From Tethya wilhelma (lineage: Eukaryota > Porifera > Demospongiae > Tethyida > Tethyidae): a stretch of 64,000 bases of DNA. The notes under the pieces were generated by a model that saw only the letters and a program-made list of their open reading frames with translations, searched no databases and had not been told where the DNA came from. This document shows positions 1 to 64,000 of the stretch, piece after piece; positions within the stretch are counted from its first letter, which is position 1, and each line of letters opens with the position of its first letter. The position numbers were made by a program, and so were the translations under genes. The DNA lies in the NCBI GenBank assembly GCA_964030475.1, contig CAXIPT010000001.1:18495886-18559885 (forward strand), given 5' to 3'.

Positions 1-153
1 TACCAAAATTGATAAGTCTTCTTCAAAAACTATTGTGTAGCTACCATATATATTTCAATTGAACATACACACACTGTCCTATTGCTATATATTCCTATTG
101 AAGACACAAACACACAGTCCAAAAGAGGTTGCCATGAATGCTAGTATGCTCAC

Positions 154-860
154 CTTTCATGCCTCTCTTCCAGTCCACCAGTGCACCCAGCCCCCCTAAG
201 CCCCCTGCTATGTGACTGGCCTCATCCACCACACTCATGTGGCCAGGCAGTGGCTTGGGCAGGGAGAGGGAGCTGGATCTGTGCAGATCATCGAAGGTTA
301 CTGGACCTGGGAGAGTGGCCGAGCCCTCATTCACTACGGGGTTGAACAGATCTAGACTTCTGTTGTGTTGCAATGACTGTGAGGATCTTGGCTGCTCCTC
401 CCCCTCTGCCTTTGGAGGGGACGAGTCCAGGAAAATGGACCCACTTGTATCCCCTAGATTGTTGAGGTCCCCATTGATGTAGATCTTTGAGCCCTCGGTG
501 CTCTTGGTCTGGGGGATCATTCTGGGAGGCAGAGGCGGAGCTCGCCCCGGAGAGGGCACCTTGCGATCAACGATGTTCTTTTGTTTTCTGTCGAGCTGTG
601 CTAGCCAGAAGGTGAGGGCCTCTCTGTCCTCGTGAGGGAAGGCAGGGTGCACGAGCGCCAGAGAGAGAAGCTGACGACACTGGTCTAAATAGTCCAATTC
701 TTCTGAAGATCCCAGCATCACCTTAGGCAGGAGCTTCATGTACTCAGCCCTGGCCTCAGAGTTACCAGGGTTGAGCAATGGCAAATGAGCCAAGAGCTGT
801 GTGAGAGCCTGAGCTTCAGTCTGACTGTGGAGGGAGCTCAAATAGCCTATGTGTGTGTGA

Positions 861-905
<45 letters not shown>

Positions 906-1244
906 TGATTTTACCACAGACAAATCTCAACACACTACTGATTTCATACAACTAGAAACAAAGCGGTAGCTATTTGTCTCACCAGCATTGTTGGCCTGTT
1001 TCTCTAGTTTGGAGAGCTCTCCAGAATCGCAGCCATTCTTCAACGAGTGCTCCAAGACGAGAGAGAGAAATCTTGCCTGTGTTGCTGATACTTTACTAAG
1101 CAGCGAGTAGAGCGCTATTGTCTGTTCACAACTGTTCCAGTCCTGGAACCACTCGGCAAGGAGTCGAGCGCGATCTCCGAATCCATTGCCTTTCATCATG
1201 ATCGAAGCCTGGCTCGTTCTCTCGATCTCTCTTTCCCACTTCAC
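154..1244 (-). CDS. SAMD4: Smaug/SAMD4 homologue, N-terminal part (two exons)
   Basis: This is the 5' end of a Smaug-family translational repressor. The family binds stem-loops in mRNA through a SAM domain and recruits deadenylases in the cytoplasm. Exon 1 runs from 1244 (or the internal MM at 1199, which matches the vertebrate start better) to 983. Exon 2 is 846-154, ending at a GTGAGC donor. The joined protein shows the Smaug N-terminal alpha-helical region: LLAEWFQDWNSCEQTIALYS, then VSATQARFLSLVLEHSLKNG, then LPLLNPGNSEARAEYMKLLP. A serine/proline-rich linker follows. The diagnostic SAM domain is not here and must lie left of base 154. The intron (847-982) contains a (GT)n tract. The gene is head to head with TSR1. 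Identification rests on aligned conserved blocks recalled from SAMD4A/B. Confidence 0.85.
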
Positions 1245-1502
1245 TGTCCTTCGAAACAGATCATCTATCGTTGTCTTCTCCGCTGCTTTCTTGGGTGGTG
1301 ATATTTAATACACTAGGTGTCGGCAGTGTCGAGTATTGTAGTAGCATGAAAAAAAGGACGTAGTACTGGAACCCACAAAAGGCAAAGACATCACAACAAC
1401 ACCTAATAGGGGGTAGGAAGCCATGCAACATAAGGAAGTGGTCGAATTAATAAGTCCACGATCCTTTAACTACTGCGCATGCCTCTAACCATGTGGTGAA
1501 AA
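1245..1502. promoter_or_regulatory. Shared head-to-head 5' region of SAMD4 and TSR1
   Basis: These 258 bases separate the start codons of two divergent genes, so both promoters and 5' UTRs must fit here or in upstream introns. No TATA box stands out. This is an inference from gene layout, not from a recognised motif. Confidence 0.5.
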
Positions 1503-4500
1503 ATGTCTGAGTCTCAAGTTGTTCACAGGTCAGGTCCACTCAAACAACACAACAAGACTCACAAACACGGCCGTCACAGGAGCAAGGGAGACCTTACATC
1601 ATCTGCTAAAGGTTGAAATAATAATATTTTGATATCTCATTGTTTAGTTCTTTCAGGGTGTCCTTGTGTGCAGGTCGGGTCAGTCTGAAGGTGTCATCAA
1701 GAAAGCCATCTAAAGTCCAGAGAAGAGCTGACAGGAGAAACAAGGTGCCTCTCTCTATCATGATGATGGTTGTGTTGATTCAGAGTCTCTCTTCTCCAGT
1801 TGAAGCAGCTCCGAGCCAACAAGCGTCATGAGGCCCTGCTAGCTAAGAGAGCTGTTGGTGTGGAAGGAAGTCCCCCCCATCTTGTGGTGGTGGTGGGCCT
1901 CTCTCCCCAGGTGGACATCACGAGGCTGCACTCCCTCCTCTGCCAGGCCTGCCAGGGAGAGGGGTGGACGCCCTCTGGCTGCGCCGCCACTGTAGTCAGC
2001 TCTCAACTCAAACAACGATTCACCTTTGTCCATCCCCCACCTAATGACCTTTATGGACTGCTGGATGTTGCTATGGTAACCACACATGTTCACTCTGTCA
2101 ATTGATATATAGCCTGGAGCCCATGCAGACCTTGTCTGGTGGCCACTATTGTTCCTGGTTAAACTTATCATCACAAATGACCTTCCTCTTTCATTGTGCC
2201 AATTTATTGGTGGATGTCTGGGAAGGAGGCTAATTGGTTGTAATATATCACCCACAGTTGATTGATTGGTTGGTTGTAGGTGGCAGACACTGTCCTCCTG
2301 GTCTACAAGAGCAGGGAGGAGCTAACTGGTGAGAGCAGGCTGCTGTTGGACTGCCTTGCTGCCCAGGGTCTTCCTGGTCTCCTGCATGTGCTCACAGATC
2401 TCCACAAGGTGAGCAGCAATGGCTACCCTGTGAGTGTTGGTGTCTGGTGCTCCCCCTCACCTCCTAGTTTAGGGGATGGGTTCTGCTCCATTGGCAGATT
2501 AGGTCACGCTAATGGCCTCTGATACCATTGGAATGTGTTGATCACCTCCCTCTACGCCTGTAGTGTAGGCAAGTCAACTTGTGTTTGGCCTCCAGTGTAT
2601 GCCCTGAGGGGGTACATGGATGTATATGGTGACCCTCCATGTGTCAGGTGGTCAGGCTGAAATGCTTTGGACTAGGTCATGTGACCTTATGTGTCGTAAC
2701 CACCCAAACACTGGCCATATAAGAGATGGTAAAGTGATCTCTTCTTTCCACTTAGAGAACAGATTTGTCATAAATTCAATATTTTATAAACACACAATCT
2801 CCTAGCACACCCTAGCACGATGCCATTGTGTGTGTGTAGTTCATGCCTTGGTCCACTGGTGTAGCTGTTGTTGCAGTGTTCCTCTCATTGCAGGGCTGTG
2901 GTGATGGTGGCTCTAGGGGACTCACAGGCAAGGCATTGACAGCTGCTAAGAAAACACTGCAAAAGAACATTGAAAAGAGGTGCCTGCTTTAAGAGTAATA
3001 CTTGTAGATACACTCCAATGTATCAGACATATAACTGCTCCTCGTGTGTGTGTGTGTGTGTGTGTGTTGCAGATTTCCTTGTGACAAGATCTACCAGTTG
3101 AACTCACTACAGGTATTGCCAATGATAATATGAACCATTCGTTATAACAGGATTGTCTTAGAAGGAAATCTTCTACTATGCGAATTTAGCAACTCCAATG
3201 ACATCATTGTCATTGTGAAATTTTTTTGTACTATATATGCACCTGCAATTTCCCTAGTTTGTATCTAATCAATGACCCCTCTCCCCCCAGGATGCAGCCG
3301 GCCTGCTGCGTGCCATCACCACTCACAAACACCATCCTGTGCACTTCACCAAGACACACCCACACCTGCTGGTGGAGAAGATGACCGTTGCACCCAGTGA
3401 AGGTCAAGCAGATAGTGTCACACTGAGTGTGTCTGGCTACGTCAGAGGCAGAGCCCTCTCTGCCAATGGACTCATCTCTCTGCCAGCTCTGGGACACTTT
3501 CAAATCAGCCAGGTAAGAGTTGTCTCTCTACCTCTCTCCCCCTGTGTGTCCATCCTCCCTCCCTCCCTCCCTCCCTCAGATTGATGGTCCTGCTGACCCC
3601 CACCCAGTGAAGGGAGCTGCCATTGCTACTGTCCACCAAGACCTCATGGTGAGCATGGCATTGCACACTCTCTCTTATGCAATATATACCTGTTTGAAAG
3701 TTGCGCTTGTCCCAGATTTCTTCTCATGTACTTACAGGCTCCATACAATGGCAGTTCTAGCTCTCTTGTTGTTATTTTACAGAACACATAGTAAACAATT
3801 TTGGTTGCATTACTATTGACTTGAAATGCCACATTTGTGTGTGCACCCAGTGATGGTGGTGGTACATCATCTAGGCTAGATAGGAGGACTACTGAAGGTT
3901 GCTCATTGTTGAATCTTTGTCATCATTAATATTCTTGATTACTTGTCTCTGTGTTGCCAGGACACTGGTCCTAGTGGGGAGGAACTGATGGAGGAGGAGG
4001 CGAAGACATTACAAGTTGCCGATCCTTCAAAACAGGTTATGACCAGTCAATCTTGTTTTCAAAACTGGTTTGTACTGTCCTCTTGTGTATTCAGTGTTCC
4101 CTGGAGAGTGAAGTGACCCTTGACCCCATGGAGGGGGAGCAGACGTGGCCCACTGATGATGACCTGAGGGGCGTGGCATCCCCTCAGGGGGTGAAGAAGA
4201 GAGTGCCTCAGGGAACATCCAGCTACCAGGCAGCATGGATCATGGAGAGTGGCAGTGAGAGTGAGGTAAGCCATACTGTGGTCAGGGGAAGGCTGTTCAG
4301 GTCAGGTGGTGTTGACAATGGCTTTAGGAACCAACCCATTGTTCTCCTGCTGTCTCTGCAACACTTCCTATGGTTGTCACACACACTCACCTAGCTTTCT
4401 TCTCCTACACAGGCCGACACTTCCTCTGAGGAGGACCCTCTGCTGGAGGCGTCCCCTGAGGAGGAGGTGGACCCCCTGCTGGAGGTGTCCCCTTCAGACA

Positions 4501-5021
4501 GTGAGAGAGAGGAGGTGGAGAGTGTGGCTCACTCTGAGATGGACACTGATACCGTGAGTCACTACTACTGTCAGTTGCTGGCGGCCTATCCTTCTACCAT
4601 GACTTATGAATCTGTTGAGTGATTGTTGTACTCAGCCTATAGATGATCAGGAAAAATCAACAATTATCTAATAGCTTTACTTTATTAAATTACCAACCTT
4701 TGTGTCTCCCTCCCTCCTAGCTGACCCGGGAGGACACTGAGGGATATGATGCTACCTATGATGAAGACTCCGAAAAATTACAGTGAGTGGGTGTGGTCTC
4801 ATGTGATCATGTGACATGCTATGACATCACAGGTTGGAGAAGTTGAGAGCGGAGCGAGAGGACCAGCTGTTCCCCGATGAGATGGACACGCCCCAGGACA
4901 TACCAGCCAGGACAAGATTCCAAAAGTTTGTTTCAGTAAAATAATTATTATAGCAGAAAATTGTTGGATGGGAATTGTTTTGATTCATGTTTCCATTTGA
5001 AGATAACTTGCTCTATTGCTG

Positions 5022-5058
<37 letters not shown>

Positions 5059-5136
5059 NGGGATCGCAAGGAGAACCTCCCCAGAGATTACTCCAGGTCA
5101 GTGGGCCTCCTAGATAGAGTATTGTGTCTTACACAT

Positions 5137-5174
<38 letters not shown>

Positions 5175-6000
5175 ATAGGATCTTTCAATTTGAAAACTTT
5201 CGTTGCACAAAGAAGCATGTTCTCTCTCAGAGTGAGGACCCTGAGGGCGTGTTGGTGAGGGAGGCCAGCAGGGTGCTGCTGTGGTGTGTTATTTCATTGT
5301 CTCTCTTTCTCTCCCCCACAGCCAGGCTGGTATGTCACCGTCCACATCAGCTGTGTGCCCAAGGCCTCTGCAGGTGGGTGGGTGTGGTGCATGAGGTGTG
5401 CAGGTGTTCTCACTCAGCCTCCTCCCTCTCTTCCTCCTCCTAGCCTCCCTGGACCTGTCTCTCTCTCCTCTCGTGGTGGTGGGCCTCCTGCCTCATGAGA
5501 ACAAGGTAAACAAACACCTTGTCATGTGAACCTAAAGAGTTATGAATACAGGAGCAACGAGGCTGCAGCCCATAGATTGACCATCAATGGCCTGTGTGTA
5601 CATATGCCTTCTTACTTCAATGTAGATGTCAGTGGTGAACTTTGTACTCAAGAGAACACCTAACTGCAGCCTACCTGTGCGATCCAAGGTACTCTAATGA
5701 CTGGGGGTCCCTCAATCTAATGACTGGGGGGTCCCTCACTCTAATGACTGGGGGGTTTCTTAATCTAATGACTGGGGGTTCCCTCACTTTAATGACTGGG
5801 GTTCCCTCGATCTAATGACTGAGGGGTCCCTCGATGTAATGACTGTGATACTGAATTTTTATTATTGTTTCTTAGGAGCAGCTGATCTTCCACACTGGGA
5901 TGAGACGATACCTGACCACACCCATCTTCTCACAGCACACGTCTGGAGACAAACACAAGGTTTGAGACATGATAAAATATCTTCTTGGGATATCAATATT

Positions 6001-6063
<63 letters not shown>

Positions 6064-6766
6064 ATACAGTTTGAAAGATTCTTTCATCCTGAGGGTGTGT
6101 GTGTGGCCAGTGTGTTTGCTCCAGTTGGCTACCCCCCTCAGCCTGTCCTGGTCTTTAAACCTGACCAGGGTCATCATGTGTTGATAGCTACGGGGTCACT
6201 GCTGTCTGTTGACCCAGGACGGGTTGTGTGCAAGAGAGTGGTGCTCAGTGGCCACCCCCTCAAGATACACAGGAGATCAGCTGTCATCAGATACATGTTC
6301 TTCAACAGAGGTAGCTACATTCTACACAGGACCTCTAAATTTGACCGTCTAATTTGTAATGTTTGCTTTGCACTGTCCATTCTTGTAGTAAACTAATAAT
6401 AGCAACAGATATAGTGGGTGCAGTGTGTGCCTATATGGGGTAAGGGTATTTGCTGTTTCCATTGTATTGTTGTGCAGATGACATTCTTTGGTTCAAGCCC
6501 GTTGAGTTGAGGACCAAACATGGCAGGAGGGGTCACATAAAGGAGCCTCTAGGTCGGTTGGTGGGTTGGTGCACTCTACCAGTAACTGTTCCATTGTTTC
6601 TGCCTCCCCATTCACTGCTGTAGGAACCCATGGACATATGAAGTGTGTGTTTGACGGACACCTAAAAGCTCAGGACACAGTTCTAATGAACCTTTATAAG
6701 AGGGTCTTCCCTAAATGGACTTTCACTCTCTCAATACCAAAAGCTCTCTCTTGGGGAGCAAGCTAA
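1503..6766 (+). CDS. TSR1: TSR1, 40S ribosome maturation factor
   Basis: TSR1 is a GTPase-like, catalytically inactive relative of Bms1 that acts in late cytoplasmic maturation of the 40S subunit. Twenty-two exons were placed: 1503-1611, 1674-1744, 1800-2075, 2280-2408, 2894-2979, 3073-3112, 3291-3512, 3580-3648, 3961-4035, 4095-4265, 4413-4553, 4721-4782, 4833-4925, about 5059-5096, 5179-5254, 5322-5373, 5444-5505, 5626-5688, 5876-5959, 6070-6310, 6478-6552 and 6624-6766. Diagnostic blocks include [17 protein letters not shown] at the start, [44 protein letters not shown] and [14 protein letters not shown] near the end. Length is about 792 aa against 804 in human. About 11 conserved codons (the segment just before WDRKENLP) are missing at the single N at 5059, so exon 14 is incomplete in this assembly. 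All introns are GT-AG. Confidence 0.96.
5694..5845. repeat. Minisatellite in a TSR1 intron, unit about 23-25 bases
   Basis: About six copies of a unit like TAATGACTGGGGGTCCCTC lie in the intron between TSR1 exons 18 and 19. Copies differ by single bases and in G-run length. Confidence 0.85.
6003..6060. repeat. (CT)n at the 3' end of a TSR1 intron
   Basis: CT dinucleotide run ending 9 bases before exon 20, so it acts as the polypyrimidine tract region. Confidence 0.95.
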
Positions 6767-6905
6767 CTGATGTTTGCACGTGTACATGCGCAGCCTATAA
6801 ATGTATGACGTAATGAATTGGTGACGTCATTTATTGGCGGGAATTTCAATTGAGCATGCGCAGCGTCTGCTTCAAGCAGGCTAGTTGAAAAAAGTATTTG
6901 CCATC

Positions 6906-7461
6906 ATGTTTGGAGTGAGAAAGGCGCCCACTGGATGCAACTTCGTCCACAGCGATGAGATATGGTTAGCTCACTTGCTAGGGAAATGTAAAATGGTGGG
7001 CTTAGCCGCTATATGTACATGTTTTGCTAGGAAAGATCATGTTATGAGGGAACTCCAGACTAGCAGGAAGTGGCCGGACACGTGGGGGTTCCTCACGTCC
7101 CACTACAAGGTAGTACTCCACTCACCAACACCTATAGCTGTCCCTCTCATGGTTGCTATACAATATAATACAGAAGGCTAGGAGTGAGATATCTGGAGCC
7201 AGCAGCCAACCACAGGCAGTGGAACGGTCACCACCATCAGTTGTGGTGGGCTCAGAACCAAGGAGAGTGTATGAGATGGCTGGATGGAGTGACCACCAGT
7301 CAACACATGCAAGGACCGCCAGTCGACTGCACTACCCCAGGACCACTGCAGCTGAGGTGGGGTGGATGTGTGGGAGGAGGCTGGAGGTGTTTGGGAGACA
7401 CGCCAGAGGACAGCATGGCATCAGGAAACTACTGAATTGGCCAAGAGAGGCTGTGTTTTAA
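6906..7461 (+). CDS. CIMIP1: CIMIP1/C20orf85-like ciliary microtubule inner protein
   Basis: A 141-residue protein is encoded by three exons: 6906-6964, 7031-7109 and 7174-7461. The N-terminal half contains SDEIWKDHVMREL followed by WPDTWGFLTSHYK. This matches the human C20orf85 (LLC1) pattern of DEIW, a basic helix and then WPxNWGFLT. The C-terminus ends LNWPREAVF, resembling the LCWPKQGVH end of that family; human length is 137. Members are axonemal microtubule inner proteins. The start codon follows the TSR1 stop by only 139 bases on the same strand, so the promoter is short or shared read-through is possible. Motif-level similarity is good at both ends and weak in the middle. Confidence 0.72.
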
Positions 7462-7817
7462 GACAGTCAATTCACTTGTGCAAAAATAATAAAATTTGTT
7501 ATGTGTTTCGTGCTTCATAATAATAATAATAACAATCATTATATAATACAATTGGTTGACTCCACACAAACACACACACACACACACACACACTACTGTC
7601 ACTGTACAAGGAAAACTAGAACCACTCTTCATACAAACACACACACACACAACACACACCGTAACAAAATGGAAGTAGAAAGCAGAGCAGATCAGTAGAA
7701 TGATAGAATTCCAACTACCTACAAAAGAGAGAGAGAGAGAGCTACATGAATCATACTCGTCTGTGATTTGGGTATTTCAGCACAATAGATCTTACCCACT
7801 AGTCACAGCTGTTTCTC
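7462..7817. other. Convergent 3' region between CIMIP1-like and PPP1R37 genes
   Basis: This gene-free stretch holds an AATAAA signal for the plus-strand gene near 7486, a TAA-rich run (about 7519-7534), (CA)n tracts near 7568-7594 and 7636-7657, and a short (GA)n near 7727. No coding potential is seen. Confidence 0.6.
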
Positions 7818-8660
7818 CTAGGAATTGACAGGTGGTGTTCTGTTGGCTAGTCCAGCCGTGAGGTCCAGGGGCTGAGAGGGCAGCTCATTGCCACCCTCTC
7901 TCTCATTGCTAGCATCTTCTAGGAGGTCCACAGAGCGGACTGCTAGTTCAGTGACATCGGGCTTCTGACTGGATGTGGCGTCCACCAGATCAGGGAGGAG
8001 GCTGTTGCAGTGTCTCTCCTGTGAGCCCTCGTCGCTGGGGGAGGCGGGGTCTCCAGCCTCGGTGAGGGCGGCCATGGCGTCCAGGGACCTCTCCATGGCC
8101 ATCAGAGAGGAGGGCTTCTCATGGTCGTCCATCACAGGCGCCTGCTGCTTGAAAGGATCAACAGTCTCATCCATTTCACTGCCAGGCTCGTTAGGATAGA
8201 CGTCGTCTAATGAACCAACTAACGAAGGGTCCACCTCTTTCTCTGGTTCATCAGCCCCGCCCACGGTGTTGTCTCCGGCCGTGAGGGAGTCCTCCTCCTG
8301 GAGGCTGATGAGCTGGGCGTGCTGGGCCTCATGCTGCCGCCTTCTCTCCTCCTCATTGCGTTCATCTCGCTCCTTCAAATTACGAGTACTGTATTTTTCA
8401 ATCTCCACTAATAAGTCTTTAATTAAGGGGCGGTCCCTCTGTGGAATGATATCAGTGTCATCTATGATAACCACACCCACTCATTATGGTACCTGTTCCA
8501 CCCGATATGCCTTGGGTGTCTCCAGTCTTAGGAGGGTGTGGTTCATCCTGTGGGCCAACTGGAGCGCCATCAGACCTGCCACTCTGATGTCATTCTCCTT
8601 CAGATCAAGATCAGTGATGTGTCTACTCTCAGCTAGCACCTCTGCTAGCGCAATGGCTCC

Positions 8661-8711
<51 letters not shown>

Positions 8712-8896
8712 GGCTGCTGTACCTGTCAGTAGCTATGAAAGTGTGCCCTCCTCACCTTCACAGGTCATCTTGGTGCTGGTCAGTGTGAGCTTCTCTACTG
8801 ACCTGTTGGCCAGCAGGCCCAGCTTTAGAGTGAAGAGACCATTGTCACCACACTTGTTGTGGGACATGTTCAGCTCACGGAGGGACTTGGTGCAGG

Positions 8897-8951
<55 letters not shown>

Positions 8952-11043
8952 GACCAATAGGGGCATAGAACTCACTTGTGAAATATAAAGCATGGTGTTA
9001 AAATGAACACACAATGCTAAAGATGTCAAAATCAAACACACTGACTGACCAACATGGCCGAGATGTGGTGAAAGCCCTCCTGTCCGATGTTGTTGGAGCA
9101 GAGATTGAGTGTAAACAGTCCTTCTTGCTGCTCAGCTATGCCAGCCGAGATGTACCTCACCCCGGCATCCTGGAGGTTGTTCTCCCTCACGTCGAGCACC
9201 CTCAGGGAATGGTTGGTACGAAGGATGCTGCCCAGGTGCTGGCCGTCCTCTGGACCAAGATGGTTGCTACCCAACCACAGCTCCTGGAGGTTCTCATTGA
9301 ACTTCATAGCAGCCACTGGAGAACAGAAAGACACACACACACACAGTGACAACAGTACCACCACTACTACAGGGTGGGTATGTATAGCCTCATACCCAGG
9401 CTGCGGGCAAAGGGAAGAAAAGGGAGCCTGGCACACACCATTTTTTTCTCACTGTTTGTTCACCTTTTCTCCCCTTCCCTGGAGGCTGGGTACGAGGCTG
9501 GGGTATGTGTGGCAGCACTGGCTAACAATGGACACCGCATGTAGTGGGATAACCAGGGAGGCAAAGATATGTTTGACAAAATGACAATTTTGTTACTACT
9601 ATTGGAGAATCAAATGGCCCTTGTTAATGAGGTAAACATTGGTGACAGTGAAATTTTCATGGCACAAAAAGTTCGTAAAAAGTCTGTCTTTGCTGTTTTG
9701 AAGTGAATCATGATCTCTGAAATTAGATTGCTGATATGTAGTTTTCTCAATTTTCGTGGAGAAAATTTTAAATACTGTCCAAAATATGAAACTATTGCGC
9801 CATAAAACTTTGAGCTATATAATCCAGACAGGGTCCATACAGCACACTGCCTGGCTGGAAATGATTGTAAATTGAGAAATATTTCACACACAACATGACA
9901 TTGTTGGCAGCTGCAGGTATCGCATTAGCTCAAGAATGTGAACACAACCCATCAAACTGTGAGCTAGAATTAATCCACCTCACACTTAGCTTCTCCTGGA
10001 ATGACTAACCAACACTACTATCAGAAATGAGTTAAAGACTCGTTCACATACTGAGAGAGAGAGAGACTCGTTCACACACTCACACACACTGATAGAGAGA
10101 GAGAGAGACTCACTGAGTATGAAGGTGCCCTTCCCTGCCAGGTTGTTGCCCATTATCTTGAGGACCTGTAGACAGCAGTTGGCTCTGACTGATCTGAGCA
10201 GCAGGGTGAGGGGCTGCTCCTCCAGGGAGCAGTAGCTGACGTCGATCATGGAGATGAAGGGACTCTAACAATAGAATGGGCACCAATGACATCAGGATTA
10301 CATCATCAATGTACCGTATAGCGGGAAATTTTCGTGGGGAAAAATTTTTGCGAATTTCGCGGTTTGGCAGCTTTCCACAAAAAATTCCCCCCACAAAATT
10401 TGTAAGGTATATATGTGGTCGTCACGTAATGTTGAGACGCAATCCACAAAAATATTCCCCGCGAATTTCTATTCAAGACGAAAACGCAAAAATTTTCCCC
10501 CACGAAAATTTTCCGCTGTACGATACGATGCTGTAACCAACCTTCTTCAACATTCGTCCTATAGTGAGCCACGCTCGTGGGCGGAGCTTTGTGTTGGCAC
10601 TGAATATGAGCCTAGTTGCACATCCATAGAATTCCACCATCTCACAGAGGGCAATGGCACCCTGGGAAGGGGGGGGGCAAGAGTGTTAGCATGGAATGGA
10701 ATGAGAGTGTAAAGCATAATGCCCTGTAAATGGTGATTGTCAGTCAACTATAAAATAGATAATACTGGACAGAGAATGGATCCACGGACAGAGAGCTACA
10801 TACTATCTAGTATGCACACGCCAACAGTAGCATTAGCCTTGTACCCAGGCCACTCCCTCTTTTTAGTATTACACACTATGGTTTGTATTGGCTGAACACA
10901 GCCGACATATTAATATAAAGAGCATCTTCGATAGTCTTACCTCATCTTCTAAGTTGGTTCTCTCCAAGTCCAGAGTGGCCATCTGCATCCTACTGAGGAC
11001 CACCTCCAACACCTCACAACTCCTGTTGTCCAGTCTCACTCCT

Positions 11044-11113
<70 letters not shown>

Positions 11114-11568
11114 TATCAAGGCCATCAGTGTCTAATGGAGGTGTACCTTTGAGGTCGAGGGTGTCAATTGGAGTGTCCAGATCATCAAGACGCTATCAAA
11201 CAAGCAGTGAACACCATCACATTACATCATATTACATCACCCTATAAAGAGGCCACATACCTCAAGCTGCTCCAGTAGCTTGGTGATGGGACGAACCTTC
11301 AACTCTGAACACTCACTTCGATATTTCTCAATCATATGTTTAGCAGTCTCATTGGGATCTGAGAATTAGAATAACCCACTCACTCACACACACACACTCT
11401 GGGATTGAGGTAGCTACACTGACCGTGGGCCCACAGTCCCTCGTCATTGAACTCCTCTGTGAGAGCCTCATCCTCATGGAACTTGACCCTCCTCCCCTTC
11501 TTGGTCCCTGCCCCCGGGGGGCCCTCCACAGCAGGGCCACTATCACCAGACACGTCAGCTATATCCAT
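7818..11568 (-). CDS. PPP1R37: PPP1R37-like leucine-rich-repeat regulator of PP1
   Basis: A 618-aa protein is encoded by ten exons, in transcript order: 11568-11424, 11358-11261, 11192-11147, 11041-10941, 10661-10542, 10264-10114, 9315-9050, 8897-8756, 8659-8493 and 8438-7818. PPP1R37 binds and inhibits protein phosphatase 1. An RVKF motif (consensus RVxF PP1-docking) lies at about residues 26-29 in KKGRRVKFHEDEAL. RNI-type leucine-rich repeats follow, for example LQELWLGSNHLGPEDG, LRVLDVRENNLQDAGVRYI and LDLKENDIRVAGLMAL. The last exon encodes a charged, acidic low-complexity tail. Two introns carry long (CT)n in the sense strand at their 3' ends. Intron 5 hosts an inverted-repeat element (10312-10525). 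The 54-base intron 8439-8492 is the shortest. Confidence 0.93.
9383..9505. repeat. Short inverted repeat, AGCCTCxTACCCAGG type
   Basis: GTATAGCCTCATACCCAGGC at the left and its near inverse CTGGGTACGAGGCTGGGGTA at the right enclose about 80 bases in the PPP1R37 intron. The same terminal words recur at 19203-19307, near 10838 and near 36967, so this is a dispersed family. Confidence 0.6.
10312..10525. mobile_element. MITE-like element, CCGTATAGCGG family (PPP1R37 intron)
   Basis: The left end reads TACCGTATAGCGGGAAATTT and the right end is its imperfect inverse, CCCACGAAAATTTTCCGCTG followed by TACGATA. The interior is AT-rich with repeated AAATTTTCG-like words. There is no coding capacity. 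TA at both borders suggests a Tc1/mariner-type TA target duplication. It is related to, but diverged from, the pair at 22058 and 56631. Confidence 0.75.
11047..11110. repeat. (GA)n on plus strand = (CT)n in sense of PPP1R37
   Basis: Long GA run adjoining the acceptor of the minus-strand exon 11041-10941. Confidence 0.95.
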
Positions 11569-11869
11569 CTGGAGAGGAGGGGGGGCAACAGAACAACATC
11601 ACATGATATTAAAATTTATTAGAGCATCCATACACACACACACACACGATTGGAATCACACGGATGGGCTTCACGGTGTTCCTTCTCAGCTCACCTTGAC
11701 CTGGTCTACCTGCCACGGGACGGATCAAACACAGTCTCTCTCTCTCTAGCAGTAGTTGCCACTTCTTTCAGCAAATGAATTCATGCACTTTTTGATGCTC
11801 TCTCTCAATAAAAAATCACGTGCGGTTGTTGGGGGCGTGGTCGCTGTGTGTGTGTCAAAGGTGAAGACG
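11569..11869. promoter_or_regulatory. Head-to-head region of PPP1R37 and COX7A2L-like genes
   Basis: These 301 bases lie between divergent start codons and contain a short (CA)n. The role is inferred from layout only. Confidence 0.45.
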
Positions 11870-13171
11870 ATGTTCTACAAGTTCAACCAGGTATCGAGTC
11901 GAGTACAGTCCGCTGACGTGGCAGTCGCCTCTCAGGTGAGTCTCTCTCGCTAATGCTCTTCTGTCTGTGGTGCACGATGCAAGAATCAGGTCGTGTTCTA
12001 ATTAATGCTCACCATCTGTTCCCAGCAAGCCGCGATGAAAGCTGGTGAAGTGACTCACATTCCAGCCTACACTGCTGGCAGTGGGGGCAGCGGGGGAGCC
12101 AGCAGGATAGCTCACCTACAGACAGCCTTTAAGGTCAGTGTACACCACAGTATAGAAGGTTAACATGTCCGCAGCCATCTGTAGCTGCTAGTGACTATTT
12201 ACAAGGTGAACAGAAATATAGCATAAGTAGAATTGCCTCCTTCTTGCTTTAGCAGGCCAGGTGTCTGCCTTCACACAATCATAAAAGCTGCCAGATGTCT
12301 TTCCAATCATGTAGCCAACTTCTCACAGTCAATTAACTCAAATCTTCTAGTTAAGTCATTAATCAAAATCCCAATGAAAAAAAAGAGGACAGGGTGAGAT
12401 ACTTTTGTAATGGACCATTGTATTGTTTTCATACTTTTTGCCTCCCTTCTAAAGGTTAGTTTGCGAATGGTTTGTTTCATCTCAACTCTGTTTATTGCTC
12501 TAGTGAAATTAATATTTAATACTGCATGTGTTACATTTGTACCAGAGCATCACAGTGGTCCTAGCAATGAAAGCACTAACTCTCATTCATCTACTGCTGT
12601 ACGAACAAAGAAGGGAGATCACTGTTTCTGCCAAAACTTCAAATGACACTTGTGGGTTGTACCTGAGGAGGGGGGGATTGACATAACCTTAGCAACTCTT
12701 TCTTTCCTTGTGTAACTTAGCATTTACTGTGTACTAAAGGAATTATGTCGCTATAATATAAGCACTGTTTTGTTACCAAAAATAAAATGTGTGACCTTTT
12801 GTGACATTTTTGTTGATAAATGTACAATATATTATATGTACGTACACAGAGCTAGTATCCAGTGTGGTACCCAGATCACGCTAGAAACAAAACAAAAAAC
12901 GTCACAAAAGGTCATAGAACGTCATAAAGCGTCACAAATTATATTTTTAGTAACAAACAACACTTATATAGTGACACAGTTCTAATTTTGTTAACTTACT
13001 CTCCCCTCCTTCCAGCCCTCCAGTCACTCTGGTGTTCCAGTGTTCCTGCGGGGGGCGGGTGATGTCCCCCTCTACAGAGGCATCATGGCCTTCTCTGTCC
13101 TTGGGATAGGACTCACTCTCTTCAGCATCTACAACATGGCCACAGGAAGAATGACAAAGAAACAGAACTGA
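11870..13171 (+). CDS. COX7A2L: COX7A2L/COX7RP-like mitochondrial inner-membrane protein
   Basis: A 109-aa protein is encoded by exons 11870-11935, 12026-12133 and 13016-13171. It begins MFYKFNQVSSRVQS, close to the MYYKFSGFTQKL start of human COX7A2L. It ends with the COX7A domain: PVFLRGAGDVPLYRGIMAFS, then one hydrophobic membrane segment (LGIGLTLFSIYNMA) and a basic tail TGRMTKKQN. COX7A2L (SCAF1) links respiratory complexes III and IV; conventional COX7A subunits share the C-terminal domain. The start resembles the long COX7A2L form more than COX7A1/2. Intron 2 (12134-13015) holds an inverted-repeat element. Confidence 0.85.
12757..12968. mobile_element. Inverted-repeat element in COX7A2L intron 2
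   Basis: Both ends read TATAAG then GTTTTGTTACCAAAAAT-like sequence in inverse orientation. Repeated GTGACCTTTTGTGAC and GTCACAAAAGGTCA words lie inside. The element is about 212 bases and noncoding, consistent with a MITE. Confidence 0.65.
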
Positions 13172-13858
13172 CTTTGACCCACTCTCACCATAAGATTATC
13201 ATTGTACCGTTTTACATAGGGTACTAGGGTATATATATATAACTTAATGTAATGATTGTTGTGATTGTGCTAGTATATATAATCATTAAAATTTTATTAT
13301 TTACAGTGTATATATTCTTAATGTTAACTAATAGCTAATGAATATACTACATTGCATATTAGATTTTCATGTACATAGAAAACACAAAAAGACTCAAAAA
13401 CTAGTGTAAAAAACTATAGCTTTAAATTCTCTCTGGTCCATACCTCCACATAAGAGTACACCGATACCTCTCTGGAAGTCCTGCTTTTTTTTTTCAGACC
13501 GGTAATACCGTATTGTTTTGTATTCAACTGATGAATTGGAGGATTTACAGTTTCTGCACTACCCTCTCGAGCAGGTGTAAATCAAACAGTTTTCATTTTA
13601 GCTGTTCTGTTCACCAGATCACAAAAGGTGGTAGTTACTGTGCATGCGTAAAAAGCCCGGAAGGTTTGAAAAGTTACTGCTGGAATGAGACTAGCAATCT
13701 AGGATGCAGGAGCTGAGTGTACCATGCTGTCTGTAGCAGTATTTAAGGAAGAACAATACGAGAACATTAATTATCATGAAACAGCAATAATTACACAGTC
13801 TCATGTGAGAACCAATGGAGTCAGTCAGTGAGTGTGTGAGTGAGTGTGTCGTGTGATG
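13172..13858. other. Convergent 3' region between COX7A2L-like and VRK genes
   Basis: AT-rich sequence with no coding signal. It contains a short (TA)n at about 13230-13240 and an ATTAAAATTTTATTATT stretch that may serve polyadenylation of the COX7A2L-like gene. Confidence 0.5.
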
Positions 13859-15425
13859 TTAGCATTTCCTCCTTCTCTTCCTCCTGACTGGGCTGGGAGG
13901 GCTGTCCTCATCATCATGGCTGCTCACCTCTATCACCTCTCTCTTGGACCTCACCTCCTACAGAACAACACCAACAGGAGGAAGATGTGTCAACTTACAG
14001 CATTAGTTAAAAATAATTTATTATGTCATAGAAGTTAGGCTGTATGCAATCAAGGGAAGAGAAATGTATGCACAGAATTATTCTTGATCTGAGATTGAAT
14101 AGCAATTTGGTTGTGGGGACTTAACTAAATACCAGACCAAAACAATACATTATTTAAATCAACCAATAAAAGATCGTACACTCACAGGATACTTAATAAG
14201 GTTATGCTTCTTTCAAAATAATATTGAATGCACTCATAGCAGCTGGTCTATAGATGGAGAGGTGCTACTTACCTCTGTAGGGTCTCCTTCCTTGGAGACA
14301 GAGTAGCCCAGTGAACTGGGGTAGGTTGCCTTGGGAATGATGACATCATTGTCGGTGCTCTCTATAGCTGGCCTCTCTCTGGCTACTCTCTTCCTCCTCA
14401 CAATGGGAGCCTTCTTCTTGATGGGGGACTTGATGGGAGCCTTCTTCTTGATGGGGGCTCTCTTCTTACCAGCTGGGGAGGAGGAGGACATGAGGAGCCT
14501 TCTCTTGGGGGGAGACCTGCCACCACCACCATCAGGAACACCTCGCTGCAGACACACACACACACACAGACAGGGGCCTTACAGTAGCCTAGCCTTACAG
14601 TAGAACATTACGTTAACAATAATAAATGGCAACTAAAGCTGTCAACTGTCCCATTCTCTACCCGACATGGGACAACCTATGAGGCCCTGCAGTGACACAC
14701 CCCCACCAGTGGCACGCAGTGGTCGGCCCTCTTACCTTCCTCCCTGAGCTCATCCACTCAAGAGTACCTCTGCCATCGACCTTTGACCCCAGCTGTTTAG
14801 AGAAGAGCTCCTTCAGTTGTGTGTAGTCTGGTTCATCTTCGTAGCCCAGTCTGAAGACATGGCTCATGTAGCTCTCCAGGCAGCCAGGCACTGGGGTATC
14901 CTTGAAACAGTCTCTCATCAGCTGTTTCACGTTAGATCGGTAACTGCACAGAACACACACAGTCATCTTTAGAACAGCCCTCCCTCTCTCCCTCACTCCT
15001 GACTCACTGTATCTTGTCCCTGGCCACCTGCTCCTTGTCCTCCAGGTGGCCCTCCCAGGGCAGCCTGCCACATGCCCATTGCAACAGACAGTAGCCCAGG
15101 ATCTCAAGGTCACCCCTCCTGGATGGACCTACAGGAAGAGAAACCTCTCTCATCTCTCTCCCCCTACCCTACTAGCTAGCTCCTCACAGACTCCCTTGTG
15201 AGCATCAATGCTGGTGAACTCTATGGTCCCATCGTGGGTCCTCCGAGGGTCCTCCTTATATGGCTTGTGTCGTCCATCAGGGTTGAACCGGTAGGCCAGG
15301 CCATAGTCCACGAGGTACACACGATGACCAGTAGCAGGGGAGGGGCCAGTCAGGAGGTTGGAGCCTTTGATGTCAGCATGGACATAACTGGACTCATGTA
15401 AGAACTCCACAGCTTCTAACTACAG

Positions 15426-15487
<62 letters not shown>

Positions 15488-16227
15488 TGTGTGTGCCAGC
15501 AGTGTGTGTGTCCACTTACCAGTCTCAAGGCCAGGTAGCACACCGTCTCAATCCTAAACCTCCGTCCTGCTGCAGTGAACTTCTTCTCAATGTCCTCTCC
15601 AAACCGCTGCATGACTAGGAACCGGTATTTGAGCCCGCCATGATTGTGACTGCCCAGAGCAATGAACCTTGGGACAGGCAGGTAGTCCAGATGATAGGAG
15701 GAACACCACCTGTCAACTGAGAGACAGACACAGGAGGTGGATACACACTTTCATAGCTGCTATAAAATAGTAATATCTTCTCTTTAGAGCACAGTTACAT
15801 GCAGTTCTTACTTTGGTCTCCTTTAGCAGCTCTTGTGTAAAATGATATCTCTGTGAAGAGTGGTCCATTCTCATGAGGCTCCTAGTAGAGAGACAGTGAT
15901 TAATAACCCCACTAATTAGAGTTAACTCCTTCTACTTACAATCTTAATGACGTGGTCCTCCCCCTGGCCTGGCTCACTGCTGGAGTCTTGTCTGGTTGCG
16001 AGGTAGATCTCCCCAAAGCCTCCCTTACCCACGGAGCTGCCCAGCCTCCATTTCTTTTTGGCATTGTCAGTGAGTATCTCTCCCAGAGGGAGGGGAGGGG
16101 GCATCTTCCAGGCTGCCTTCTGCTTGGCCTTGGGTTTGGCAACTCTAGCAGCACCTCTAGCAGCAGGTTTGGAGCCTGCATCCCTCAGACTGGCCTTAGC
16201 AGGGCTCTTCTTCTTTCTTGGAGGCAT
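13859..16227 (-). CDS. VRK1: Vaccinia-related-kinase family Ser/Thr kinase (VRK1-type)
   Basis: A 495-aa protein is encoded by eight exons: 16227-15940, 15881-15812, 15716-15520, 15419-15188, 15128-15008, 14943-14736, 14545-14273 and 13957-13859. A basic N-terminal tail ([12 protein letters not shown]) precedes the kinase domain. The glycine loop is [15 protein letters not shown] and the catalytic loop is [12 protein letters not shown]. The VRK-specific DYG replaces DFG in [28 protein letters not shown] and [12 protein letters not shown] are VRK signatures. The tail has PIKKKAPI repeats, a basic run and an acidic/basic end RKRRRKC. VRK1 is a nuclear kinase that phosphorylates BAF and histone H3; a BAF gene lies 1.7 kb away. 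VRK1 and VRK2 cannot be separated safely by eye, but no C-terminal membrane anchor is seen, which favours VRK1. Confidence 0.93.
15427..15484. repeat. (GA)n on plus strand = (CT)n in sense of VRK
   Basis: The run lies just upstream, in sense, of the acceptor for exon 15419-15188. Confidence 0.95.
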
Positions 16228-16385
16228 CTTCTCCTGTAGGAGCACACCAACAGATACGTAGCTAGCTCGCTGGCTGAATTTCAAATTTGCCGGAAAAATC
16301 AAGACAAATATTTGTGACGACCTTTACCAACAGAAGATGGTAAACAACCCAAATTTGAAAGTCAGAGTGAAGTCCTGAGCGAGTG
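16228..16385. promoter_or_regulatory. Head-to-head region of VRK and BRMS1-like genes
   Basis: Only 158 bases separate the two start codons, so a bidirectional promoter is likely. Inferred from layout. Confidence 0.5.
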
Positions 16386-16742
16386 ATGCCGCTGAACGGA
16401 TCTCGAGGAGAAGCTTCTAAGATGAATGACGAGGAGGAGTCTTCCAATTCAGAAGGAGAGTCATCTTCATGTAAGGAAGATCATAATGAACTCTAGGTGT
16501 GCACTAATTAGAGTAATGCCCTCTGCTAGATGATGATGAAGAGTCTGAGCGTAGGAAGGTGGACTGCCTCGATGACATGCAGTATTTGGAGCAGCAGTTC
16601 TCAGACCTCAAGGAACAGTGAGTTATGGGGGCACAGCTTCTGGGCCATTGTTGAAGAGTCCATGCTTGTAGGTTGTATCAGGAGAAAGTGCAGGAGTTGG
16701 ACCACAAGATACAGCAAGTGAACAAAGGTACACCATCACAGT

Positions 16743-16773
<31 letters not shown>

Positions 16774-17707
16774 CAGCTGTCTCTCCTGGCCCACCAGGTG
16801 CTGCTGAGGAGCTGCTCCATCCTCAGGAGGACCTGAAGGTGACCCTCCACAAGCGCCTGGACAGAGCCCAGCTCTGCTACAACTGTAGAGTGAGTGGCAG
16901 AGCGTGGCATGCAGTGTAAAACATCATGACATCACTATGATGTAATCCCAGGTGGCAAGTGTTGAGAACAAGTATCTGGAGGAAGTTCAAAGTGCACAGC
17001 AGGATTATGAGGTACGTGCTAATGACCTGAGGTCCATGTTGGTCATGTTCCCCCCCCTCAGGAGCTGGTGAGGGTGAGCCGGCAGAGGATGATGGAGGAG
17101 GTGGAGGAGAGGATGAGGCGACTGCAGGAGGATGTTGTTGTGACACACCTAGCTCAAGGTACACACCCCCTACACTAGTGGTTGCCATGGTTACCAGTGG
17201 TCAACCCATTACAGAGAGTCTGTATCGGAGAAGGAGGTCAAAGGTCAGCCCATTTCAGTTGCTGGAGAAAAGGAAGAAGCCTGCTACTGTCTCTGATATC
17301 CTCACTAGTAGTTAACAGTGCTATACCTGTACCACTGTCAGTGTCAGTGCTTTTGTGTTGGCATGTGAAATATTTATAATGCTGCTCACTGTAGAGTCAG
17401 GCTCACTATATATTTGCTTTGAGTCTTGCTGCTGCTGCTAGTAGTATACAGTCATTGTTGGTTTCCTTGACTTGTGTCGTTGGTACGTCCTTGTGTTGTC
17501 CACATGCTGAGGGACATGGACATCATGGAGGACCTCAACGACATCAGGAAGGTGGGCTCCACAGTCCCTTACGATAACACTATTGTAGGCCTAATTCAGC
17601 ACACATGCACGTTATATTGTATAGGGGCGGGCAAACTTGGAAGTCAAATACAGAAAGCTGTTACGTACGTTCACAATAATAAAATGTCCCATTCTATGTC
17701 AGTGTAA
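16386..17707 (+). CDS. BRMS1: BRMS1/BRMS1L-like Sin3-HDAC complex subunit
   Basis: Eight exons: 16386-16470, 16530-16617, 16672-16727, 16798-16889, 16952-17011, 17062-17158, 17215-17295 and 17487-17707, giving 259 aa. The family (Sds3-like domain) scaffolds Sin3-HDAC corepressor complexes in the nucleus. An acidic N-terminus (NDEEESSNSEGESSS) leads into ESERRKVDCLDDMQYLEQQF and SDLKEQLYQEK, then a coiled coil. The block VSGPCVVHMLRDMDIMEDL matches the family only if exons 7 and 8 are joined across an AT-AC intron (17296-17486; see separate entry). The C-terminus after IRKV does not resemble vertebrate BRMS1L and is shorter, so a further 3' exon or a lineage-specific end are both possible. Confidence 0.85.
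17296..17486 (+). other. U12-type AT-AC intron in BRMS1-like gene
   Basis: The intron begins ATATCCTCAC, against the U12 AT-AC donor consensus ATATCCTT. It ends GGTAC. A branch-site match TTCCTTGAC (consensus TTCCTTRAC) lies at 17463-17471, with its A 16 bases from the 3' end. No GT-AG pair joins the flanking exons in frame: reading straight on gives a stop after DILTSS, and the downstream frame has a stop just upstream of the homologous block. Using AT-AC restores the conserved VSGP-VxHML continuity. Confidence 0.88.
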
Positions 17708-17909
17708 ATTGTTTTTCATTGCTCAAATTATGTATGTATACAGGTGAAAGGGGTCACACTAGTCTGAGATAACAGAAGAAACACATACCTGTCAACAATA
17801 TTGTTACATTCTACCTATACATGTGCAATAAACTATTCTATTATATAATACACTAGTCACAGTCAGCGCTGTGGTAGTCAGCATAATTTGGTGGAATGTC
17901 TTCACTAGC

Positions 17910-18182
17910 TCACAAGAAGGCTTGACACCACTCTCGAAGACAGTTATAACAATCGCTGGCTTGCTTCTTATTAGCGCCACACTCTTGCTTTAACCAATCG
18001 ACGAACAGTTCTTCGTTCTGCTTGAGTATGAGGAACTGCCCAAGTATTGTGTAAGCCTTGTCAAAGCCTTTGTCTGATAGTCTTTGCCCTAGGACTTCTC
18101 CAATGCCCGCCAACTCCGTCACCGCTTTATCTCCCATCGGCTCTGCAACGAAGTTGCGGTGCTTCTGACTTGTCGAGGACAT
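17910..18182 (-). CDS. BANF1: BANF1/BAF, barrier-to-autointegration factor
   Basis: A single-exon 90-aa protein (human 89). BAF is a small dimeric DNA-bridging protein that binds LEM-domain proteins and lamins and organises nuclear envelope reassembly. It begins [19 protein letters not shown], with the N-terminal Ser/Thr residues that VRK kinases phosphorylate in animals. It contains the helix-hairpin-helix [20 protein letters not shown] and [20 protein letters not shown], and ends in [13 protein letters not shown]. Length and every conserved block fit. It is on the same strand as the upstream PAPOL gene. Confidence 0.97.
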
Positions 18183-18525
18183 CTTGTATTCTCCAAAGAG
18201 CTGCTAGGACACAGGAGTGGCTTGTGAAAGAGGCTTTCTGACAGATATCAGTGCTAGCTATAGTTGCAAGGTCATTAAAAATGGCGCGAAGTGGGCGGGG
18301 CACACATTTGAAGTTTGTGCCAAAAAACTACGGATAATATACGGACAATAAGTGAACCAATGCATGGTCTCATAAAATTATATCAAATCGAAATAATTAT
18401 TAATAACATTAACGAGACATTATTACTGTTTTGTGAATGCCACATGCAGTGAGAGTTGAGTGCGTTAGGTGTCATACATAATGTGATGGTGTGTGTGTGT
18501 GTGTGTGAGTTTAGTCCGTGGGTTG
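18183..18525. other. Spacer between PAPOL 3' end and BANF1 5' end
   Basis: This spacer carries the BANF1 promoter and 5' UTR and the PAPOL 3' UTR, both read on the minus strand. A short (GT)n lies near 18489-18507. No coding region is seen. Confidence 0.5.
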
Positions 18526-23163
<4,638 letters not shown>

Positions 23164-23498
23164 GGTAACGGGTTGTCTGTCGAGCCAGCTAGGGACGGCA
23201 TCTAGCCTGACTGCTCACAACTATCACACTCACGATAGACACTCGCAACTGCTCGCTCTCCTTCAAACACTTCTCAAATCTTCATTCATGTGTTAAGAGT
23301 CGCAAATCATATGACGATCACGTGATAATTGTTCGTGAGTCCCATACTTATGCGCATGCTCAGAAACGTGAATTCATAACTGGGCGTGACTCGTACACAA
23401 ATCTCTCGTACGCTGGGTGTAGCACAAACAACTACCCATCAGCCAACAACAAGCGAGTGACTGGAAAGAGCTGTAGTAAGAGTTGCAACAGCTCAGCA
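23164..23498. promoter_or_regulatory. Head-to-head region of PAPOL and the myosin gene
   Basis: These 335 bases lie between divergent start codons. A palindromic CATATGACGATCACGTGATA stretch with a CACGTG E-box core lies near 23308-23327. Promoter function is inferred. Confidence 0.45.
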
Positions 23499-26394
23499 AT
23501 GTCGTCGCTCCTGGACAGGCCGAGGCTTGTCACTGAAGGTAAGTATGGTTTTTCGTACGTACGATGACGAATGCTCACCCTACCGTGCAGTAGTAGGGGG
23601 CGTAGCTCACTCTCTTGCTGTCTCTATTTATCCGCAGGTGCCACGCCGAAGGATGGAGTGCCTGACATGACAGTGATCAGTGAGATTGATGAATATGGCA
23701 TCAATACAAACCTCAAAGTGCGCTACAAACAGGGCAGGATCTACGTAAGTCGCATGCACACCAATCTCATTCACACAGCACCAAGTCACTTTGATGTGTG
23801 TTCTTACAGACCTACACCGGTACAATCCTCGTGGCCATCAACCCCTACCACCAGCTCAAGATCTATGAACAGGTGAGTGGGACCGCTAACTGCCCTATCC
23901 CTGTGTTACCAATATAGGATATTAAACCTAGAGTCACTCTAGGGGCAATTTTACATGACCTGAACCTTGATATACTCTAGGCATGATTTTACACTACTGC
24001 AAGTCGTGTAAAAAACACCAGTATATCGAAATGATATTATAATGGGGAGATTTTACACCAGATGGGTTTTCTACGTATAAAGTCCGTGGAGTTATCATTG
24101 CTTTATACTATGGGAGCATTAAACCAAGTAAAAGTTTCAGCATAAAATGACCTGTGACCTCACTTTAAATCCTTCCTGATAAAGATAATTATATCAACAT
24201 ATCCAGCATGATTTTTTATTCAAGCATGACTTAGCAATACACAATACAATAATTTTATAGTCTGTTTGTAAGAGTCCATGGGCCACTTATATTACCATGG
24301 GTAATTCTTATGTATATGTACAATATACATATTTAAGGATTGTCCTCATGCTAAACCCATGTACATAAGATATACTTTCTTTGCATAACGGGCCAGAGTG
24401 TCTGCTTTAGCCCATGTCTACCATTCCTTGTCCTAGGGCTAGGGCTAGGACTAAGGCTAGGGCAAGGAATGCCAACTTGGGCTAGTACTAGGACTAGGGC
24501 TAGGGCTAGGGCTAGGGCTAGCCGCAACATATTCTTGCCCTAGCCCTAGCCCTAGCCCTAGTCCTAGCACAAGTCAACCATTTATTGACCTAGCCCTAGC
24601 CATAGCCATAGTTCTATAGCCTTTAGTCTGACTCAATCACTCCTAGCCCTAGCTAGTGGTCCATTAAAAAGGGTAACTGGTATACGTAGGCACATAGTAA
24701 AAATCTCAACATTTCTTTTCTTATCCGCTAAGACAGGATACATGAGGTCAAAGGTTACCCTTGAAGTTTTTGTTGGAACTAAGCTGTGCCTATATTCTGG
24801 GAGGATTTTAAGTGAGGTCATAGGTCATCTTATGCTGAAACTTTCACTTGGTTTAATGCTCCCGTATAATAAAGCTCCATATGTAGAAAACCCATCTGGT
24901 GTAAAATCTCCCCATTATAATATCACAATAATATATTGGTGTTTTTACACGACTTGCAGTAGTGTAAAATCATGCCTAGAGTATATCAAGGTACAGGTCA
25001 TGTAAAATTGTCCCTTATTTTACACTAAGTTCTAAAAGACCGGTTTTGATGTGTAGGACACCATTGACCTCTACAATGGACGGGTCATGGCAGACATGCC
25101 CCCTCACGTCTTTGCAACAGCTGAGGCCGCACTCACTCACTTGAAGGACGAGTTGAAGAACCAGTCATGCATCATCAGCGGAGAGAGTGGAGCTGGCAAG
25201 ACAGAGACCACCAAGTTCATCCTCCAGTACCTGTGCAGCGTCACCTACAGTGTTACCAAGTGGGTGGAGCAACAGATCCTTGAAGCCAACACTGTGCTCG
25301 AGGCATTTGGTGAGTGAGCCATTGTTAGCTATGATGGCTGAGTGAGCCATTGTTAGCTATGATGGCTGAGTGAGCCATTGTTAGCTATGATAGCTGAGTG
25401 AGCCATTGTTAGCTATGATAGCTGAGTGAGCCATTGTTAGCTATGATAGCTGAGTGAGCCATTGTTAGCTATGATAGCTGAGTGAGCCGTTGTTAGCTAT
25501 GATGGCTGCTTGTTAGTCTTTCTCTTTTGGTGAGTCAGCCATTGTTAGCTATGATGGCTGCCTGTTAGTCTTTCTCTCTAAATATTCACAAGAATGATTG
25601 CAAAACCTAATCACTTAGCACTAATGAGCTACTGTTATATCTTTCTCTGTATGTGTGTGTGCAGGCAATGCAAAGACCATCAGAAATGACAACAGCTCGC
25701 GGTTTGGAAAGTTCATTCAAGTGTGTTTTGACCATCGGACTCAGATCTGTGGTTGCATCATCCAAGACTACCTCCTGGAGCTCTCCAGGGTCAGCTTCCA
25801 GTCCTCGGAGGAGAGGAACTATCATGTCTTCTATCAGCTAACAGCAGCTGCCAGAGCTAACCCAGAGCTGGCCAAACGGCTGCTACTTCAACCAGCATCT
25901 GCCTACAAATACCTCAACCAGAGCGGCTGCTACACCTTGAGTGGTGTTGATGATAGCAAGATGTTTGATCAGCTGAGACTAGCTCTCCAGGTACTCTCTT
26001 TCTGATATCATAGTGCCTGCTACCATCCATTAGTGTGTGTGTGTGTGTTACCATCTATTGCAGGTGTTGAATGTGTCTGAGGAACTGAGTATTGGGATAT
26101 TTCGGGTGCTGTCGGCTGTCCTCTGGATTGGGAACCTGGAGTTCAGGGACACGGACAGCGAAGCCTGTCAGCTGACATCAAAGGACAATGAGATAGTGAA
26201 GAAGATAGCAGCACTACTGGGCGTGGCTGATGTCCAGGTGGCCAAGGTGTGCACCATACGTCAGATCAGCGTCAAGGGAACCACCACAGACATTGCTCTC
26301 AAGTTCCACGAGGTAATGTTTCTATTAACAACCATTTATATCATGACTGCATTCAACTTCTATATCTTAATTCCATCTCTCTCTCTCTCTCTCN

Positions 26395-26431
<37 letters not shown>

Positions 26432-27469
26432 GCTTGGGAGAACAGACATGCAATGGCCAAGGCTCTCTACTCTCGTACCTTCACCTGGTTGGTGAACCAA
26501 ATCAACTCTTGCACCAACCCAGGCACTGACTCGTCACGGTTCATTGGAGTCTTGGATATCTTTGGCTTTGAGAACTTTCAGGTAACACGAAATGAGTTAC
26601 CCATGGTTATTGCAGTCAGCTAGCTAGTCACATGACTTGTGTTCATGCACCATGTTGACGTCCTGTAAATGTTTGTTTGCCTTCAGCACAACTCCTTTGA
26701 GCAGCTGTGTATCAACTTCACCAATGAGAAGCTCCATAAGTTCTTCAACCACTATGTGTTTCAACTGGAGCAGCAAATTGTGAGCCGAGTTAATAACTAT
26801 TACTAATGATAGGGTGACAAAAATTGACCTTTGACCCTTGCAGTACAAGGAGGAGGGGATCAAGTACGCTCACATCAGCTTCACAGACAACACCCTCTGT
26901 CTCGACCTCATTGAGAAGCCTCCTAAGTGTGTCCTCAGGCTATTGGACGAGGAGTGTCGTTTCCCCCGGGTAAGACCGATCTCTTTGAACTAATGTTAAC
27001 TATAATAGCACACATACAAATTTCTTTGTGTGCCATGCTAAAGAGGGTGTGGCAGACAAAGGTTGCATTAGCTGTGCTGTGTGTAGATAGCTCAGTTTCT
27101 GTTGTCCCTCGTTGGTGACCATGTCTCTTCTCTGACCCCCTCTGCTGCCCCAGGCTACCGATCAGACGTTTGTAGAGAAGCTCCATCGGGAGCTGGGCTC
27201 TCAGAGCCACTTTGTGAAGGGGAAGGACAAGAGGAGGTGGAGCGTGGAGTTTGGAGTGAAGCACTACGCTGGTCCTGTCACCTACAGCGTCAAGAACTTC
27301 CTTGAGAAGAACAAAGATGTCCAGGAAGACATGCTGTTTGACTTCCTGGAGAAGTCCACTTGCAGCTTTGCCAGAGAAATCACCAAATACAGAGTATGTC
27401 TGAAAATAACATACCCTTTCATATAGCTGTATGTGCTGTCCTCAGTGTACCTAGCTCTACCAGTTTCAT

Positions 27470-27510
<41 letters not shown>

Positions 27511-27887
27511 GACCTCCTCACCACCTACCTGGAGATGGCCACCAGAAGAGCCACCAAGTCAAAGAGTCTGATCACTGGTACAAGGACTGGCAAAGGAAAG
27601 CCAACAGTTGGGGACACATTTCGCACCCAGCTGCTGGCTCTGGTGGACGTCCTTGACTCCACCACACCATGGTTAGTGCACACACCCGTGGTCAGACCCA
27701 TAGTAGTCGGACCAAACCGTTAATTGTTAAATTACACACTTCTTCTCTCAACATGTTCCAATTTAAGTTAAAAAAAAGCAAGCTAGGTGAACCACCTCAT
27801 TTGCAAATATTGTAGGATGAAATTGAATGCATTGTTCTAAATAATACCTTTACTGTACAATACACAATTTATATTTGGCCTTGTTTT

Positions 27888-27940
<53 letters not shown>

Positions 27941-28517
27941 NNNNNNNNNNNNNNNNNNNNNNNNNNNNNNNNNNNNNNNNNNNNNNNNNNNNNNNNNNNN
28001 NNNNNNNNNNNNNNNNNNNNNNNNNNNNNNNNNNNNNNNNNNNNNNNNNNNNNNNNNNNNNNNNNNNNNNNNNNNNNNNNNNNNNNNNNNNNNNNNNNNN
28101 NNNNNNNNNNNNNNNNNNNNNNNNNNNNNNNNNNNNNNNNNNNNNNNNNNNNNNNNNNNNNNNNNNNNNNNNNNNNNNNNNNNNNNNNNNNNNNNNNNNN
28201 NNNNNNNNNNNNNNNNNNNNNNNNNNNNNNNNNNNNNNNNNNNNNNNNNNNNNNNNNNNNNNNNNNNNNNNNNNNNNNNNNNNNNNNNNNNNNNNNNNNN
28301 NNNNNNNNNNNNNNNNNNNNNNNNNNNNNNNNNNNNNNNNNNNNNNNNNNNNNNNNNNNNNNNNNNNNNNNNNNNNNNNNNNNNNNNNNNNNNNNNNNNN
28401 NNNNNNNNNNNNNNNNNNNNNNNNNNNNNNNNNNNNNNNNNNNNNNNNNNNNNNNNNNNNNNNNNNNNNNNNNNNNNNNNNNNNNNNNNNNNNNNNNNNN
28501 NNNNNNNNNNNNNNNNN

Positions 28518-28553
<36 letters not shown>

Positions 28554-29452
28554 TAGCAAAAAAAAATGTCAAAAATAAACACTGCAAAATACTTTGGTCC
28601 AATATTGTATATAGCTATTACAAGGAGTGTGGCTCGCTTCGCTCGCCACGCTCCTTACTTGTGTATGAAGTATACTGATGTTTACTGCTAGATGCATGCA
28701 AGCACAGGCATTTGCATACTGGGAAAGTGAAAGGTAACCATGCATGCCTGCACAGTACAGAGCTGCTCCTCTTTACAATTTGGCCTATTTACCTTAATAC
28801 GTGACGTCACAGACGACCCTTTTCCAACTTCCGCCATTTTCGCAATCAGCTGGCAAAGAAATTCGTTATCTGGCTAGCTGTGTTTCGTGTACAGTGACAG
28901 AGAAGCAGACTCTTATAGGCAAAAGCTCTCCCCTTGCTACGCTTCATTTGTAAAGATTGGCTGCTCTATCACGCTTCTTTGTCGGATACGGATGCCACTG
29001 GTAAGCCTTGTCAGCGATCTCAAAAACAGTCAGCCATACTTGTAGCGCCTGTAATTCTATCCTAGGCTAGCACTCTCTAAGCTAGCTGTCTAGGCACACT
29101 TTTCGTAGCTTGCATTTTCTACAGTCTAGAGAAAAAGTAGCGTTTTAGCTCGAGGTCGGATCACTTCCGGTGAACCCCCGTGACACACACACAGACACAC
29201 GGACAGACACACAAAACTTTGCTTATAATATGATATGGCATCTATATACAAGCTAGCCTATACAGTTGTAGTAGCCTCATTTTCTGTGGAATGTTTGCCA
29301 CCAGACCATTAGCGATAGTAATCAAATTGTGAGCCTTTTACCTTCATTAGTTGACACCCAGTCACCCAGTCCACCTATTGTTCTCTGAGTTCTGTCTCCT
29401 GTTGAACCTGTATCACACACACACACACACACAATCAGCTTATCTAAGTAAT

Positions 29453-29534
<82 letters not shown>

Positions 29535-29908
29535 CACATAGTAAACTCGGTGAAAATCACCTATCCAGTCTCCCTGACAATCTCTTCAAAAGTGCACAAC
29601 TTACTAACCTGGACCTGAGCTTTAACAAACTGACCTCTGTACCCAAGGCTCTGAGCGGGGCTCAATCCATAGCGTCGTTACATCTCAATGGAAATCTTAT
29701 TGGGGAGCTGCAATCAGACTCCTTTGATGGAGTGATGGGATTGGAATTCCTGTAAGTTTAAGAAAATGTAATACTATGTAAATTCTCTTCTTGCACTTAA
29801 GTTTTGATGCGGTAAATTTTTTTGTAGTGATGGTCAGTTTTAAAAGACACATGTTTTTATTGGACTTGTGTTTTTTTAATTTTGATGATCTTTACCATGT
29901 AGTATGAT

Positions 29909-29961
<53 letters not shown>

Positions 29962-32900
29962 GCAGAGACTTGTCCGACCTTGGACTTCGTGATTTTGACT
30001 CCTGTGCTATGAGGTTTGAACTCTTTCACCTATCTTTAACAACTCTGTAAGTCAGAATGAGCTAACTCTCTAATTCATACATTTATTCATCAACAAACAC
30101 ACTTGCAAGTAAATTGCCACAATATTTTTGAGTATCATAACACCACATTGTATTTCCTCCCATTTTCAGGTATTTAGATCGCAATAATTTCACCCACGTC
30201 GCCCGTTCATTCTTCAGATGTATGACCAAGTCCCTCAGCACTGTGTAAGTTGGTTGTCTCGATCAAAGTTAAAAAATTGTTCTCTATACACAATCTAATT
30301 TGTAATAGTATGGGAACTTGTAAATGATATCATAATTATTCTATTTGTATAGTAACTCAGTTATGTTCTGCTTGCTTCAGCGGATTAAATTTAGAATTGA
30401 ATACCTTGAACACACGCACACACAGCTCCATGAGAAGATGTGGCATTCGTACAATGGACAGAAATCTCTTCCGAGATCTGTCCAACCTCCTCTACATAAA
30501 CCTAGAAGGTAACAAAATGGAGGAACTGGAAAGATTCATCTTCTCAGGAGCTTCACTTCACTCACTGTAAGTCATAAACGGTTTTGTCAAAGTTTAAAAA
30601 TACCATAAAATCTACCAAGTTTGCAATAGTTTAATTACAATAGTTCAAGTACCATAAAATTTTCACTGCTAAAACTTTTCATTTGGTTCACTCCTTTTCG
30701 CTTGTTTAATTTTTGCAACTTGTAGGATATTTTTAATGGCGAAAAATTCCCTATCTTAAGTGCTAGTTGATAAATGGGTGTAGTCTAGAAATATTTTGTC
30801 TGTGAGCAATAAATTTAAAGTTCATATTTGTTTACCCCATTTCCCTATTCACACACACATACACTTGCAGTGATCTCTGTAATTGCAGTATTAGAAACAT
30901 CAAGAGAAATGCTTTTGCCGATCTAACCATTGACCACGCTCTGTAAGTAGAGTAATTATATTATATGCATTGCAGATACACTCACACACGTGCAGTTTCT
31001 ATGCACTATAATTATATGCCCACCATGTTGTGGTTTGGTAAAGGGTTGTCACATCTAAATGTGTAGAATTTAGTAAAATTATAGTTGCATGACCAATTTG
31101 TTGGAGGTTACACTACGTATGTGTGTATGTATTTTCCAAGCCATCACATGTTATTAAGTAAACAACAGTGTTCCTATATATCAGTATTACAAAACACTTT
31201 AAAATCCATATAAAACTACTTAAGCCTCTTAAACTACTACTGTTGCTTAGTAACTTCCAACTAATGGTATCACAATTTTTCCCTCCCTCCTTCTCCCCAG
31301 CTACCTAGCACACAACAACATCACTGTCATCCATCCAAGAGACTTCCAGGGTTTGAGTGCCCCTCAAATCGTTGATCTCTCTTACTCAAACATCCGTGAG
31401 ATACGAGGCACACCTTTCATGAACCTTACCAGCATTTACGAAATCTCTCTTGGCCACAATCGGCTCACGGACGAGAGCTTGGAGTCGGGCCTCTATGGAA
31501 TGAAGAGCCTCTACTGGCTCGATCTGAAGTTCAATAACCTCACGAAAATTCCCAACCTCAATGGCAGTGCCTTTCCCAACATGACCACGCTCAATTTGTT
31601 GAGCAATAATATTTCGACTGTCAAACGCGAGCATTTGAGGAACATGACGCACCTCTCGACGCTCATCCTTAAAAATAACTCACTCAATGAAATTGAAGAC
31701 GACGCTCTCGCGGAGTGTTCGCGGTTGACTAACATCGATTTGGATCTGACGCTCATTAAACGACTTCCTAATATGACCTTTGTACCCAAGCTGGTGGATC
31801 TTCATGTGAATAATGCAAGACTCGAGTTCTTACCGGATGACCTCTGCTCAGCTTGTCCAAAGCTAGCCATCTTGCAAGCGAACGGCAATCTTTTAGTAAC
31901 TCTACCGTCTTTTGAAGAATGCAAGAGTTTGCGTTTCGCCATGTTTTCCGATAACTTGATCTCAACGCTCAATAACGATACATTCAAGAANTAAAATGCA
32001 TATAAAACTACTTAAGCCTCTTGAACTACTACTGTTGCTTAGTAACTTCCAACTAATGGTATCACAATTTTCCCTCCCTCCTTCCCCCCAGCTACCTAGC
32101 ACATAACAACATCACTGTCATCCATCCAAGAGACTTCCAGGGTTTGAGTGCCCCTCAAATCGTTGATCTCTCTTACTCAAACATCCGTGAGATACGAGGC
32201 ACACCTTTCGTGAACCTTACCAGCATTTACGAAATCTCTCTTGGCCACAATCGGCTCACGGACGAGAGCTTGGAGTCAGGCCTCTATGGAATGAAGAGCC
32301 TTTACTGGCTCGATCTGAAGGGCAATAACCTCACAAAAATTCCCAACCTCAATGGCAGTGCTTTTCCCAACATGACCACGCTCAATTTGTTGAGCAATAA
32401 TATTTCGACTGTCAAACGCGAGCATTTGAGGAACATGACACACCTCTCGACGCTCATCCTCAAAAATAACTCGCTCAATGAAATTGAAGACGACGCTCTC
32501 GCGGAGTGTTCACGGTTGACTAACATTGATTTGGATCTGACGCTCATCAAGCAACTTCCCAATATGACCTTTGTACCCAAGCTGGTGGATCTTCACGTAA
32601 ATAATGCAAGACTTGAGTTCTTACCGGACGACCTCTGCTCAACTTGTCCAAAGTTAGCCATCTTGCAAGCGAACGGCAATCTTTTAGTAACTCTACCATC
32701 TTTTGAAGAATGCAAGAGTTTGCGTTTCGCCATGTTTTCCGATAACTTGATCTCAATGCTCAGTAACGATACATTCAAGAATGTGTATTCTCTTCACGAC
32801 TTGCGAATTCGTAACAATAAGCTCACAGAACTTCCCGAAGATTTGTTCAGAGATACCGTGTCCATAGCTTACCTCCATTTTGACCACAATCAGATAGTAG

Positions 32901-35462
32901 AGCTGCCACCGAATCTATTCTCGAATATGATGCATCTAGTCACCATCAACGCTTCGTACAATCGCATCGCGAGACTCGAGAACGGTGTCTTTTCGAATCA
33001 CACGTTGCTCGACGCTCTCTACCTTAACGACAACAATATCAAGTTTATTGATGAAGACGTGTTCCCTTTGAACGGGGACTTGAAGATTCTCAACCTGTCT
33101 AGAAACAATTTCCCCACCTGGACGGTCCCGCCTGGTGGCTTCCCACAAATCGTAGAACTCTATCTCGAAGATCTTTTCGACCTACACCAAGTGCCGAGCA
33201 ACTTCGATGTACCCCAAGTCAAGGTGGTGTACTACACATATGCCTATCACTGCTGCATTTGGCAGGGCCACCACTTAGATTTCAATCGAACAGTTTTTGA
33301 TCCTGAAGCCAATAATTCCGCTCTTCCTCCTACAACTGTTCCTACCGTTACATCCACGCCTGGAATCGACTTTGAACAGTTTTGTATCAATGGAGAACTT
33401 CATGAAGATAGCAAGGAGCTCATTTTGGAAGTGGCTGAGTTTTGGAACCTGACCGTTCACTTTCTTCCCGGTTGCGACATCGAGATTATCGCAAATGGCG
33501 AAATTATTGGTACCAGCGAAGAAGAAGCTCTTAGCGCCATCAGAGCACTTGGAGATATTGATCTGCAAGTGAGGTATGCCAAAGAAGTGGTTTGTTATCC
33601 TGACCCGGATCCTCTAACACCTTGTGAAAATTTGATGGATCCTTGGCCTCTCCGTGTGGCTATCTGGGCAGTGTGGGTGTTGGCACTGCTCGGAAATGGA
33701 ACGGTTCTCTTTGTGATTATTGCAGCACGACAGAAGCTGGAGACGTATCAGTTCTTGATCTGTAATCTTGCATTTGCCGACTTTTGCATGGGTGTTTATC
33801 TCGCCTTTTTAGCTGTCGTTGATGTACGGACGTTTGGTGATAAGAGCTTTTACCAGTCTGCTCTTTCGTGGCAGCTAGGACCTGGTTGTATGACTGCTGG
33901 CTTCATCGCAGTATTTGCGAGCGAGCTCTCCATGTTTATACTAGTTTTGTTGACTCTCGAGCGAGTCTACACGATAGCTAACGCTTTTGATCAAGATGAG
34001 AAAACTAAATTGAGAGTGTCCGTGATAATCACGATTTTCGGTTGGATATTAGCTGCTGGGCTTGCACTGATGCCCATATTTGGTATAAACTCATACTCAA
34101 GAGTGGCCGTGTGTTTGCCGTATGTGACAGAAAGGTGGAGCGATAAATTCTACATCGGACTTATCCTCACGCTCAATTTTGTCGGATTTTTGACAATCGT
34201 TGCTTCGTACGCTTACATCTTCAAGAGCATTTGTAAGTCACCTGCAGCTCACAGGAAGAAGCATGAAGTGATGGTGGCTGCGTTCAAGATTGCCATTCTT
34301 ATCATCACTGCTCTCCTGTGCTGGGCACCAATAGCTGTCATCGGCTACTTTGCACTTGGAGATATCGAACTGGTCAGTGCTGGCGAGGCGAAATTCTTCA
34401 TCGTTTTCGTTTATCCGCTCAATGCTTGCGTCAATCCATTTATTTATGCCATCTTTACGAGACAATTTAGAGAGAAATTCTCGTCAATTTTCAAACACAA
34501 GAAAGACATGACGTCATTTCATCCATCAAATCCTCTTCGCCTCCAGCGAGCACCGAGCGGATTTGCCTCCGAGTACCCCATGAGCAAAATGCAATCTTCC
34601 CACTCACCAGAAGAACTCATGAGAATGCGCCAAAGTCGCCGTTCAAACAGCGTCACAGCTTACCTTGTCGATACTCACACCTCGCAAAATAATCCTTCAC
34701 CCACCACGATTGTTTCGCCCCCTCCTGGCGCCTACATGGGCCGTCGTGCTTCACTGCCTGCGGGATTCGGATCCAGTTTGAACGTCAACAGACACTGCAG
34801 TTCCAGCTCCAATGTGCCAAGCTTTGTACCCCCGTTTCGATTGACGGATATTTACGGAGAAAATAGCAGCCTTCCCAATCTCCCCGAGGAAACAGAAGTG
34901 GACTTGGTCCGCGATCAATCCCCGGTTCTTTCCCGCCACAGTAACCAGTCGGGAAGCCAGTGCTCCGAGATCCAACGATTGTCTATAGTACCAGAGGAAA
35001 ATGAGCCGCCCGAAGCGAGTATACAATTAGAAGAAGACGTAGAATCGATTGCTTCTTCAACATACGAAGACGCACAGCAGTACCACATTGTGGAAGTTGT
35101 GAACGAGACTCCAACTGATTTGGATGCTGTAGAGCTGAGCGTTGCTATCAATGGTCAGGGTGACGATCAACCAGAGGCGAATTTGAGCGAAGAAAGTGTT
35201 CAAACTGATTCGACAGACATTCAAGAAAATGAAGAAGATGTTTCTCAAAATGGCGATAATCTTCAAGTAACAACGGCAGCTACAGGGTGTCGGGATGGGA
35301 GTAAAGTGAGCAGCGATTCCACTTGTAGCGGATACAGCAGCACAATCGAAGACCCGATAATTTTACAAACACCAACTGAACATTGCTACTCTCCAAGTAG
35401 GGAGTCAGGATACACACGACCTTCTACGGGCAGTCAGACTGACATTGAAGGGTGTNAGAGAG

Positions 35463-35496
<34 letters not shown>

Positions 35497-35782
35497 ATTA
35501 CTTAGATACGCTGATTGTGTGTGTGTGTGTGTGATACAGGTTCAACAGGAGGCAGAACTCAGAGAACAATAGGTGGGGACTGGGTGACTGGGTGTCAACT
35601 AATGAAGGTAAAAGGCTCACAATTTGATAACTATCGCTAATGGTCTGGTGGCAAACATTCCACAGAAAATGAGGCTACTACAACTGTATAGGCTAGCTTG
35701 TATATAGATGCCATATAATAGCTATATACAATATTGGACCAAAGTATTTTGCAGTGTTTATTTTTGACATTTTTTTTTGCTA

Positions 35783-35850
<68 letters not shown>

Positions 35851-37121
35851 GTTCATAGCAATTATGATTCAGTGCATGTAGGAATGGGCAGTGCTGCAAA
35901 AAAGTATAATGAAACAAGACATTTCTCAATTTCTGCATTGTTTTCTCGTGAACAGATAGAATTACTAAGCAGACACATTTATTTTTCTTAAAGAAGAAAG
36001 AAACTATACACATCTATGTTATTGGAAAATATAATATTTCAACGGCATCTCTTTCTTGCTGATTCTCTCTCTTTCACAAGCCGACCAACTCAGAGAGAAA
36101 GTTGTAAGCAATTAAACAATTAGAGATCACAGAGACCACACTAATAGCTACTTTTGTGTCAAGTCAGCAATCGCAGTACAAGAAAAAAAAATTGCTGATC
36201 AGGTGTAAAAAAAAAACAAACCCTAACATGACCTACTATTACATGACATTTACTCAAAATCTACTCTTGTTACTACATAAAGAATCTTAAAACTAACAAA
36301 AAAAAAAAAAGAGGCTTTTAAAAAATCTGCAAAATTTGTTTTCCTCAAAGAAAAAAAAATGCCCTTATTCACTCAAAATCTCTTCTTGTTACAGCACATA
36401 AAGATTTTCAAAACTAAAAACCCCAAGAACAACAACAAAAAATAAAACAAAAAACAAACAAACAAACAAACAACAACAACAAAAAAAGGCCAACGTGTAC
36501 AGAGCATGGCCGAGAAACCTCACCCTAGCAGGACCTAAACCCCACACAAACCATCCCGGGCTACAAACAAAATCAAAGGCTGATCAAGAGTCTATTAGTA
36601 GAGCTGCCCAGAACACCTGTATACCGCCACAAGACAACACAGGCTTCTGTACAAAACAACACGCTACCAGTACACAATGCACCATATATAGTACATGCAT
36701 ACATACATACAGTGTACATACATACATACATACATACATACATGTGCAAATATAGCGTGCAAACCATGAAATTCTGCTGGACAATTCTGCTAATGCAATA
36801 CTGAATTGGATAATAAACTGTGGTTTGTTAGCTGGGACATAACACATCTATCTCTCCTAACCAAACATATTAATAGCTACCATGGAAAGATGGATAGAAA
36901 AAATTTTTTAACTCCATATGTTCTTTATCTTTTTCGATTTTTTGCTGGTTTATATTCACAGAGAGCGAGCCTAGGAACGAGGCTAATGTACAGGTCTAGT
37001 AAATGTTATGGAGAACTGTGTGTGTGGGTTTCTAAAATGTATTAAAAGTTTAATATCTTCTATAGCTCTTGTACAGTACTAGTGTTGCATTCAAGAAAAG
37101 GTGATCATTTACTGGCAAAAA

Positions 37122-37173
<52 letters not shown>

Positions 37174-38736
37174 NTGTCAGAGACTGGTAAGTCCCTACAA
37201 AAAGCTCGAGTAAGAGCTACATGCACTTCAGTATGCTAGAGCAGCTAATTGCATGCCTGCAAGGGCACTGCAAGACACGAGACAACAGATCTAGATAATA
37301 GTCAACAATAATGTATACAGACTATAATAATAGCTTGAACTCAAAAAAATGAAGCGGAATTAAGGTTAACTTAATTATTGGCTCTTCCTATGCACAAAAA
37401 ACAAGTAAAACCACTCAAAAGAAAAGTAACCAAAATTGTGGTTAGAGCTACTGCATTCATCTTCATTGTTGTAGCTTGTGTGTGTGTGTGTGTTGTGCAT
37501 TACATCACTACAATGTCATACCAACATCACATGATTGATCTATCTGGCCTAAGCACTTGCAGGAGGAGTATATACGCATGCTGGGCATGCATTAATGTCA
37601 TGTTATGTTATGAAACAAGTATTAACAAATATTATAACGTGAACATTGAGATTGTGTATGCATGCACGTATGATTATATTTCAGTTCATACCTGGATCAA
37701 AACTTTGACATTTCACGACTCCAGAAATGTTTGCTTGACCGAAGGATTCAAAACTTGTGTTATCCATGCTATATTGAAACAGTCTAACCAATTCCCCTTT
37801 GTCAGAAATATTAGAAACTACCCTTATCTGCAGCTGATCCATAAAAAAAGTATCAAATGATACGTTAGCTGACGAGCTTACACTTCCAAGTTCTTTGAGG
37901 CAGAAGCAGTCTATTGTGACTGTTGTAGTGACGGTATAATTCTTGGTGTAACCCTGAGTGCGTGAGCTAACAGTAATAGAGATATTGAGAGGTGAATTAT
38001 GACTCAGCTCATCTGATGCCATGATCTGTGCATTATCAGCGTCAGAGACATCAGAACTACATGTCACAGCTGAACAGTCTTCATTCCTGTGGCATGCAAA
38101 GCTCGATATACTTGTACTGAGTCCTACAACATAAAAGAACAAAAAACTATGCTTATACTCATGCAGTTAGGATACCTATACTGGGATTATAGTATTATTA
38201 TCAGCTAATAGCCTATTTTACATAACTTATTAACTCATGCAGTTTTTATATGCTGCTACAATCATACATATGTCTTGTGGTGTCTGCTAGGCTCACCATG
38301 GCTGTATGGCAGAACTGTCATTGACAATGCTACAACAAGAATTCCTTTCAATGTCATCTTCATGATGAGTCTTTATGACTAGTATATACTGTCTACGTAC
38401 TAATTTAGACTGCATGCACATGCATGTGAACAATACTGAGTCACGCCATAACATATTTATTCTCTTGTGCATGTGTTGCTAGGGAAACAGCTACGTAGAA
38501 ACTATGAATATAAATCAGATATTTATGAATATACATGACTGCAGTGATATTCATTCAGTCCATGGTACGTTTTGATGTTCAGCTCAATTCCATGCTAAGA
38601 TTGTGAGGATTGTAACAGCTGCTACTGAAATGGTGGCTATCACACTTTTCTTCATTGGTAAGGTACCAGCAGTTGTTGCCATGGTAGTACTCATGTCAGT
38701 TGTTTCTGCAGGTGTTTGTGTTTGTGTGTGTGTGTG

Positions 38737-38802
<66 letters not shown>

Positions 38803-38809
38803 TGAGTGA

Positions 38810-38866
<57 letters not shown>

Positions 38867-40326
38867 NATCACCCAGCTGCGCTACTCTGGGATGCTGGAC
38901 ATCGTGAGGATCAGGAAGGAGGGCTATCCGGTGCACGTCCCGGCCAAGGAGTTCCTGGACAAGTACCGTTGCCTGGCAGTAGATGACCCAGAACCACTCC
39001 CATCCAACGAGAAGAAGGCAGTTGCCAGGATCCTCAACTCCATGAGGCTGCCAGAGACAGAGTGGCAGATCGGGAAGACCAAGGTGTTCCTCCGCATGAG
39101 TGTCTTCGACCCTCTGGAGACCAAGAGGAAGAAGCTCATCACAGCCAAGATGATCATCATCCAGAAGGTGTGGAGGGGGTACAGAGCCAGGAAGACTTTC
39201 CTTCGAATGAAACAAGCAGTCGTAATTCTACAGAAGAATTTCAGAGGAAATCGCGAGAGAGTCAAATTTATCAGGAAGCGTCGAGCGGCCATCGTTATTC
39301 AGGCTCATTACAGGGGCATGCTTGCTCGTGAGTTGGCTGCAGCTTTGAGGAAGAAGAAAGAAGAGGAAGAAGCTGAAAGAAGACGACTGAAGAGACTAGA
39401 GGAGGAGAGACTGGCCAAGCAGAAGGCCGACAAGCTCATGGAAGACTCTTTCCGAGCAGCTCAGAAGGAGCTCCTTACACTAGCAAAGATCGCAGAACAC
39501 AAGAGCAAGAAAGCCGTCACCAAGTCAGGTGATGTCGATCTTGACAAGATGTTCTTGTTTCTGGCGGACAATCCCAAGGCCACTGGCAAGGAAGAGAAGG
39601 ACTTCCTGGCCGGGATCACAGCCGACCTTGAGATGATGTTCCAGAGTGCCCAGGTGGCAAGCGAGCCAGCTGTCAAGAAGCCATCACGGGTGGCGCCAGC
39701 TCCTCCCAGACAGAGAGGCCAGGAGAAGCCCACCTCCCAGGCCAAGCTCACTCGCACCCAGCGGAGACAGAGGAGGGTCATGAAGAAGCTCCTGGGAGTG
39801 GAGGAGGAGGCGGGCAAAGGACAGGAGCCATTTGACCCCGCCATGTACCCCATGATCAAGTTTGCAGAGATGTACTTCAATGACTTCCCCCGAGATACGG
39901 GTGGCTTCAGCACCCTGAGTCTCCGCAGAGCTCCGAAGGTGAAGGACCCTGTCCCCAAGGCAGAGATGCTCCACTTCACCAAATCCACTAGTCTCCCCAC
40001 CTCCATAGTCCACATGCACGACCCGGAGAATGTGAACCTTGCCTGTGGCATCTTCAAGGACCTCTGCAAGCTGCTGAAGGGAGACGTGAAACAGGAGCAG
40101 CACAACCTCACCATCCAGAGCACCATAGCCTATGGCATAGAGAGGCCAGAGCTGAGGGACGAGATCTTCTGCCAGCTCATCAGACAGGTGTCAGAGAACC
40201 CCAGGGAAGAGGCCGTCATGAGAGGGTGGCACTTCCTCACCCTCTGCACCATTGCCTTCCCTCCCAGCAAGAACTTTAACAAGGTGAGCACTGCAGTCGG
40301 TCTCATAACTATGGTAGCATGGTTCA

Positions 40327-40384
<58 letters not shown>

Positions 40385-42071
40385 CAGTTCCTCCAGGCCT
40401 ACTACCAGACCCAGTCCAGTGCTCCTCTCATCGGCCATTATGCCAATGCCTGTCTTCAGACGATGAGGCTGACCAAAGTCAGTGCCAGGAGGTTCCCTCC
40501 CTCCACCATTGAGATTGCCGTGAGTCCAATACCATATCTAGTGAATGTACATGAGATGACTCGCCCCGTGTGGTGTGCAGGCGGTGAAGAACCTGAACCC
40601 TCTCATCTGTCGGTTCTACTTCCTGGACGGGAAGGCCAAAGCCATGGGCGTCGACCCTTCTGCCACAGCTCATGATGTCATCAGAGCACTGGCTGAGAAG
40701 ATAGAGCTGCAGAATGTGGATGGTTGGGCCCTCTACGAGGTAGTACCACTGCATGCTGGTGTGTGTGTGTCCCTTAGTGCATCCATCTATTACCTTATAC
40801 CGCTTAATTTTCGTGGTACTTACAGTAACTTTCGCGGTTTTCGCGGATCGAACGTTATCCGCGAAAATTGTTCAGCGAAAAATTGCGTGCTCATATGCGT
40901 GCGCACAGGAATGATATCAATCCGTGAAACTTATTCAATCCGCGAAAATTAAGTAACCTCGAAAATTAAGCGGTATACGGTATACTGCTAATGATGGAAG
41001 TCTCTCTCTCTCTCTTTCTCTCTGCCAGGTGAACCCAGAGACAGAGCATTTCATCAAGGCCCATGAGTACATTGCTGACGTGTTGTCCCAGTGGGAAAGG
41101 GACAAGAGGTCCTCCATGACCATGACCAAGTACACCACCGTCTCTCGTAAGACCTCCTACACAGCTGCTCTTGGAGGAGGGGACTCAAAGTTTGTGTTCA
41201 GGAAGAGGGTGTTCCGGAGGCCCAAAGAGATCCCCGAGGACCCAGTGGAGTACCACCTCATGTACGCTCAGGCTGTGCACTCCGTTGTCAAGGTGAGCTA
41301 GCACTGCCCCTTACTTCCACAGGAATTACCACACCCCTGTTAATTATCTGTAGATTGATGAGTTCCCAGTGAATGAGGCGGTGGCTCTCCAGCTGGCTGG
41401 CCTCCAGGCGCAGGTGCTCTGGGGGGACCACAATCCCTCCCTCACCTCCCGCTACGATGAGATAGAGCAATTCCTCCCAGAGAGAATCATCACCCTCGAC
41501 AAGAGCAAGACCAGGGACAGCTGGAAGAGGGCCATCGCAGAGGCCCACAAGGTAACTAGAGCAACCAGAGAGTAAGAACTTCGGAGCTAGGGGGTTTTAG
41601 CCAAAATATTCCAACATTTGGTATTGACCAGCTAGTACCAGCTAGTGGTGAAATATTCCAAGATTTGGTATTGACCAGCTAGTACCAGCTAGTGGTGAAA
41701 TATTCCAAGATTTGTGTATTGACCAGCTAGTACCAGCTAGTGGTGAAATATTCCAAGATTTGTGTATTGGCGATGCTCTCATTACCACCATCCATTGCTG
41801 ACGCGGCCTGTACATGTGTTCATTGTGCAGAGATACGGGACAGGCAAGACAGAGATCCAGGCCAAGGTGTGGTACCTCACCTCCATCAAACACTACCCTC
41901 TCTACGGCAGCATGTTCTTCCACGTCTACTACAAGGGCTTCTGGTCCTACCCCAACAACCTCATCCTAGCCATAGACATCAATTCCATCAAGTTCGTCAA
42001 CACCAAGAGCAAGCAGGTGAGAGAGTACAACAGCTAGCTCATAGTGTGGGCTGGAACGGAAGGACCTCCAN

Positions 42072-42113
<42 letters not shown>

Positions 42114-45100
42114 CAGTTCCTCCAGGCCTACTACCAGACCCAGTCCAGTGCTCCTCTCATCGGCCATTATGCCAATGCCTGTCTTCAGACGATGAGGCTG
42201 ACCAAAGTCAGTGCCAGGAGGTTCCCTCCCTCCACCATTGAGATTGCCGTGAGTCCAATACCATATCTAGTGAATGTACATGAGATGACTCGCCCCGTGT
42301 GGTGTGCAGGCGGTGAAGAACCTGAACCCTCTCATCTGTCGGTTCTACTTCCTGGACGGGAAGGCCAAAGCCATGGGCGTCGACCCTTCTGCCACAGCTC
42401 ATGATGTCATCAGAGCACTGGCTGAGAAGATAGAGCTGCAGAATGTGGATGGTTGGGCCCTCTACGAGGTAGTACCACTGCATGCTGGTGTGTGTGTGTC
42501 CCTTAGTGCATCCATCTATTACCTTATACCGCTTAATTTTCGTGGTACTTACAGTAACTTTCGCGGTTTTCGCGGATCGAACGTTATCCGCGAAAATTGT
42601 TCAGCGAAAAATTGCGTGCTCATATGCGTGCGCACAGGAATGATATCAATCCGTGAAACTTATTCAATCCGCGAAAATTAAGTAACCTCGAAAATTAAGC
42701 GGTATACGGTATACTGCTAATGATGGAAGTCTCTCTCTCTCTCTTTCTCTCTGCCAGGTGAACCCAGAGACAGAGCACTTCATCAAGGCCCATGAGTACA
42801 TTGCTGATGTGTTGTCACAGTGGGAGAGGGACAAGAGGTCCTCCATGACCATGACCAAGTACACCACCGTCTCTCGTAAGACCTCCTACACAGCTGCTCT
42901 TGGAGGAGGGGACTCAAAGTTTGTGTTCAGGAAGAGGGTGTTCCGGAGGCCCAAGGAGATCCCCGAGGACCCAGTGGAGTACCACCTCATGTACGCTCAG
43001 GCCGTGCACTCTGTTGTCAAGGTGAGCTAGCACTGCCCCTTCCTTCCACAGTAATTACCACCCCCCTGTTAATTATTTGTAGATTGATGAGTTCCCAGTA
43101 AATGAGGCGGTGGCCCTCCAGCTGGCTGGCCTCCAGGCGCAGGTGCTCTGGGGGGACCACAATCCTTCCCTCACCTCCCGCTACGATGAGATAGAGCAGT
43201 TCCTCCCGGAGAGGATCATCACCCTCGACAAGAGCAAGACCAGGGACAGCTGGAAGAGGGCCATCGCAGAGGCCCACAAGGTAACTAGAGCAACCAGAGA
43301 GTAAGAACTTCAGAGAGGGGTTTTAGACAAAATATTCCAACATTTGGTATTGACCAGCTATAGTACCAGCTAGTGGTGAAATATTCCAACATTTGTGTAT
43401 TGGTGAGGCTCTCATTACCTCCATCCATTGCTGACTCATGGCCTGTACATGTGTTCATTGTGCAGAGATACGGGACAGGCAAGACAGAGATCCAGGCCAA
43501 GGTGTGGTACCTGACCTCCATCAAACACTACCCCCTCTACGGCAGCATGTTCTTCCACGTCTACTACAAGGGCTTCTGGTCGTACCCCAACAACCTCATC
43601 CTGGCCATAGACATCAATTCCATCAAGTTCGTCAACACCAAGAGCAAGCAGGTGAGAGAGTACAGCAGCTAGGTCATAGTGTGGGCTGGAACGGAAGGAC
43701 CTGCATGAAAGGTTGAGCATTATTGTTGGGCATTTTTACCGACATTGTTATATCCATAAGAATTACTTTATACTAAATTGTTCACTAGCCTAATTAAATA
43801 GTTTTAATTTAGTGTTCCTTCTGCTAACTATGATTAATAATTAACGAAAGGAGCAAACTCTATGTAGTGGTCATTAGTTGATTGTGTTGCCATGGTGTAT
43901 GTTGTTCAGATCATGGCTGAGTACAAGTACTCCCAGCTGGAGAGTGTGGCGGTGGACATTGTGGAAGATGCCGTCACTCTCCACATGAAGACAGTTGGTC
44001 CGGAGGAGCAGAGGAGCTTCAACTTTGAGACGGACAACAAGGAGGACATTGCCAACCTCATAGCCAGCTACTCCCCGGTCCACAGCAACTGGCAGAGGGT
44101 GGGGGAGGCCAAGACCAAGATAGTGAGTGCCAGACCACCTCCTAGTGTTGTCTGATGTTAGTAACCCCTGGGTGTGTCCAACAGATCAGAGTGTCGGAGG
44201 AGGACCGGGCCAAGATGTGGCAGGATGTGTGGGCGTGTCGCAAGTCGCTGGCCGTGGAGCACAAGATGCTGCAGGAACCTCCAGAGTCGGGCAACTTCCT
44301 CACCACCACCCTGAGACGCTACAACAGAGCCAGGCTGGAGAGGCTCAAGAAGGCTCGGGAGGAGAAGGACTTTGACAAGATCTTCAAGCAGTCTTTCTGG
44401 TCGTACTCCAAGAGCATGCTGAAGCAACCCCTGACCATCCTGGAGGGAGAGAAAGGGGGAGAGATGGAGGACATCGCTTTGAAGCTCTTCTTCACCTTAC
44501 AACAGCACGCAGGTGAGACACTCACACTAGGCCCGGGTAAAGAGACACTCACACTAGGCCCGGGTAAAGAGACACTCACACTAGGCCCGGATAAAGAGAC
44601 ACTCACACTAGGCCCGGGTAAAGAGACACTCACACTAGGCCCGGATAAATTATGCTTTTTTTCCTGCCTATTTTTCTTTTCTCTTCTGCCTGAAAGAACA
44701 CCTATTTTTCTTTCCCAAATTCTACCTATAATTTGCTTCAATTATGATAGTAATTCTGTGAATGATGAGTTTTTTGATGAAAAGGAAACTATTAAATGAC
44801 AATAGTAGGCAAATAGACAAAACTATACACATTGATTGTTGTACTGAAGCATTTATAGACATTTCAATATTGTCCTCCATGGCAGCCTATTAGTCAAATT
44901 GCTCAAATAAACACACTGCCACTCAGTACAGGTCCTAGAATAATGATCCTTTATCTGTATGAGTTGCTAGATTGTGCCTATTTTTCCAGAAAAATGCTCA
45001 TTGCTTTCAGCTACCTATTTTGTTCAAAATTATGCCAGCAGAATTTATCTGCATGGGTATAACTCACACCCTCTGCCTCAGTGGCTCTGAGTGCTGGTCC

Positions 45101-47218
45101 ATTAATCCCTCTCTCTCTCTGTGCAGGCATCGTCCCCTCCAGTGGGAGTGGTTTTGAGGAGGTGGACCCAGAGGACTGTGTCACCATGGTGCAGCTGGCC
45201 ATTCAGAAGTGCCTGGAGAAGGAGGCTCTCTGCAATGAGTTCTACCTGCAGCTCATCAAGCAGACCACGGACCAACCTGACCCCAACGGGCGCATCAACA
45301 TTCAGAACTGGCGGTTCCTGTGTCTGGTGTGTGGTGTGGTGGTCCCCAGGAACAGAGTCATCCTCAACTACCTGCAGGCCCACCTCAGGAGGTGTGGCCT
45401 CGACTCACACACTGAGGAGGGCAAGTTTGCACAGTTTGCAATGCAAGTACGTTCCATAGATCACTGCTGTGTTCACTGATATTGACACTGATATTGACAC
45501 TGATATTGACTGCTCTGATGTGGTCTGTCTCACAGTGTCTGTCAAGAACCCTCCAGACTAAGAACAGGAAGTACCCTCCTTCCTACAGGGAGGTACAGTG
45601 TGTCATTAGGAGGTGAGCCCTTCTCCTATACCATAGGGATGAGTCAATCAATGTGTGTGTGTTCTTTTCAGACGACCAATTCACGAACGGTTCTATTTCA
45701 TGGATGGCCAGTTCAGAGCCATAGAGTTTGACTCCTCAGCTACCACTCAGGAGGTAGACACAACACAAGAGTGCTGTCTTTGTCTGACATGAGTGGTTCA
45801 TGCTATCTCTTCTTGTTGTGAGCTCAGGTTGTGGAGGTGGTGAAGGATCGCATCGGTCTCCTGAAGAGTGCTCAGGGGTTCTCTCTCTTTGAGGTGTTTG
45901 GTCAGCTGGAGAGGAACATGCTCCCTGCGGAGAAGGTGGCTGACGCCATGTTCAAATGGGAGAAGTATGCCAGGAGTACCCACTCTCCAAAGATACTCAA
46001 GCTCACGTTCAAGGTAAGGCCCTCCACTGGCCAAAGATAACCCCTTCACTTCTGGTTGTGTCTTGAGTAGAAGCGGCTGTTCCTGAAGCCATTTATGAGC
46101 ATGAGTGACCCCGTGGAGTTCAACCTGCTCCTCCATCAGGCCATCGATGACATCGTCAGTGACAGGTTCCCTGTCACACCCTCGGAGGCTGTCTACCTGG
46201 CTGCACTCAGAGCTCAGGTCACCCTGGGCTCTTATACTGATGATAATGCCCTCGTGGACTATATGTAAGACCGGTCCATTATCCCAATGCGATCTCATAT
46301 ATTTATTATTGTCTTCTATTTCAACCAATTAGGACCATAATTGAAAGGTACATCCCCAAACCAATGCGTCAACGAGTCCGCCCTGAGGACATAGCCCGCA
46401 AGCACAAGGACTACTCTGACCTGTCTGAGTCCGAGTGCAACGAGGCCTACGTGTCCTTTGTGAGGCAATGGCCGCTCTATGGCTCTACCATCTTTGATGT
46501 GATCCAGGGTTACACCAGCACCCTGCCCAAGAACCTGTGGCTGGCCGTCAACCAGAATGGTATCCACATCCTGAAGAGACGGGACAAGGAGCCCCTCGTC
46601 ACCTACGACTACAAGAACATCGTCAACTATAGGTAAGACACAGACTAGCTTGTGACGATGATGATGTAATGATTACATCATTGATTTGTTTGGTATGTGC
46701 AGTCCGTCTCTGAAGAGTCTGATGATTGTGACTGAGAGTTTGACAAGAGGAACCAAGTTTGTCTTTAACACTAGTCAGGTATGATGTCATTATGACCTCA
46801 GCTAGTGACCTTATTATTATAGTGGTCGGCCATCACATGTCGTACATGTGTTGTGTGGCACACTTGGTCGTGTCAGGATTATCATGTTGGTCATGTAGTT
46901 GCATCATGTGGGTCAGGCCATTGCATCATGTGGGTCAGGCCATTGCATGTAGGCCTTGAGATCTGGTTTGGAAGTCAACTGGTATCTATAAATATACGAG
47001 TGGTATAATAATTTTTATTCTCTGCTCCAATGCCAGTAGTTCTACATAGTAGCTCAGTGGTAAGAGCACTCGACTAGAATTTGAAAGACCTGGGTTTGAA
47101 TCCCAGCTAGATCTTATCTGTTGACACCCCACAGCTAACAAATAGCAGAGAAACTATTATGCGTGTATGAGAAGTCATTCGCATGCACATTGTGGTGCTA
47201 TGACTATGCATGTATGAT

Positions 47219-47268
<50 letters not shown>

Positions 47269-47346
47269 GCCTCCCAAATTGCCCACCTGATCAAGGACTA
47301 CACTCACATCATTGTAGAGAAGCAGAGGAAGGGAACAAGAAAATAA
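23499..47346 (+). CDS. Myosin heavy chain with two MyTH4-FERM modules
   Basis: Actin motor of the MyTH4-FERM group. Exons before the gap: 23499-23538, 23638-23744, 23810-23872, 25057-25309, 25665-25990, 26064-26312, 26432-26581, 26687-26779, 26844-26969, 27154-27393, 27511-27671. After the gap: 38868-40283, 40388-40519, 40581-40739, 41029-41292, 41354-41551, 41831-42016, 43910-44122, 44185-44512, 45127-45446, 45536-45612, 45672-45753, 45838-46013, 46071-46264, 46333-46632, 46703-46778, 47269-47346. The motor has the P-loop GESGAGKT, switch [10 protein letters not shown] and switch [10 protein letters not shown]. About three IQ motifs and a charged helix follow, then MyTH4-FERM twice. No SH3 is visible between modules, unlike vertebrate MYO7A. 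About 2000 residues are present; the motor exon after TTPW is missing. Exons 40388-42016 are repeated at 42117-43651, probably an assembly duplicate. Class VII, XV or XXII-like cannot be settled by eye. Confidence 0.9.
23942..25015. mobile_element. 1.07-kb foldback element with CCCTAG-rich core
   Basis: Long inverted arms of roughly 230 bases run about 23942-24180 and 24795-25015; GGCAATTTTACATGACCTG at the left is mirrored by CAGGTCATGTAAAATTGTCC at the right. The centre (about 24430-24650) holds (CTAGGG)n followed by (CCCTAG)n, itself palindromic. It fills myosin intron 3. No gene is seen in it. Confidence 0.85.
25311..25555. repeat. 31-base minisatellite in myosin intron 4
   Basis: About seven or eight copies of a unit containing GAGCCATTGTTAGCTATGAT start within a few bases of the exon 4 splice donor. 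Successive copies alternate GATGGC and GATAGC. Confidence 0.9.
27941..28517. other. Assembly gap (run of N)
   Basis: 577 N positions, bounded by (CT)n on the left and (CA)n on the right. The missing myosin motor exon may lie here. Confidence 0.99.
28620..29232 (-). mobile_element. Interspersed repeat copy B (613 bases)
   Basis: Reverse-complement copy of 21908-22736 without the nested MITE. Its hairpin end GGAGTGTGGCTCGCTTCGCT...CCACGCTCC lies at the left. The flanks (ATAGCTATT left, ATATGGCATC right) occur joined without the element in the inverted segment near 35700-35730, which gives an empty site and precise borders. Confidence 0.85.
29542..35455 (+). CDS. LGR-type leucine-rich-repeat GPCR (5' and 3' incomplete)
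   Basis: A rhodopsin-family receptor with a leucine-rich-repeat ectodomain. Exons: 29542-29751, 29966-30046, 30170-30244, 30381-30566, 30871-30942, then a large exon 32092-35455 (a truncated duplicate is 31301-31990). Most small exons encode one LRR and are interrupted in phase 2 within a Leu codon, as in animal LGR genes. The hinge contains [16 protein letters not shown]. The 7TM core (about 33650-34480) resembles glycoprotein-hormone receptors: [56 protein letters not shown] and [21 protein letters not shown] Ser-rich cytoplasmic tail of about 300 residues runs into the N at 35456 with no natural stop. The signal peptide exon is not seen. The ligand cannot be predicted. Confidence 0.88.
31200..31990 (+). 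repeat. Direct duplicate of LGR large-exon start (copy 1)
   Basis: About 790 bases (intron end plus the first 690 bases of the large exon) recur at 31992-32782 with scattered single-base differences. Copy 1 ends abruptly at the N at 31991. This pattern fits two alleles placed in tandem by assembly. Confidence 0.88.
35457..35850 (-). repeat. Inverted copy of the LGR 5' flank (empty-site version)
   Basis: This segment is the reverse complement of 28518-29530 minus the 613-base element. It includes the CT tract, GTGATACAGGTTCAACAGGA, the GAGGCTACTACAACTGTATA stretch and the (GT)n. It starts right after the N at 35456, indicating a misoriented contig from the other haplotype or a true inverted duplication. 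Confidence 0.85.
35851..37691. other. Noncoding AT-rich contig sequence around the N at 37174
   Basis: A-rich low-complexity runs lie at about 36180-36490, a (CATA)n tract at about 36693-36740 and (CT)n just before the N at 37174. No convincing coding exon was found. If contig 35457-37173 is reversed it would lie upstream of the LGR gene. Confidence 0.5.
37692..38363 (-). CDS. Secreted or cell-surface protein fragment, unrecognised
   Basis: Two exons: 38363-38297 and 38123-37692. The first encodes a signal peptide, [23 protein letters not shown]. The second encodes a Ser/Thr/Asn-rich extracellular segment with several N-glycosylation sequons (NIS, NYT, NVS, NTS) and paired cysteines, for example [12 protein letters not shown] and DCFCLK. 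It ends at a GTATGA donor, so more exons must lie to the left, beyond the contig end at 37174 or in unsequenced DNA. The family was not recognised. It lies in a contig wedged within the myosin span and on the opposite strand. Confidence 0.6.
38364..38867. other. Upstream region of the secreted-protein gene plus microsatellites
   Basis: Contains (GT)n (about 38722-38800) running directly into (GA)n (about 38808-38865), then the N at 38867 where myosin coding sequence resumes abruptly with no splice acceptor. Confidence 0.6.
40796..40977. mobile_element. MITE-like element, ACCGCTTAATTTTCG type (myosin intron)
   Basis: The left end TATACCGCTTAATTTTCG and the right end CGAAAATTAAGCGGTATA are inverse of each other. 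The interior is rich in CGCGAAAATT words. It is present again at 42525-42706 because the host segment is duplicated. Confidence 0.85.
41606..41765. repeat. 49-base tandem repeat in a myosin intron
   Basis: About three and a half copies of a unit containing GGTATTGACCAGCTAGTACC. The equivalent place in the duplicate segment (about 43327-43402) has about one and a half copies. Confidence 0.85.
42072..43706 (+). repeat. Direct duplicate of myosin MyTH4-FERM exons (copy 2)
   Basis: Exons 42117-42248, 42310-42468, 42758-43021, 43083-43280 and 43466-43651 repeat 40388-42016 nearly base for base, introns and intronic MITE included. Differences are scattered single bases and tandem copy number. The copies meet at the single N at 42071 inside (CT)n. 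The first copy runs about 40330-42070. Confidence 0.9.
42525..42706. mobile_element. Second appearance of the 40796-40977 MITE
   Basis: It looks the same as 40796-40977 at the bases compared and lies at the same intron position, because the host segment is duplicated. It is not an independent insertion. Confidence 0.85.
44513..44646. repeat. Minisatellite with CACACTAGGCCCGG unit
   Basis: Five copies of a unit of about 27 bases (GAGACACTCACACTAGGCCC) begin at the donor of myosin exon 44185-44512. The reading frame stays open through them, but homology stops at the donor. Confidence 0.85.
47043..47114 (+). tRNA. tRNA-like sequence, probably pseudogene or SINE head
   Basis: A-box TAGCTCAGTGGTAAGAGC and B-box GGGTTTGAATCCC are spaced as in a tRNA. 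The D stem GCTC/GAGC and T stem CTGGG/CCCAG pair fully. The anticodon stem pairs 4 of 5, with loop CTAGAAT and apparent anticodon AGA, but there is no long variable arm expected of tRNA-Ser. The acceptor stem pairs only about 4 of 7. It lies in the last myosin intron. Confidence 0.5.
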
Positions 47347-47726
47347 ATGCAACATTGTCACTTAACATTATTACTCTATTTTATGTTTTATACTGCAGCA
47401 TGTGTTCAGATTATACTGTAGCAATTTCACTAATAAATTATTGCGTTTCAAGTAATCTCATATTATTGTGCATTTATTGAAACTATGATTATAATAATAA
47501 ATTATTGATGTCATCACTGAACAGCCATGTAGCCAAAGAAGATGAAAATTATCTGGGTTTTAGTCGATCAGTTTTCTGTTGACAATTAACTCATGCAGTA
47601 AAAATCAAACACCTTTACATGATGCATTTGCATAGCAAGCATTTGAATCAGTGTATACAATTCTACATCAACAATAAAAACTGTTATTCTCTCAAACAAA
47701 ATGAATGATAAGAAACATGGTATCTA
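47347..47726. other. Convergent 3' region of myosin and TMEM234
   Basis: Both genes end here. AATAAA overlaps the myosin stop region (about 47342), and AT-rich sequence follows. No coding signal. Confidence 0.55.
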
Positions 47727-48119
47727 TCAGACTTTTGACAGAACACAGAGAGTTACTCCTAATATTACCATGGCAACACCAACATATGTCCACCTTGAAT
47801 CCACTCTCTCTCCTAGTAGTTGTCCTGTTACCATGGTTACAATAAGGGTAAGAGAGTTTGCTATAGGGACGGCCAGTGAGATGTCCGCCTGAGCCAGGGT
47901 GACGTAGAAGAGCAGAGAGCCACTCTGGTTGAGGAGGAAGGGAACCAGGTGCTGCCACCTCACGACCAGGAACTGCAGCTCAGCTAGGAACTGCAACACT
48001 CTGTTTCCCTGCTTTATGTTTTCAATTCCTTCGCTGCCTTTCTTGATGAGCGGGTTGGTGATGCCCCAGATGAGTGCAACGGCCACCAGATACAAGGCAT
48101 GCTCTAATGCAGCAGACAT
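47727..48119 (-). CDS. TMEM234: TMEM234-like small multi-pass membrane protein
   Basis: A single-exon protein of 130 aa with about four hydrophobic helices, of the drug/metabolite-transporter fold. Matches to human TMEM234 include ALIWGITNPLIKKGSEGI, LVPFLLNQSGSLLFYVTLAQ, LAVPIANSLTLIVTMVTG and the C-terminal VILGVTLCVLSKV. The start ATG at 48119 gives MSAALEHALYLVAVALIWG, aligned with the human start. Molecular function is poorly known. It shares a 143-base head-to-head region with AQR. The lack of introns is unusual beside intron-rich neighbours. Confidence 0.9.
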   Translation of the reverse strand: MSAALEHALYLVAVALIWGITNPLIKKGSEGIENIKQGNRVLQFLAELQFLVVRWQHLVPFLLNQSGSLLFYVTLAQADISLAVPIANSLTLIVTMVTGQLLGERVDSRWTYVGVAMVILGVTLCVLSKV

Positions 48120-48262
48120 AGCTACCTGGTAATAGGTCGTCAGGAGTAGCTGAATGGTGCGCATTATTTAGAAACCAAGACTCACATGGCGTATTCAGGT
48201 ATGAAGATGCACTAAAAGATATCCTAGCACACTGTACTGACACGAGCTGGTGGAGTTAGTCA
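48120..48262. promoter_or_regulatory. Head-to-head region of TMEM234 and AQR
   Basis: 143 bases lie between divergent start codons. Inferred shared promoter. Confidence 0.5.
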
Positions 48263-50690
48263 ATGTCTGATAAGCCTACATCATGGAGCGTACAATCATG
48301 GCGTGTTCTGATCGCTGCAGGTGGTTTTGGCAGCCGAGGGAAGGGGAAGAGAAGGTTTGCTCCTCAAGGTGTGTGGCGCTCCAGTGACGTGAGGGCGGAC
48401 TCTGACCTCCCCGCCGTGGTCTTCCTCCAGCGGCCCTCTCTCCTGCAGCCTCCTCACATCACCAGCGCACTACACCAACCACACCAAAAGGTCAAAGGTC
48501 GAGACAAGGACGAGTTCTACCTTGCAGAGCTGGCAGGCAACTTCTGGGGTCCTAATGTAGCGGATCATGTGACCTATAACAAGGAGTTGATAGAGGGGGT
48601 GTACGGCACTTTGAGGAGGACCAAGTGAGTTGTGGGGGTTGATCATGGGCACTTGAGCTCATGAATTATTTTAGAATTCTTCACACCATGGTTCACGCCC
48701 CCTTATTGACATAGTACCAGTGTCCCTGTCAATCTCTCTGTCTTCTAGTGGTCACTATCTTCATTGTTGAGCTCATGTGTGTGTGTTCTCTCTTGTTGGT
48801 AGGTTTGCCTACAGGCCCATTATGAGTCTGGAGTACAGCCAGTACCTGGAGAACTACCTCTGGCCCCTCTTCACACCAGAGAGGGTGAGGCACTAGCTAG
48901 CACCAAGAGACATTGCCACATCTCCCTCTCTCTCTTTTGATACACAGGCTTCTCCAGCATACATAATGTCAATTGTGCTCATGGTAAATGAGAAGTGGAG
49001 GGAGAGAGTGCCCCTGTGGGATTGCTTCGTTAACTCACCCTCTGCCTTCCCTGAGTTCTTTCGTCTAGTTTTGGATGCTTGTTCTTCTGATCTTCAAGTA
49101 AGTCATCCCTTGTNGTGTGTGTGTGTTTGTTCCTCTCACTAGGTAGAGGACTTCACTCTGAAGGAAAAAAGTATGCTGCTCATATTCCTGGTCCACAGTT
49201 TCAACAGTTTGGTGAGTGAGTTGGTTCATTTGTGATGAGGTTGGCCAGACCCCCTTTCCCCTCTCCTTCAGGAGGTTGATCTGGTGAGGGAACAGGTTCA
49301 AAGATTAGTCTCCCTCTCCATATGGGGCCATCTCCCTCCGTCAAGGCTTCAAGATGAGTTGGCCAAGACTCCTAAACTCAAGAAATATTGGAATGCTCTT
49401 CAGAAGAAGGACAGCCAGCTGAGTGATGATGCCCAGATGAGGTAGGTCCCATTGTTCTGCTAGTGTGGTAACTGCAGGTGGTCCATCCCTCCCTTAGAGT
49501 TCAGAAGGAGAGAGCCTTTCTTTGGAAAATGATGGAGCAATTCTTCTCTGTTCTCTCCTCCATCCAGTCTGCTGGTGAGTTACTCTTGGCCTAGCTGCAC
49601 ACACTGCCACTCCATCAATGACTGCAGGGGCTGTCAGTGAAGACAGTGTCTGCTATTGTGAGAGGTTTCTGGAGCTGGTCATAGACCTGGAGGCCCAGCT
49701 TCCAACCAGAAGGTTCTTCAATATCCTCCTGGACAGCAGCCATCTCCTGGTGAGCCTTCCCTAGCCCCCCTCCTGTGGTATACTGTGGTCCTCCCCTCCT
49801 CTCCTAGGTGAGGTGTCTGTTGAGTCCTCTGGTGAAGAGACAACCCGAGGGCAGACTCTTCAAGAGGCTCCTGGAGAGGGTTCAGTTCTACTCTGGCTTT
49901 GAGATCAACGACGCCACTGGCGCAGCTCTCTCTGACCATGAAATGACTGACCACCATTACAACAAGATTGTCTCCCTTCAGGTGAGGCCCTGCTCCAGCT
50001 CCTGCCTACTTCCACTCTCTCTCCCTTGCAGCGGGCGGCCTTCAAGCTCTACCCTCCTCTGAGGCCCTTTGCTCTCACTAATGTCGCCAGCGTTGACACT
50101 AGAAGTGGACTGCTCAAGCACTTCTCCTCTCTTAGGTCAGATGGTTACCATGGCAATGACTACAGCTGTTAACCTTTGACCTCTGACTCCTTCCAGTCAC
50201 GAGACGCTACGAACGGTGGCAGAACATTTGCACCTTGTTTCAGAGACTGGACCGACCTTTGACCCCCAGCTGTTACTGGAGCTGATAGTGTGTCACCACG
50301 AGAGGCGTCCCTCCCAATTAGAGGCAATCAACGACATGCCATTGTATCCCACGGAGCAGATCTTGTGGGATGAGAACATTGTTCCCTCGGAGTTTTACTC
50401 CGGAGAGAGTGAGTCAGACTGACCGTTTCCAATACCGTATACCTACCTCCAAGTTTATGCACAAAAAGTTCTAAAATTTTCATCATAATACGAAATGCAG
50501 GAAAATATTGTGTCGTGAAAATTTGAGGTGTACCATATGTACATGTATGAAATATTTTTGATCTAATTGTGTATGATCTGTCTCTCTCTGTAGCGTGCTT
50601 GGCTCTGCCTAAACTCAACCTCCAGTTTCTCACCATCCATGACTACCTCTTGAGGAACTACACCTTGTTCAGACTGGAGTCGACATGTAC

Positions 50691-50754
<64 letters not shown>

Positions 50755-51020
50755 TTCTGCCATTGAGCTATTGCCCTCTTCCCCTGTAGATGAGATCCGT
50801 GAAGACATTGAGGATGTGGTGAGTCGTATGAAGCCATGGAGAAACACAGAGGGAGCCACAGAGTTTGCTGGTTGGGCTCGCATGGCCCTGCCCATATCCT
50901 CCTTCTCTGTGGTGGAGGTGGGGAAGCCTAATGTCGGGGAGAACAGGCCTTCCAGAGTGCGTGCTGACATCAAGGTTGAGCTGAACGTAGCTACCTCTGT
51001 CAAAATGGAGTGGGAAGGTA

Positions 51021-51109
<89 letters not shown>

Positions 51110-51110
51110 N

Positions 51111-51190
<80 letters not shown>

Positions 51191-52216
51191 TTCTCTCTCT
51201 TTCAGCTCACTGATGTGTGTTTGTTTCCCCCTCAGCTCTGAGGAGACATGACGTGTGTTTCCTGGTGAGTGTTGATGCCAGGATGGCTCAGAATGAGCAG
51301 TTTGATTGGAGCAGGCCATTTGTCCCTCAAGTTGGTCTTGAGGTGGTGAGAGGGTGTGAGGTGGAGGGACTCCTGGATGACGATGGGAAGGTCATCGAAG
51401 AGGGTCCAGAGGTCAAACCCCAGCTAACAGGCAACACTAGGACGTATCGTGTGTGGCTGGACACCAATCAGTACCAGCAGGACATGGCCTCCATCTTGGA
51501 GGGACACCAGGTGAGCTAGCTAGCCAGCCATGGTGATGGTCCTATGGCTAGTTGTCACCTGTGTCTCTTCCCCCCCCCCTCTAGGATGTCTACGAGTCTT
51601 TCAACATCTTCATGAGGAGAAAACCAAAGGAGAACAACTTCAAGGTGTGTGGTTGGTGGGCATTAATTAGAAAGACCCCCTCCATAATTACTAAAGGATT
51701 GCCTCATTATAATCCGGTACAGTCTCTAACTGTTTACCATCAGGAAAGAGAGGGTAGGCTGAGGTAGAGTTGGCCCTATCCACACTATAAATCACAAATA
51801 AATAGCATGCTCCAGACGGGTGGTTACATTAATTTTACATTAATGTGTCCTTGTTGATTTTATAGGCTGTCTTGGAGACCATTAGGGACTTGATGAATGC
51901 TGAGTGTGCAGTTCCTGAGTGGCTCCATGACATCTTTGTTGGGTATGGGGAGCCGTCAGCTGCTCACCACTCCAACCTCAGCTCCTCGGCCTCAGCTCTG
52001 GACTTCAATGACACCTTCCTCTCCTTCGAGCACCTCCAGGCCTCCTTCCCCAGCCACACCATCCAGGTATGGAGGAGCCTCTAATGCCTGTCACATCATG
52101 TGATGTGTGTCTCTGCCATTGCAGTGCTCCACTGATGACCCCAGCCAACTGATACCACCTTTTAAGTAAGATACTTTATGAATTACTGTTAATGTATATC
52201 TCTGCAGAACTTTAAC

Positions 52217-52265
<49 letters not shown>

Positions 52266-54752
52266 AGGCTGGTGTTTTCAGGGTGTGTGAAGGTTGGGAG
52301 AAAGAGGAAGAGAGAAGGCAGTGCTGATGGTGCTGATCTCACCCTCTCTGTGAGCCCCTACTCCCTCCCTAACAGAGGACCCTACCCCTACAACCAACCC
52401 AAGAGGTACCTCACTCTTAACAAAAGATCGTTAAGTTGAAAGTGTTTCGTTTTAAAAGAAATACAGTGCCATTTACTCCAACCCAAGTGGAGGCCATTTA
52501 CTCTGGTATGCAACCCGGTCTTACACTGGTGGTAGGACCGCCTGGAACTGGGAAGACGGACGTAGCTGTTCAGATCATTTCAAACCTCTACCACAACTTC
52601 CCTGACCAGAGGACCCTGCTGGTCACACACTCCAACCAGGCTCTCAACCAGGTGAGGCCACACTCACAGTTAGGTTCCTCAGTAAAGGTGACCTTTTGTA
52701 GAATGCCTTTCCATACTTTGCATTCAGACTATTCCTCGTACACTGACACACACAGTGAGCATTCTGTTTGTTTGCATCATAGTCTTTCTAGTCTCTAGTC
52801 TCTAGATGATGTGTACCTCACCTCCCTGTACCTTGGTGCCTTTAACCATGTCATTGGCACTCTAGTAGACCCTGGTGTTGTGCTCATGTTCTTAGTGCAG
52901 TATATGTGAGCACATAATGGTGGAACTGTTGACTGCACATGTTAGCTAAATGGCTGCACATTGTTCAGCATTGTATCCTTAGGTGTACATTCCCTTCAAT
53001 ACCTATAGCCAGCTACATATCCCCACTACACAAGGCCCTGGTAAGGAATGGACCGTTCCCAAGAGCCTAGCCTACCTCTGCCTGGAATCACAGGGCAGGC
53101 TAGCTAGAGGTGTAGGGATTGCAGCAACACCTAGTCTAGAAGCATCCATGTGTAATGAGAAGCCCCTCCTGTTTAGATAACACATTGCTAGCTACATCCC
53201 ATACATGTGTGCTTTTATATGCTCACAGGATAACTTGGAAGTTTCACATTGGTCAGCATTGCCTTGGATCTTTGTGCAAAATGCTGTTATTTTTGTTCTA
53301 GGTATCACCCATAGTCCTTAGTTATCTATTTCTCTTCAGTATATTAGAGCTAGACACTGGTCTCTCAAAGGTTTGACTTTTGAAAAGCTGAAGGCTTTTG
53401 GTGTTCAATTGTAAAGTCCATTTTATAGCAAGATATTTTTGGCGAATTATGAAGTTTGCTTGGTGTGTGTGTGTGTGTGTCAGAACACCTAGTACCTTCT
53501 GTATGTGTTTAATTGCCAGCAAAGGTGACCTTTCTTGCTTTCAAAAGTGATTCAAAATATTGCTTTACTGCTTGGATTTTTGCACAGTTAGAAGAAGGCA
53601 GCATACCATATAGCACAAAATATTGGTGGGAATAAAATTTGGCGGTTGTCAAAAATTTTCATGATTGGCAGATTTTATTTTGGCATTTGCGCACGCAGCA
53701 ATACACGTATTCCATATGTGCATGCGGCAAAATAACTGTTTGGCGGATTTAATATTGGCAGTCCTTACCAAAACTGCCAATCCGCCAATATTAAAATCCG
53801 CCAAATTTTTGTGCAATACGGTACTTCTGTTCAGTTGTCCACCTTGTTGAAGAAAGTTGTACAAAATAGGAGGTTGTGCTTTTAACCTATTTGTGTAAGC
53901 TTTACCTACTTGTACACTAGTGAAGGCATGCAGTAAACAAGTTCAGGGTTCTATAGAGCTCTTGCAATTACGTAAAATGAGTCACTTCCGTATGGCAAAA
54001 ATGTACACAGCAATACGGAGAAACAGGCAGCTGTTATTTACTTCCGTATGGCAAAAATAACTCTTTCCAGTATCACTTCAAAATGCTTCCTGTTTTGATG
54101 ATGTCAATTGCAAGAGCTCTATACAGTCACTGTAATGGGTCCATTCCACTTCACTTTGCTAGAAGTTACACTGTAGCAGTGAAAATGTTTAAGGTGAGCT
54201 TGGGAACGTAGAAATTACTGACAGCTAGAGAGTACTTCTCTTTCATGAGTGGTTTACTGCTTCAATATTCATTATCGCTTCACTTTAAAGCTCCATGCAC
54301 AGCATTATTTAGATGTTTTCTCTGACTAGTAACCTAGATAATGTCTCCCAGTGTTCTATTGTACCATGGGACCTCTAACATAGGCTCAGCATGACCCATG
54401 TCTCTGTCAAAGAAGATAGAAGGTTGGGAAAATTCTGCCATTACTGCCAGTTCCAGTTGCTGATGATGTGCTGGTGTGTAATGAAATGAGAAGGTAGCCC
54501 CTCCTGTTTACATAAGACAATGGTGGGAGTGTTGGAGTGGTCCAGTGCACTATGGTACTGCTAGCTATAGGTAATTCCTTACATACATTTTTGTATGCCT
54601 CAGAGCAATTTGATTGCTTGTACATTGTTCAGCATTGTTTTCTCTGCAAAATGCTCTCATTTTTGCCTAACTTTTAATTCCACAAAAGGTTGTGTTGTTA
54701 TAGGACACTGAAGGTTCTGCTTTAGATATTAATTTTGTACACTCCTAGCTGC

Positions 54753-54843
<91 letters not shown>

Positions 54844-56942
54844 AGCTTGATGTCTTTCATAAGGGTCATAGCTGTAATTGTGAAGGGCTTAACTACTGTT
54901 CAGTTGTCCACCTTGTTGAAGAAAGTTGTACACTAATTGTTGAATAAAATGTGCTTGTAACCTATTGTTCCATTCTTGCATGGTGAAAGCTGTGCTACTG
55001 GGACACTAGTGAAGGCATGACATAGGCACAGCATGACCCATAGAAGCTAGGTAGGGAAAATTCTGCCATTGCTCTTCATACATTTTATATCAATTTTATA
55101 TGATCACATTTTGGAAACTTGTGATTCAAATTTCCACATGGTCAGTATTGATTTCTCTGCTGTCATATTTATGCTCTAGACATGGCCTAGTCTCTCCTTA
55201 GATAACAATAAAAGCTTCTGCTCTCTTTCATCTAGGCAGCTGGTAGATAATGTTTCTCTTTGTTGCTTGAAATATTGAAGCATAAACTGTACATAAATCT
55301 CTGCCAGACAAGACATCTCTTCACAGTTCTGTTAATTGTGTAGCACACCTGTACCTGATGTGTGCGGTAGGGTGGCCCTGAAGGTTCAAACTGATTTTGC
55401 TAACCGATTTTTGATCTAAGCTATTTTCAACCCCTCTAAGAGATTTTTATCTAAGAGATTTTCATATAAGCGATTTTGTATCAAAGCCGTTTTCATCAAA
55501 GCCCTAGCCCCTAGCTCCTAGCCTCTATTCCCTAGCCCCTAACCCCTAGCCCTAGCCCTAGCCCTAGCCTCTATTCCCTAGCCCCTAGCTCCAGCCCCTA
55601 ACTAACCCCTAGCTCTAGTAGCCCTAGCCCTAGCCTTAGCCTTAGACTTGGAAGAAAATCACTTAGATGAAAATGGCTTAGCCCTAGACTAAAACCGCTT
55701 AGACAAAATGGCTTAGATGAAAATTGCTTAGACAACTTTGGAAACCTCCTAGAAGAGGTTAAAAATAGCTTAGATCAAAAATCGGTTAGCAAAATCAGTT
55801 TGAACCTTCAGGGCCACCATAGTGCAGTGAGAGCTCCGCCCGTTTACATATGAACAGTAATTGCTTACTGTGTATTGAGTGTCTAAGTTTTATCATCTCC
55901 AGTGATAGCTGTACAACGTACCATCTGCCTTGATAGGTTGTGTTGATCACTAAAATGGACACTGTTAGCTGCTTGAGCTTGTAGCTTGTCCCACAGTGCA
56001 CAAGTGTCATTTGTTACCTCCCTGTGCTTGCTTGCAATTGTGTCATCCACTGGTTCCCTAGCCAGTTACACATTAGGTTGGTACATGGCTGACCAATGGC
56101 ACACATGGCTGTCCACCATATTTGGGCACTACTGTGTAGAGAAAAGTCAATGCAAAATGTCAGCACACTTATATATATATGTTGTTGTTTAATGTCTAGA
56201 AATGAGAGGGTTTTACTCTCTCCACCTGCAGCTGTTTGAAAAGATCATGTGTCTTGACATTGATGAGCGTCACCTGGTGAGGCTGGGCCATGGTGAGGAG
56301 GAGCTGGCCACAGAGAAGGACTTCAGTCGCTTTGGAAGGGTCAACTTCATCCTAGCCCTCAGGATTGAGCTGCTCAAGGAGGTTGAGAGGCTGCAGGTTA
56401 GCTCACTCGCACACATGCATCACTGCTACACTTCGTTATTTGGTTATTTTAATTTCTTCTTTTGATTTTCACCGGTATGTGCATCAATTCTTGTTGGCAT
56501 AATGTATAGCGGGTAAATTGGGCAAATTGGTGAATTATTCTTCAAATTGTCAAATTTAAAAATCGTCAATCATGCCAAAATGAGAATTTGCCAAATTTAA
56601 AGCCTGCTAATTTACCAGCTATACAGTACATACCGTATAGCGGGAAATTTTCGTTGGTGCAAAATTTCGTATAAACGCGCCAGAAGAAATTTTCGTAGTT
56701 TTAAATTTCGTATACGCGGCGCGCGCTCGTATAAATTAAATGCGGAAGATAAATTTTCGCAGTTTTAATTTTCGTATATTCGAACCGCATACGAAATATA
56801 CGAAAATTTCCACCATACGAAAATTTCCCGCTATACGGTAGTTATATCTCATTACATGTGCAGTAATGTGTGTCCACCCAGTGCAAGACTTGTGTGTAAA
56901 CCTTTTGAGAATACAGTTGTCCTCTCGTGGACTACTCCACTG

Positions 56943-56991
<49 letters not shown>

Positions 56992-57620
56992 GAGGAGTCT
57001 TGGTGTGAGTGGTGATGTAGCGTACACCTGTGAAACAGCTGGTCATTTCTACCTCTACCAGGTGAAACCACGCTGGGAGGAGTTTACAGCTAAAATCAAA
57101 CCACTAGCTAATAAAGTAAGCCATGTGGTCACATGACTCTCATGTGATTATCATGTGATGACTGTCTCCAGGCTGAGGGAGTTGAAGCTATTGCGAAATA
57201 CTTTCCTTTTGTTGATTTTTTTTCAAATGCTCCTCAACCACTGTTCCGAGGAGAGTGTTACCATGACGACTGGGATGTAGCAGAGGTGGGTTGTGTCCAT
57301 TCATGTACGACAGGTTCAGAGTTCAATGATGCACCACTCCATTTCAGGGTTGCTTCAGGCACCTGACCAAGGTCTTCCAACAGCTTGAGGTGATTGGCTC
57401 TGGTTCTTAGAGACCCATTTCTAATTGAAGCTTTCTATTACCTACAGGAGTTCAGAGCATTTGAGTTGCTTCGTTCTTCACGGGACAGGATCAACTATCT
57501 CCTAGCCAAAGAGGCAAAGATCATCGCAATGACTTGTACCCATGCTGCTCTCAAACGGAGGGACCTCGTGGAGCTGGGCTTTAAGGTGAGTGTGTGTCTA
57601 GATGTCAGAGTGTGAGAGTG

Positions 57621-57691
<71 letters not shown>

Positions 57692-57762
57692 CATTTTCTG
57701 CATTAGGATGAGCCTATGATTGTGTGTGATCCTGTCCTGTCCTACTATTGGTTGCTTTGTGN

Positions 57763-57805
<43 letters not shown>

Positions 57806-58821
57806 GTATGACAATGTTCTGATGGAGGAGGCTGCCCAGATCCTGGAGGTGGAGACCTTCATTCCCCTCATGCTACAGAACACTCAGGATGGACACAATC
57901 AACTCAAACGAGTCATCATGATCGGGGACCATCATCAGGTAACATAATTACAGGGGTCCCCTCCTACTTGATCTAATTGTGTTCATCTTTTGCTTCTAGT
58001 TGCCTCCAGTCATTCAGAACATGGCCTTCCAGAAGTACTCTAACATGGAACAGTCCATGTTCACCAGGTTTGTTCGTCTTGGGGTGCCCACCATCCAGCT
58101 TGATGCCCAGGGGCGTGCTAGGGCGAGCCTCTGTGACCTCTACAAGTGGCGCTATGAGAGGCTGGGGGACCTGGAGCACGTCCTGCACGGGCAGGAGTAC
58201 CAGCAGGCCAACGCGGGGCTGAGGTTTGACTACCAGCTCATCAATGTTGAGGAGTTCAATGGCGTGGGAGAGACAGAGCCAACGCCTCACTTCTACCAGG
58301 TGAGAGAGCAGCACCTGTTGACAACAAAGCTGTGACTATTTCATCATTGTGTGTTAGAATCTTGCTGAAGCTGAGTATGCTGTGGCGTTGTTCATGTACC
58401 TGAGGCTTCAAGGCCACTCCCCCCACAAGATAGCCATCTTGACGACGTACAATGGACAGAAGCACCTCATCAGAGACGTGCTGACCCGGAGGTGTGCCAG
58501 GAACCCTGTGTTTGGAGAGCCAGAGCAGGTGAGGGCCGGCAGCTCATGACCGTAGAGATATGCCGTGACACTCACACCACTCTCAGGTGACAACAGTGGA
58601 CCGTTACCAAGGGCAACAGAATGATGTCATCATCCTGTCTCTGGTTCGTACGAAGCATGTTGGTCACATCAGGGACGTTCGGAGGTTGGTGGTAGCCATG
58701 TCCAGAGCCAGGCTGGGGCTCTACATCCTGGCCAAAGTGGACCTCTTCCACTCCTGCACTGAGCTGAGGCCGGCCTTCAACATAGTAAGACACCCAGTAG
58801 CATCATGCCACTGTTGAATGA

Positions 58822-58877
<56 letters not shown>

Positions 58878-61249
58878 CAGCTGATGAGGAGGCCTCTCCA
58901 GTTGCTCCTTGTACCAGAGGAGTTCCACCCCACCACCAGACAGGTGAGTCATCTGTGCTAGTGAGTCATGTGATAGTCATGTGATGTGTGTGTGTGTTTC
59001 CAGGTGGGTGAGTCTGTCCCTGAGAGCAGGGTGATGGTGGTCGGGAGCATGGCTGCACTGGCCGACTATGTCTTCAAAGATTACCAACTAAGAGTAGATG
59101 CTCTTAAGGCAAGATCAGCCAACCAGGTATGTAGGACACTTCGATTGTACATGTAGAGCACAATCTGGATTACCATATTGCCGGTTATTTTGGCGAGAAT
59201 TAAATTTGGTGAAAGGGAGCTCAATCGATATTGGCAGACTTTAATTTTGGTGAATGAAACATAGAAAGCACATTACATCATACGGCAAAATTAGTATAAT
59301 ATAGTAGCTACGTCTATACACCTGCTTTTTGTTTTTCTTTTACTTAAGTAGATTTGAGAAAGCTTTTCATGTCGTGGAAGCCAAGCAACATTCAAGCTAA
59401 CTGCTGAAAGCCTTCTTGCATTAGTAGTGAAGCTTCTGGCAGTGTATAAAACTACGGAAGTGGCCAGCGCACTACTGTATCTCCACGAAACTCAAGCTTT
59501 TTTTTTTTTGCCAGGCAACCAAGCTTTCAAAAGCAATGCCATTGCTTTATAAGGTAAAACAAGGTAATTTGGGACGCGGGGTAATTTGGGACACTTCTGG
59601 GTTGTACCACCTCCTGGCTTAAACTAGGCAAGTTTCCTGGATGGTTTGTAACCTAGCTACAACCTGGATGGTTTGGTGTCACATTTATAGGCACACAACC
59701 TAGCTACAATGTACCGAAGACTCACATTGGTTGCAGCTCTGATTCGTAGTTAAACAGTTGTTTTTCCTGGGTACCTCTTACGCAAAATTGACCGTTTGAT
59801 TTGCAATTGCAATGTTTAATTTTTAGGCCAGAAAACTGCTAAGAATTTGACCAAAAGAGTTTTTACATAATATAATGCACTCTCTTCTCTACCTGATATT
59901 AGTCTCACTAGCCAGACTCTCCCATTTTTTGCAGAGAGTCTGGCTAGCGAGACTAACCTGATATCACAAATCTATGTTCATGGCTACTGCACATGAAGAG
60001 CTAGCTGTGTCAAAAGCGAGCACATCCATAGAAAGTGGGCGGGGCTGTTAGTGATAATTAGCTATTATTCCTCCCCACAAGGTAACCATATATTTTAGCT
60101 TAAGTTCATCTTCTACAGACAATCTGATACTAAATGACCAAATCATACAAATAGAATCACATACACAGCACTTTTATTGACTTTAAATTTCTGTACACTT
60201 CCAATAAACTTGGCCACATGATGAAGATGAATTTGTTTCAAGTTGCACTTTCAGTCCAGGTAAACTGAAGAGAGTTTAAAGTGCACGATTCTTTGTCTTC
60301 ACTGCTTAGAATCACTCCTATCCTGACAAAATGACATGCGCCCCAAATTGCCCTGCATGCCCATTATTTAAGTAAATTAGAGAGCGGTTTTAACTGCTCA
60401 CTGCACACAAAGTACTACCACTGCCAAAATAAAACTAGACACAAGTTTAGCAAGTTCAAGCTTATTTCATGAAGGACTATCAGTGGAGAAAACGTTGTTC
60501 TAAACCCTTCTATTGGAATCGCGCTAGCATCTATTCAAATATTCATATTCGGGCAATAAATTTTTGGCGGATTTAATTGGTGACTAGGAGATATTCACCA
60601 ATTTCACCAAAATAAAATCCTCGCAAAAGTTTCCGGCTATACAGTATGTCACATGCCTACTGAAATTATTGACCAATCATAATCAGTTAGATTGTGTATG
60701 TATGTTGTATGCACACACTATTTCCAGACTACTGATGTCATCATGGCACCTCCTCCAGTGGAAACCATACCCACTCCTGACCATATCACCAAAGAGGCCA
60801 CACCCACTTCTCCAATGTGTGGAAATCAGCAAACCACACCCACCAAGAGTGATTTCAACGAGAGCACACCCTCAACAGTTACTGATATGATCACTGAAGA
60901 GACCACACCCACTGATATGATCACTGAAGAGACCACACCCACTGATGTGATTGCTGGAGAAACCACACCCACTGATGGGATCACTGAAGAGACCACACCC
61001 ACTAATATGATTGCTGAAGAAACCATACCCACTAATATGGTCGCTGAAGAGACCACACCCACTGATGTGATCACTGAAGAGACCACACCCACTGATGTGA
61101 TCACTGAAGAGACCACACCCACTGAAGAGACCATGCCCACTAATATGATCACTGAAGAAACCACATCCACTGATGTGATTACTGAAGAGACCACGCCCCA
61201 TTCTCCCGTGGCTGGTGGAGAGGCCACACCCCCTACTGTTCCCAAATGA
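48263..61249 (+). CDS. AQR: Aquarius (AQR/IBP160), spliceosomal intron-binding helicase
   Basis: SF1 RNA helicase of the intron-binding complex. Thirty exons total 1613 aa: 48263-48624, 48803-48884, 48948-49097, 49143-49211, 49272-49441, 49498-49574, 49628-49749, 49808-49981, 50032-50135, 50197-50408, 50594-50686, 50790-51017, 51236-51510, 51585-51644, 51866-52066, 52125-52165, 52268-52405, 52459-52651, 56232-56396, 56993-57115, 57172-57285, 57348-57389, 57448-57585, 57807-57938, 58000-58299, 58358-58528, 58587-58784, 58881-58943, 59004-59126, 60728-61249. Motifs: Walker [29 protein letters not shown] (Walker B region, EEAAQ), [31 protein letters not shown] and [12 protein letters not shown]. 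The N-terminal ARMADILLO-type region is conserved ([20 protein letters not shown]). The C-terminus is a Thr/Glu-rich tandem repeat. Human AQR has 1485 aa. The first 60-70 residues are uncertain. Confidence 0.96.
51025..51181. repeat. Very long (CT)n in AQR intron, split by N at 51110
   Basis: About 150 bases of nearly pure CT before exon 51236-51510; the N shows the true length is unresolved. Confidence 0.95.
53604..53823. mobile_element. MITE-like element, TTTGGCGGATTT type (AQR intron)
   Basis: The left end TACCATATAGCACAAAATAT and the right end TTTTTGTGCAATACGGTA are inverse. Repeated TTGGCGGATTT and CCAATATTAAAATCCGCC words lie inside. About 220 bases, TA at both borders. Confidence 0.8.
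53951..54124. mobile_element. Small inverted-repeat element, TAGAGCTCTTGCAATT type
   Basis: CTATAGAGCTCTTGCAATT at the left is mirrored by AATTGCAAGAGCTCTATACAG at the right. Inside, ACTTCCGTATGGCAAAAAT occurs twice in direct orientation. About 174 bases. Confidence 0.75.
55371..55818. mobile_element. 448-base foldback element with CCCTAG core
   Basis: Near-perfect terminal inverted repeats of about 60 bases; the left end GGTGGCCCTGAAGGTTCAAA is mirrored by TTTGAACCTTCAGGGCCACC. Inner zones repeat TTAGATGAAAAT-like words and the centre is a run of CCCTAGCCCCTAGC variants. Noncoding. Confidence 0.88.
56502..56629. mobile_element. Short inverted-repeat element abutting the 210-base MITE
   Basis: ATGTATAGCGGGTAAATTGG at the left is mirrored by AAATTTACCAGC-like text at the right, ending AATTTACCAGCTATACAGTA. 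About 128 bases. It ends two bases before the next element. Confidence 0.7.
56631..56840. mobile_element. MITE, CCGTATAGCGG family (210 bases, AQR intron)
   Basis: Same length and termini as 22058-22267, with only a handful of base differences by eye. The central palindromic GCGGCGCGCGC is shared. The high similarity implies recent activity. Confidence 0.9.
59127..60727. other. AQR last intron, mostly a 1.5-kb inverted-repeat-bounded segment
   Basis: The intron is filled by the candidate element 59171-60646. Inside is a hairpin at about 59900-59957 (AGTCTCACTAGCCAGACTCT with its inverse). No coding exon was seen. Confidence 0.55.
59171..60646. mobile_element. Candidate nonautonomous element, 1.48 kb, TTTGGCGA-type ends
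   Basis: The left end TACCATATTGCCGGTTATTT continuing GGCGAGAATTAAATTTGGTG is an imperfect inverse of the right end, where TTCACCAAAATAAAATCCTC precedes CCGGCTATACAGTA. End words relate it to the smaller elements at 53604 and 56502. No transposase-like frame is visible. Confidence 0.55.
60885..61200 (+). repeat. Coding 30-base minisatellite in AQR last exon
   Basis: About ten copies of a unit such as ATGATCACTGAAGAGACCAC encode the decapeptide [10 protein letters not shown] with variants ([20 protein letters not shown]). The frame is kept throughout. Confidence 0.92.
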
Positions 61250-61263
61250 CAATGAAACTGAAC

Positions 61264-62459
61264 TTAAGTTGATGAAAAACTTCTTTTCTTTTCATTAATT
61301 CGTGCTATTAGTCTGAGAGAATAAAAGTCTTGTAGTTCTTTTGGCAGTTCTTGAATTAATTTCACAGCTTTGTCAATGTTTTGCAGTGCTCTCTGTGCCT
61401 GAGGGGGGTCCTTGTTGCCATAGATGTCCTTGGGGTCATAGCAGTGGGGGGCCAGGTGCCTCCAGAACACATTGACAGCCACGCTGAACTCTAGGGAGGT
61501 GACGTTGTGGAACCAGAGGGCAGGCAGGAAGAGGACCTCACCGGGAGCCAACACCACCTCACAGCGCTGGGCCTCGGGGAAGAGGGGGAACTGGTCTGTG
61601 TCGGGTCTGTCGATGTCCACCACCTGGGACTTGTCTCCCACCAGATAGAGGCGCCCCAGCTGAGAGGGAGGGAAGAGAACCACTCTCTTGTGGCCGGACA
61701 CTTGAACCAGCAGGTTGTCCATCACCTAACATGGAAGTAATGATGTCACCATTATGTTACCATAGCAACGGTAGTGTGAGCCCTTACATCATAGTGAGTC
61801 CAGAGCTGGACTCCTGGAGAGCTGACACGGAGAACAGAGGAGAAGAACTGTTCCTCTGGAAAGAAACAAGGGAGTTGAATGTCATCCTTGAGAGCAGGCC
61901 AGTCGTCATGGAAACAGGCTACATCTTTCCGGGGGTTAGAGCCGAGAGATCTCAAATAGAAGCCTTCCTCCTGCAATCATTAACAACTAGCTAGTGCACA
62001 CCACTCATTAATGACAGGGGTTGACTCACAGAAGATACGAAATGGTCCACTGGGTGTGATTTACTGGCATGTTCTATGAATGTGTTGAAGGGCATGGTCC
62101 TGCAAGAAAGAGCACACTATATCATCTACAGCTATAGTATACAGTGCACATTAATTCTTACAGCGAGCACCACATTACCATGCACCATCAATGATTCATA
62201 ATTTAGCTCACTTGTAGACGAAATTCTTCTTCAGAAAGTTCATCTTTTTGTCAGGTGTCAAGTGCACCTGCACTGGCTGAGCTCCGCACTTCTCTGCCAG
62301 ATATTGTGGCGTCCAGAGCGAGCAAGCATCACCCAGCTCGATCCCTTTGAGCACCGTCGGCACTCTGGAAGGATACACCAGCCGCTGGAAGTCTTCCACA
62401 CCGCTCACAGTACACGTCCTCACCGACATGTTGGATCGTGTGGAAAAGATCGTCACCAT
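61264..62459 (-). CDS. TYW5: TYW5-like JmjC tRNA yW-72 hydroxylase
   Basis: A 320-aa protein is encoded by four exons: 62459-62212, 62099-62030, 61970-61788 and 61725-61264. TYW5 hydroxylates the wybutosine precursor in tRNA-Phe, using Fe(II) and 2-oxoglutarate. The cupin/JmjC iron ligands are visible as HYD in [17 protein letters not shown] and the distal His in [20 protein letters not shown]. Other matches to human TYW5 (315 aa) are [44 protein letters not shown] and [19 protein letters not shown]. The start may be 62459 ([10 protein letters not shown]) or the internal Met at 62429; the latter is closer to the human start. The stop lies 14 bases from the AQR stop. Confidence 0.94.
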
Positions 62460-62965
62460 ACTCCTGATCTGAATATAATAGGCCCAAATAAATATTTCCT
62501 ACCTATAAATTATTCCATTCTTCAATGCTAGCAAAAATTTCCTATAATGCTTTCCAATTGTACCTATATTGCTCATTACTGCTTCACCAGAATCGACAAA
62601 ACAATTACAAAAACACTGATTCAATGAATTTCAATCATAGATAATATAGCGTATATATTATCTATGATTCAATAATGTACAAACTAATGATTGTTCTACA
62701 GAGCATTTATTTTACTAAACTAGGCCTCAAGTACATTTGTTGCTTTGAAATTTACAGCACAACAATTGAACATAGTGGTCCAATTTTAAAATGTTTGTTT
62801 GCTTGAAGATGAAATCCTTTAAATGCACTCAAAAGTTACCTATAATGCTCGCCATTATATCTCTGTTACAATCAATATTTATACTTGAAGCATCGAGCAA
62901 TAATAGGAAAAACAAACACACAGTGACACACACACACACACACACAGAGAAACATTAATGAATGA
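62460..62965. other. Region upstream of TYW5 and 3' of the next minus-strand gene
   Basis: AT-rich, with an inverted repeat ATAGATAATATA...TATATTATCTAT near 62637-62667 and a short (CA)n at about 62921-62945. The TYW5 promoter must lie here. No coding signal. Confidence 0.5.
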
Positions 62966-63167
62966 TCAGTCAGAATCAGATGAAGTAAACTGAAGCGGTG
63001 AATTAGTTTGTCTGTTAGTGTTCACAAATAAATCATCACCAGAATCACATGACAGCTCATTGTTATCATGTGACTTTGGATCATGTGCATGTGACCGTTC
63101 TTTTGAATCACATGATTGTTTAACGGAAGGTGGTGTTCTTCTATTGTCTTCATTGAACTCTTGTGGC
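62966..63167 (-). CDS. 3' terminal exon of an unrecognised gene
   Basis: After a sense (CT)n tract and CTGTAG acceptor, a 67-codon frame opens in phase 2 and ends TGA at 62966. It encodes a hydrophilic tail containing FNEDNRRTPPSVKQ, DPKSHDNNELSCDS and the acidic end GDDLFVNTNRQ...SSDSD. The context (splice acceptor, open frame, stop with downstream spacer) supports an exon; upstream exons must lie to the right of 63240, possibly outside the window. No family recognised. Confidence 0.5.
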
Positions 63168-63171
63168 CTAC

Positions 63172-63240
<69 letters not shown>

Positions 63241-63257
63241 GAGTGTGTTAGTATAGG

Positions 63258-63420
63258 TAACCACAAGATTCAGAGTGCAATTATGGAATTAATTGCACTC
63301 CAGCTGCCAAGAAGAGTATATGGCAAAATAATAGCATGAGCACAGCAAGTGCTATTAGGCCATACAAGTGGCAGCTAGAGTGCTATTAATTCCATAATTG
63401 TACGAGGAATCGTGTGGTTA
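63258..63420. mobile_element. MITE-like palindromic element (163 bases)
   Basis: TAACCACAAGATTCAGAGTG at the left is mirrored by CGAGGAATCGTGTGGTTA at the right, and AATTATGGAATTAATTGCAC by TGCTATTAATTCCATAATTG. The arms cover about 60 bases with TA at the borders. Confidence 0.8.
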
Positions 63421-64000
63421 TCTGCTAATAGTATCATTTTAAGGAGAAACAGACACAAAAACAGCTAATAGCCTTATTTTTTTTAAGGGATAAACGTAAA
63501 ATGAAGGCTAGTTTACAAGATTTTTAATTTTATGCGGGAGTGCAATTACTAAAACCACAGAAGGTATATATTTCAAATTAAAAATCATGTTTGCTATTAA
63601 AAAAATAATAACTCAGCATTTGCATCTAGGTCATTTCCTGCAATTGTTGAGATGAAACTGCCTTTTGGTGTACAGCCAGAGTATGGGAGAAACCGTTTAA
63701 GTCTGGATATACCTAGTGCAGCAGCCATGTTGATTCTATATGTAGGTGATATTTGACAATACTCTTTGTAAACTGATCATTGAGTGTAAAACACTGCTTG
63801 TGTATTCTTAGTTCAACTACTGTAGAGATCATAACAAAAATAATGACATTTTGTAACGTTTTGTGTTGACAAAATTAATGCATGCTCAATACACGGAGCT
63901 ACTGAACATGGGACAGCCAATCAGCACTAACAATGACTGCATATCATTGAGAGTAGAGCACACTCAACTGCTAAGGCACAGCAAACCACTTGTCACTTCA
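63421..64000. other. Right edge: no supported gene
   Basis: AT-rich. On the minus strand an ATG at about 63728 opens a 43-codon frame (MAAALGISRLKRFLPYSGCT...) with a good start context and possible donors, so it could be a first exon of the minus-strand gene, but nothing confirms it. Confidence 0.3.

What the first reader, a model, noticed from the sequence alone, without database searches (positions are those of the whole stretch)
17296..17486. U12-type AT-AC intron in a BRMS1-like gene
Seen: the donor is ATATCCTCAC, the branch site TTCCTTGAC lies at 17463-17471 and the acceptor is ...GGTAC, 16 bases after the branch A. Both reading frames break if GT-AG is forced. Joining at AT-AC restores the conserved BRMS1 block VSGP..VHML. 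Known: AT-AC introns with this donor and branch consensus are removed by the minor spliceosome. Inference: this animal has an active minor spliceosome and this gene depends on it.
Basis: partly seen in the sequence, partly recalled or inferred. Interest (0 to 1): 0.78.

Follow-up and report, generated by a model that had tools for sequence, protein, structure and literature searches.

The report
AT-AC minor intron in BRMS1-like gene
A rare AT-AC intron does interrupt a BRMS1-type gene in what is probably a sponge, at a place where other animals seem to have one too; less expected, the small RNA that should help recognise such introns carries a change in its recognition letters in this genome.

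Summary
Intron 17296-17486 starts ATATCCTCAC, has an exact TTCCTTGAC branch site at 17463-17471 and ends GGTAC, 16 nt after the branch A. Of 23 stop-free, frame-keeping junctions it fits BRMS1-family proteins best: 271.8 bits, against 208.2 for the best GT-AG junction and 212.7 for read-through. The motif alone is weak (0.17 per shuffled window); the protein join carries the case.

The position looks old: two Geodia barretti gene models break at the same codon and human BRMS1L is named as a minor-intron gene (PMC3728624). The genome has U11, U4atac, U6atac and CENATAC and six further candidate minor introns. U12 snRNA and PDCD7 were not found.

So the intron is an expected member of a known class. 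The surprise lies outside the window: the one U6atac gene found reads GCC instead of AAG at nt 12-14, in the donor-pairing stretch. The seven donors have +8 = C,C,T,G,C,C,T where the published consensus has T. A co-change is possible, but pairing counts do not favour it.

The parts
16386..17295 (+). Exons 1-7 of the BRMS1-like gene (16386-16470, 16530-16617, 16672-16727, 16798-16889, 16952-17011, 17062-17158, 17215-17295) and six GT-AG introns of 50-70 nt
   Evidence: Exon model with open frame; Sds3 domain in residues 42-169
17296..17486 (+). AT-AC minor (U12-type) intron, 191 nt, phase 1
   Evidence: Best of 23 junctions by profile score; termini and motifs
17296..17305 (+). Donor ATATCCTCAC; differs from the consensus ATATCCTTT at +8 and +9
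   Evidence: consensus as printed in PMC6259924
17313..17315 (+). In-frame stop met if the intron is kept (after DILTSS)
17463..17471 (+). Branch site TTCCTTGAC, 9 of 9 to TTCCTTRAC; branch A at 17470
17485..17486 (+). AC acceptor, 16 nt after the branch A
17487..17551 (+). Exon 8, G|PCVVHMLRDMDIMEDLNDIRK
17552..17653 (+). Putative GT-AG intron 8; 102 nt and open in frame, so it may be retained. The end of the protein is uncertain
   Evidence: open frame 17474-17707
17654..17707 (+). Putative last exon and stop

Best explanation
17296-17486 is an old, position-conserved minor (U12-type) intron of the AT-AC subtype in a sponge-like BRMS1/BRMS1L gene. By established knowledge of minor splicing, U11/U12 recognise donor and branch site, U6atac then replaces U11 at the donor, and CENATAC favours the AT-AN subtype. 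Removal joins VS to GP in phase 1; retention ends the protein after DILTSS. Shown here: the sequence features, the protein fit, the gene family, minor snRNA genes and other candidate minor introns. Inferred: that it is spliced in the animal, and by the minor spliceosome.
For: Motifs. Profile scores over 23 junctions (profile from 16 of 21 homologues, the five with broken or partial ends here left out). Six unnamed relatives, 53-62% identical, carry the block without a break. Geodia barretti model P0007 reads VTVN-DIQPVF, i.e. a phase-1 G followed by AT-ATH-CAR, and P0008 also breaks there. Human BRMS1L named as a minor-intron gene (passage of PMC3728624). U6atac, U11, U4atac over their cut-offs; CENATAC exons, a factor for AT-AN introns (PMC8280824 passages). 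Six other candidate minor introns.
Against: No RNA data. Motif alone expected 0.17 times per shuffled window. U12 snRNA not found; PDCD7 not found, all 3 candidates scored. The U6atac found has a changed donor-pairing stretch that pairs this donor less well than the usual form does. The Geodia evidence is from protein models, not DNA.
Confidence: 0.93

Rival explanations
1. The AT-AC intron is real but is removed by the major (U2) spliceosome, as some AT-AC introns are.
For: Major-spliceosome AT-AC introns exist (stated in PMC8280824); U12 snRNA was not found here.
Against: Exact U12-type branch site at 16 nt and a donor with ATATCCT; minor snRNA genes present.
Confidence: 0.04
2. The gene is truncated: exon 8 is no longer joined, and the protein ends after DILTSS.
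For: Read-through is open to that stop; two Geodia models end or break there; the joined tail adds no Pfam score (Sds3 70.5 joined, 72.4 truncated).
Against: Exon 8 still encodes the conserved block in frame; joining adds 59 bits to the family profile (271.8 against 212.7); six relatives keep the block in one reading frame.
Confidence: 0.03
3. About the U6atac change: GCC is an assembly error, an allele or a non-working copy, and a normal U6atac exists unseen; the donor variation is ordinary drift.
For: One copy, one assembly; only 46 of 6274 candidates were scored. All six donors compared form fewer pairs with this U6atac than with the usual one in the standard register, and none has a better duplex energy with it.
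Against: The three changes are adjacent, in a 29-nt block otherwise identical to the consensus, in a full-length 111.8-bit match. The gene has a TATA box and the upstream ATATTCAT stretch of the U4atac gene and can pair with that U4atac (-32.7 kcal/mol). A 15-base U6atac pattern gave 2 exact places, only one of them U6atac; of the 75 places with 1 mismatch most were not read.
Confidence: 0.5

Closest known systems
Minor intron of human BRMS1L (PMC3728624, passage seen)
   Same: Orthologous family; a minor intron in the gene
   Different: Position and subtype of the human intron are not given in the passage and were not tested here
AT-AN (A-type) minor introns dependent on CENATAC (PMC8280824, passages seen)
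   Same: AT-AC ends, U12-type donor and branch; CENATAC gene present in the genome
   Different: +8 and +9 of the donor are C and A instead of T and T
U6atac snRNA (Rfam RF00619)
   Same: Full-length match, 111.8 bits, cut-off 33
   Different: nt 12-14 GCC instead of AAG, inside the stretch that pairs with the donor

Membership tests
U12-type AT-AC intron | Donor close to ATATCCTTT | tested here: met
   ATATCCTCAC: +1 to +7 match, +8 and +9 do not (consensus from PMC6259924)
U12-type AT-AC intron | Branch site TTCCTTRAC close to the 3' end | tested here: met
   9 of 9, A 16 nt from the end
U12-type AT-AC intron | AC acceptor that restores the conserved protein | tested here: met
   Best of 23 junctions
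U12-type AT-AC intron | Same codon position in orthologues | tested here: inconclusive
   Geodia protein models break at this codon; no orthologue DNA was at hand; human gene named, position not given
U12-type AT-AC intron | Junction seen in RNA, lost without U12/U6atac | not testable with these tools
   No reads held
Minor spliceosome in this genome | U11, U12, U4atac, U6atac snRNA genes | tested here: inconclusive
   Three found over cut-off; U12 not found (42 of 7623 candidates scored)
Minor spliceosome in this genome | Minor-spliceosome proteins | tested here: inconclusive
   CENATAC/CCDC84 found, four exon matches over cut-off; PDCD7 not found; others not searched
BRMS1/Sds3 family | PF08598 domain | tested here: met
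   70.5 bits, cut-off 25.4; match to solved BRMS1 2xus at E 2.2e-06
U6atac snRNA | Full-length fit to RF00619 | tested here: met
   111.8 bits, positions 1-126
U6atac snRNA | Consensus letters AAG at nt 12-14 of the donor-pairing stretch | tested here: not met
   GCC

The most novel reading that the evidence does not exclude
This lineage has rewritten the U6atac-donor helix: U6atac nt 12-14 changed from AAG to GCC while minor donors drifted from T to C at +8. In the standard register G12 can pair with C8. In a register with CC bulged out, UGAG (nt 9-12) would pair with CUCA (+6 to +9) and GA (15-16) with UC (+4, +5), which fits the BRMS1 donor over six pairs (my reading; not the duplex that the program returned). 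U11, whose 5' end is the usual one, may hold CCT in place.
Probability: 0.3. Interest if true: 0.75.

Novelty: new member of a known kind. Interest (0 to 1): 0.42.

Why it matters
The intron itself adds a probable sponge to the animals with a minor intron in BRMS1L and shows why automatic annotation can lose the end of this gene (two Geodia models). If the U6atac change is real and shared, sponges offer a natural test of how far the U6atac-donor helix can drift while U11 recognition stays fixed.

Tried and rejected
Whole-genome pattern for donor plus branch site (TATCCTTN{30,60}N{0,30}TTCCTTRAC): eight identical requests did not complete ('busy'). It would also have favoured T at +8. I went on with gene families.

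U12 snRNA: the Rfam model gave no match in the genome. Both hits of a 15-base U12 pattern are not U12. Loci behind the snRNA promoter element gave U1, U2, U4 and U5, no U12; not all of the 341 promoter-like hits were fetched.

U6atac of relatives: pattern in genome contigs and viral contigs gave 0 each; these hold prokaryotes and viral contigs, so this says little. A megablast of 17000-18300 against phage records gave nothing.

Loci read in which I saw no convincing minor intron: L106, L108, L109, L113, L114, L116, L117, L120, L121. L119, an ERK-like copy, has a GTATGT donor at the same codon by my reading. A GTATCCGACC site in CENATAC (L030) was seen but not counted.

Papers: searches for BRMS1/BRMS1L with minor introns gave one paper, PMC3728624. 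Searches for sponges or Amphimedon with minor introns or U6atac listed nothing on a sponge U6atac or a sponge BRMS1L intron; 'not in print' means only these searches of this library.

Changes made on re-checking: the probability of the novel case is 0.30, lowered from 0.35, because the standard-register pair counts go against it and had been left out.

Full report
Setting. The window lies in an unnamed assembly of 124.6 Mb in 204 contigs. The best-scoring named proteins for the gene come from the sponge Geodia barretti, at 40-41% identity, so the animal is probably a sponge. The gene runs on the + strand from 16386: seven exons with six GT-AG introns of 50-70 nt, then the claimed 191-nt AT-AC intron, exon 8, and a last exon that is uncertain because intron 8 is open in frame.

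Check of the observation. Donor ATATCCTCAC, branch TTCCTTGAC at 17463-17471, and an AC acceptor 16 nt after the branch A are present. By motif alone this is weak: 0.17 such arrangements per shuffled window, at least one in 16 of 100 shuffles. By protein it is strong. I listed the GT-AG, GC-AG and AT-AC junctions from exon 7 into exon 8 that keep the frame open: 23 (8 GT-AG, 5 GC-AG, 10 AT-AC). They were scored with a profile of 16 of the 21 homologues; P0007, P0008, P0017, P0020 and P0021, broken or partial here, were left out. The claimed junction has 271.8 bits; the next, the same donor with an earlier AC, 256.9; read-through 212.7; the best GT-AG 208.2. Pfam's Sds3 model ends before this block and cannot tell joined from truncated (70.5 and 72.4 bits).

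Homologues. The joined protein matches Sds3 and solved BRMS1. Six unnamed relatives (53-62% identity) carry GPC-I/V-Y/H-ML in one open frame. Two Geodia models fail exactly here: P0007 reads VTVN-DIQPVF, which implies a phase-1 G followed by AT-ATH-CAR, and P0008 breaks a few residues earlier. Acropora cervicornis P0021 skips the stretch that A. muricata P0011 has. These are protein records; their DNA was not at hand. Human BRMS1L is named among minor-intron genes (PMC3728624, passage).

Machinery. One match each to U6atac, U11 and U4atac, over the curated cut-offs. Their upstream stretches share ATATTCAT and an AAACCCA element; the form AAACCCACAAGTATTT also precedes U1, U2, U4 and U5 genes. 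U4atac and U6atac can pair (-32.7 kcal/mol). CENATAC, which serves AT-AN introns (PMC8280824, passages), is there. U12 and PDCD7 were not found.

Other minor introns. E2F, MAPK and voltage-gated channel genes are rich in minor introns (PMC6865273, abstract and passages; PMC6259924, passages). In the loci read I found six candidates that keep the frame: an E2F4/5-like gene, ATATCCTTTA; two p38-like kinases, GTATCCTGAC and GTATCCTCTG; an ERK-like kinase, GTATCCTCTT; a locus with an ion-channel match, GTATCCTTTT; and an unidentified gene beside an E2F match, ATATCCTCAC. Protein support differs: the E2F join passes its family cut-off (36.7 bits, cut-off 33.9), the kinase joins reach 27-28 bits against a cut-off of 31.7, and the last two joins match no family. 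Their branch sites match 7 to 9 of 9 positions, and the ERK one lies 24 nt from the end. Donors were screened on RTATC[CGT] or RTATC, not on +7 to +10. With BRMS1, +8 is C in 4 of 7, T in 2, G in 1.

U6atac. Its first 29 nt equal the family consensus except nt 12-14, GCC instead of AAG. U6atac must pair with the donor for activation (title of Incorvaia and Padgett 1998 in a reference list; the paper is not held; details recalled). For six donors (the channel one was not run) I counted pairs in the standard register, +4 to +10. This U6atac loses +6 and +7 in each; C at +8 gains a partner. In total it forms fewer pairs than the usual form for each of the six. Duplex energies, this against usual: BRMS1 and the unidentified gene -3.6 and -4.2, E2F -2.0 and -6.4, p38 -0.4 and -4.6, second p38 -4.7 and -4.7, ERK -5.1 and -5.2 kcal/mol. 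So the donors are not better matched to the changed U6atac; at most the loss is smaller where +8 is C. A register with CC bulged out would fit the BRMS1 donor over six pairs, but that is my reading. U11 keeps the usual 5' end. If T stood at +8 in 85% of minor donors (recalled figure), two or fewer of seven would have a probability near 0.001 (own arithmetic); the sample is small and three of the seven are MAPK relatives.

Verdict. The intron is a well-identified, ordinary member of an ancient class. The changed U6atac is the item worth following, and it needs reads and other sponges.

Noticed in passing
L005:1501-1628, - strand (G000 C1:10245543-10245670): Only U6atac gene found has GCC instead of AAG at nt 12-14 of the donor-pairing stretch.
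   Followed up: partly
L036-L060, L073, L084 and other loci; e.g. G000 C3:11.4-12.0 Mb, C2:8.87-10.5 Mb, C6:2.17 Mb: The snRNA promoter element AAACCCACAAGTATTT (37 exact places; 341 with up to 2 mismatches against 161 for the reversed pattern) also precedes many short units without an Rfam name. 60 of 96 distinct fetched units (up to 1 mismatch; the 96 include known snRNAs) have a T-run followed by GGAAG, Sm-site-like, and then a short hairpin (mean -9.25 kcal/mol against -3.44 for a stretch further down), with unrelated 5' arms. Possibly a family of Sm-type RNAs with hypervariable 5' ends.
   Followed up: partly
L119 (G000 C7:542400-544400): An ERK-like copy seems to have a GTATGT donor at the codon where the copy in L115 has GTATCC: a likely minor-to-major conversion (my reading).
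   Followed up: partly
L030 about 2966, - strand: In the CENATAC gene a GTATCCGACC site lies a short way after a major-type donor, recalling the competing major/minor donors described for animal CENATAC.
   Followed up: no
window 17910-18182 (-) and about 14300-16250 (-): Neighbours: a barrier-to-autointegration factor gene (PF02961, 156.4 bits) and a protein kinase gene, VRK-like by recall (one exon 26.4 bits to Pkinase, below its cut-off).
   Followed up: partly
window 47047-47109 (+): tRNA match of 45.6 bits in Rfam that ARAGORN, run in bacterial mode, did not call.
   Followed up: no
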